From contig CAIVJW010000253.1 of the NCBI GenBank assembly GCA_903906315.1, forward strand, positions 1 through 47,784: a DNA stretch of 47,784 nucleotides, read 5' to 3'. Position numbers and translations under genes: made by a program. Under the pieces are notes generated by a model. The model had not been told where the DNA came from, searched no databases, and saw only the letters and a list, made by a program, of their open reading frames with translations. The first letter of the stretch is position 1. Each line of letters opens with the position of its first letter. This DNA comes from an uncultured delta proteobacterium (lineage in GTDB: Bacteria > Myxococcota_A > Polyangia > Polyangiales > Polyangiaceae). This document shows, piece after piece, positions 1 through 47,784 of this stretch.

Positions 1-855
1 GCGGCGCGCGCGGGCGAGGCCGGCGACGCGCGCGTGCTCGACCTGGCGGTCGGCCGTCCAGCGGTCGTGCGCGGCGGCGTTCGCGGCGTGGGCGCGCGCG
101 CGATCGTCCTCGAGGCCCGCGAGGCGCGGAGCGAGCAAGACGAGGTCGTTGTCGCGCGACCAGGCGATGGATCGGTAGACCGGGCCGAGCGCCACGAGCG
201 CGCCCTCGAGCTCGTCGCCGATCCCCGTGGCGTGTTCGAGCGCGACCTCACGGCCCACCGACCACCCGATCGAGAGGGGCGCCCAATCGGCGGTCGCGCG
301 GCCGATCAGCTCGGCGATGGCCTCCGCGGTCGCCTCGCGCACTGGCACCCGCGCGTCGCCCACCGCGAGCCGGAGCTCGTCGGGGAGCGCCGCGAGCACC
401 GCGCGCGCGTCGCCGTCCGACGACGCGAGCAGCGCGCGCAGGTTGCCGACGTCGGCGAACGCCTCCGGGTGCACGCCGAGCGACACCTCGACCCCGCGCG
501 CGTCGAGCCGCAGCCCGACCCACACGTGCCGGGTGGGCGGGATCGAGGGCTCCATCGCCTCGACGAGCGGCCGTCCGGCGAGCCGCTCGAGCTCGTCGCG
601 CTCGGCGACGTGGCGCGTGAAGAAGACCCACTGCGCCTCGACGCGGTGGCCGTTGCGCGGCCCGGGGTGCTCGTCGGACGCCTCGAGGTCGACCCGCAGG
701 CCGAGCGCCGCGAGCCGCGGCTGGAGCGCGCGCGCCCAGGCGATCGCGCGCTGCTTGACCTCGAGGCGTGGTCGCGAAAACGCCTTGGATCCGCCGCGTT
801 CCGGGAGGTACGCGTCGAAATCCTGAGCGGTGAGGAGGAGCGGCACGGAGGTCAT
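1..855 (-). CDS. hypothetical protein, C-terminus beyond left edge
   Basis: An open frame on the minus strand begins at the ATG at 855 and runs without a stop through base 1, giving 285 codons. It is the only frame here with a consistent G/C third-position pattern and a protein-like composition. It starts MTSVPLLLTAQDFDAYLPER and ends in an Ala/Arg/Glu-rich stretch that looks helical, possibly coiled coil. There is no signal peptide or membrane segment, so it is probably cytoplasmic. I do not recognise the family. It lies downstream of the two kinase genes on the same strand, 123 bp after the first kinase's stop, so it may be the last gene of that cluster. The true length is unknown. Confidence 0.7.
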   Translation of the reverse strand, partial: MTSVPLLLTAQDFDAYLPERGGSKAFSRPRLEVKQRAIAWARALQPRLAALGLRVDLEASDEHPGPRNGHRVEAQWVFFTRHVAERDELERLAGRPLVEAMEPSIPPTRHVWVGLRLDARGVEVSLGVHPEAFADVGNLRALLASSDGDARAVLAALPDELRLAVGDARVPVREATAEAIAELIGRATADWAPLSIGWSVGREVALEHATGIGDELEGALVALGPVYRSIAWSRDNDLVLLAPRLAGLEDDRARAHAANAAAHDRWTADRQVEHARVAGLARARR

Positions 856-978
856 GGGCGGCGACGCGGGCGGAGGTGGCCACGCCGAGGCGCGCCGGGG
901 GGGCGGAGTTATGGCACACGGGCGGGGGGCGGGGCGGGGAGATTCGGGGCGCGGGGGGTGGGCGCCGCCCCCCTCGCG

Positions 979-3597
979 TCACTGCCCGGCGTCGGGAGCC
1001 TGGTTCTCCTCGATCACCGCCACCTGCGCGCCGGCGTCCGCACCGCCGCGCTCGGCGCCCGCGAGGCTCGCGCGCACGTCCCGGAGCTCGGCCTCGATCG
1101 CGCGCGTGGCGGGCGATCGCGCCGTGCCCTCGAGCCCGGCGAGCAAGCGCTCGATGCGCGCCTGCGCGGTCTGCACGTCGAGCGCGCGCCGCTCGGCGAG
1201 CTCACGGCTGCTGCGCTCGCCGAGCAGCGCGGCGAAGGTCTTCGCCTCCTCGGTCTCGACCGCGCGCACGTAAGCGTACCCGCCGCCGCCAACCGTGCCG
1301 ACGACGCCCGCCGCGATCGCGATCACGGCCAGGCGACCGCGGGCCGCGGCGCGGCGGCTCGCGGCGAGGAAGCGGCGCCCCCCGTCCGACACGCGGACCT
1401 GACCGCGGTCGCGCAGCTGCTCGCCGAGCCCGAGCATGCCGCGCCGCCAGAGCGCGACGCGATCGCGTTTCGAGGCCCAGATCCCGGCGTCGCGCTCGAG
1501 CTCGTCGGCGAGCACGCGGTCCTCGCGCGCCTCGGCAACCCAGCGGCGCAGGCGCGCCCACTGCGAGATCAGCGTCTCGTGGGCGAGCGTGATGCCCTCC
1601 GGCGTGCGGACGACCAGGCGCGCGCGCTCGAGGGCGCCGACGAGCTCGCGCCCGGCGGGGCCCGCGACGACCGCGACCTCGTCGAGCGGCAGGCTCGCGC
1701 GCGTGCCCTCGGGCGTCGTGAGCGCGAGCAAGAGAGCGTGCGCGCCGTGCTCGGCGCTCGGGTGGCTGCGGAACAGCTCGGCGAGCGTCCGCTCGGCGTG
1801 GCGATCGAGCGCGCCGGCGAGGCCGCCGGTCGCCGCGACGCCCTCGCGCGTGATGAGCTTGCGGGACACGTCGCGCATCAGCCAGATCTCGGTGAGCGCG
1901 AACTGGACGAGCGGCATGGCGCTCGCGGAGCCGGCGATCTCGGTGACGAGGTCGGCGCGCAGCGCGTCGTCGGCGAACGCGTAGCCGTAGGCGGCGAGAG
2001 CCTGGTCGAGGACGAACTCCCACGAGTGGTCCGTCATCGGCTCGACGAGGACGGCGCCGCGCAGAATGGCCTTGCCGAGCGAGCCTACCGCGAGGAGCGG
2101 GTCGAGGAGGTCGCGGCGCACGGTGACCAGCACGCGCACGCCGACGAGCGGCAGCGAGGCGAGGCGCGCGAGCAGGGCCTCGACGAAGGCGCGGCCGGGC
2201 CCCTGAGCGACCGTCGCGATCTCCTCGAGCTGGTCGAAGCAGATCACGAGGCCGCGGTCCTCGGCGTGGACGCGATCGGCGAGCGCGCGCACGAGGTCGT
2301 CGACCTCGAGATCGGCCGCGCGCGGGATGAAGGGCGCGAGCGCGGCGACGAGCGAAGCCCGCGGGTCGCGCCCCGGCTCGGCGACGACGGAGTCCCAGCG
2401 CTTGGGCCACCCCGTGAGCGCGCCCTCCTCGACCGCGGGGAGGACGCCGGCGCGCGCGAGGCTGCTCTTGCCGCTGCCGGACGGGCCCACGAGCGCGACG
2501 AGCCCGGCACCGCGCAGCGCCTCGAGGACGGCCGCGACCTCGGTCGTGCGGCCGAAGTAGACGTGTCGGTCGCGAGCGTCGTAGCGCCCGAGGCCGCGGA
2601 ACGGGCCTACCGACTCGGGGGGGAGCGACCGGCGCGTGCCCGAGAGCTCCGCCCGCGCCTGCTCGAGCAGGACGCTCACGCGCTCGGTGGAGGCCGGGCG
2701 GTCAGCGCGGCGAGCGGCGAGCAGGGCGTCGACCACGCGCGCGAGCGCGGGCGGCGCGCCGGGCAGCAGGTCGAGCAGCGGCGGGGCGGGCGAGCGGCCG
2801 TCGAGCACGTCGAGGCGGAGCGGCATGCCGCGCTTCGCGGCCACGGCCGCGGGCACCTTGCCCGTGAGGCACTCGAAGAGCGTCGCGCCGAGAGCGTAGA
2901 GATCGCTCGCCGCGTCGGGAACGATCCCCCCGCGGAGGCACTCCGGATCGACGTAGCCGGGCGTGCCGAACCAGGGCAAGGACGACGCCCCCGAGGGCTC
3001 GGCGGGCGTGATCGAGGTGGACGCGAGCGGGTCGGGCGGAGGCGGGATCGTGCTCGGGGTGTCGCCCGGCTCGCGGTGCGCGGCGATCCCGAAATCGATC
3101 AACTTGAAGCCGCCGGCGGCCTCGATCACGTTCGCGGGCTTCACGTCGCGGTGCACGAGGCCGGCCCGGTGGACCGCGCCGAGCGCCGAGGCGACCGCGA
3201 GGCCGAGCGCGACCGCGTCCGCCGGGTCGAGGTGGCCGTCCCGCACGAGCCGCTCGTGCACCGGCGTGCCGGCGACGTGCTCCATCGCGAGCCCCATGAC
3301 GCCCGCGGGCTCGTCGATCGACAGGGCGTAGAAGCGCACGACGTTCGGATGCTCGACCCGGCAGAGCGCGCGCGCCTCGTCCAGGATCCGGCTCTGGGCC
3401 CGGCTCGTCCCGAGCTCGTCGAGGCCAAAGAGCTTCACGGCGGCGGTCCGGACCTCGGTGCCGCCGTACACCTCGCGGGCGAGCCAGACCGGCGCGAATC
3501 CGCCCCGGCCGAGCTGGCGCACCAGGACGAAAGGACCGAGCCGACGCTCGGGATCCGGCCGAGCGAGCAGGCGCTGGAGTGCGAGCTGTCCGGCCAC
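979..3597 (-). CDS. Ser/Thr protein kinase fused to a STAND-type NTPase, membrane-anchored
   Basis: An 872-residue protein. Residues 20-310 are a Hanks-type kinase: Gly loop GRGGFAPVW (30-38), ATP-binding Lys55, catalytic HRD (149-151), DFG (168-170) and GTPGYVDPE in the activation segment. Residues 330-700 look like a STAND/AAA-type NTPase with Walker A GPSGSGKSS (371-379) and Walker B-like VICFDQLEEI (451-460). A hydrophobic segment at about 755-777 is followed by a charged, probably coiled-coil tail. The order predicts a cytoplasmic kinase and NTPase tethered to the membrane near the C-terminus. The start is a GTG with no clear Shine-Dalgarno. It follows the second kinase gene by 91 bp on the same strand, so the two may be co-transcribed. 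Kinase and P-loop are read directly; STAND membership is inferred. Confidence 0.9.
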   Translation of the reverse strand: MAGQLALQRLLARPDPERRLGPFVLVRQLGRGGFAPVWLAREVYGGTEVRTAAVKLFGLDELGTSRAQSRILDEARALCRVEHPNVVRFYALSIDEPAGVMGLAMEHVAGTPVHERLVRDGHLDPADAVALGLAVASALGAVHRAGLVHRDVKPANVIEAAGGFKLIDFGIAAHREPGDTPSTIPPPPDPLASTSITPAEPSGASSLPWFGTPGYVDPECLRGGIVPDAASDLYALGATLFECLTGKVPAAVAAKRGMPLRLDVLDGRSPAPPLLDLLPGAPPALARVVDALLAARRADRPASTERVSVLLEQARAELSGTRRSLPPESVGPFRGLGRYDARDRHVYFGRTTEVAAVLEALRGAGLVALVGPSGSGKSSLARAGVLPAVEEGALTGWPKRWDSVVAEPGRDPRASLVAALAPFIPRAADLEVDDLVRALADRVHAEDRGLVICFDQLEEIATVAQGPGRAFVEALLARLASLPLVGVRVLVTVRRDLLDPLLAVGSLGKAILRGAVLVEPMTDHSWEFVLDQALAAYGYAFADDALRADLVTEIAGSASAMPLVQFALTEIWLMRDVSRKLITREGVAATGGLAGALDRHAERTLAELFRSHPSAEHGAHALLLALTTPEGTRASLPLDEVAVVAGPAGRELVGALERARLVVRTPEGITLAHETLISQWARLRRWVAEAREDRVLADELERDAGIWASKRDRVALWRRGMLGLGEQLRDRGQVRVSDGGRRFLAASRRAAARGRLAVIAIAAGVVGTVGGGGYAYVRAVETEEAKTFAALLGERSSRELAERRALDVQTAQARIERLLAGLEGTARSPATRAIEAELRDVRASLAGAERGGADAGAQVAVIEENQAPDAGQ

Positions 3598-3688
3598 GAG
3601 GAGCTGGATGGTACTCCGAGCGCCGGAGCCAATGCGACGTTTGGTTAGGTAGCGCCGCAGGCGCCCCCACCTCCGGCCGGCGGGACCG

Positions 3689-5491
3689 TCAGGACGTCGC
3701 GGGGTGCCCCGGACCGAGCGTGAGCTCGCACGACAGCTCGTGATCGAAATCGCCGCCGCCGGCGAGGATCGAGGCCCGAACCGGCCGGCCCGTCGCGCAG
3801 CTGGCGGTCTCCTCGATCACGCCGATCACCCACTGGCGAAGCGCCTGCGACGCGGCGTCGAGCTCGGCGATGTGCACCGTGACCCCCCCGCCGCCCGCGG
3901 CGACGACCCGCCACGATCCGAAGCTGAAGAGGCGCTGCCACACGGAGACGCCGCGGCGCACGGCGGCCCCGAGGTCCGGCGAAGGCCGGAGGGCCGCGCG
4001 GAGGAAGCCGTGGAGCTCTCCAGCCACCGCGTCGCGGCCGAGGTCGCGCCAGCGCGCGCGGTCGGCGACGAGCGCGAGGGAGGCGAGCTCGAGGTACGCG
4101 TCGAGGGTCTCGAGCTCGTACGACACGAGCGCGTTGATGGCGCCCGCGCGGATGTCCTCGGCGTGCTTGCCGGTGAGCCTCGCGAGCGCGGCGTCGCGCG
4201 GAGCCTGACCGTAGGCGACCGTCAGCGCCCGATCGACACCCCGTAGCACCGGGCCTCGGACGGAGAAGCGCCCCTCGAGGTGCGCGGGCATGCGCCGCGG
4301 CGCAGGTGCCTCGGTCAGCGCGGCCGCGTCCGGGGCGAGCGACCGCGCGGCAGGTGACACGGCGACCGCGGAGACGGCGGTGCCGGAGCGGGGAGGCTGC
4401 GAGCCGCCCGATCCGGCGTCGGAGCGCGCCCGAGCGCCCGCGAGCGCCGTCGACATCGCGCCGTGCGCGGGCCGGGTGGGCTCGAGGCCGGAGCGCGCCT
4501 CCGCCTCGGCGGCCGCGAGCCCGGCGTCCGACGTCGGGGCGACGGAGCTGACCTGCGCCTCGCCGGTGAGGTCGAGCCCGCGCCGACCCTCGGGATCGAG
4601 GAGCCTCGCGAGCGCTGCGGCGCGCTGCGGCTCGGGCACGACGGGGGCGAGCTCGCGCGCGACCTCGCCCGCGGTCTGGAAGCGCGCGTCGGGCTCCTTC
4701 TCGAGCAGGCGGTGCACCACGGACTCGACGCGTGAATCGACGTGCACGCCGGCGGAAGCGAGCGTCGGGGCCTCGCCGTGGACGACCTTGAACGCCGTCG
4801 CTACGGCCGTGGGCGCGCGGAACGGGGGCGCGCCCGTGAGCAGCTCGTAGAGCAGCACGCCGACCGCGAACAGGTCGCTGCGCCCGTCGAGCGGCCGGTC
4901 GCCGGTCGCCTGCTCGGGCGACAGGTAGTCCGGCGTGCCGAAGACGATGCCCGTCCGGGTGCGCGGCGACGACGTCGCCTGCCCGCCCAGCACCTTCGCG
5001 ATGCCGAAGTCGAGCAGCCGCACGATCGCGCGGCGGTTCGGCGCATCGACGGCGACGAAGACGTTCTCGGGCTTGAGGTCCCGGTGGATGATGCCGGCGC
5101 GGTGCGCCGCGTCGAGCGCCTCGAGCACGGGGAGGATCGTGGCCATTGCGGCCTCGACGCGCAGCCGCCCGAGGCGCGCGAGCAGCTGCCCGGTCGACTC
5201 GCCCTCGAGCAGGTCCATCACGATGTACGGGCCGAGCTCGCTCATCCCCGCGTCGAGCACGTCGACCACGTTGGGGTGGCGGATCCGGTTGATCGCCCTC
5301 GCCTCCTGAAAGAAGCGCTTTGCGAGCTCCTCGTTCTCGACCAGCTCGGGGTGCAGGAGCTTGATCGCCACCTCGCGGCCCGCCAGGACGTTCACCGCAC
5401 GGTAGACGTCGCCCATGCCACCGCCGCCGATCCGCTCGTGCAGGCGGTACTTCTGGTCGAGGAGCTGGCCTGGAGACGTTCGCGTCGACAT
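3689..5491 (-). CDS. Ser/Thr protein kinase with a C-terminal DUF2378-like domain
   Basis: A 600-residue protein. The N-terminal 280 residues are a complete Hanks kinase: Gly loop IGGGGMGDVY (21-30), Lys44, HRDLKPEN (136-143), DFG (161-163) and GTPDYLSPEQ (185-194). A Pro/Ala/Ser-rich linker (about 300-400) follows, then a folded-looking domain (about 405-595) that resembles the Myxococcota-restricted DUF2378/TIGR02265 family; this assignment is from memory and moderate. No membrane helix is seen, so unlike its neighbour it is probably cytoplasmic. All catalytic residues are present, so it should be active. It is the promoter-proximal kinase of the pair; the 187 bp upstream hold repeats described separately. 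The substrate cannot be told from sequence. Confidence 0.9.
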   Translation of the reverse strand: MSTRTSPGQLLDQKYRLHERIGGGGMGDVYRAVNVLAGREVAIKLLHPELVENEELAKRFFQEARAINRIRHPNVVDVLDAGMSELGPYIVMDLLEGESTGQLLARLGRLRVEAAMATILPVLEALDAAHRAGIIHRDLKPENVFVAVDAPNRRAIVRLLDFGIAKVLGGQATSSPRTRTGIVFGTPDYLSPEQATGDRPLDGRSDLFAVGVLLYELLTGAPPFRAPTAVATAFKVVHGEAPTLASAGVHVDSRVESVVHRLLEKEPDARFQTAGEVARELAPVVPEPQRAAALARLLDPEGRRGLDLTGEAQVSSVAPTSDAGLAAAEAEARSGLEPTRPAHGAMSTALAGARARSDAGSGGSQPPRSGTAVSAVAVSPAARSLAPDAAALTEAPAPRRMPAHLEGRFSVRGPVLRGVDRALTVAYGQAPRDAALARLTGKHAEDIRAGAINALVSYELETLDAYLELASLALVADRARWRDLGRDAVAGELHGFLRAALRPSPDLGAAVRRGVSVWQRLFSFGSWRVVAAGGGGVTVHIAELDAASQALRQWVIGVIEETASCATGRPVRASILAGGGDFDHELSCELTLGPGHPATS

Positions 5492-5678
5492 GGGCGCGTG
5501 GGCAGGAGGAGGGCTGCGCCACGGGGGGCTCCCCTCGGTCGGCCTCCGCGCTTCGCTCGCTGGATCGTCCTACGTTCCAGGTGCGAAATCAACCCGGTCA
5601 GAGAGAGAGCGCTCACCCCTCGAGGTGCGAAATCGCACGACGACAGGCCCCCCGGGGGCGCGCGCCGCGAACCCGGCG
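5492..5678. promoter_or_regulatory. spacer upstream of the kinase pair with direct and inverted repeats
   Basis: No gene is seen. The 12-mer AGGTGCGAAATC occurs twice, at 5579-5590 and 5623-5634, exactly 44 bp apart. The second copy runs into the inverted repeat GTGCGA-AA-TCGCAC (5626-5639). The segment lies upstream of the kinase gene that starts at 5491 and downstream of the RND pump stop, so it could be a promoter or operator region for the kinases or a terminator for the pump. Its regulatory role is inference. Confidence 0.35.
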
Positions 5679-8600
5679 TCAGCCCGCCGATCCGACCGCG
5701 GGCGGCCGACGTCGAGCAGCGAGCCGCTCCCGGATCACGCACGCCCCGTGGTAGGAAATGGGCAGCACGATCAGCGTCAGGAGCGCCGCCGAGATCGTGC
5801 CGCCGACGACGACGAGCGCGATCGGGCGCTGGGTCTCGCTGCCGATCGCGTGCGACAGGGCCGCGGGCAGGAGGCCGAGCGACGCGAGCAGGGCCGTGAT
5901 GAGGACGGCGCGCAGGCGGTCGATCGTGCCCTCGATCACGGCGTCGCGCAGCGGGTCGCCCGCGTCGATGCGCCGGCGGATGGACGCGACGACGAGCACG
6001 CCGTTGAGCACGGCCTGACCGAGGAGCGCGATGAAGCCGACCGCCGCGGCCACCGAGAGCGGCATGTGCGCGACGGCGAGCGCGAGCACGCCGCCGATGA
6101 GCGCGAGGGGCACGTTGAGGAGGATCATCGCAGCGTCGAAGACCGACGAGAACGCCGAGAAGAGCAGCAAGAACGTGACGAGCAGGGCGAGCGGGATCAC
6201 GAGGCGGAGGCGGGCCATCGCGCGCTGCTGGTTCTCGAACTCGCCGCCCCACGTGAGCTGGTAGCCCGGGGGCAGCGGCGCCGCGGCGGCGACCTTCTCG
6301 CGCGCCTCCGCGACGAAGGAGCCGAGGTCGCGGGCCCGCACGTTCATGCGAATGCCGATGTAGCGGCGCCCGTTCTCCCGGGTGATCGCCGCGCGGCCGG
6401 TGCCCATCGACACGTCGGCGATCGCCGACAGCGGGACGAGCGCGCCGCTCTTGATCGGGAGCATCACGTTGCGGATCGCGCCCACGTCCTCGCGCGTCGC
6501 GACCGGCAAGCGCACGGTCACGTCGAAGCGCCGCTCGCCCTCCCAGAGCTCGCTGGCGACGTGGCCGCCCATCGCGGTCTCGACGTAGTCCTGGACGTCG
6601 TCGAGATCGAGATCGAAGCGGGCGAGCGCGCGGCGGTCGAGCTTGACCGCGAGCTGGGGCGACTGGCCGGACTTCACGATGCCGACGTCGGCCGCGCCGG
6701 GCACCGTCTGGATCGCGTCGAGCGCGGCCTCCGCGGTGCGCTGGAGCGTCTCGAGATCGTCGCCGTAGATCTTCACCGCGACCTGGCCGAACTGGCCCGA
6801 GATGTTCTCGGCGACGTTGTCGCGGATCGGCTGCGAGAAGTTGTACTCGAGGCCGGGGATCTCGCGGAGGTTCTGCGTCATCTCGGCGATGAGGTCGTCG
6901 AGCGTGGGCTTGTCCTTGCGCCACTGGTCCGGGGGCGCGAGCTTGACGAAGACCTCGAGGTTGCTCGGCAAGGTCGGGTCGGTGCCGTCCTCCGGGCGGC
7001 CGAGCTGCGTGAGCTGCGCCGCGACCTCGGGCGTGCGCGCGAGCAGCTGCTTGATCCGCGGCGTGAGCAGGCGCCCGCGCGTGAGCGACATGTTGCCAGG
7101 CAGCGCGAACGTCACGTAGAGCGCGCCCTCGTTCAGCTCGGGCAGGAACTCGGACCCGAGCCGCGGCGCGAGCGTGACGGCCGCGGCGAGGGCGCCGAGC
7201 GCGAGGACGAGGACCGGCGCGCGGTGGACCATCGCGAAGCGCAGCGACGGCTCGTAGATGCGGCGCGCCCACACGAGCAGCGGCGAGTCGCGCTGCACGC
7301 GCGGGCGACGCAGCGCGATGGCCGTGAGCACCGGGACGAGCGTGAAGCTCACGAGCAGGGCGCCGACGAGCGCGCTCGCGACGGTGTTCGCGAGCGGCGA
7401 GAAGATGCGCCCCTCGACGCGCTGGAGCGAGAAGATCGGCAGGTAGGCCGCGATGATGATGAGCAGCGAGTAGAGCGTGGGGCGCGCGACCTCGCGGGCG
7501 GCGCGGAAGACGCGCTCGGCTATCGGCAGGCCGGCGTCGGCGTCCGGGCCGTCGCAGTCCTCGTGGTCGATGCCGCCCTCGCGAGGCGAGAGGCGGTGAA
7601 ACAGGTGCTCGACGAGGATGACCGCGCCGTCGACGATGATGCCGAAGTCGACGGCCCCCATCGAGAGGAGGTTGGCCGACATGCCGCGCGCGTAGAGGTA
7701 GAGGAAGCTCGCCGCGAGCGAGAGCGGGATGGTGACGGCGACGATGAGCGACGCGCGCACGCTGCGCATGAACGCGTAGAGCACCAGCGTGACGAGCAGC
7801 GCGCCCTCGGCGAGGTTCTTGAAGACCGTGCGCAGCGTGGTGCCGACGAGCTCGGACCGGTCGTAGAACGCCTTCAGGCGCACGCCCTTCGGCAGGACGT
7901 GCTCGTCGAGCTCGATCAGGCGCTCGCGCAGCCCCTCGAGGACGCGCGTCGGGTTCTCCCCGCGCCGCATGAGCACGATGCCCTCGACGGCGTCCTCGTC
8001 GCCGTCGCGCGTGACGATGCCCTGCCGCGGCGCGTAGCCCTCGCGCACCATCGCGACGTCGCCGACGGTGACGGGCACCTCGTCGTGAAAGGCGACGCGG
8101 ACCTGCTCGATGTCGGCCAGCGATTCGAAGATGCCGAGGCTGCGGATGACGAACATCTCGGAGCCGCGCTCGACGTAGCCGCCCGTCGCGTTGCTGCTGG
8201 CGCGCTTCAGCGCGGAGAAGACGTCCGTGAGCGAGACGCCGAGCGCCGCCATGCGCGCCGGGTTCGGCTCGACGTGGACCTCGCGCACGAGGCCGCCGTA
8301 CGAGACGACGTCCGCAACGCCGGCGACCTGGAGCAGCTGCGGCCGCACGACCCAGTCCTGAAGGGTCCGCAGCGTCATCGGGTCGGCGCCGGCGCCTTCG
8401 AGCGTGTAGCGGTACACCTCGCCGATCGGCGTCGCCATCGGCCCGAGGTTGGGCCGCACGCCCTCGGGCAGCTCGGCCTGCCCGATGCGCTCGGTGACCT
8501 GGTGGCGCGCGGCGATGCCCTCGGTGCCGTCGCCGAAGGTGAGCGTCACGAGCGACAGGCCGAAGATCGAGATGCTCCGCAGCCGGAACAGGCCCGGCGT

Positions 8601-8843
8601 GCCGTTCAGCGCGCGCTCGAGGGGCAGCGACACGCGCCGCTCGACCTCCTCGGTCGGCTGCCCCGGGAAGAGCGTGATGACCTGGACCTGCGTGTCGGTC
8701 GGGTCGGGGAACGCCTCGATCGTGAGGTTTGCGTAGGCGTAGTAGCCCGCGCCAGCGAGCACGAACGCGAGCACGAACGCCGCGAGCGGGTTCCTCAGCG
8801 AGTACTGGAGCAGCTTGTCGAGCACCGCCTCCGTCTCTATCAC
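5679..8843 (-). CDS. heavy-metal efflux RND transporter (CzcA/CusA family)
   Basis: An inner-membrane RND pump of about 1,054 residues, the usual size for the HME subfamily that exports metal ions by proton antiport. The transmembrane-4 signature reads AVDFGIIVDGAVILVEH (around residues 397-413), with Asp399, Asp405 and Glu412 in the pattern of CzcA-type divalent-cation pumps; the usual final Asn is His. Two periplasmic porter regions and about twelve membrane spans are visible. The start is uncertain: I chose the GTG at 8843; a TTG at 8885 would add 14 residues, and a GTG at 8825 would give the family-like opening LDKLLQYSLRNP. No membrane-fusion or outer-membrane partner lies nearby, so it must borrow them from another locus. 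It follows the HAD phosphatase gene by 87 bp. Confidence 0.9.
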   Translation of the reverse strand: MIETEAVLDKLLQYSLRNPLAAFVLAFVLAGAGYYAYANLTIEAFPDPTDTQVQVITLFPGQPTEEVERRVSLPLERALNGTPGLFRLRSISIFGLSLVTLTFGDGTEGIAARHQVTERIGQAELPEGVRPNLGPMATPIGEVYRYTLEGAGADPMTLRTLQDWVVRPQLLQVAGVADVVSYGGLVREVHVEPNPARMAALGVSLTDVFSALKRASSNATGGYVERGSEMFVIRSLGIFESLADIEQVRVAFHDEVPVTVGDVAMVREGYAPRQGIVTRDGDEDAVEGIVLMRRGENPTRVLEGLRERLIELDEHVLPKGVRLKAFYDRSELVGTTLRTVFKNLAEGALLVTLVLYAFMRSVRASLIVAVTIPLSLAASFLYLYARGMSANLLSMGAVDFGIIVDGAVILVEHLFHRLSPREGGIDHEDCDGPDADAGLPIAERVFRAAREVARPTLYSLLIIIAAYLPIFSLQRVEGRIFSPLANTVASALVGALLVSFTLVPVLTAIALRRPRVQRDSPLLVWARRIYEPSLRFAMVHRAPVLVLALGALAAAVTLAPRLGSEFLPELNEGALYVTFALPGNMSLTRGRLLTPRIKQLLARTPEVAAQLTQLGRPEDGTDPTLPSNLEVFVKLAPPDQWRKDKPTLDDLIAEMTQNLREIPGLEYNFSQPIRDNVAENISGQFGQVAVKIYGDDLETLQRTAEAALDAIQTVPGAADVGIVKSGQSPQLAVKLDRRALARFDLDLDDVQDYVETAMGGHVASELWEGERRFDVTVRLPVATREDVGAIRNVMLPIKSGALVPLSAIADVSMGTGRAAITRENGRRYIGIRMNVRARDLGSFVAEAREKVAAAAPLPPGYQLTWGGEFENQQRAMARLRLVIPLALLVTFLLLFSAFSSVFDAAMILLNVPLALIGGVLALAVAHMPLSVAAAVGFIALLGQAVLNGVLVVASIRRRIDAGDPLRDAVIEGTIDRLRAVLITALLASLGLLPAALSHAIGSETQRPIALVVVGGTISAALLTLIVLPISYHGACVIRERLAARRRPPAVGSAG

Positions 8844-8930
8844 CACCGCGGCCCGCGCCGTGGCACGCAGGCCACAACGGGGCAACGCGCCACAGTGGAG
8901 GCGCGCCGCGCGGCCGACGGGCGGCCCCGA

Positions 8931-9782
8931 CTACGGCGCAGCCGGCCCGCGCAACGCGGCCAGGCGGGCGGCGATCTCGGCGAAGCCGGCGCCCGCCTCG
9001 CGCGACGCGACGAAGCGCGGCGGCACGGTGAGGCGCGCCAGGTGCGCCCGCACGTTGGCGACCCCGAACGTCGTGTCGAACGCGGCGAACGCGGCGGCGT
9101 CGTTGCCGCTGTCGCCCACGAATGCGTGGACGAGCCGCGCGCGCGCGGGGTCGTCGCCGAACAGGCGGCCGATCACGCGCAGCGCGCCGGACGCCTTGTC
9201 GTCGGCCTCGTGCGTGAGGTGCAGGTGGACGGCGGAGGCGAACGTCCGCACCCCGCGCGCGCGCGCCTCGGCGCGGATCGCGGCCACCTCGGCCGGCGGG
9301 ACGCGGCGGTGCTCGCCGATGTCGAGCGTCACGTCGGTGAAGCGCGCGTGGTTGTCGTCCGCGAGCGCGGTGGCGGGGAAGCGCGCGCAGAGCTCGTCTG
9401 CGAGGGCGGCGAGGGGCGCGCGGCGGGCGCGGGCGGCCTCGACCTCGACGGCCAGGTCGGCCGTGCCCGACGCGCCGATCGCCACGAGCCGCCGCGGCCC
9501 GGACGCCGACGGGTCGACCGCGAACGCGAACGCCCCGTTCTCGGCCACGACGGCGTCGAGGGGCCACTGGCGCGCGAGGACCTCGCCCCAGCCCGCGGGG
9601 CGCCCGGTGCAGGCGAGGAGGCGCAAGCCCGACTCGCGCAGGCGAAACAGCGCCGAGTACGCGGGCTCGCCGAGCACCCCGTGGTCGAGCACGGTGTCGT
9701 CGAGGTCGAACACCAGGCCCGCGAGGCGGCGCGCCTCGTCCGCGCCGAGCTCGGCGAGCGGCCGCAGCCTGCCGCGGATCAC
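8931..9782 (-). CDS. HAD-superfamily (type IIB) phosphatase
   Basis: A 283-residue soluble HAD hydrolase. Motif I is FDLDDTVLD, with nucleophile Asp26 and acid Asp28; motif II is Thr59 in ACTGRP; motif III is Lys196 in DDKASG; motif IV is GDSGND with Asp224 and Asp228. The large cap between motifs II and III is the type IIB (Cof/phosphosugar phosphatase) arrangement. The substrate cannot be told; mannosyl-3-phosphoglycerate or sucrose phosphate are family precedents only. The GTG start overlaps the TGA of the upstream methyltransferase as GTGA with no Shine-Dalgarno of its own, so translation is probably coupled to that gene. Confidence 0.9.
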   Translation of the reverse strand: MIRGRLRPLAELGADEARRLAGLVFDLDDTVLDHGVLGEPAYSALFRLRESGLRLLACTGRPAGWGEVLARQWPLDAVVAENGAFAFAVDPSASGPRRLVAIGASGTADLAVEVEAARARRAPLAALADELCARFPATALADDNHARFTDVTLDIGEHRRVPPAEVAAIRAEARARGVRTFASAVHLHLTHEADDKASGALRVIGRLFGDDPARARLVHAFVGDSGNDAAAFAAFDTTFGVANVRAHLARLTVPPRFVASREAGAGFAEIAARLAALRGPAAP

Positions 9783-10981
9783 AGGAGATCGACCCGCACG
9801 ACGACGCTCTTGAGGTAGAGCCCGCCGGGGAATGCGGCCGGCACGGGGTGGTCCGCGCCCTGGAAGTGCCGGTCGAACACGGTCGCGCGCAGGCGCGAGT
9901 CGCGGGCGCCGAGCGCGACGGCGCGCGTGAGGTCGTCGAGGCTCACGGCGCTCGAGCACGAGCTCATCACGAAGATGCCGCCCGGCTTGACCGCGCGGCA
10001 GCCCGCCGCGGCGAACCGCTTGTACGCGCCGAGCGCGCCATCCTTGGCCGCGCGCGACGGCGCGAGCTTGGGCGGGTCGCAGAGCACGAGGTCGTAGCCG
10101 CCCTCGTTCGACGCGCGCTCGAGCACTTTGCGCGCGTCCGCCCGCTCGAAGTGCACGCGGTTTCCGAGGCCGTTCAGGCGCGCGCACGAAGCGCCGATCT
10201 CGATCGCGATCGCGCTCTCGTCGACGGCGAGGACCTCGGTCGCGCCGCCCCGCGCCGCGGCCATCGCGAACGATCCGATGAAGCTGAACGTGTCGAGCAC
10301 GCGCCGCCCGTGCGACAGCTGCTCGACGCGCGCACGAAGCGGCCGCTGATCGAGGTAGAAGCCCGTCTTCTGGCCGATCGCGATCGGCACCTCGTAGCGC
10401 AGCCCGCGCTCGGAGAAGCGCAGCACCTCGACGCTCGCGTCGCCCCGCACGATGCCCGACCCCGGCTCGAAGCCCTCGCGGCGCGCCTGCTCGGCGGGCG
10501 TGCGGTCGACGATCGCGCGCGGCTTGAGCAGGCTGCCGATCGCGTCGAAGATCACCCCCTCGCGTCGCTTGACGCCCACGGTGTTGAGCTGCACCGCGAC
10601 CACGTCGCCGAAGACGTCGACGACGAGCCCGGGCAGGTCGTCGCCCTCGGCGTGCACCAGGCGGTAGGCGTCCGTCTCGTGGCCGGGCGCGCGGCTCGGC
10701 AGGCCGAGCTCGCGCCGGTGAACGAGCGCCCGCTCGATGCGCCGCCGGAAGAGGGCGCCGTCGATCGGGGTCGTGTCGTCGCGCGTGTACATTCGCACGG
10801 GGATCGCGGAGGTCGGCGTGTAGAGCCCGCGCCCGAGCACCGTGCCGCGCGGGTCGAGGACGGTGACCTCGTCGCCGGCGATCGCGCCGCCCTCGATCCG
10901 CTCGATGGCCTGGGCGAAGACCCACGGGTGGCCGGACCAAACGGGACGTACGTGGCCGGGCTTGAGGGTGACCTGCGGCAT
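9779..10981 (-). CDS. rlmI: 23S rRNA (cytosine-C5) methyltransferase, RlmI-like
   Basis: A 400-residue SAM-dependent methyltransferase with an N-terminal PUA-type RNA-binding region (about 2-75), a central domain with KTGFYLDQR (205-213), and a Rossmann methyltransferase domain with LDTFSFIGSFA (229-239), CDPPK (301-305) and SSCSS (340-344). Cys342 fits the catalytic cysteine of m5C enzymes. Length and order match E. coli RlmI, which methylates C1962 of 23S rRNA. The ATG at 10981 was preferred over longer upstream starts because PUA homology begins there and the added residues would be Arg-rich antisense-like sequence. It is the first gene of a minus-strand group and its stop is fused to the HAD start. 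Confidence 0.88.
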   Translation of the reverse strand: MPQVTLKPGHVRPVWSGHPWVFAQAIERIEGGAIAGDEVTVLDPRGTVLGRGLYTPTSAIPVRMYTRDDTTPIDGALFRRRIERALVHRRELGLPSRAPGHETDAYRLVHAEGDDLPGLVVDVFGDVVAVQLNTVGVKRREGVIFDAIGSLLKPRAIVDRTPAEQARREGFEPGSGIVRGDASVEVLRFSERGLRYEVPIAIGQKTGFYLDQRPLRARVEQLSHGRRVLDTFSFIGSFAMAAARGGATEVLAVDESAIAIEIGASCARLNGLGNRVHFERADARKVLERASNEGGYDLVLCDPPKLAPSRAAKDGALGAYKRFAAAGCRAVKPGGIFVMSSCSSAVSLDDLTRAVALGARDSRLRATVFDRHFQGADHPVPAAFPGGLYLKSVVVRVDLL

Positions 10982-11262
10982 AGCGCCCCGGGTGGTAGTT
11001 CTCCCGCGCCGGCGAAGCCAGCGCCGCGACGGGAGAGCGCCCCGCACCGCGAGGATCGCGGCCGCTCCCCACCCCGGCACGCGACGCCGACGCCGCACGA
11101 CGATTGCGCGAGGCCGATCGACGGGGGAAGCTGTGAACCATCGATCACAGCCGGTCGTGGCGACCGATGCACGTCGAGCCTCCGAACGGCCGCGATCCGG
11201 CGAGTGTGACCGATGGCATCCGGGTTGCTAACCTTGGGCGGCGGCGAACGAGGAGCCTTCCC
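10982..11262. promoter_or_regulatory. divergent promoter region with inverted repeat
   Basis: This 281-bp spacer separates rlmI (minus) from an outer-membrane protein gene (plus), so it should carry both promoters. The clearest element is the inverted repeat CTGTGA-N8-TCACAG at 11131-11150. A Shine-Dalgarno AGGAG for the plus-strand gene lies at 11251-11255. No convincing -35/-10 pair could be assigned by eye. Confidence 0.35.
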
Positions 11263-12252
11263 ATGCGACGTTGCTTGACCCTGGGCCTATTCGCGACGGT
11301 GCTGACCGCCCCGCTGTCGGCGCTCGCGCAACAGAACCCCAATTGCCCGCCCGGCGCGTGGTTCTGTGAGGAGACGCCGGTGGAGCGCGCCCCCGCGGCC
11401 GCCCCCGAGCGCCCCAAGACGCCGCCCGCCGAGGCCGACGACGAGCCGGGCGAGCCGCGCGCCGCCGAGCCGCGCAGCCCGGCCACCTCCCCGCCGCGCC
11501 GGCCTCCGATGTCCGCCCCCGGCACCGGGCCGGCGCGCCCGCCGCCCGTGGTCATCTACCAACCCGTGCCCAGCGCACCCCCGGCGCACGTCGTGATCGT
11601 CTCGCCGGGGCTCGTCCGGCCCGTGCCGCCCCCTCCCCCGCCGCCCCCCCCGCCGCGGTCGATCGCGCGGTCCGAGTGGGGCATCAACATGCGCGTCGAG
11701 GGGATCGCGCTCGGCCGCGCGAGCTCGAGCAGCGCCGGCATGGGCGGCCTCGGCCTCAGCTTGCGCTACCGCCCCGTGCCGGCGTTCGCGCTCGATCTCG
11801 GCGCCGACCTCGTCGGCGGCATCGACTACAACGGCTACCGCCGCCTCGAGACGCCGATCTCGCTGAGCGGCCTCGTCTACGTCAACCCGCGCAGCAAGGT
11901 GCAGTTCTACCTGACCGGCGGCGTGGACTGGTCGCACGCGCGCGTCACCTCCGACGGGGCCGCGCCCATGATGACCTACGGGGCGCGCGCCGACTCGACG
12001 GGGTACTCCAAGGACACCGTCGGCGACGGCTTCAAGGCCGACTACCACTACCTCGGCGGCCACGGCGGGCTCGGGCTCGAGTTCCGCCTCTCGCGCCACG
12101 TGGCGCTGAACCTGGACGGCCTCGGCTTCATGCGATCGCGCGTGGATCGGCAGGCCTCGAGCTCGCCCGAGTTCACCGACCCGGCGACGGGCAAGACCAC
12201 GAACACCTCGGGCGGCGGCCTCTTCCGCTTCGGCCTCACGATCTGGTGGTAG
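11263..12252 (+). CDS. outer-membrane beta-barrel protein, proline-rich N-terminal region
   Basis: A 329-residue exported protein. A signal peptide (residues 1-22, ending in ALA) is followed by a low-complexity Pro/Ala/Glu region that includes a run of ten prolines. The C-terminal half has alternating hydrophobic and polar strands of an eight- to ten-stranded outer-membrane barrel and ends in aromatic residues (LTIWW), as expected for Bam-dependent insertion. The ATG at 11263 has AGGAG seven bases upstream. Function is unknown. The Pro-rich stretch may span the periplasm or peptidoglycan. The next gene may overlap its end. Confidence 0.82.
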   Translation: MRRCLTLGLFATVLTAPLSALAQQNPNCPPGAWFCEETPVERAPAAAPERPKTPPAEADDEPGEPRAAEPRSPATSPPRRPPMSAPGTGPARPPPVVIYQPVPSAPPAHVVIVSPGLVRPVPPPPPPPPPPRSIARSEWGINMRVEGIALGRASSSSAGMGGLGLSLRYRPVPAFALDLGADLVGGIDYNGYRRLETPISLSGLVYVNPRSKVQFYLTGGVDWSHARVTSDGAAPMMTYGARADSTGYSKDTVGDGFKADYHYLGGHGGLGLEFRLSRHVALNLDGLGFMRSRVDRQASSSPEFTDPATGKTTNTSGGGLFRFGLTIWW

Positions 12253-12311
12253 GCGAGGTCGACGCCGCGGGCAGAGCCCCGCTCCCCGCTGGCGTCGAGC
12301 CGCCCCGCTCC

Positions 12312-13931
12312 GTGGGCCACCGGCTCGCCCGGGCGGCGGCGCCGGTCGCGATCGCCGCGATCGGCGGCGTCACGTTCGCGCTCGGCACGCCCCCGACCGA
12401 CCTCTACCCGTGCCTCGTCCTCGGGCTCGCGGGCCTCGGCGCGTCGCTCGAGACCGCGCCGAACGCGGCGCGCGGCTTCGTTCGCGGCGCGGCCTGGGGC
12501 ACCGCGGTCGGCCTCGTCGCCATCCGGTTCGTGCCGACCGTCGTCGCCCGGTTCACGCACCTCGGGGCGGTCGGTGGCCTCGCTGCGCACGTGCTGCTGA
12601 CGGCGGCGCAGGGGATCCCCTGGGGCCTCGGCGCGGCCCTCGCCGTCACGCTCCGCCGCCGCGCGCACGCGCCGATCGAGGTCGCGCTCCCGACCGCGGT
12701 GCTGGTCGCGCTGCTGCTGCCGACGGTCTTCCCGTGGTCCCCGGCCGGCCTCGCGACCCCGTGGCCGGCCTTCGTGCAGCTCGCCGACCTCGTCGGGGAG
12801 CGCGGCGTATCGGCGATCTTCGCGGTGGTTGGCGCGGTCGTCGCGCGCGCGCTGGTCGCCCTCGCGCGCCCGGCCGACGCGCGCGTCCGCCTGCGGGCGG
12901 CCTCCGTGCCGCTCGGCGCGGCGGCCGCGATCCTCGCCGCCCTCGGGCTATGCGGGGCGGTCCGGATGCGCGCCGTCGAGCGGGACCGCGCGGCCCTGCC
13001 CACGGCGACGATCGGGCTGGTCGACGTCGCGGTCCCACCGCTCGAGCGCTGGGACCCGCGAAACCACGCCCCGATCCTCCGCGCCCTCCGCGCCGAGACC
13101 GCGCGCGCCGAGGCGCAGGGAGCCGAGCTGACGATCTGGCCCGAGGCCGCGTACCCGTACCCGATCGGCCGGGACACTCGGCACGTGCCGCCGAGAGGGC
13201 ACCGCGCCCCGATCGGCGAGGGCGTGCGCGGGCCGCTGCTGATGGGGTTCATCACGGAGACGCCGCCCGTGGTCGTCGCGCCGGGCGTCGTCGAGCGCAC
13301 GAGCTGGAACTCGGCCGCGATCGTGGCGCAGGACGGATCCCTGTCGCTGCCCTACGACAAGATCGAGCTGCTCTGGTTCGGCGAGACCGTGCCCGGGGGA
13401 CAGACGTTCCCGTGGCTACGCCGCACGTTTCAGCGCAGCGGCGGGCTCGTGCCGGGCACCGGGCCGCGCGCGCTCGACCTCCCGCGCGACGGGGGCCCCG
13501 CGCTGCGCATGGCGGTGCTCAACTGCTACGAGGACACGCTGACGAGCGTCAGCCGAGGCCACGCGCGCGCGATCGGGCCGAACCTCCTCGTCAACGTCAC
13601 CAACGACGCCTGGTTCGATGGCACGGCCGAGCCCGAGCTGCACGCGCGGCTCGCCGCGTTGCGCGCGGTCGAGCACCGCCTCGATCTCGTGCGCGCGGTA
13701 AACCGCGGGGTGGCGTCGTGGGTGAGCGCCAGCGGGCGCGTGATCGCCCGCTACGACGCGCCCACTCCCGGCGTGCTCATGGCCACCCCGGCGGTGCGCG
13801 AGCCGGCGTCCCCGACGCCGTACGCGCGCTTCGGCGACGTCCCCACCGCCCTGCTGCTCGCGCTCGCTTGCGCGGAGAGCCTGCGCCGGGGGCGTCGCCG
13901 CGAGGCGACTACAGGTCCTTCATCGCCTTGA
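12312..13931 (+). CDS. lnt: apolipoprotein N-acyltransferase
   Basis: Lnt transfers an acyl chain to the N-terminal cysteine of lipoproteins at the periplasmic face of the inner membrane. The protein has a membrane domain with several helices in the first 215 residues, then a nitrilase-like domain. The catalytic triad is visible, numbered from the GTG at 12312: Glu278 in WPEAAY, Lys350 in YDKIELLWFGE and Cys405 in LNCYED. Length is about 539 residues, close to E. coli Lnt (512). The start is uncertain; another GTG at 12246 would overlap the upstream gene, and neither has a clear Shine-Dalgarno. Its 3' end overlaps the convergent HU gene by 23 bp. Several lipoprotein genes in this window encode likely substrates. 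Confidence 0.88.
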   Translation: MGHRLARAAAPVAIAAIGGVTFALGTPPTDLYPCLVLGLAGLGASLETAPNAARGFVRGAAWGTAVGLVAIRFVPTVVARFTHLGAVGGLAAHVLLTAAQGIPWGLGAALAVTLRRRAHAPIEVALPTAVLVALLLPTVFPWSPAGLATPWPAFVQLADLVGERGVSAIFAVVGAVVARALVALARPADARVRLRAASVPLGAAAAILAALGLCGAVRMRAVERDRAALPTATIGLVDVAVPPLERWDPRNHAPILRALRAETARAEAQGAELTIWPEAAYPYPIGRDTRHVPPRGHRAPIGEGVRGPLLMGFITETPPVVVAPGVVERTSWNSAAIVAQDGSLSLPYDKIELLWFGETVPGGQTFPWLRRTFQRSGGLVPGTGPRALDLPRDGGPALRMAVLNCYEDTLTSVSRGHARAIGPNLLVNVTNDAWFDGTAEPELHARLAALRAVEHRLDLVRAVNRGVASWVSASGRVIARYDAPTPGVLMATPAVREPASPTPYARFGDVPTALLLALACAESLRRGRRREATTGPSSP

Positions 13932-14217
13932 TCGGGAGCGCCTTCACGGAGCGCGACGCGGGCTTGCCCTTGATCGTCGTCGGCTCCTTCGTGAACGGGT
14001 TCACGCCCGGCCGGTCCTCGGTGGCCGGCTTGACCTTCGCCTTGAGCTTCACGAGCCCGGGCACCGTCACCTCGCCCGGACCGTCGGGACCGAGCTGCGT
14101 CTTCACGAGATCGGCGATCGCGTCGAGGACGCCAAGGACCGCCTTCTTGTCGAGCCCCGCGCCCTCGGCGACGCTCGCGATGAACTGCGTCTTGGTCAGC
14201 TTGCTCGCACCAGCCAT
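13909..14217 (-). CDS. HU/IHF-family DNA-binding protein
   Basis: A 102-residue protein of the bacterial histone-like HU/IHF family, which bends and compacts DNA as a dimer. The N-terminal helices (LTKTQFIASVAEGAGLDKKA) and the beta-arm signature (RPGVNPFTKEP, in place of the usual GRNPQTGE) are in the expected positions, with a basic C-terminus. The ATG at 14217 has a strong AGGAGG at 14223-14228. It is transcribed convergently with lnt, whose last codons it overlaps. It lacks the long Lys-rich tails of some myxobacterial HU proteins. Confidence 0.9.
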   Translation of the reverse strand: MAGASKLTKTQFIASVAEGAGLDKKAVLGVLDAIADLVKTQLGPDGPGEVTVPGLVKLKAKVKPATEDRPGVNPFTKEPTTIKGKPASRSVKALPIKAMKDL

Positions 14218-14461
14218 CGAGTCCTCCTGCCGCGAATCGCGGCGGACGCCCCCGGAGGGGCCAAAGCCTCGCCCACTAGCGCCGCAAAGCCGGCCAGGGG
14301 CGTCGTTTCGTCCGGCCGCTCTTAACAAGCACCCCGGTGCCTCGCAAGGCCAAACCCGGTAAAAAGCCAGCGCGCACCGGGTGGATCGGCCGAAAGACCG
14401 CCGTTCGACAGCCGATTTCGTTCGCGGACGAATCCCGGGGCGCGCCCCCGGGCGAGGCCGG

Positions 14462-15046
14462 TCAGCCCCCCGGGACGGGCCGCCGCGCGGAGGCGACCGC
14501 CTCGAGCTTCCGGGTGAGGGCCGTCATCTCCTCCTCCTGCGCGTCGCTCTGGTGGTCGTAGCCGACGAGGTGGAGCAGCCCGTGGGCCAGGAGCATCGTC
14601 AGCTCGTCGAGGAGCGGGCGGCGCCGCTTGGCCGCCTGCCTGCGCGCCGTCTCGACCGACACGATCACGTCGCCGAGCAGCCCGCCCTCGGGCCGCACGG
14701 CCTCGCCTTCACCGAGCGGAAACGCGAGCACGTCCGTGGGCTTGTCCTTGTGCCTCCAGGTGCGGTTCAGCCCGTGAATCGTGGCGTCGTCGACGAGCGA
14801 GACCGACAGCTCGGTGCCCCCGAGCTCGAGGTGCGTGAGCATCTTCTCCGCGCGCCGCCGGACCACGGCCGACGACGCATCGGAGAACGGCCCGCCCTGC
14901 GTCGAGACCCGCACGACGACGGGCGCCGCCGCTGCGCGCTTCTTCGCCGACGCCTTCGCCGGCGCGCGCGTCTTCGCCGTCGCCTTCGCCGGCGCTCGCT
15001 TCGTCGCCGACGCCTTCACGGGAGCGCGCCGCTTGGCGGCGTTCAC
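14462..15046 (-). CDS. ybeY: endoribonuclease YbeY with a histone-H1-like N-terminal tail
   Basis: YbeY is a zinc-dependent ribonuclease in 16S rRNA 3'-end maturation and ribosome quality control. The metal motif [11 protein letters not shown] gives ligands His155, His159 and His165, and the upstream motifs [15 protein letters not shown] and GDVIVS fit the family. The 194-residue protein is longer than usual (about 150) because of a 42-residue basic extension made of three ten-residue Ala/Pro/Lys units: [20 protein letters not shown] and [10 protein letters not shown]. The GTG at 15046 forms GTGA with the stop of the upstream aldolase gene, indicating translational coupling. If a shorter start were used the tail would be lost, but no other start lies between the overlap and the conserved core. 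Confidence 0.9.
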
Positions 15047-15687
15047 TGCGGGATCTTCTTCGCGTCCGCGAGGAACTGCTGCAAGCCGAGGTCGGTCAGC
15101 GGGTGCTTGAGCAGCTGCTTGATGACCTTGAGCGGGATCGTCGCGGCGTGCGATCCGATGAGCGCGGCCTGCACGAAGTGCACAGGGTGGCGCACGCTCG
15201 CCGTGAGGACCTGCGTCTCGAAGTCGTAGTTGTCGTAGATGCGGACGATCTGCTCGATGAGGTCCATGCCCTCGCCGGAGATGTCGTCGATGCGCCCGAC
15301 GAACGGCGAGACGTACGTGGCGCCCGCCTTGGCCGCGAGCAACGCCTGCGACGCGGAGAAGCAGAGCGTGACGTTGGTCGCGATGCCCTCCGCCGTGAGC
15401 ACGCGCACGGCCTTCAGGCCGTCCTCGATGAGCGGCACCTTCACGACGACGTTCTTGTGGATCCTCGCGAGCTCGCGGCCCTCGCGCAGGATGCCTTCCA
15501 CGTCGGTCGCGACGACCTCGGCCGAGATCGGCCCGTCGACGATCTCGCAGATCTCGGCGATCGCGACGCGCGTGGGCTTGCCGCCCTTGGCGAGCAGCGA
15601 CGGGTTGGTCGTCACGCCGTCGATGACGCCCATCGACTGAGCTTCCTTGATCTCTGCGACGTCTCCCGAATCGATGAAGATCTTCAT
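15043..15687 (-). CDS. small transaldolase / fructose-6-phosphate aldolase (TalC type)
   Basis: A 214-residue class I aldolase of the short transaldolase family. It opens [16 protein letters not shown], carries GVTTNPSLL (24-32), and has the Schiff-base lysine in [11 protein letters not shown] (Lys83). The length matches the decameric Fsa/TalC enzymes, which either cleave fructose 6-phosphate or transfer dihydroxyacetone units in the pentose phosphate pathway; sequence alone does not separate these. The ATG at 15687 has GGAGG about five bases upstream. It overlaps ybeY by four bases, an unrelated function, so the pairing looks like operon economy. Confidence 0.92.
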
Positions 15688-15801
15688 GAGGGCCTCCGGA
15701 TGCGGCAGAGCCTCTAGCGCCCCCGCTCGGCGGCGTCGACCGCGAGCGTGCGCGCGGCGGGACGAGGCCGCTGGACCGCGCGCGCGAGGGCGCGGACGGG
15801 A

Positions 15802-16428
15802 TCAGATCGTCACGGTCGGGTTCAGCGTGTAGAGGCCGGTGATGCGCGCCTCGGCGAGCACGTGCCCCTTCATGGCCTCGATCGCGTCGGCCGCCGTGAA
15901 GCGCCCCTCGACGGGCAGGCGCGCGACGTCGATCGCGTGCACCGAGAAGGCGTAGTGGTGGACGATCTCGTCGTTCCACGGCGGGCACGGGCCGTCGTAG
16001 CCGTGGTAGTCGCCGCCCATCTCCGGGTCGCCCGAAAACCAGGTGGTGTAGTCGTTGATGCCCTGGCGCGCGCCGTGCGGGGTGGTCGCCGGCTTGCCGC
16101 GCGGCGTGATGCCGCCCGACAGCTCGCCCGCGCCGATCTCGCGCATCTCGGCCGGCAAATCGACGATCACCCAGTGCGAGAACTCGACGCGCGGCAGCGA
16201 CGCCGGCACCGTCCGCCCCTCCTGGTTGACGTCGTCGCCGCGGCTCGGCACGTCGGGGTCGAGGCAGAGCACGACGAACGAGCGCGTGCCCGCCGGCGCG
16301 TCGTCCCAGCGCAGGTGAGGGTTCTGGTTGGTCGAGAGCCGCACGTGGCTCGACGGGTCGGGGACGCAGAACGCGAAGGCGCCGGGGATCGGCGCGCCGT
16401 CGACGAAGCTGTCGCTCTGGAGCCTCAT
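15802..16428 (-). CDS. YbhB/YbcL-family PEBP (Raf-kinase-inhibitor-like) protein
   Basis: A 208-residue phosphatidylethanolamine-binding-protein-like fold. The conserved CLDPDVPS ligand-site loop, the FSHWVIVDLP strand, the GYDGPCPPW motif and the HHYAFSVHAID strand all appear in family order. No signal peptide is seen, so it is cytoplasmic. Bacterial members have no settled role; ligand binding is inferred from the fold. The ATG at 16428 has GGAGG about eight bases upstream and is better than a GTG 15 bases further up. It lies 114 bp upstream of the aldolase gene on the same strand and probably has its own promoter. Confidence 0.9.
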   Translation of the reverse strand: MRLQSDSFVDGAPIPGAFAFCVPDPSSHVRLSTNQNPHLRWDDAPAGTRSFVVLCLDPDVPSRGDDVNQEGRTVPASLPRVEFSHWVIVDLPAEMREIGAGELSGGITPRGKPATTPHGARQGINDYTTWFSGDPEMGGDYHGYDGPCPPWNDEIVHHYAFSVHAIDVARLPVEGRFTAADAIEAMKGHVLAEARITGLYTLNPTVTI

Positions 16429-16454
16429 GATCGTTCCCTCCACTCCACACGCCG

Positions 16455-16474
16455 GGCGCGCGCACCTGCGCGCC
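16455..16474 (-). terminator. GC-rich hairpin after the small lipoprotein gene
   Basis: GGCGCGC (16455-16461) pairs perfectly with GCGCGCC (16468-16474) around a six-base loop, 42 bp beyond the stop of the minus-strand small lipoprotein. No T-run follows, so termination is only inferred; it could also be a leader structure for the PEBP gene. Confidence 0.25.
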
Positions 16475-16515
16475 GGTCGGTATCGGGCGCGCAGTCTAGC
16501 GCAACGGTCGCGGGC

Positions 16516-16701
16516 CTACGGCGTCTGGCAGCAGAGCGTGTGGGGGCCCGCGCCGCCGGCTCCCGTGGTGGTGGCGTCGGCGCCGCCCGAACCCGAGGCC
16601 GTCCAGGTGACCGCCGACCCGCCGGGCGTCGCGGTGCCGATCGCATCGAGCGTGCAGCCCGCGAGGAGCCACGGGCCGACGAGGCCCATCCAGCCAGCCA
16701 T
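16516..16701 (-). CDS. small lipoprotein with Gly/Thr-rich tail
   Basis: A 61-residue open frame. It begins MAGWMGLVGPWLLAGC, a short signal peptide with lipobox LAGC, followed by a Thr/Ser/Gly-rich segment and a final HTLCCQTP with two cysteines. This lipobox plus low-complexity linker resembles the N-termini of the larger lipoproteins in this window, so it may be a tiny lipoprotein or a truncated relic of a bigger one. There is no clear Shine-Dalgarno before the ATG. Function is unknown. Confidence 0.45.
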   Translation of the reverse strand: MAGWMGLVGPWLLAGCTLDAIGTATPGGSAVTWTASGSGGADATTTGAGGAGPHTLCCQTP

Positions 16702-16830
16702 GCGCACGCGGGACAAATGGCACGGAGGCCGGCAGCAACCCCTGCGCGGCCGACGCGCAGCTCGCATGCCTGGCCTGATCGCGTGGGGATCGTTCGCCGC
16801 GAGCGCTGGACCCGCGGTCGGATCGGCCCT

Positions 16831-17763
16831 TCAGCCTCCGCGCTTGCGGAGCTCCTCGCGCAGGCGCGCGACCTCGCGCTCGGCCACCTCGCGCGCGGCC
16901 GTCTCGACCTTGCGCGCCTCCGCCTCGACCTGCCTCGCCGCCGCCTCGACCTTGCGCGCCGCCGCCTCCGCCTGCCTCGCCTCCGCCTCGACCTGCCTCG
17001 CCTCCGCCTCGGCCTCGGCGCGCGCCTCCGCCTCGGCCTGCCGCGCCTCGGCCTCGAGCCGCGCCGCGGCTTCGGCCTCGCGGCCTTCGAGCACCTCGTC
17101 CATCGCGCGCTCGAGGCGACCGATCAGGTCGTCGGCGTCGGCGACCGCCGCGGTCCCGGCGAAGAAGCGGAGCCGCCGGTCCGCAAGGCGCAGCTCCAGC
17201 CCGAGCACCCGCGACGCTACGAGGCCCGCCTGCGGCACGATGCGCTCGTAGACGCGATTCGCGCCGGCGAGGCGGAAGCCGTGCAGCCGGCTCGTCCCGA
17301 TCTCGACCACGAAGTACTCGGGGATGCCGAGCCGGGCGTAGCGCTCGACGTTGCGCACGTGGTCCTTCTCGCTGCTCGCTCGGTCGTGAATCTCGATGAC
17401 CACGTCGAGGCCGCGGCCTTCCTTCGAGACGATCCAGCTCGATCGCTCCCGGTCCTCGACGTCACGGACGGCCAGCACGTCGGGGCTGAACGGCGGCTCG
17501 CCGGGGTAGTACGTCGCGAGCTCGCTCGAGACGTAGATGCGCTGACCGGTCGTGCGGAAGTAGCGGCGCAGCGCGTCGGTCGCACGCACCTTCGCTTCGC
17601 GGTGGCGATCGCCCTCGGGAGGGTTCACCCAGAGCGGCAGCGAGGGGGGCAGCGCGGCGACCACACGGTCACGCTCCTCGGCGCTCATCGCGGCCCACGC
17701 TTCCTCGGTGGGCGCGCGGGGCAAGGCACGGTCGTCGTCGTGAAGGTCGCCCAGCTGCAGCAC
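16831..17763 (-). CDS. Uma2-family (PD-(D/E)XK-like) protein with a long heptad coiled-coil tail
   Basis: A 310-residue protein. The middle (about residues 15-215) is a Uma2/DUF820 domain with PPFSPDVLAVRD, LDVVIEIHDR and RYARLGIPEYFVVE in family order. Where many Uma2 proteins have a Lys four residues before the Tyr of YARLG, this one has Asn, so nuclease activity is doubtful. Residues 235-310 are almost pure heptads such as RQVEAEA and RKVEAAA, a predicted coiled coil, encoded by imperfect 21-bp DNA repeats. The start is a GTG at 17763, chosen because the APTEEAWAAMSAEER opening typical of the family follows. It lies directly beyond a decayed HepT remnant. Confidence 0.78.
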   Translation of the reverse strand: MLQLGDLHDDDRALPRAPTEEAWAAMSAEERDRVVAALPPSLPLWVNPPEGDRHREAKVRATDALRRYFRTTGQRIYVSSELATYYPGEPPFSPDVLAVRDVEDRERSSWIVSKEGRGLDVVIEIHDRASSEKDHVRNVERYARLGIPEYFVVEIGTSRLHGFRLAGANRVYERIVPQAGLVASRVLGLELRLADRRLRFFAGTAAVADADDLIGRLERAMDEVLEGREAEAAARLEAEARQAEAEARAEAEAEARQVEAEARQAEAAARKVEAAARQVEAEARKVETAAREVAEREVARLREELRKRGG

Positions 17764-17800
17764 CAGTTTCCGAGCGTAGCACCGCGCTTCCGCAAGGACG

Positions 17801-17998
17801 CGCGTCGGCGCCCGCCGCAGCGACGAGGTGCGTGGCAACGTCGATCGCGTTCTGCGCGCAGAGGAGCAGGCCCCGTTCGACGATCCACAGCTCGTCGAGG
17901 TCGCTTGCGAGGGCCTCGACCGGTCGCCCGGCACGCCGCTCGAGGTTCTGCACGGCCGCGTCGATCGCGATGAGGTGCCGCCGTACGAGCTCGGGATC
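17801..17998 (-). pseudogene. HepT-like toxin remnant, N-terminal half only
   Basis: This frame reads DPELVRRHLIAIDAAVQNLE, then ELWIVERGLLLCAQNAIDVA and THLVAAAGADA, the first half of HepT/DUF86 family proteins, the RNase-type toxin of HepT/MntA modules. After GADA the similarity stops, and the C-terminal half with the RX4-6H catalytic motif is missing. No start codon precedes DPELV in frame. The remnant abuts the Uma2 gene, suggesting a deletion or rearrangement joined them. HepT identity rests on remembered family patterns; decay is seen directly. Confidence 0.5.
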
Positions 17999-18000
17999 GG

Positions 18001-18123
18001 GCTTGCCGCGCGTCCTCGGCCGAAGCTTCCGCCGCGGATGCGGGCGGACGAGGCTGCCGCGATCTTGGCGAGCTGCGGGACGTAGTCGCAGTACCGCGAG
18101 AGCGCGCGGCCTTCGCGGACGGA
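18001..18123 (-). pseudogene. possible C-terminal remnant of the MntA partner
   Basis: Immediately upstream of the HepT remnant, in another frame, the sequence reads SVREGRALSRYCDYVPQLAK followed by IAAASSARIRGGSFGRG. This resembles the end of MntA-type nucleotidyltransferase antitoxins, normally encoded just before hepT. No GSxARG/SDxD active-site region is found upstream; 18122-18190 contains a protein-like stretch (ALEAAALLDGSDREV) in yet another frame. The gene order fits, but the assignment is weak. Confidence 0.3.
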
Positions 18124-18280
18124 CGCCCCGCGCTGACCTCGCGGTCCGAGCCGTCGAGGAGCGCCGCGGCCTCCAGGGCGTCGCGAGGCGGGTCGTCGGT
18201 CAGGGGGCTCGGGCGCCCGAGCGCTGGGCGGGCCGGGCCTGCAAGCTCACGCCCTCGCGGCGGGGTGCTACCCTTGCGTC

Positions 18281-18574
18281 GTGGCCGCCACGCCGCCCGC
18301 CTCGGTGCTCCGCCTCCTGTGGGACGTCGACCCCGCGAGCGTCGACATCGAGCGCGACGCGGCGTTCCTGATGGAGCGCGTGATGGCGCGCGGCACCTGG
18401 AACGCGAGGTGCTGGTTGCGCGCGACCTGCTCGCGCGCGGCGCGCGCCGCCGTCCTCCTGGGGCGCGGCATGCGTGTGCTCGCCCCGCGCGAGATCGCGT
18501 ACCGGGCACTGGTCACGGACACCGAGGTCCCGCCCGCGACGGGCGGTGGGCGGCCGAGGTGGGCGGGCTCGTGA
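18281..18574 (+). CDS. DUF6922-like small protein
   Basis: A 97-residue protein starting at a GTG. It contains LLWDVDPASVDIERDAAFLM, ERVMARGTWNARCWL and RVLAPREIAYRAL, which match my memory of DUF6922, a small domain often found in accessory regions beside AbiEii-like nucleotidyltransferase genes. Its role is unknown. No such partner follows here; the next plus-strand bases are not coding, so it may be an orphan. It sits inside the toxin-antitoxin debris between two Uma2 genes. No obvious Shine-Dalgarno is seen. Confidence 0.5.
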   Translation: MAATPPASVLRLLWDVDPASVDIERDAAFLMERVMARGTWNARCWLRATCSRAARAAVLLGRGMRVLAPREIAYRALVTDTEVPPATGGGRPRWAGS

Positions 18575-18737
18575 TCGACGCGAGGACGCCTTCCTCGGCC
18601 CCCGCGCGACCGACGCGCAGCTCGTCCTCTTCGGCCGGCGAGGCGTAGGCGGGGAGGTCCGGCGCCTCGCCCGCAAGCGGAGGGATGTCGAGCTCGTGAA
18701 CCTCGGCCACCTCCACCACGGCGACGGAGGCACTCGT

Positions 18738-19340
18738 TCAGGCGCGCAGCGCCGCGCGATAGGCGCGCACGGCCTGGCTCTGGCTCGGACCGAGCACGTG
18801 GCGGCAGAGCTCGACGAGGTCGAGGCCTGGCAATGCCACGCTGTCGGCGACCTCGACGTAGGCTTCGCCCGCGAGGCGGTGGACGCTCAAGTGATTGGGT
18901 CGCTTCCAGATCCAGAGCTCGGGCACGCCGAGCCCTGCGTAGATGGCCTGCTTGTCGAGCCCTCCGCGTGTCCACACGACCTCGATGACGAGATCGGGCC
19001 GGTCGCGCGTGGTGGCGCCGACCACGTAGCACTCGTCGGGCTCGGCGCCGCGCTCGAGTGGGCCGTCCTTCAGCGTCCACGACCCGAACCCGTTGAGCTC
19101 CAGGCCGCGCTCGTCCGCGAAGGCCTCGACGAGGCGCGCGATGGTCTTCTTGACGGACTCGTGGCTGCTGGATGGGCTCATGAGCTCGATCTCTCCGTCC
19201 AGGAAGAAGAGGCGCGGCCCCGCGCAGTCACCGCGCAGCGCGAGCAGGATCTCGTAGTCGGCGAAGCGGTGCCCGTGGAGGAAGATGCGTTGATCCGCGT
19301 CGTCCACGAGCTCGGCAGGGTCGACGGGGCAAGCCACCAT
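18738..19340 (-). CDS. Uma2-family endonuclease-like protein
   Basis: A 200-residue Uma2/DUF820 protein of standard length with the PD-(D/E)XK-like core: GEIELMSPSSSHE near the N-terminus, RPDLVIEVVWT in the middle, and GGLDKQAIYAGLGVPELWIW containing the expected Lys four residues before Tyr. All putative catalytic residues seem present, unlike the Uma2 homologue at 16.8-17.8 kb. The biochemical role of Uma2 proteins is not settled. The start is the ATG at 19340. Beyond the TGA the same frame stays open for another 75 codons with protein-like composition (see findings). Confidence 0.82.
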   Translation of the reverse strand: MVACPVDPAELVDDADQRIFLHGHRFADYEILLALRGDCAGPRLFFLDGEIELMSPSSSHESVKKTIARLVEAFADERGLELNGFGSWTLKDGPLERGAEPDECYVVGATTRDRPDLVIEVVWTRGGLDKQAIYAGLGVPELWIWKRPNHLSVHRLAGEAYVEVADSVALPGLDLVELCRHVLGPSQSQAVRAYRAALRA

Positions 19341-19438
19341 GGAGAGGAGGGTAGCACCCGCGGGCGCGAGAGGGTGCCGTGGCCCCTGGCCGATGGCCGC
19401 GAGCGGGGTCCCGATCGCGCCCGGCGGCGCGGGGCGCG

Positions 19439-19642
19439 CTACGGGCAGGCGGTCCGCTGCCTGACCACATGGCCGCTCCCGGACTGCCCGGCTTCGGCGG
19501 CGCGCGAGGGGAGCGGCTCGGCCGCGACGGTGAGGTGGATCGGGCGAGTGAGCGAGGAGCAGCCCGCGAGGGGGGCGACGGCGGCGAGGGGGAGCAGGGC
19601 GGCGGGGAGGCTCGGGGCTGTAACGGGGAGGGGGTCTAGCAC
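19439..19642 (-). CDS. small putative lipoprotein downstream of the XRE regulator
   Basis: A 67-residue frame whose GTG start (19642) overlaps the end of the XRE regulator gene by seven bases. It reads LPAALLPLAAVAPLAGCSSL, a hydrophobic segment ending in a clear LAGC lipobox, followed by a short polar tail ending with a cysteine. The overlap suggests co-translation with the regulator. No Shine-Dalgarno is visible, and the product is short, so it could still be a chance frame. Confidence 0.4.
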   Translation of the reverse strand: MLDPLPVTAPSLPAALLPLAAVAPLAGCSSLTRPIHLTVAAEPLPSRAAEAGQSGSGHVVRQRTACP

Positions 19643-20109
19643 GCGGGGCGGGGGCGGCGACGGCGAGGGGGTGGCGACGGCTCGGCTGCGCGGGCGACGG
19701 CCGGAGCCGGGACCACGTGGGCGGGCGCCGCGGTTGCCGCTTCCGGAGCGGCTACCGTCAGGCGACGAGCGGTCGCCTCCGCAGCGCGCAGCAAGCGACG
19801 CGTGTCGGCGGCGGGCAATCGGCGGGTGAGCTCGAACAGGCGCTCGCGGGGCGCGTCGCCGATCACGAGGTCGGCGACGCACAGCTCGAGCACGCCGGCG
19901 ACGCGGTCCAGCGTAGTGAGCGTCGGAACAACGAGACCGCGCTCGAGCTCCGAAATGTACCCACGCCCGAGGCCGGTCTCCTCGACGAACGCGTCGAAGT
20001 TGAAGCCGGCCTCGAGGCGCAATCGCCGAATCTGCGCGCCCACAGCGGCGGAACGCGGCTCGGGAGTCTCCCGATGCCCTGCCCCATTCCGCCCCGTACG
20101 CGCCGCCAT
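19636..20109 (-). CDS. XRE-family transcriptional regulator
   Basis: A 157-residue protein with an HTH_3/cro-C1-type domain at about residues 23-85 (VGAQIRRLRLEAGFNFDAFV, then GLGRGYISELERG and VPTLTTLDRVAGVLEL). The C-terminal 60 residues are an Ala/Pro-rich, basic linker with no sensor domain. It is divergent from the OmpA-domain gene, separated by only 64 bp carrying a perfect 16-bp palindrome, so autoregulation and control of the envelope genes is a natural inference. The start is the ATG at 20109. Confidence 0.85.
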   Translation of the reverse strand: MAARTGRNGAGHRETPEPRSAAVGAQIRRLRLEAGFNFDAFVEETGLGRGYISELERGLVVPTLTTLDRVAGVLELCVADLVIGDAPRERLFELTRRLPAADTRRLLRAAEATARRLTVAAPEAATAAPAHVVPAPAVARAAEPSPPPRRRRPRPAC

Positions 20110-20115
20110 CGACGC

Positions 20116-20168
20116 TTGACGCTACGAGCGAAAGGCGTAGCTTTGGTTCGAGTACTCGAACGTAAGGG
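20116..20168 (+). promoter_or_regulatory. divergent promoter with perfect 16-bp palindrome (putative XRE operator)
   Basis: A possible -35 TTGACG (20116-20121) and weak -10 TAGCTT (20138-20143) with 16-bp spacing precede the OmpA-domain gene. The perfect palindrome GTTCGAGTACTCGAAC (20146-20161) sits right after the -10, where it would cover the transcription start, followed by a Shine-Dalgarno AAGGG (20164-20168) five bases before the ATG. The palindrome is seen directly; the promoter boxes and the regulator are inferred. Confidence 0.5.
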
Positions 20169-20173
20169 TTCAT

Positions 20174-21409
20174 ATGCAAACCAACTTCCTCTTTTCCCGC
20201 TTGGTTTCAACGCACCGTCGCAACTTTCCCAGAGCCACGCTGATTGCATGCGGCGCGTTGCTCGGCGGCTGCGCCGCCCAGGCGAACCTCTCCGGCACCG
20301 TCGACGCGACCGGCCAGCTTTCCGGCCGCGCGAGCGGCCAGGCGGGCATCGAGGCCAACGCAACGGCTGCGGCGACGGTGCGCGCTCCGAAGGCGAAGCC
20401 CGCGCCCAAGAAGATCGCCATTCGGTTCGAGAAGGGTCAGCTCCACATCGAGCACGGAGAGGTCAATTTCGAGCTCGACAGTGACAAGCTGAAGGGCGAC
20501 CGGACGTTCGAGTCGCTCGGCCAGTTGCGCGACCACCTGAAGGCGTATCCCAAGGTGAAGGTCCGCATCGAGGGGCACACCGACTCGCGGGGGACCGACG
20601 AATACAACGCGGACCTGTCGCGGCGCCGCGCGAACTCGGTGATGAAGTGGCTCGTGGAGCAGGGGGTCGAGGCCGATCGGCTCACGGCCAAGGGGTTCGG
20701 CGAGCGGAATCCCGAGGTGCCGGAGGGGCCGTGCAAGGAAGGGCCGCCGTCAGCCGACGCCGAGAAGTGCGAGGCGGAGGTCTGGTCGAAGAACCGGCGC
20801 GTGGAGTACCCGGTCTTGGAGGGCGGGGACTCGCTGCCAGTGGCGGTGGAGGAGACGCCGGTCGAGGAGAAGCCGGCGCCAGTGGCCGTCGTCGAGCCGC
20901 GCGAGCCCCCGACCGAGCCCCCGCCGCCCGAGCAAGTGGCGGCCGAGCGGTGCGGCATCGTGGGTATCTACGCGCTCGGCAGTCCTTACGCCGTCGCGAG
21001 CGACACCCAAAATCGGGGCGACCGTCCATCCCTCGCACTCGGTGGCGGCCTGGAGGTTGGCTACGGCTGCAAGATCCGGCTTCACGGCTCGATCGGCTTT
21101 CAGCGAGCTGCCTGGCAGAGCGACTTCAGCAACGGCAACAACGGCGTCAGCGTGCGGTTCGGTGTAGGCCTCCCGCTGCACGCCACACCGCACTTCGTCG
21201 TGGAACCGCGGCTGGAGGCGTTCGGAGCCGACGTCTACGTGGCCCCTTCGACGGCGTTTGCGCTCCACGCCGGCCTCGGTCTCGGCCTCTACTACGAGTT
21301 CGAGAAGGCCTACCTCGGTGTAACGCCAGGGATCGAGGTCGGGTACCTGACGCCTTGGGCTCTCACCATCAGCGTGCCGGTTCTGTTGTCCGGCGGGCTC
21401 AGGTTCTAG
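20174..21409 (+). CDS. OmpA-domain protein with a C-terminal beta-barrel-like region
   Basis: A 411-residue envelope protein. The N-terminus has a signal peptide with lipobox LGGC (Cys33), so it is probably a lipoprotein. Residues 85-215 form an OmpA peptidoglycan-binding domain: VNFELDSDKL, VRIEGHTDSRGTDEYNADLS, RRRANSV and GFGERNPEVPE, including the Asp and Arg used for diaminopimelate binding. A Pro/Glu linker (215-250) follows, then a region of about 160 residues with alternating strand pattern ending in LSGGLRF, like an outer-membrane barrel. In classical OmpA the barrel precedes the peptidoglycan domain; here the order is reversed. It heads a plus-strand run of lipoprotein genes. Confidence 0.85.
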   Translation: MQTNFLFSRLVSTHRRNFPRATLIACGALLGGCAAQANLSGTVDATGQLSGRASGQAGIEANATAAATVRAPKAKPAPKKIAIRFEKGQLHIEHGEVNFELDSDKLKGDRTFESLGQLRDHLKAYPKVKVRIEGHTDSRGTDEYNADLSRRRANSVMKWLVEQGVEADRLTAKGFGERNPEVPEGPCKEGPPSADAEKCEAEVWSKNRRVEYPVLEGGDSLPVAVEETPVEEKPAPVAVVEPREPPTEPPPPEQVAAERCGIVGIYALGSPYAVASDTQNRGDRPSLALGGGLEVGYGCKIRLHGSIGFQRAAWQSDFSNGNNGVSVRFGVGLPLHATPHFVVEPRLEAFGADVYVAPSTAFALHAGLGLGLYYEFEKAYLGVTPGIEVGYLTPWALTISVPVLLSGGLRF

Positions 21410-21489
21410 TCGACGGAGACCGCGCGACACCTCCGGTGTCGCACGCCATGAAGTGCCGGGTGCGCCCCATCGGGCGAAAGGAAACAACC

Positions 21490-23103
21490 ATGTTTGCTTC
21501 TGTCCGCTTGGAGACGCAGCGCCGACACGTTGCCGTCCTGGCCGCGCTCTGCGCGACCTCACTCGGCGGCTGCGTGATCAGGACCGAAAACGCGACGTCG
21601 ACCGGCAAGACGTCGGGCACGACATCGACCTCCGAGGACACGAGCTCGACGACGGACTCCGGACAGGGCGGGTCCGGAACGACGACGAGCGCCGGTGGGG
21701 CCGGGCAGACCACGGGGAGCGGCGGGGGTGGCGGGACGACGACCACGTCGACCAGCACCAGCACGACGACGGGAGAGCCCGTCGGGCCGGCCGTCACGTC
21801 GGTCGACTTCCCCTTCCTCTTTCCAGGCGACGTCTTCCCGACCTACATCGCCAACCTGCTCGGGACGAGCACGCCGTATCACCCGACGGACGATCTCGTC
21901 TGCCTGCAGCTCGACAACCCCGGCAAGAGCGCCGCCAAAGTTCGATTCACCGTCGGGATGCCGGGCTACGCCACCGATACCTCCGAGGTCCGCAGCGTAC
22001 CAAAGGGAAAATCGACGCAGTGCTTCCACCCGATCCCCGACCTGCTCGGCAAGCTCGGCGCGCTCGTGTCGCAGGTCAACGGCGCGATCCACTATGCAGC
22101 CGTCGACGATGCGACGAAGGCGACCCTCGTCGACGACACGCAGCCGGTGACCATCTGGCCGTCGAGCAGCGTTCGCTTCAGCGCGCAGTGGGGCGATCCC
22201 ATGGAGAACTACGTATCTTCCGTCGTGATGCCCAAGTCTTCGGCGATCACGCAGAACCTGAACCCACTGACGGCGCAGAGTCGGTGGGGCACATTCGGCG
22301 CGGGCGGGTACGATATGCACGACGGGGCGTGGATGGACTACGTCGACGTCACCATCGCCGCCGACGAGTTTCGGTGGTTCGACATGGCCTGGTTCGAGGC
22401 AGGCGAGAGCATCCAGATCTTCCTCCCGACCATCTCCGGGGGCATCGACGACATGGTGGACTTCTTCGTCGTCGACGAGACGTCACGCGCCGCCCTGGCG
22501 AATGACCCGTGCGGCGGTGGAGTTCCGGTCATCATCAACGGGAGCGGGTCGAAGAGCGGCGCGGCTTTCACGGCCAAGGCCCCGACGGCTGGGTGGTACT
22601 ACCTCAGCGCTCGCAACTGCGGGAGCCTGACGAGCCGTGACCTGACCTGGACGCGCACGGGCACTCCGGCGGACACGGTGATTGACGCGCTGGCGGCCAC
22701 GTTTCAGCTTCTCCGCTTCAAGGGACTCGTATACTCCAGCCTCACGAACGGCTTCTTCAGTACCTACGGGCAGACCGTGCGTAAGCCCTCCCAGTCCATC
22801 TCCGACAACTCGGCCAACTGCGTCGACGGCTCGCTTCTCTTCGCGTCGTTCATGGAGAACATCGGGCTCGAGCCGGTCCTGGTTCATGGGCCGGGGCACA
22901 TGTTCATGGGAGTTCGGCAAGGACCAGGCGGCATGGTCTGGCCGATCGAGACGACGATGGTCGGCAGCGCAAACGCGAGCTTCCTCGACGCGTTCAACCA
23001 CGCCATCGATGAGTACAGCCAGTGGTATTCCGCTGGTACGTTCACCGCGATCGACGTCAAGCAGGCGCGCATCGACGGCATCCTGCCGATGCCAGGGAAC
23101 TGA
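21490..23103 (+). CDS. lipoprotein with a C-terminal transglutaminase-like domain
   Basis: A 537-residue secreted protein. The signal peptide ends in lipobox LGGC. A Ser/Thr/Gly linker of about 70 residues follows. The middle has a beta-rich region (about 105-420) with paired cysteines. The C-terminus carries NCVDGSLLFASFMENIG, LVHGPGHMFMGV and WPIETT, the Cys-His-acid order of the bacterial transglutaminase/cysteine-protease fold, with Cys444, His470 and Glu487 as candidate residues. Activity could be protease, transamidase or none. The ATG at 21490 has AAGGA about seven bases upstream. It follows the OmpA-domain gene by 80 bp on the same strand. Base composition is more AT-rich than in the flanks. 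Confidence 0.82.
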   Translation: MFASVRLETQRRHVAVLAALCATSLGGCVIRTENATSTGKTSGTTSTSEDTSSTTDSGQGGSGTTTSAGGAGQTTGSGGGGGTTTTSTSTSTTTGEPVGPAVTSVDFPFLFPGDVFPTYIANLLGTSTPYHPTDDLVCLQLDNPGKSAAKVRFTVGMPGYATDTSEVRSVPKGKSTQCFHPIPDLLGKLGALVSQVNGAIHYAAVDDATKATLVDDTQPVTIWPSSSVRFSAQWGDPMENYVSSVVMPKSSAITQNLNPLTAQSRWGTFGAGGYDMHDGAWMDYVDVTIAADEFRWFDMAWFEAGESIQIFLPTISGGIDDMVDFFVVDETSRAALANDPCGGGVPVIINGSGSKSGAAFTAKAPTAGWYYLSARNCGSLTSRDLTWTRTGTPADTVIDALAATFQLLRFKGLVYSSLTNGFFSTYGQTVRKPSQSISDNSANCVDGSLLFASFMENIGLEPVLVHGPGHMFMGVRQGPGGMVWPIETTMVGSANASFLDAFNHAIDEYSQWYSAGTFTAIDVKQARIDGILPMPGN

Positions 23104-23226
23104 CTGACCCACTGCGCGTCCTGGACCGCGCCCCACCGCCCGCCAACGGCCCCATGCCGCAACTGTCGATCCCGAGGCCTCCGATGTCGTCCACAGCTCG
23201 ATAGCGCCTCACCGATTGCTTCTCCG

Positions 23227-23581
23227 ATGGACCTGCGCCGACCGCCGTTCGCTCTGGTCTTTCTCGTCTCGCTGTTCTCCGTGGGCTGCGACATCGTGCG
23301 ACGCCCCGACCCCGGACCGCGGGACGTGGGTCAGCAACCGCCGCCGTACGCGCACGGAGTACCCCGTCCAGATGCAGAGGAAGGCGTACCCAGGCGACCG
23401 AGTCCAGTGTCGGTCGTGGGGTACCTACTCGCGCACCGACGGCAGCCGCCCCAACCTGCCGCAAGTACCGAGCGGCACGTTCGAGGTCGGACGAGGGCCC
23501 GGTCCGCTCCAAACGACAATGGCCGGCGCGGACGCGCTCGTGGCGTACGAGGTCGCGGTGTCGATCGGCGAGGTTCTGTAA
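23227..23581 (+). pseudogene. small lipoprotein gene broken by a frameshift
   Basis: The frame starting at ATG 23227 encodes a signal peptide (RRPPFALVFLVSLFSVGC) with lipobox SVGC, then loses coding character. From about 23297 the next frame shows strong G/C third positions and reads, for example, RTEYPVQMQRKAYPGDRVQC and TTMAGADALVAYEVAV to the TAA at 23579-23581. TGCGAC occurs at 23287-23292 and again at 23297-23302; removing ten bases between the copies joins the two frames into one lipoprotein of about 114 residues. This looks like a 10-bp duplication or an assembly error. Function is unknown. Confidence 0.5.
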
Positions 23582-23608
23582 CTGCGATTTCCGACGCATG
23601 ATGGATCT

Positions 23609-24088
23609 ATGTCGATGAAGACCGACCAAGCCGACCGTTCTGGTAACCTCGTCCCGCTCGCGGCATGCCTCGCCGTCAGCCTCATCGTCACCGGTTGTTC
23701 GTTGAAGCAGCGCCCGTACGCGTTCGCCGGCGCGCCCGTCCCACGCATGACCCCGTACGGCGGCCATATCGGGCAAAACAGCGGCTACTCGAACTCGTAT
23801 GGTAGCCAGGGCGCGCCAGCGTACCCGGCCTCGCCGCCTGCTGCCGAGGCGTGGTGTGACCAGGTCAACTGGACGTACGTCGGCTTCGGCTCAGCCGCTG
23901 CCGGCAGCGCGGTCGCCGCAGGCTCGTTGGGCACCATCGCCGGCATCAGTGACGTCGACAAGAACGCAAAACTCGGCCTTGCCATCGGGTCGGGCGGCCT
24001 GGCGGTGCTGAGCGCCATTTTCAGCACGATCTCGCAGGTGCAGGGTGGTCGATTCCAGAAGCAGTGCCCGCTCGCCCCAGGGCAGTAG
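23609..24088 (+). CDS. lipoprotein with two glycine-rich hydrophobic segments
   Basis: A 159-residue protein. The signal peptide has lipobox VTGC at about Cys30. After a Tyr/Gly/Ser/Pro-rich region come two hydrophobic, glycine-zipper-like segments (GSAAAGSAVAAGSLGTIAG and LGLAIGSGGLAVLSAIFS) separated by DVDKNAK. Such pairs can insert in a membrane as a hairpin. Two cysteines (CDQVNW and QCPLAP) may form a disulfide. I do not recognise the family. It is the last gene of the plus-strand envelope run. The start is the ATG at 23609; no strong Shine-Dalgarno is visible. Confidence 0.7.
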   Translation: MSMKTDQADRSGNLVPLAACLAVSLIVTGCSLKQRPYAFAGAPVPRMTPYGGHIGQNSGYSNSYGSQGAPAYPASPPAAEAWCDQVNWTYVGFGSAAAGSAVAAGSLGTIAGISDVDKNAKLGLAIGSGGLAVLSAIFSTISQVQGGRFQKQCPLAPGQ

Positions 24089-24144
24089 TGGACACCTCGG
24101 CCGCCCATCGTTGTTAGCCAAGGACTCCGGGTGCTGGGATGGCG

Positions 24145-24196
24145 CTGGGACCGCGGGCCTCTGGCCCGCATGCGGGCAGGACGCCCGCGATCCCAG
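24145..24196. repeat. REP-like cruciform palindrome
   Basis: CTGGGACCGCGGGC (24145-24158) and GCCCGCGATCCCAG (24183-24196) pair as an outer inverted repeat with one mismatch. Nested inside are GCGGGCC-TCT-GGCCCGC (24153-24169) and CGGGC-AGGAC-GCCCG. The element has no coding potential and lies between a plus-strand stop and the 3' end of a minus-strand gene. The structure is typical of dispersed palindromic units; copy number cannot be judged from one window. Confidence 0.55.
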
Positions 24197-24332
24197 GCGC
24201 GCCCGGTGCCTTGCCGGCTAGCACCCATGAGGGGCTGGGGCGAGTGCAACGGTTCAGCAATCCGCGACGTTGGAGCCGCCGAGGGCCTTTCGGCGAGGGT
24301 CGAGCTTGCGCGGGAGTCGATTCGGTAGGCCC

Positions 24333-25427
24333 TTACTTGTGCACGATGGGCGCGCACGTCGAGACGCCGGCGCCGATGATCGTGAAGCCGACGTCGGGGA
24401 CGTAGCCCTTGTCCAACGCCTTGCTCACCGGATCGAAGCGGAGGACCTTGCTGTGGGGCTTGCCGAGGCCGAGCGGGCCCGCGTAGAGGTAGAGATCCCC
24501 GGCCCAGAAGCTGAAGGCCCAGTTGTCCGGCGGCAAGACGCCGATCAGCACGTCGTCGGAGAGGATGTTCGCCGTCGCCTTGTCGATCTGCGCCACGCGC
24601 ACGAAGGGGAGCGTCCTGAAGTAGCCGAAGAGGCGCGCATCGCCCGTGCCCGTCAGCTCGGCGCTCTTGCCCAGGAGCGCCAGGTCCTTGCCGAAGCCAC
24701 CCACCAGCACGACCGCGCCGTTCACGACCTTCGCGAGGCCCTTGCCCTGGAGCGAGTCGAGGTACAGCGTCTCGGTCTGGCCGCCGGGCGCGTCGGCGAG
24801 GAAGCCCATGCCGACCTTCGCGAAGCCCTGGGGCAGCGCGATGCCGGTCGGCGCGCACCCGGACTTCTTCTTCACGTCGAACGTGAAGAGGCTGCCTGCG
24901 TAGTTGATCCAGGCGACGAGGTGGCGGTCGATCGCCATCGAGTTCGGCGCGCCCGCAGCCTGGCAGTCCGGCGTCGCCACCTTCGTGAACGACTTCTGCT
25001 GCGGGTCGAAGCTGTAGATCTCGCTGGTCGTGGAGAGCACGTAGACGAGCTCCGCCCCGTTCGCGCAGCCGTCGCCGGCGTCCGGCGAACCGGCTCCCCC
25101 GTCACTCGCCGCGCCCGCGTCGCCCGCATCGCCCGCCGCACCGGCGTCACCCGTGGGACCCGCGCCCCCGGCGGGGCCGGAGCCGCCGCCGCCCCCCGCT
25201 GCACCCGTCCCGCCCGTGCCCGCGCCGCCCGCCGAGGTCGAGCTCTGCGTCGCGCCCCCCGCCGAGCTGCTCCCGCTCGTCTCGCCTCCGCCGCTCGCGC
25301 CCGCTCCGCCGCCTCGCAGCACGTCGCCGCTGGACGACGGCGTGCTCGAATCGGAGCCGCACGCGACGAGCGCGGCCGAAACGAAGAAGGCGATCGCGGC
25401 GGTGATCTCGGATCGATTTCGGCCCAT
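24333..25427 (-). CDS. lipoprotein with Gly/Ser/Ala linker and propeller-like repeats
   Basis: A 364-residue secreted protein. The signal peptide has lipobox LVAC. About 85 residues of Gly/Ala/Ser/Asp linker follow, such as GTGGTGAAGGGGGSG. The remaining 250 residues have repeated short beta motifs (for example LVYVLSTTSEIYSFDPQQK, LVAWINYAGSLFTFDV and DLYLYAGPLGLGKPHSKVLR) that suggest a beta-propeller. The role is unknown, but the layout is typical of surface lipoproteins in this lineage. The start is the ATG at 25427; upstream lies the 43-bp repeat array. Confidence 0.8.
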   Translation of the reverse strand: MGRNRSEITAAIAFFVSAALVACGSDSSTPSSSGDVLRGGGAGASGGGETSGSSSAGGATQSSTSAGGAGTGGTGAAGGGGGSGPAGGAGPTGDAGAAGDAGDAGAASDGGAGSPDAGDGCANGAELVYVLSTTSEIYSFDPQQKSFTKVATPDCQAAGAPNSMAIDRHLVAWINYAGSLFTFDVKKKSGCAPTGIALPQGFAKVGMGFLADAPGGQTETLYLDSLQGKGLAKVVNGAVVLVGGFGKDLALLGKSAELTGTGDARLFGYFRTLPFVRVAQIDKATANILSDDVLIGVLPPDNWAFSFWAGDLYLYAGPLGLGKPHSKVLRFDPVSKALDKGYVPDVGFTIIGAGVSTCAPIVHK

Positions 25428-25604
25428 GGCATGCACCCCGACGCGCGAACGTACTCGGTGTTCGCCACCGAGGGTAGGAGCCGCGAGGGCGCGAGGAGCG
25501 CGTGCGCGTTGGCGCGGTCGAGGCTCGGGCCGCGGCGCGCCCAGCCAAGGCGGTCGCGAAGCAAGCCGCTTCAACCCGCAAGGCCACCTCGGCCCGGCCG
25601 AACC
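25428..25604. other. non-coding spacer upstream of the propeller-like lipoprotein
   Basis: No gene is supported between this lipoprotein start and the 43-bp repeats. The segment probably contains the lipoprotein promoter, but no convincing -35/-10 pair was found. Confidence 0.4.
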
Positions 25605-25970
25605 CTCCGCCGCGAGGTCGCGACCCGGCCCCGGTCGGTCCGCGACCCTCCGCCGCGAGGTCGCGACCCGGCCCCGGTCGGTCCGCGACCCTCCGCGGCG
25701 AGGTCGCGACCCGGCCCCGGTCGGTCCGCGACCCTCCGCCTCGAGGTCGCGACCCGGCCCCGCGTCCGCCGACGGCCTCGGGTCGAGCTTCCGACCCGAC
25801 TCCGCCCGGTCCGCGACCACCGCGGGCGAGGTCGCGACCTCGATCCGGGTGGTCGGCGACCGACCGGACCGAGGTCGCGACCCGGCGCCGGACGGTTTCG
25901 GGGCGTCGGGGACGGGGTCTCGGGCTCGGGCGGGGCGTCGCCGCCGGCCGCGGGCGAGGTCGCGCCCGCG
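25605..25970. repeat. array of 43-bp tandem units carrying a GGTCGCGACC palindrome
   Basis: Four nearly identical 43-bp units run from about 25605 to 25770, with GGTCGCGACC beginning at 25616, 25659, 25702 and 25745. The same period continues in decayed form: a degenerate copy near 25781, exact palindromes at 25830 and 25873 (again 43 bp apart) and a partial copy at 25958. Each of the first units also holds a related GGTCCGCGACC. The array fills most of the 569-bp gap between an MBL hydrolase stop and the next lipoprotein start. No convincing gene overlaps it. Confidence 0.75.
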
Positions 25971-25996
25971 CCGACGGCGCCCCCTCGCGGAGCGCC

Positions 25997-26638
25997 TCAG
26001 CGCGGCGCGCGCAGAAACGGGTTCGTGCGGCGCTCGGCGCCGATCGTCGTGGAGGGGCCGTGACCGGTCACCACGCGCGCCGCGTCGTCGAGCGTGAGCA
26101 GCTTGTGCCGGATCGACCGCAGGATGGCGTCGCCGTCGCCGCCCCAGAGGTCCGTGCGACCGATGCTGCGCTGGAAGAGCGTGTCGCCCGCGAACACCAC
26201 GAGCCCGGACTCCGTCTGCAAGGTGAAGCACACGCTGCCCGGGGTGTGCCCCGGCGTGTGCAGCACGCCGAGCTCGACCGCGCCCGCCACGACCGCGCGG
26301 CCGTCGACGAGGTCGCCCTCGACGTCCGCCTTGGCCACGGTGGGAACGCCGATCATCGCGGACTGGACGGGCAAGAGCTCGTAGAGAAACCGGTCCGCCT
26401 CGTGGATGCTCGCGACCGCGCCGGTGAGGGCCTGGAGCGGGGCGGTCGCGCCGACGTGGTCGACGTGCGTGTGCGTGTGGACGATGGCCTTGACCGTCGC
26501 CCCGAGCGCCTCGATCCGCGCCCGGATCGCCTCGAAGTCGCCGCCCGGGTCGACCACGATCGCGCTCTTGGTCGCGGGGTCGACGAGGATCGAGCAGTTG
26601 CACCCGAGGGGACCGGCCGGGAAGGTCTCGACGATCAC
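25997..26638 (-). CDS. MBL-fold metallohydrolase (glyoxalase-II-like)
   Basis: A 213-residue metallo-beta-lactamase-fold hydrolase. The zinc motif HTHVDH (His56, His58, Asp60, His61), a second ligand in HTPGHTPG, the bridging Asp in FAGDTLF and the late His in VTGHGP are all in place. The size is that of the short GloB-like/YcbL hydrolases, which act on thioesters or related substrates; no specific substrate is evident. It starts at a GTG at 26638, divergent from secA. The repeat array lies just beyond its stop. Confidence 0.9.
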   Translation of the reverse strand: MIVETFPAGPLGCNCSILVDPATKSAIVVDPGGDFEAIRARIEALGATVKAIVHTHTHVDHVGATAPLQALTGAVASIHEADRFLYELLPVQSAMIGVPTVAKADVEGDLVDGRAVVAGAVELGVLHTPGHTPGSVCFTLQTESGLVVFAGDTLFQRSIGRTDLWGGDGDAILRSIRHKLLTLDDAARVVTGHGPSTTIGAERRTNPFLRAPR

Positions 26639-26882
26639 GCCGGCGTTCTAGCACGCGGGCAGCGGCCGCCGGCGCCCCCCCCGCCGCTCCCGATCGTTTC
26701 CGGGGGCGAGGGCGCGCGCCTCCGCCCTCGCCCCCCGGGGCAATCGCGCGGCGACCGCCGGCGCGACGACGGGTTCCCGAGCAATTGCGCCGCCCCGCCC
26801 TAGGGACTACGTTCCCCCGGCTTCGCGCCCGGGCGCGGCCGGACTCGGCCGGGCGGCGCGCGGGCAACGAGCAGAAGACGAC
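26639..26882 (+). promoter_or_regulatory. secA leader and divergent promoter region with a 12-bp hairpin
   Basis: This 244-bp region separates the MBL hydrolase (minus) from secA (plus). GGGGGCGAGGGC (26702-26713) pairs perfectly with GCCCTCGCCCCC (26724-26735) around a ten-base loop, about 148 bp upstream of the secA start. It could be a structured mRNA leader or a terminator. No SecM-like small gene is convincing. The Shine-Dalgarno before secA is weak. Confidence 0.4.
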
Positions 26883-30002
<3,120 letters not shown>

Positions 30003-30028
30003 CCCGCGCGCGCAGGCGACCGCGGCGC

Positions 30029-30063
30029 AGAGGGCCCCTTCTCCCGGCGGGAGCGGGGGCTCT
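30029..30063. terminator. probable bidirectional terminator after secA
   Basis: AGAG, CCCC and CTCCC on the left arm pair in order with GGGAG, GGGG and CTCT on the right, with small bulges. The hairpin lies 26 bp past the secA stop and 36 bp from the stop of the convergent phosphatase. A T-run is lacking, as is common at very high GC. Confidence 0.45.
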
Positions 30064-30098
30064 CGGCATTTCGGGGCGCGCGGCGCGCACCCGGACGG

Positions 30099-30848
30099 TC
30101 AGCGCGACTCGTACACCGTGCGCCCCGGCAGCTCGAGCGCGGTCAGGAAGCCGCCCTTGCCCGCGCCGGTGTCGAGGCCGACGCACGCCTCGCCGGCCCA
30201 GAGGTCGAGCGGGTCCTCGGGCGTGTACGTCGACAGCTCGTTCGGCAGGAGCTCGGTCACGGTGTGGCCGAAGACGACGAGCTTGCCGCGGTAGTCGGCG
30301 AAGAAGCGGCGGTCGCGGCACCAGAGCAGCGGGCGCGGCGGCGCGACCAGAGACGGGTGCGGGAAGGTGCCGTCCTTGGCCGGCGGCAGGCCGGCGTGGA
30401 CGTAGATCGCGTGCTGGTCCTCGTAGAAGTAGGGCAGCCCGCGCATCCACTCGACGACGTCCTTCGGGAAGAACCCGCCGGCGTGCAGGGGACGCATCTC
30501 CTCGTCGGTCGGGGGCTCGTCCTCGCCGGGCGGCGGCTGGCCGCGGAACGACCGCAGCGCCTCGAGGCAGCCGTTCGTGCGCGGCATGATGAACTCGGGC
30601 CAGCCCTGGTCGACCACCTGGAGCCACGCGTCCTCGTGGTTGCCGCGCAGGCACACGACCTTCGCCGCGGTCATCGCGTCGAGGCGCCGCACGCACGCGA
30701 CGACGTCGGCCGATCGCGGCCCGCGGTCGAGGTAGTCGCCGAGGAAGACGAGCGTGTCGCCGTCGTCGAGCTCGGGGAGCTTGGCGAGCAGCGCGACGAG
30801 CGCGTCGAGGTCGCCGTGGATGTCGCCGATCGCGAAGGTCCGCTGCAT
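30099..30848 (-). CDS. PPP-family metallophosphoesterase
   Basis: A 249-residue phosphatase of the PPP/calcineurin-like superfamily. The metal motifs GDIHGDLDAL (8-17), GDYLDRG, RGNHED, the His in VHAGLPP and FGHT appear in the order of Ser/Thr phosphatases and ApaH-like enzymes. It could reverse the action of the Ser/Thr kinases in this window or hydrolyse dinucleotides; sequence does not decide. The ATG at 30848 matches the family start; the longer upstream frame is Arg-rich and non-homologous. No clear Shine-Dalgarno. Confidence 0.9.
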   Translation of the reverse strand: MQRTFAIGDIHGDLDALVALLAKLPELDDGDTLVFLGDYLDRGPRSADVVACVRRLDAMTAAKVVCLRGNHEDAWLQVVDQGWPEFIMPRTNGCLEALRSFRGQPPPGEDEPPTDEEMRPLHAGGFFPKDVVEWMRGLPYFYEDQHAIYVHAGLPPAKDGTFPHPSLVAPPRPLLWCRDRRFFADYRGKLVVFGHTVTELLPNELSTYTPEDPLDLWAGEACVGLDTGAGKGGFLTALELPGRTVYESR

Positions 30849-31280
30849 GGCGACATCTGGCCACGGTTCGGGCGGGAGCGCCACCGGGGAGCGCGCTCGA
30901 TCGCGGCCGCGGATCAGCCCGCACCGGGCTCCGGAGCGCCGTTCGGCCCCTCGACCCCCACCGGCGCGAGGGACCGCAGCGCGCCGGCGCCGCGAGGCCG
31001 CGCGAGAGGTCGGCGGCGCGGGCGAGGCGAGGCGGATGCGTTCGCCGCCCACTGGCCGCGCGTCGTCCGCCGGCTCGCGAGGCCGTGGACCGGATGGATA
31101 GGGAGCGAGTGGAGCGCCAAGGGAAGATTGGGGTGCCGCGCCGCGAGCCAGCGCGTCCACGCAGGGCGCATCCGACGGCCGGCCTCCGGCCCCGCAGGGC
31201 CCGTCTCCTCCGACCTCTCGCTTGGCGTCCTTGGCGCTTTCCTCGGTCCGCGGCGCGGCGCCCGTGAACGCGTACCAGGC
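30849..31280. other. non-coding spacer of 432 bp
   Basis: Open frames exist here but are Arg/Pro-rich with poor codon pattern, and none has a recognisable start or motif. The region should contain the promoter of the phosphatase and the 3' end of the ATPase transcript. I see no RNA gene or repeat. Confidence 0.4.
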
Positions 31281-33931
<2,651 letters not shown>

Positions 33932-33932
<1 letters not shown>

Positions 33933-34771
33933 CAGCGGGCGCCCCGGTACACGGCCACGTCGGCGGTCGTCTCGCGCAGCACGCGCTCGATCGGGCTGCC
34001 GCTCACGATGCGCTCGGGGAGCGTGCGCTCCGAGGCTCCGAGGCAGACGAGGCGGACGCGGTGTCGCGCCGCGCAGACGAGGATCTCGCCGACCACGTCC
34101 TTCGCGAGGACCACGCTCGCGTCGAGGGCGAAGCCATGCGGGGCCAGCGCCGCGCGCGCCTCGTCCTCGACGCGCGCCACGTACGCGCGCCCCTCCGCGA
34201 GCAGACGCTCGAGCGCGACGTGGCCGGGGTCGTGCAGACGGAGCCGCGAGGCCTCGCGCACGAAGAGCACGTGGAGGTGGCGAAGGTCGGCGCCGATCAA
34301 GCGCAGGAGCGGGATCGCGTCGGCCGCGCCGCGCGGGTGGCCCGCCACCGGCAAGAGCACGCGCCCGGGCTGGCCGAGCACGCCGGGGTGGACGACGCGC
34401 AGGGCGACGACGCCGAACCGCGCCGAAGCGAGCAGGCGGGCCGAGACGGTGCCCGCAAGGAACGCGAGGCCCCGCGCCCGCGCCCGCGCGCCGCAGACGA
34501 GGGTCGTGCCCGGGCCGGGCGGACAGAGCGCGATCAGCCGCTCCGCGACGCCCGCGGACGCCCCCGGGTGCAGCTCCGCCGAGAAGCCAACGCCGAGCAG
34601 CCGGCACTCGTCCGCGATCCGAGCGACGCGCTCCGCGAGGTGGTTCGCGGGCGCGGCGTCGTGGACATGCAGCATCCGGAGGCAGCGATCGGGCGTGCTC
34701 GCCGCGAAGCGGACGGCGTAGTGCGCGACCCAGTCCCCGTTGAGTGAGCCGTCGTACGCGAAGACGAGCAC
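33932..34771 (-). CDS. tandem universal stress protein
   Basis: A 279-residue protein with two Usp domains. The first begins VLVFAYDGSLNGDWVAHYAV with strand VLHVHDA; the second starts near residue 138 (GRVLLPVAGHPRGAADAIPL) and ends GSPIERVLRETTADVAVYR. The second domain keeps part of the GX2GX9G(S/T) ATP-binding signature in degenerate form. The GTG at 34771 has GGAGGT about seven bases upstream and is preferred over longer Arg-rich starts. Its stop is fused to the P-type ATPase start, so the pair is one operon. Usp-pump coupling suggests stress or ion regulation, an inference. Confidence 0.88.
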
Positions 34772-35250
34772 GGGCCACCTCCGCGAATACGGTAAGTCGA
34801 ACGGGCACCGGCGCACGCGCGTGGGCGCTCCGTGGGGTCGTTCGCGTCGGCGCCGGCACGCGCGAACCACGCGCCTCCGCGCCCCGAAGGCCTCCACGCG
34901 GCGGAGCTTCCCCGGCGGGGTCGTCGCCGGCCGCAGCCAGCGGACCGGTGAGCCCACCGCCCATTGCGCGGGCCGGGCGGCGGACGTCCCGGATCACCTT
35001 CCGGGCCGGCGAGGACGGCTCGAGCGAACGGTGACGAGCCGTGTAATATGCGTGTCCGTGCGCTGCATTACGGCAATGGGTCGCGCCGAGCGATCAATCG
35101 GCGTCGCCGGTGGGCCCGCCGAGCCGTGGCGCCTTGCTCGAGGGGCAAGGCGCGGCAAGCTTGAGCATCGCCCGGAGCCGCCTGGCGCCGAGACCAACCA
35201 ACCGACCGTGGCCGATCAGCGCGCCGGAGCGACCTTGCGGAGACGACTCG
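34772..35250. other. non-coding spacer of 479 bp upstream of the Usp-ATPase operon
   Basis: The segment should hold the Usp-ATPase promoter on the minus strand. The Shine-Dalgarno is at its edge (about 34776-34781). A relatively AT-rich patch at 35041-35070 contains GTAATATGC and GCATTAC, which could pair imperfectly. No gene is supported. Confidence 0.4.
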
Positions 35251-35332
35251 TGCACGAGGAGGGACTCGAACCCTCAAGCCTTGCGGCGCCGGAACCTAAA
35301 CCCGGTGCGTATGCCAATTCCGCCACTCGTGC
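35251..35332 (-). tRNA. tRNA-Leu(UAG)
   Basis: Read on the minus strand, GCACGAG (5') pairs with CTCGTGC (3') as a 7-bp acceptor stem with discriminator A. The D arm TGGCGGAATTGGCATACGCA, the anticodon arm CCGGG-TTTAGGT-TCCGG with anticodon UAG, a 13-base long variable arm and the T arm GAGGG-TTCGAGT-CCCTC follow in order. The long variable arm and UAG anticodon make it tRNA-Leu for CUN codons. CCA is not encoded. Length 82. Confidence 0.95.
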
Positions 35333-35674
35333 GACCGCGCCGAGCGGCGTGCCGCCCGTCGACGCGGGCAGCATAGCGGGCGCGCTCGCGGCGGTCACCC
35401 GAGGCGGCAGCGCGATCGGCGCGTGGCAGCACGCCGCTCCCGGACGTCGACCCGTCGCCTCGCACGCGACGCCGCGTACGTCGCGCCCGAGGCCGCTCGG
35501 CTCGGCGCGAGGCGCGCGCGACCACGACCGCGAGCCTCGCGCGCAGCTCCTGCGCCCGGGCGGAGGCACGGAGGTGGGCCGAGCCACGCCGGCGCCGGCG
35601 GGACGTGCGGTCGCAGCACGGCATGGGCAACCGCCGACCGAGCCCGCGGCGTCGCACGAAGGGGCCCCCCGCTG
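35333..35674. other. spacer of 342 bp between tRNA-Leu and the receiver gene
   Basis: No gene or clear repeat. It should contain the tRNA promoter (minus) and the leader of the receiver-domain gene (plus). Open frames here are Arg/Ala-rich and lack recognisable motifs. Confidence 0.4.
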
Positions 35675-36142
35675 ATGGCCTCGACGAACATCCTGCTGCT
35701 CGACTCGGAGCCGCTGCTGCGCGAGGCCACGGCGATCCTGCTGCGACGCAGCGGTGGGCGGGTCCGGGTCGCGAGCAGCGCGGCCGAGGCCGTCGCCGAA
35801 GCGCGGGAGCGCGCGTTCGACGTCGCGGTCATCGACGTGTCGGGCAGCGGCACGGCGGGCGCGGAGGTCATCCTCGCGGCCTTGCGCGCGGCCGGCTGCG
35901 GGCCCTCGCGGGTCGTCGTGTGCACCGAGGAGGACCCGCCGACCAACGGCGCGCGCGACGGCGCCGAGATTCTTCGGAAGCCCTACGCCTTCGCGCGCCT
36001 GCTGCGGGCGGTCTTCGGGCCGCGCGCTGGCGGGCGGGTCTCGCCGAGCGTGCCGCCCCGCCGGGTGCCTACCCCAAGGCGACGCGCCTCTCGAGCGCCG
36101 CCCGATCTCGCACCGCAATCCGGCGACGGTCGATCGAGATGA
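35675..36142 (+). CDS. stand-alone response-regulator receiver domain
   Basis: A 155-residue protein. Residues 4-115 fold like a CheY receiver: NILLLDSEPLL at the acidic pocket, phospho-acceptor Asp in VAVIDVSGSG, the Thr switch in VVVCTEED, and the conserved Lys in LRKPYAFARLL. The usual acidic pair (DD) is DS, which may weaken Mg2+ binding. No output domain follows, only a basic Pro/Arg-rich tail of about 35 residues. No histidine kinase is adjacent; rpoN lies downstream. Start is the ATG at 35675. Confidence 0.7.
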   Translation: MASTNILLLDSEPLLREATAILLRRSGGRVRVASSAAEAVAEARERAFDVAVIDVSGSGTAGAEVILAALRAAGCGPSRVVVCTEEDPPTNGARDGAEILRKPYAFARLLRAVFGPRAGGRVSPSVPPRRVPTPRRRASRAPPDLAPQSGDGRSR

Positions 36143-36474
36143 AGCCTGCGCGGGGCGCGCCGACAGCACGAGCGTCGTGGTCTCGCGCGTCGATCCCACC
36201 CCTCGCGCGAGGCCCAGGCGGGGGCGCCGCGAGATATTTTCCAGAGGGGTCCAGGCAAGACTCGGGCCGCTCCTCGGATGGTGCTAAGGTGTCCGCGAAG
36301 AAGTCATGAGTCCGATGGCACGAACCTCGCGTATCCCCGACCGCACCACAGATGCGGGGGCCGAACGCGGGCGCGAGCGACGGTCCTCCCGGCATGGGTT
36401 GGGCGTCCTCGGCGCGCCCCTTCACCTCAACCTGGTCCCGCGCCGCGGGCCCCGACCGAACTAGGGAGCTCTCG
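36143..36474 (+). promoter_or_regulatory. rpoN upstream region with a sigma-54-like -24/-12 site
   Basis: No gene is supported in this 332-bp spacer. At 36316-36330 the sequence TGGCAC-GAACC-TCGC keeps the invariant GG-N10-GC of sigma-54 promoters, one base off the consensus TGGCAC-N5-TTGC. It lies 145 bp upstream of rpoN, suggesting possible autoregulation. The Shine-Dalgarno GGGAG (36464-36468) stands six bases before the rpoN ATG. Promoter activity is inferred. Confidence 0.35.
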
Positions 36475-37992
36475 ATGGGTATGGAGATGAAGCTCCAGTT
36501 CAAGCTGTCGCAGCAGCTCGTGATGACGCCGCAGCTCGTGCAGGCGATCCGACTGCTGCAACTATCCCGGCTCGAGCTGGTCGACGAGGTGCGGAAGGAG
36601 CTCGACGGCAACCCGGTCCTCGCCGACGACGCGACCGACTCGAAGCCCCGCGGCAACGGGCCGAGCGACGGGAGCGACAACGCCGAGGGGTCGGTCGAGC
36701 GCAACGGCATGACCGAGCGGGTCGAGGCGAACACCGATCTGGCCGGCCGGCAGGAAGAGAAGAAGGTCAAGGAGGTCGACTGGGAGCAGTTCCTCGAGAA
36801 CCGGCAGATGCAGCAGGCGATGCCGTCGTCGCGCGGCGGGTTCGAGGAGCTGCCGCCGATCGAGCAGAACCTCACCAAGCCCGCGAACCTGCGCGACCAC
36901 CTCGTCTTCCAGCTGCAGATGAGCGACTTCCGCGAGAACGAGCGGCATTTTGCCGAGCTCGTCATCGGCAACCTCGACGAGAAGGGCTATCTCGACCTGA
37001 AGGGGGGCGAGGGCCCCGACGGCGTGAAGATCGACGATCTCACGATCGAGGAGCTCGCGCGCAGGGCCGAGCTCGACGAGGACGAGGCCTCCGAGGTGCT
37101 CGCGCTCATCCAGCGCTTCGACCCCGTCGGCGTGGCGGCGCGCGGTCTCGCCGAGTGCCTCCGCGTGCAGGCCGAGGTCCTCGGCTTCGACCCCGTCGAG
37201 CTGAAGATCATCGACGAGCACCTGCACAACGTCGAGCGCAGGAACTTCACCGCGATCGCCAAGGCCCTCAAGATCCCGCTCGAAGAGGTCTACGACGCCG
37301 TCCAGGAGATCCAGAAGCTCGAGAGCATCCCGGCGCGCAACTTCGCCGAGATCGACGAGAAGACGATCGCGATCACCCCGGACGTGTACGTCCTGAAGGA
37401 CGGCGACCAGTTCACCGTCAGCGACAACGACAAGGGCCTGCAGCGCCTCTACATCAACGAGCAGCTCGCCCAGCGGATGCTCAAGGACCCGAAGGCCAAG
37501 GAGTTCATCAGCGAGAAGCTCCGCAGCGCGCAGTGGCTCATCCGCGCGATCGAGCAGCGCCGGCGCACCATCATCAAGGTGACCGAGTGCATCGTCGAGA
37601 AGCAGCGCGAGTTCCTCGAGAAGGGCGTCGCCTACCTGAAGCCGATGATCCTGCGCGACGTCGCCGAGGCCGTGGGCATGCACGAGTCGACGATCTCGCG
37701 CGTCACGTCGAACAAGTACGTCCACACGCCGCAGGGCCTCTTCGAGCTGAAGTACTTCTTCAACTCGTCCATCCACCGCGTCGGGGGCGAGGAGGACATC
37801 GCCTCCGAGAGCGTCAAGCAGGCCATCAAGAAGATCATCGCGGCCGAGGACAAGTCGAACCCGTACAGCGACCAGGCCATCGTGACGATCCTCAAGGACA
37901 ACGACGGCATCGACATCGCGCGCCGGACGGTCGCGAAATACCGCGAGATGCTCGGCATCCTGTCCTCGTCGAAGCGCAAGAAGATGTTCTGA
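36475..37992 (+). CDS. rpoN: RNA polymerase sigma-54 factor RpoN
   Basis: Sigma-54 directs enhancer-dependent transcription. The 505-residue protein has the Gln/Leu-rich activator-interacting region I (MKLQFKLSQQLVMTPQLVQA, then IRLLQLSRLEL), an acidic region II, the core-binding domain (FDPVGVAARGLAECL), the HTH AVGMHESTISRVTSNKYV, and the RpoN box ARRTVAKYREMLGI near the C-terminus. The ATG at 36475 has GGGAG six bases upstream; a longer frame from 36352 lacks region I character. Sigma-54 networks are large in myxobacteria. The next gene starts two bases after the stop and is probably co-transcribed. Confidence 0.96.
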   Translation: MGMEMKLQFKLSQQLVMTPQLVQAIRLLQLSRLELVDEVRKELDGNPVLADDATDSKPRGNGPSDGSDNAEGSVERNGMTERVEANTDLAGRQEEKKVKEVDWEQFLENRQMQQAMPSSRGGFEELPPIEQNLTKPANLRDHLVFQLQMSDFRENERHFAELVIGNLDEKGYLDLKGGEGPDGVKIDDLTIEELARRAELDEDEASEVLALIQRFDPVGVAARGLAECLRVQAEVLGFDPVELKIIDEHLHNVERRNFTAIAKALKIPLEEVYDAVQEIQKLESIPARNFAEIDEKTIAITPDVYVLKDGDQFTVSDNDKGLQRLYINEQLAQRMLKDPKAKEFISEKLRSAQWLIRAIEQRRRTIIKVTECIVEKQREFLEKGVAYLKPMILRDVAEAVGMHESTISRVTSNKYVHTPQGLFELKYFFNSSIHRVGGEEDIASESVKQAIKKIIAAEDKSNPYSDQAIVTILKDNDGIDIARRTVAKYREMLGILSSSKRKKMF

Positions 37993-37994
37993 TC

Positions 37995-38930
37995 GTGGCG
38001 CCCCTCTCCGCCGAGCGGCTCTTCCAGGACTACTTCCTGCCGGGCTACCCGCCCGAGGCGCGCGCGGATCTCGCGAAGGCGCGCGCCACGGACGCGAACC
38101 CGGGGCACAACGCGAGCTACCTCGCGACCCTCGATCAGGCGGCCGACCTGTTCACGCGGCTCGCGCCCGCCGAGCTGGGCGATCCGGGGCTCGTGCTCGA
38201 CAGGTCGGATGCGTCGGTGCATCGGCTCGCAACGCGGCTCACGCGCGAAAAGCGGGACGCGTGGCTCGGGCCCTCCAAGATGGGTCCGCCGATGATCCTG
38301 AACCTCGCGATCCACGGCGCGATCTACCTCGGCGCGTGCGTCGTGCGATCGCACGGCGGCGTCTGGCAGGCGCGAAATCCTCTATGGGAGTCGCTCGTGC
38401 GGCTCGAGTCCGCGGCCGGAGTCGCCGATCTGCCGGTGTTTCATTGGTGGCTCAAGGCGCTGTCGGACGACGAGATCGACAGCCCGCGCCTCGTGGATCG
38501 CTACCGCACCCACGTCGAGGTGCCGACCTTCGACGCCGAGACGCTCGCGCGAATCGCGCCCGGCGACCGCACGATCCCGCGCCTCGGCAGCGTGAGCTGG
38601 AAGGGCCTGCACCAGCACCTGCGCGCGCACGTGCCGGAGCTCCGCGAGGTCGGCAAGGACTTCCCCTCCCCCGAGCGCTTCGAGGAGCTCGCGTTCCGGT
38701 GGCTCGGCTTCGAGCTCCTGGGCGACGGGCGCATGCTGCTGGTGCACGGGCCGTCCAAGGCGGGGGTGCACCTCTTCTGGCTGGATCGCGGCGGGTTCGT
38801 GAAATCGGCGTTCTACCCCGCCGACAAGGTGCCCGAGCACAAGGTCGAGGTCGCGGGCGACCGGCTGCGCGTGATGGTCTCGATCGAGGGGCGCACGATG
38901 CTGCACGAGACGCTCTGGTGGGGCGCGTAG
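37995..38930 (+). CDS. hypothetical protein co-transcribed with rpoN
   Basis: A 311-residue soluble protein whose GTG start lies two bases after the rpoN stop, so expression is likely coupled. No signal peptide or membrane segment is seen. It opens APLSAERLFQDYFLPGYPPE and ends MVSIEGRTMLHETLWWGA with a beta-rich C-terminal third. I do not recognise the family. In many bacteria genes after rpoN encode HPF or PTS-Ntr proteins; this one matches neither. Confidence 0.75.
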   Translation: MAPLSAERLFQDYFLPGYPPEARADLAKARATDANPGHNASYLATLDQAADLFTRLAPAELGDPGLVLDRSDASVHRLATRLTREKRDAWLGPSKMGPPMILNLAIHGAIYLGACVVRSHGGVWQARNPLWESLVRLESAAGVADLPVFHWWLKALSDDEIDSPRLVDRYRTHVEVPTFDAETLARIAPGDRTIPRLGSVSWKGLHQHLRAHVPELREVGKDFPSPERFEELAFRWLGFELLGDGRMLLVHGPSKAGVHLFWLDRGGFVKSAFYPADKVPEHKVEVAGDRLRVMVSIEGRTMLHETLWWGA

Positions 38931-39096
38931 CTCGGCGACGCTCCACGCGCGGCAGGCCCCCGCGAGGCGTCGGCTGTCGCCACCACGGGACTCACGGCCG
39001 GTGTCCCACGGAGGCCGGCGCTCCGCCCTCGCCTTCGGCTGCCGACCCGCCGGAACGCGGGTACCGGGCGCAGGCTGCCTGAGCTACCCTCGCGAC

Positions 39097-40092
39097 GTGC
39101 TCGCGCCGGACGTCCGATTCGAAGGCTTCACCGCGACGGACTGGACGCGCGTGCTGTCGCTCTTCCAGCCGCGACGCGCCTCGGGCGCCGAGCGTGACCC
39201 CGAGCGCCCGCGCGGGCTCGTCGTCGCGGTCCACTCGCGCGGCAAGCTCTGGAAGCTCGTCCACACGCAGGTCGGGCGCCTGCGGCTCGACGACGCGCAG
39301 CGCGACTGGCCGCTGTCGCCCGAGGATCTCGCCCGGAGGAACCACGCGAGCTGGGCTATCTCGATCGAAGCGGGCGCGCTCGAGTCGGTCGCGGAGCGCT
39401 TCGGCGCGCGCGCCCGCCGCGGCGACGATCTCGTCACGCACGTGGTGACGCTCGCCGAGCTGCTGCAGGGCGAGGTCCTCGCGGGCCGGCTCGACGTGTG
39501 GCCGAGCCGCCTCAGCGGCGTGCCGATCCCGGCGCCGAGCGTGGTGCGCGGCACGCTCGACTCCGTGTGTCCGGTCGGGCGGGCGATGGTCGTCGGCCTC
39601 TTCGATCGCGGCGAGCTCTGGACCAGCCTCGCGCTCCGGCGCGGGCGCGACGGCGTGAACCTCGTGCTCGGCCCCGAGGAGGTGCGGGCCGACATGGGCC
39701 TGCTCTCCGGCGACTGGCGGCGCGACTACCGCCACCTCGCCCACGCGATCGAGCACCGGCTCGGCCCGATCGCGTTCGGCTGCTACGCCGAGGTCGAGAC
39801 GATCCGCAAGCTCGAGGTCGACGCGAGCCCGGGCGCGTGGGCGCGGGCGGCGGCGCTGCGCGACCTCATCCTGTCGCCGCTGCCGGCGCCGCTCGCGATC
39901 CCGCTCGGCGTCGACGCGACGATCTTCGCGTTCCACGCGCTGCGCGCGGTCGCCGAGCGCATCGATCCGCTCGGCATCGTGAGCCCGTCGGTCGACCTCC
40001 TGCGCGATCTCGCGCGCGACTACGCCGGCGTGAACGTCCTCGGCTTCCACCCGCTCGAGCTGCTGAGGAAGCTGCTCGAGCGCGAGCGGTGA
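39097..40092 (+). CDS. hypothetical protein
   Basis: A 331-residue soluble protein starting at GTG 39097 (VLAPDVRFEGFTATDWTRVL). It has a Leu/Arg-rich pattern, no signal peptide and no membrane helix. Motif-like stretches include GLVVAVHSRGKLWKLVHTQ and VGLFDRGELWTSLALRRG, which resemble each other and hint at an internal duplication of a beta-hairpin element. The family is not recognised. It follows the previous hypothetical gene by 166 bp and is convergent with the UbiA-family gene. Confidence 0.72.
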   Translation: MLAPDVRFEGFTATDWTRVLSLFQPRRASGAERDPERPRGLVVAVHSRGKLWKLVHTQVGRLRLDDAQRDWPLSPEDLARRNHASWAISIEAGALESVAERFGARARRGDDLVTHVVTLAELLQGEVLAGRLDVWPSRLSGVPIPAPSVVRGTLDSVCPVGRAMVVGLFDRGELWTSLALRRGRDGVNLVLGPEEVRADMGLLSGDWRRDYRHLAHAIEHRLGPIAFGCYAEVETIRKLEVDASPGAWARAAALRDLILSPLPAPLAIPLGVDATIFAFHALRAVAERIDPLGIVSPSVDLLRDLARDYAGVNVLGFHPLELLRKLLERER

Positions 40093-40096
40093 CGGC

Positions 40097-41035
40097 TCAC
40101 AGGTAGATGTTCTCGGGCAGCCCGGCGGCGCTCCAGATCGCCGTGCCGGCCAGGTAGAGAGCGAGCTGCGCGGTGCCGAGGTGCGTGAGCACGACGCAGT
40201 CGCGCGAGGTGAGCCCGCGCCGCACGCGAGGCCGGTAGAACGCGAGCTGCGACGCCGGCGCGACCGCCATCAGCGCCTCGCGCACGCCGAGCCAGCCCGC
40301 GCCGACGCCGACGACGATCGACGCGGCGGCGAGGACGAGCAGGCCGTCGATGATCTGACGGGCGCGCGCGGGCCCATGCACGACGGGGTAGGTCGGGATG
40401 CCCTCGGCGCGATCGCCCTCGAGATCGCGCAGATCGTAGAGGATCTCGTAGGTGAGCTCGAACGGCACGAAGAAGACCACGAGGCACGCGATCGCCGCGA
40501 ACGACAGGATCCGCGGCGCGCCGAGCATCAGCGGATAGACGAAGCACGTCAGCACGAACAGGACCGACGAGCCGAAGTTCTTCAGGAAGTAGATCTCCTT
40601 GAAGCGCGAGAGGCCGCGCGGCGTCGGGACGAGGTCGTAGTTGTAGCCGAGCCCGATCACGTGGACCGCGACGCGGTACGGCGTCAGCGCGGGCCACACG
40701 AGGTGCAGCGCGAGGAGCGATCCGACCATGATCGCGAACGAGGCCCAGGTGAGCGCGCGGCGGTGGCGCGCGACGACGCCGGTGCCCTGGATGCCGTTCT
40801 TCAGGTCCTCGTCGATGTCGGTGACGCGATTGACCAGGTTGATGAGAAACCAGTCGAGCCCGACGATCGGCGCGAGCCACCAGAAGCGCCGCCCGGTCAG
40901 GAGCCAGCCGAAGACCACCGAGGCGGTCATGGCGACGAGGACGATGTGGTAGCGCGCGATGGCGAGCGCGTCGCCGATCGGGGACGCGCTCGCGGCCGGC
41001 GCCGCGTGGGACGGATCGCTCACGCGGGCAGCCAT
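40097..41035 (-). CDS. UbiA-family prenyltransferase
   Basis: A 312-residue integral membrane protein with eight or nine helices. The two Asp-rich metal-diphosphate motifs of the family are visible: NRVTDIDED (about residue 69) and YDLRDLEGDRAEG (about 200). UbiA enzymes attach prenyl chains to aromatic or other acceptors in quinone, heme or carotenoid pathways; no neighbouring pathway gene suggests which. The start is the ATG at 41035. The stop lies five bases from the convergent hypothetical gene. Confidence 0.88.
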   Translation of the reverse strand: MAARVSDPSHAAPAASASPIGDALAIARYHIVLVAMTASVVFGWLLTGRRFWWLAPIVGLDWFLINLVNRVTDIDEDLKNGIQGTGVVARHRRALTWASFAIMVGSLLALHLVWPALTPYRVAVHVIGLGYNYDLVPTPRGLSRFKEIYFLKNFGSSVLFVLTCFVYPLMLGAPRILSFAAIACLVVFFVPFELTYEILYDLRDLEGDRAEGIPTYPVVHGPARARQIIDGLLVLAAASIVVGVGAGWLGVREALMAVAPASQLAFYRPRVRRGLTSRDCVVLTHLGTAQLALYLAGTAIWSAAGLPENIYL

Positions 41036-41277
41036 AGCAAAGCCGGCTGCGCGCGGCGAACCTGCCCGGGCCCGTGCGGCGGATCCGACGACCGCGGCGA
41101 CCGCGCCAACCGGCAGGAGGACGCCGCGTGGGACGCGTGCCGATCGGACGGCTGGGACGAGCTGACGGTCGAACCCGCTCGGCGCCGAAGGCCCCGCAGC
41201 CTCGCGCCGGCGCAGGTTCGAATGCCTTCGGTGAGAGCACGCTGGAACCGCGACCGCGCGGGGCCTACGTTGAGGAC

Positions 41278-42018
41278 ATGCGCAAGCGCCCCGCGAAAAG
41301 ACAGGTGATCACGCTCACCTGCGCAGTCGTCTCCCTCCTCGGCAGCGCGTGCGGCGCGGAGTTCGCGAGCGGCGCGGCCGGCAGCGGCGGCGCGAGCTCG
41401 ACGACGACCGGTCACGGCGGCGGCGGCGTCACCAGCACGTCCGGCGGGACGGGCGGCGCCGGCGGAGATAGGACCACCATCACGAGCGCGGGCGGCGCGG
41501 GAACCAGCTCGACCGGCACAGGCGGCGCGGGAACCAGCTCGACCGGCACAGGCGGCGCGGGCGGCGGCTCCGTGACCGCGACAGGTGCAGGCGGCGGACC
41601 GCACGCAGGGGGAGCGCCGCCGGACGCCGGGCCTCCTTCCCCGCCGTGCTCCGGCACCGCGTTCACGATCGACTCGGGAAAGCCCCAGAGCGGCCAGCCC
41701 ATAGCGATCACGCTCGACTACAAGAACGGAGCGCCGGAGTGGGCGTGCATCGCCTTCGTCGTCACGTGCAATGGTGCGCCGACGAAGTCGGAGGACGCAA
41801 ACAACAAGTTCACCTGCGCGAACCAGAAGGGCTGCACGGGCTCGTGGACGGTGAGCGGGTGTGACGTCGGGCAGGTGGAGGTCCGGCTCGCGAACCACAA
41901 GAAGGAGGCCGGCAACTGCCCCTGCAATGGCAACATTGACAACGAATGCCAGCACGACATGGTGAGCGCCGCCGGCACCACGATGGCGAGCTGCAAGTTC
42001 GCGGTCGCGCCGCCGTGA
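41278..42018 (+). CDS. lipoprotein with Gly/Thr/Ser linker containing an exact 30-bp duplication
   Basis: A 246-residue secreted protein. The signal peptide ends in lipobox GSAC, followed by a linker of about 100 residues built from repeats such as GGAGTSSTGT. In DNA, a 30-bp unit at 41491-41520 is repeated exactly at 41521-41550, a sign of recent slippage. The mature C-terminal 125 residues carry several cysteines (WACIAFVVTCNG, FTCANQKGCTGSWTVSGC, NCPCNGNIDNEC) and look like a small disulfide-rich beta domain. Function is unknown. The ATG at 41278 has GAGG just upstream. A strong terminator hairpin follows the stop. Confidence 0.82.
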   Translation: MRKRPAKRQVITLTCAVVSLLGSACGAEFASGAAGSGGASSTTTGHGGGGVTSTSGGTGGAGGDRTTITSAGGAGTSSTGTGGAGTSSTGTGGAGGGSVTATGAGGGPHAGGAPPDAGPPSPPCSGTAFTIDSGKPQSGQPIAITLDYKNGAPEWACIAFVVTCNGAPTKSEDANNKFTCANQKGCTGSWTVSGCDVGQVEVRLANHKKEAGNCPCNGNIDNECQHDMVSAAGTTMASCKFAVAPP

Positions 42019-42021
42019 CGC

Positions 42022-42052
42022 GGGGTCCGGCCGGCGCGCGCCGCCGGACCCC
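42022..42052. terminator. bidirectional terminator between convergent genes
   Basis: GGGGTCCGGC (42022-42031) pairs perfectly with GCCGGACCCC (42043-42052), and the loop itself contains the palindrome GGCGCGCGCC. It lies between the stop of the plus-strand lipoprotein and the stop of the minus-strand fadJ, so it can serve both. Confidence 0.6.
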
Positions 42053-42063
42053 GTGATTGGCAA

Positions 42064-44289
42064 TCAGCCCTTGCCGTGGAACGTCTTGCCCGCCCGCGCT
42101 AGCTCGACGAGCGCCGGCGCCGGCGCCCAGCGCTTGCCGATGCGCTCGTGGTACCCCTCGATGCGGCGCAGGATCTCGGCCGGACCGACGGTGTCCACGT
42201 AGCGGAACGGCCCGCCGCGGAACGGCGGGAAGCCGAGGCCGAAGATCGCCCCGATGTCGCCGTCGCGCGCGCTCCGCAGGATGCCCTCCCCGTAGCAGTG
42301 AATCGCCTCGTTCACGAAGGCGAGCGAGCAGCGCATCTGGATCTCCTCGCTCGAGACTCGCCCGCTCGCCTTCGGATCGGGCGCCGGCAGGCCGAGCACG
42401 CCGTAGATCGACGGGTCGACGTGCTTGCCCCGGCCGAGCTTCTTCGCTGCGTCGCCGTAGAGGTAGAAGCCCCGCTCGTTCTTGCGCCCCTTGCGCTGGT
42501 CCTGAGTGAGCTTCACCATCGTCGGCGGCGGCACGAAGCGCTCGCCGAGCGCCTCGACCATGATCGGGCCGACGTGCGCGGCGACGTCGATGCCGACCTC
42601 GTCGAGCAGCGTGAACGGCCCCACGGGCCAGCCCCAGGCCTGCATGGCCTTGTCGATCGTCTCGACCGCGAGGCCCTCGAGCAGCAGGTAACTGGCCTCG
42701 TTCATCAGCGGCCCGAGGACGCGGCTCGTGTAGAAGCCGTACCCGTCATTGACCACGATGACCGTCTTGCCCTGCTTCTTGCCGACCGCGACCGCCGTCG
42801 CGACGACCTCGGGCGAGGTGTCCTTGGTGCGGATGACCTCGAGGAGAGGCATCTTGTGCACCGGGCTGAAGTAGTGCATCCCGACCACGTTCTCGGGGTG
42901 CTTCGCGGGCGCCGCGATCTTGCCGATCGGGATCGACGAGGTGTTCGACGCGAAGATGGCCCCCGGGCGAGCGCTCGCCTCGACCTCGGCGAGCACCTTG
43001 TGCTTGAGCGCGAGGTCCTCGAACACGGCCTCGATCACGAGATCGGCGGCCTTCATGCCCGAGGTGTCGGTCGTGGTCGTTAGGCCGGAGAGCAGCTTGT
43101 CGCGCTCGAGGCGCGTCATCTGCTTCTTTTTCACGCGGCCGTCGACGATGTCCGCCACGTACTTCACGCCGCGCCCGAGCGCCTCGTCGTCTCGGTCCTT
43201 GAGGCGCACCGAGTAGCCGCCGCTGAGCGACACGTAGGTGATGCCCGCGCCCATCAGGCCCGCGCCGAGCAGCTCGATCGCCTCGACCTTGCGCGCCTTC
43301 ACGCTCGCATCGTCCGTGCCCGTGTCCTTCTTGAGCGCCGTCGTGGCGAAGAAGATCTCCACCAGCCGACGCGAGACGCTCGACATGAGCAGCTCGCCGA
43401 ACGCCTGCGCCTCGACGTCGCGCGACGCCTGCAAGCCGCCGTCGGCGAACGCCGCGAGCACGTCGAGGATGCGGTACGGCGCCGGATAGTGGCCGCCGCT
43501 CTTCTTCGTGACCTCCTCGCGCGCCTTCTTGAAGAGCAGCTTCCGGCCGATCGGGTTCGCCTCGAGCGCGAGCCGGGTGAGCTCCGCGGCCGAGAACGCC
43601 GACTTCTTCTTCGCCTTCACGCCGAAGGGCCTTCCCTGCGCGGCGAGCTTCAGCGCGAGCTCGGCCGCGACCTCGACGAGGATCGGCTGCGGCACGACGT
43701 CGTCGGCGACGCCGAGCGACTTCGCCTTCGCCGCGCGCATGTTCTTGCCGGACAGGCCGTAGTCCATCGCGACCTGCAGGCCGACCTTCTCGGCGAGGCG
43801 CTGCAGGCCGTTCATGCCCGGGAGCAGGCCGAGCTGCACCTCGGGGAGGGCCAGCACGGTCTTCTTGTCGTCCGACAGCACGCGCGCGTGGCACGCGAGC
43901 GCGACCTCGAGCCCGCCGCCGAGGCACGCGCCGTGGATGGCGGCGACGACCGGCTTCGGCGAGTCGACGAGGCGCAGGATGGCGCGGTGGCCCGTGCGGC
44001 AGAGCTCGGTGCCCTGCGACGCGGTCGTCACGGTCTTGAGCATCTCGAGGTCGGCGCCCGCGATGAACGTGTCGGGCTTGCCCGAGACGAGCACGGCCGC
44101 CTTGATCAACGGGTCCGACAGCGCCTCTCCGAATACACGCTCGAACTCCTCGGCGAAGCTCGCGTTGAGCGTGTTCACCGGCTCGCCGGGGAGGTCGTAC
44201 GTGACGATCGCGACGCCGTCGGGCCGGACGTCGATGGTCAGGATGCGCGCGGGCTTCGCCGATCCGTTCGTCGTGGTGGTGGTGTTCAC
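42064..44289 (-). CDS. fadJ: bifunctional 3-hydroxyacyl-CoA dehydrogenase/enoyl-CoA hydratase (FadJ/FadB type)
   Basis: The alpha subunit of the fatty-acid beta-oxidation complex, 741 residues. The N-terminal crotonase domain has FIAGADLEML, GACLGGGLEVALACHARV and ALPEVQLGLLPG, whose two Glu are the hydratase acids. The dehydrogenase domain has the NAD-binding LLGAGLMGAGI, MHYFSPVHKMPLLEVI with the catalytic His, and DGYGFYTSRVLGP. Hydration and NAD-dependent oxidation of enoyl-CoA are expected. The GTG at 44289 forms GTGA with the thiolase stop, indicating translational coupling with fadI upstream. Longer starts would overlap the thiolase gene. Confidence 0.94.
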   Translation of the reverse strand: MNTTTTTNGSAKPARILTIDVRPDGVAIVTYDLPGEPVNTLNASFAEEFERVFGEALSDPLIKAAVLVSGKPDTFIAGADLEMLKTVTTASQGTELCRTGHRAILRLVDSPKPVVAAIHGACLGGGLEVALACHARVLSDDKKTVLALPEVQLGLLPGMNGLQRLAEKVGLQVAMDYGLSGKNMRAAKAKSLGVADDVVPQPILVEVAAELALKLAAQGRPFGVKAKKKSAFSAAELTRLALEANPIGRKLLFKKAREEVTKKSGGHYPAPYRILDVLAAFADGGLQASRDVEAQAFGELLMSSVSRRLVEIFFATTALKKDTGTDDASVKARKVEAIELLGAGLMGAGITYVSLSGGYSVRLKDRDDEALGRGVKYVADIVDGRVKKKQMTRLERDKLLSGLTTTTDTSGMKAADLVIEAVFEDLALKHKVLAEVEASARPGAIFASNTSSIPIGKIAAPAKHPENVVGMHYFSPVHKMPLLEVIRTKDTSPEVVATAVAVGKKQGKTVIVVNDGYGFYTSRVLGPLMNEASYLLLEGLAVETIDKAMQAWGWPVGPFTLLDEVGIDVAAHVGPIMVEALGERFVPPPTMVKLTQDQRKGRKNERGFYLYGDAAKKLGRGKHVDPSIYGVLGLPAPDPKASGRVSSEEIQMRCSLAFVNEAIHCYGEGILRSARDGDIGAIFGLGFPPFRGGPFRYVDTVGPAEILRRIEGYHERIGKRWAPAPALVELARAGKTFHGKG

Positions 44290-45593
44290 GGGGCCTCCAG
44301 GACCACGGCGGCGCCGAGGCCGCCGGCCGCGCAGACGGTGAGGAGCGCGTGCTGCTTGCCGCGCCGCTTGAGCTCGTTCAGCGCCGAGAGGACCATGCGC
44401 CCGCCGGTCGCGGCGAACGGGTGGCCGATGGCGATCGATCCGCCGTTGACGTTGAGCTTGGCCGGGTCGATCTCGCCGACCGCCTCGCTCCTGCCGAGGC
44501 GCTCCTCGGCGAACTTCTTCGAGCCGAGCGCCTGCAGGTTCGACGCGACCTGCGCGGCGAAGGCCTCGTGCATGTCGACGAGGTCCATGTCCTTCAGGGT
44601 GAGCCCCGCGCGATCGAGCGCCTTCGGCGCCGCGAACACGGGCCCCATGAGGAGCTGCCAGCCCGGGTCGACGGCCGCGTAGGCCCACGACTTCACGAAC
44701 CCGAGCGGAGCGAGCCCGAGGGCGTTGGCCTTCGACTCGCGCATGACGAGCAGCGCGCTCGCGCCGTCGGTGAGCGGCGACGAGTTGCCGGCCGTGACGG
44801 TGCCGTGCTTGCGATCGAAGACCGGCGAGAGCTTGGCGTAGCCCTCGAGGCTCGAGTCGTCGCGCACGAGGTTGTCCCTGGCTACCGGCGCGTCGTACGG
44901 CGGCGGCAGGACGTGCATGACCTCGGCCGCGTACGTGCCATTCGACCAGGCGCGCGACGCGTTGACGTGGCTGTTGTGCGCGATCTGATCCTGCCACTGT
45001 CGCGAGATGCCGTTCATCTTGGCCATCTTCTCGCAGGCGTCGCCCATCGCCTCACCCGTCGTAGGCTCCTTCGAGAAGCCGGGCACCGGGGGCACGAGGT
45101 CCTTCGCCGAGAGCCTGCCGAAGGGCCGGAGCTTCGCGCCGAGGCTCTTGCCCTTCTGCGCCTCCATCAGCGCGTCACGGAGCTTGGCCGTCACGCCGAG
45201 CGGCACGTCGCTCATGCTGTCGGCGCCTCCGGCGATGCCGACGTCGTGCTGACCGGCGAGGATGCTCTCGGCCACGTTGGTCATCGCCTGGATCGACGTC
45301 GCGCACGCGCGCGACACGGCGTACGCCTCGATGCTGCGGGGCAGGCCGGCGCGGAGCACGACCTCGCGCGCGATGTTGAGCCAGTCGAGCGTCGGCACGA
45401 CCTGGCCGTAGACGCAGAGGGTGATCTCCTTCTGCGGGATCTCCGTGCGCTGCACGAGCTCCTTCACCACGGCGGTGGCGAGGTCGACCGTGCGCATCTT
45501 GCGAAGCGCCGTGCCGGCCTTGGTGAAGGGCGTACGCAGCCCAGCGACGACCGCGATGCGGTCGTGACCATTCTTCCCGTTCGCTGCTCCCAT
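44286..45593 (-). CDS. fadI: acetyl-CoA acyltransferase (thiolase, FadI type)
   Basis: The beta subunit that cleaves 3-ketoacyl-CoA in beta-oxidation, 435 residues. Acyl-accepting Cys97 lies in SRACATS; His391 in AIGHPFAATGG and Cys421 in TVCAAGGLG complete the active site, with DMHEAFAAQ also present. The ATG at 45593 has GGAGA about five bases upstream. It is followed by fadJ with a four-base overlap, the usual fadI-fadJ order. The pair should form a complete oxidation complex; no acyl-CoA dehydrogenase or ligase lies nearby. Confidence 0.93.
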   Translation of the reverse strand: MGAANGKNGHDRIAVVAGLRTPFTKAGTALRKMRTVDLATAVVKELVQRTEIPQKEITLCVYGQVVPTLDWLNIAREVVLRAGLPRSIEAYAVSRACATSIQAMTNVAESILAGQHDVGIAGGADSMSDVPLGVTAKLRDALMEAQKGKSLGAKLRPFGRLSAKDLVPPVPGFSKEPTTGEAMGDACEKMAKMNGISRQWQDQIAHNSHVNASRAWSNGTYAAEVMHVLPPPYDAPVARDNLVRDDSSLEGYAKLSPVFDRKHGTVTAGNSSPLTDGASALLVMRESKANALGLAPLGFVKSWAYAAVDPGWQLLMGPVFAAPKALDRAGLTLKDMDLVDMHEAFAAQVASNLQALGSKKFAEERLGRSEAVGEIDPAKLNVNGGSIAIGHPFAATGGRMVLSALNELKRRGKQHALLTVCAAGGLGAAVVLEAP

Positions 45594-45765
45594 GGATTCT
45601 CCGGCCGGGGCGCGCGAGGAGCGCGCGTTCAGAGGCAGCGCGCCGGCGCGGGGTCCGCGGATGGGCCGACGCGCCCGAGGGATCTCTTTAGGAAGGCTAA
45701 CGCGGCGTGTCAATGCAGGGCGATCGGGCAGGGGCGCGCCCCCTCGCATGGACTAAGGTGCGGGC

Positions 45766-46641
45766 GTGCCCGGCTTTGCAGGCGACGCGATGGCCATCGG
45801 GTGCGCGCTCGCGTGGGCGGCCGCCGTGATGCTGTTCCGCCGCGCGGGCGAGGTGCCGGCGATCGCGCTCAACCTCTTCAAGAACGCGGTCGCCACGACG
45901 CTCCTGATCGTCACGATGCTGGCGGCCGGGATCCCCTTCGACGCGGCGCGGTCGCCGGCGCACTGGGCCCTGCTCATCGGCAGCGGCATCCTCGGCCTCG
46001 CGCTCGCGGACACGCTGTTCCTCGCGGGGCTGCGCCGCATCGACGCGTCGGTCGCCGCCGTCGCCGACTGCGCGTACTCGCCCACGGTGGTCGCGCTCTC
46101 GGCCGCGTTCCTCGGCGAGCACGTGGGCGGCGGGCTGATCGCCGGCGGGCTGCTGGTCGTCGTCGGGCTCGCAGTCGTGTCCGTGCGCGCGGGCAGCGCG
46201 AAGCGCGCGGTCGACGGCCGCGGCGTGGCCCTCGCGCTCGCGGGCGTGGTCACGACCGCGATCGGCGTGGTGCTGGCCAAGCCGGCGCTCGGGCGCAGCG
46301 ACCTCCTCGAGGCGACGACGGTGCGGCTCTGCGCGGGCACGGCCGCGCTCTACCTCTCGCAGCTCGTCGTCGGCCGCGGCCGCGAGGCGCTCGCGCTGTT
46401 CAAGCCACAGCCGATCTGGAAGGCCGCAGTGCCCGCCGCGGTGCTCGGCACCTACGTCGCCATGATCCTGTGGCTCGGGGGCATGAAATACGGGACGGCC
46501 TCGCGCGCGGCGCTGCTCAACCAGTCGGGGGCCATCTTCGTGCTGGTGCTGTCGCGCCTCGCGGGCGAGGCCGTGCCGCTGCGGCGCTGGGTGGGCGCCG
46601 GGATCGCGGTCGCGGGGGTCGGCGTGATCCTGGCGCGGTGA
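45766..46641 (+). CDS. EamA-family (DMT) transporter
   Basis: A 291-residue membrane protein with two EamA repeats of five helices each, divided near residue 145. The first repeat includes GILGLALADTLFLAGLRRID and SAAFLGEH; the second begins GVALALAGVVTTAIGVVLAK and ends VGAGIAVAGVGVILAR. DMT transporters export or import small metabolites; the substrate is unknown. It is divergent from fadI across 172 bp. The GTG at 45766 is the only start before the first helix. It is convergent with the Cys-rich gene. Confidence 0.87.
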   Translation: MPGFAGDAMAIGCALAWAAAVMLFRRAGEVPAIALNLFKNAVATTLLIVTMLAAGIPFDAARSPAHWALLIGSGILGLALADTLFLAGLRRIDASVAAVADCAYSPTVVALSAAFLGEHVGGGLIAGGLLVVVGLAVVSVRAGSAKRAVDGRGVALALAGVVTTAIGVVLAKPALGRSDLLEATTVRLCAGTAALYLSQLVVGRGREALALFKPQPIWKAAVPAAVLGTYVAMILWLGGMKYGTASRAALLNQSGAIFVLVLSRLAGEAVPLRRWVGAGIAVAGVGVILAR

Positions 46642-46647
46642 CTGCGG

Positions 46648-47784
46648 TCACTTGCAGCAGCAATAGGCGTTGTACGCCTTGCTGCAATAGGGAGGCTTCG
46701 CGGAGCAGTCGCCGGTCGCCTCGCACACCGGCCCCTGCCCCCAGCTCTCGTTTTCGAACATGCCGAGCTTCGACCCTTTGCACGCGCCGTCGACGTCGCA
46801 CTCCACGGCGCAGCTCCGCCCGATGGCCTTGCACAGGGCCGCGCAGTCGGGCTGGCCGTCCAGGCAGTGGCTCCAGACGGGCGCCCCCGGCCGGCACGCG
46901 CACGCAGGGTCGAGCACGAGGCTCTGCCAGTCGGCGGTCAGCCCGCCGTCACAGGCGAACGTGGCGTTGTCGGCGCGCTCCCCGCACGAGCGGCAGGTCG
47001 ACGGCGCGACCGCGCCGGTGTGCAAATCGCAATTGCCATTGATTGCCGCGCCGGAGATGGTCAATTGCTCGCACGTCGCCTGGTCCGATCCGTCCCGACA
47101 CATCACGGTGCGAGGCCCGTCCACCGTGTCGAACGCATAGACGGTGAGCGTGGCCCCGGACGGCGGGGCGCCGCCGGCGGGGTAGTGGTACCTCAGGTCC
47201 GGCGCCGCGAGCACCAGGGGATTCGCGGCGCTGGGCAGGCGGTCTGCGGACAGGTTCTGATATCCGGGCTGCTGCTGCGGTCCGGCCCCGATCGCGAGGA
47301 GCCCGCCGCTCTGGATCCGGATCGGCGACGTGCTCACCGTCGTCGACGAGAAGTCGAGCGGCGCCCACTCGGCCGTCTTCATGGCGTCGACATAGCGGGC
47401 GCGCACGGGCCCGGAGTTCGCGGGCCCCTCGTCCTGGAAGATGGCCCGCTGGTCCCCGAGATCGGCCAGCGTGTAGAACCGCCCCGCCTCGAGGGCGACG
47501 ACCGCGGGGCCCGGCAATCCCGGCTTCTTCGCGGGGCAGGACGCTCCGGCGAGGAGCCACAGGGAAAGGTTGCCCGGCGGCAAGACGAAGTACTTGGTCG
47601 CTTCGAGGCCTTTCAGCGGCGCCGAATGCCACGCGACCGCCCCCATGGGCGAGTACGCGCAGGCGACGCCGCTCGCCGCGGTGACCACGCGCAGAAAGCC
47701 CGCCGCGACGCACTTCCCGGCGGCGGGATCGCACGCCTCACCGGGGACGCACGGGCCGCACGGGGGCCCGGCGTCGATCGGCCC
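46648..47784 (-). CDS. cysteine-rich secreted protein, N-terminus beyond right edge
   Basis: An open frame of at least 378 residues continues to the right edge without a start. The visible N-terminal part reads GPIDAGPPCGPCVPGEACDP, a Pro/Gly linker with paired cysteines like those behind lipoboxes in this lineage, so the missing start probably carries a lipoprotein signal. The rest includes a beta-rich domain and a C-terminal tail with many cysteines (for example ACACRPG, DGQPDCAALCKAIGRSC, CSKAYNAYCCCK), suggesting disulfide bonds. The C-terminal Cys triplet is unusual. Family not recognised. Confidence 0.75.
   Translation of the reverse strand, partial: GPIDAGPPCGPCVPGEACDPAAGKCVAAGFLRVVTAASGVACAYSPMGAVAWHSAPLKGLEATKYFVLPPGNLSLWLLAGASCPAKKPGLPGPAVVALEAGRFYTLADLGDQRAIFQDEGPANSGPVRARYVDAMKTAEWAPLDFSSTTVSTSPIRIQSGGLLAIGAGPQQQPGYQNLSADRLPSAANPLVLAAPDLRYHYPAGGAPPSGATLTVYAFDTVDGPRTVMCRDGSDQATCEQLTISGAAINGNCDLHTGAVAPSTCRSCGERADNATFACDGGLTADWQSLVLDPACACRPGAPVWSHCLDGQPDCAALCKAIGRSCAVECDVDGACKGSKLGMFENESWGQGPVCEATGDCSAKPPYCSKAYNAYCCCK

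Follow-up and report, generated by a model that had tools for sequence, protein, structure and literature searches.

Phased GGTC-NN-GACC palindromes near gene 3' ends in Polyangia: probably a protein-binding array of a kind not yet described

Plasmid iterons and centromere-like arrays are direct repeats of a protein site set at whole helical turns, a layout to which the arrays described here bear a likeness. Polyangia, the class in which we studied these arrays, have genomes among the largest of any bacteria, and to our knowledge little is known about how transcription ends or how the chromosome is organised in them. VNTR minisatellites are built, as our arrays are, from head-to-tail units that vary in copy number. 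For REP elements the reported positions are gene 3' ends and the gaps between convergent genes (PMC3733652), and BIMEs are built as mosaics, the segments between their REPs being unrelated (PMC2817692). The arrays considered here are like REPs and BIMEs, BIME-2 among them, in being clustered intergenic palindromes with alternating dyads, found at 3' or convergent ends, dispersed over the chromosome and separated by mosaic segments; they are unlike them in having a fixed helical period of 41-44 bp and a class-wide hyphenated 10-bp core with unrelated spacers. Our literature searches found no description of such arrays, and the one analysed here is probably a protein-binding array of a kind not yet described rather than a simple repeat.

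The window, that is, the whole stretch of DNA analysed, is an entire contig of 47,784 bp (C253) from a Polyangiaceae-like host genome of 8.79 Mb in 455 contigs. Of the tandem arrays that TRF reports in it, the one at 25602-25896 has the highest score (330), with a period of 43 bp, 6.9 copies and 79% matches. All six exact copies of the 10-bp palindrome GGTCGCGACC in the 47.8 kb fall within this array, and matches with at most one mismatch number 23 compared with 13.3 +/- 3.1 in shuffled sequence, a value reached by 0 of 100 shuffles. The array and its neighbouring genes are laid out as follows.

24333 to 25427, minus strand: downstream gene of 364 aa without a Pfam match, called as a reading frame; the likely start is 25427, which places the array upstream of the gene
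25602 to 25971, no strand: array as a whole, some 8-9 units of 43 bp (TRF and 43-bp phase walk); four units (25602-25773) are clean and the others decayed
25616 to 25625, no strand: GGTCGCGACC site 1, exact match
25633 to 25647, no strand: second hyphenated dyad GGTCGgtccgCGACC near mid-unit, read from the sequence; recurs in units 2 and 3
25659 to 25668, no strand: GGTCGCGACC site 2, exact match
25702 to 25711, no strand: GGTCGCGACC site 3, exact match
25745 to 25754, no strand: GGTCGCGACC site 4, exact match
25787 to 25796, no strand: decayed site in phase, offset -1, 6/8 arm bases (phase walk)
25830 to 25839, no strand: GGTCGCGACC site, offset -1 from the 43-bp phase (exact match and phase walk)
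25873 to 25882, no strand: GGTCGCGACC site, offset -1 (exact match and phase walk)
25916 to 25925, no strand: decayed site GGTCTCGGGC, offset -1, 6/8 arm bases (phase walk)
25958 to 25967, no strand: decayed site GGTCGCGCCC, offset -2, 7/8 arm bases (phase walk)
25997 to 26638, minus strand: hydrolase gene of the metallo-beta-lactamase fold (PF00753), oriented with its 3' end towards the array; the stop lies 29 bp from the last site

Walking the array in 43-bp steps showed that units 4, 7 and 8 are decayed: of 8 arm bases they retain 6, 6 and 7, and their offsets are -1, -1 and -2 bp. The phase runs out at about 25967. The array thus comprises six exact and three decayed sites, with the 43-bp phase kept to within 2 bp, which bears out the original prediction of four clean units followed by decayed units in phase; it is larger than first noted, and its start moves from 25605 to about 25602. 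The prediction of a 10-bp palindrome in each unit was right about the palindrome and incomplete in that each unit also carries a second inverted repeat, the hyphenated GGTCG-gtccg-CGACC, close to the half-period. Placement of the sites on the same face of the DNA, also proposed, holds only approximately, since with 10.5 bp to a turn 43 bp makes 4.1 turns. The unit is non-coding according to a codon-usage gene finder, as had been expected.

The array lies between the hydrolase gene, whose stop is at 25997, and the 364-aa gene, which probably starts at 25427; both genes are read in the same direction. The hydrolase finds its closest matches in Sorangium, Minicystis and Labilithrix, which makes the host a Polyangiaceae-like myxobacterium. 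Near the array region the window also encodes a SecA-like protein of 1039 aa (26883-30002, plus strand) with a weak SEC-C motif match. A tRNA gene (35251-35332, minus strand; 51 bits) was the one hit of an Rfam scan of the window, and a 21/63-bp repeat at 16886-17082 is probably a coding repeat, falling in an open frame whose codon bias resembles that of coding DNA.

The host genome holds two further 43-bp arrays. One lies across two contigs, C228 and C49, with an overlap of 141 bp between them, and starts right after an aminotransferase gene. This array and the window array are paralogues, 82-84% alike with the irregular units included. The other (C386:3118-3345) consists of AGGTCGCGACCT/AGGTCGGGACCT units in otherwise diverged sequence and sits between convergent genes, one of them for a Ser/Thr kinase. 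An alternative suggested at the outset was a partition or anchor site. Unlike phased operator or iteron arrays, the three host arrays are flanked by unrelated genes (hydrolase, aminotransferase, kinase) rather than replication or partition genes, and there are several per chromosome; across genomes the arrays are dispersed, differ from one genome to another and lie at ordinary gene 3' ends, so this role is not supported. A CRISPR was likewise rejected, as the repeat is 10 bp (compared with about 24-40 bp) and the spacers are near-identical in most arrays rather than unique.

Minicystis rosea has a 43-bp array at the equivalent place, right after the orthologous hydrolase gene, built on a different palindrome, GACGGGTCACCCGTC, and two additional 43-bp arrays of the same type at other loci. 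All three share an end resembling CCTTACAAAG(T/C)TG (L075 5690-5715, L098 1630-1650 and L099 1487-1505), which suggests a defined boundary. The same genome has an intergenic 53-bp array (L117 6710-6898) whose two strong dyads, ATGGGGCCGCTCGCGGCCCCAT and GGGCCGGcttgtCCGGCCC, are separated by about half a period. BLAST of the window array against relatives returned mostly weak matches that are likely low-complexity.

Two exact copies of GGTCGCGACC 30-59 bp apart occur in 13 of 183 genomes of the order. Arrays with at least three sites were found in the host's own genus (43 bp), in genome G164 (42 bp) and in genus g20, which includes Sorangium (32 and 41-43 bp), with unrelated spacers among the three; G055, G136 and G137 have shorter or decayed arrays. 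The dinucleotide-matched control palindrome GGACGCGTCC gave six matches in five genomes and a single array, at 52 bp. When the centre was left free and three copies were demanded, spaced anywhere from 25 to 55 bp apart, arrays of GGTCNNGACC appeared in 25/183 genomes of the order versus 4/183 for GGACNNGTCC, and the backwards-read control palindrome gave few three-copy arrays. The same search matched 27/377 genomes in a phylum sample, coding matches among them; the non-coding arrays are mostly from several families of the class Polyangia, plus one outside family (f38). A match on a viral contig was rejected as an array, being coding DNA with GRDRSRP-like repeats. The counter-case to the original prediction, of arrays at random with variable periods or absent from all relatives, mostly fails, given that GGTC-NN-GACC arrays cluster strongly in period and occur in many relatives; it holds in part in that relatives also have intergenic tandem repeats of other kinds, whose periods vary.

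Sites were chained in the fetched loci and genes were called with a codon-usage model, so that non-coding status rests on this simple gene finder. Among 56 non-coding arrays so defined, the modal period is 41-44 bp in 49 and 32 bp in 2, which amounts to whole helical turns as in a phased operator array, and 202 of the 232 successive spacings in these arrays taken together are 41-44 bp. The 16 arrays inside genes that were caught along the way provide an internal control: their periods are scattered from 27 to 54, nearly all in multiples of 3.

What lies between the sites differs from array to array. The GGTC-NN-GACC arrays contain 63 non-redundant spacers less than 60% alike, and in three Sorangium mosaic arrays (L243, L278 and L226) spacers within an array are no more alike than spacers between arrays (mean identity 0.36-0.37; null mean 0.39), although site spacing stays at 41-42 bp. 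The L243 mosaic is present twice in genome G174 (contig C1, 1748281 and 1761098), 12.8 kb apart, which implies a duplicated stretch. In four orthologous array pairs identified by their flanks, changes affected 8/160 positions of the GGTC/GACC arms, 13/40 of the central NN and 136/512 of the spacers; the difference between arms (5%) and spacers (27%) is significant (Fisher p = 2e-10), with arm conservation partly ascertained because both arrays of a pair were found via three exact sites. Phase-predicted units outside the defining triple are free of this ascertainment, and 39% of them match 7-8 of 8 arm bases compared with 0.4% at random places. Much of this 39% represents duplicated units, because it falls to just 9% (null 0.4%) for units with a spacer at chance-level identity.

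These comparisons bear on the possibility that the arrays are neutral minisatellites, in which slippage duplicates intergenic DNA and both palindrome and period are by-products. Near-identical units in many arrays, copy-number differences between orthologous arrays and the other intergenic tandem repeats of many periods in Polyangiaceae all fit that explanation. It does not, however, predict one palindrome with unrelated spacers in many genera, arms that change more slowly than spacers, control palindromes that rarely form arrays or a bias towards convergent genes, and slippage alone fails for mosaic arrays that hold constant spacing over unrelated spacers. Unlike in a VNTR, where duplication operates with no constraint within the unit, palindrome and period are constrained here, spacers are replaceable and position is non-random. 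We consider a neutral minisatellite unlikely.

It has also to be asked whether the arrays are a mobile or recombination-shuffled module, with 42-bp cassettes swapped at the GGTC-NN-GACC core. Spacer types are common to Sorangium arrays in different combinations, and the window and C228/C49 arrays are paralogues alike over irregular units. On the other hand, the Sorangium mosaics that we compared are largely orthologous in order, so that simple descent accounts for them, and an unsystematic look met no recombinase, target duplication or terminal repeat. Such a module is very improbable.

The arrays favour gene 3' ends, and convergent ones most. With both neighbours known for 40 arrays, 17 lie between co-directional, 6 between divergent and 17 between convergent genes; among 447 intergenic gaps of 150-1500 bp the corresponding numbers are 253, 140 and 54. 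The convergent excess (17/40 versus 54/447, p = 6e-6) is accompanied by a divergent deficit (6/40 versus 140/447, p = 0.03).

This distribution, intergenic with mostly uni- or convergent neighbours, matches the preference reported for REPs (PMC3733652) and raises the possibility that the dyads act as stem-loops in a transcript or in single-stranded DNA, serving to protect mRNA 3' ends, to terminate transcripts or to provide a REP-type transposase with its substrate. Compared with dinucleotide shuffles, arrays have the better fold (mean z -2.8; flanks -0.15), and with the cores fixed real spacers fold better than shuffled ones (mean z -1.1, p = 2.5e-5). The bases flanking the core also covary, position 5 being complementary in 57% versus 28% expected with AT, CG and GC pairs. 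Further covariation occurs at positions 15 and 17-19 around mid-unit, and the longest inverted-repeat arms peak exactly mid-spacer (3.83 versus 3.31 +/- 0.11 shuffled); the sequence of this mid-unit dyad differs from array to array, TTCGTATGagaaCATACGAA being an example. The mid-unit dyad and the structure carried by spacers make a purely one-site reading incomplete, and the fold potential also fits a hairpin role. BIMEs are mosaics likewise (PMC2817692). In copy number, REPs often exceed 100 per genome; our pattern search counted three-copy arrays, a few per genome, and in the 1.65 Mb sampled single copies of the motif outside arrays showed no clear enrichment.

Against hairpins, of the two tetranucleotide tags that mark one end of REP palindromes, GTAG is found near the dyad in 0/51 arrays (shuffled 10%) and CGTC is no commoner than in shuffled sequence (22% versus 19%). 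RNA hairpins do not demand that the period stay within 41-44 bp when the spacers are unrelated. It is apparently the sequence of the arms that is conserved and not their pairing, and a 2-nt centre would make a poor RNA loop. The window unit is not significantly more structured than its cores with shuffled spacer (z -0.4), and initial RNA folding with shuffled units gave no consistent signal. A REP- or BIME-like hairpin array is, in our judgement, somewhat unlikely.

With confidence and doubt about evenly balanced, we propose that the window array is a set of regularly phased sites for a putative dimeric DNA-binding protein at gene ends in Polyangia. Each site would be a hyphenated palindrome, GGTC-NN-GACC, bound by a putative dimer, and the 41-44 bp (sometimes 32 bp) between sites represent about four (three) helical turns, an arrangement in which dimers could occupy one DNA face and bind cooperatively. 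Cooperative protein binding, part of the original prediction, is the reading best supported by comparison, because the palindrome recurs at 41-44 (or 32) bp with unrelated spacers and orthologues keep the arms and not the centre or spacers; what the sequences show is the arrays with their spacing, conserved arms and position at gene ends, whereas the protein, its cooperativity and its purpose are inferred. The arrays are situated mainly just 3' of stop codons, especially between convergent genes, and their most likely job would be architectural: either halting transcriptional read-through or insulating against it, or handling supercoils where genes end. A wider proposal, possible though on the doubtful side, is that four-turn phased GGTC-NN-GACC dyads form a class-wide and hitherto undescribed chromosomal element in Polyangia by which a dedicated architectural protein marks gene 3' ends and separates convergent units. 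That a short palindrome keeps its helical spacing constant when all the DNA between its copies has been replaced is direct evidence for a constraint, and the phased palindrome offers a ready probe for fishing out the protein.

The array-specific mid-unit dyad counts against a single simple operator, as do arrays whose centre is 4 nt long and the presence of other palindromes at a period of 42-43 bp. That single copies of the motif were not clearly enriched outside arrays also weighs against the proposal. A half-site spacing of strictly 2 nt was not upheld, since GGTC-NNNN-GACC arrays (GGTCGATCGACC and GGTCCCGGGACC), largely from genus g15 and genome G031, share the 42-43 bp period; with all periods pooled, the 4-nt-centre pattern is found in 15/183 genomes. 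A TRF period survey of 1.93 Mb in 20-kb chunks, mostly not selected for arrays, returned 47 non-coding arrays of many periods, 9 of them at 41-43 bp. Several of these 9 carry other palindromes about half a period apart (the half-period of individual units was judged by eye), and it is possible that there is a broader class in which spacing counts more than sequence. A 43-bp array in genome G162 (L306 11907-12175) has GTCACcGTGAC and TCGAACGTTCGA about 21.5 bp apart without a GGTC/GACC core, and is the architecture without the sequence.
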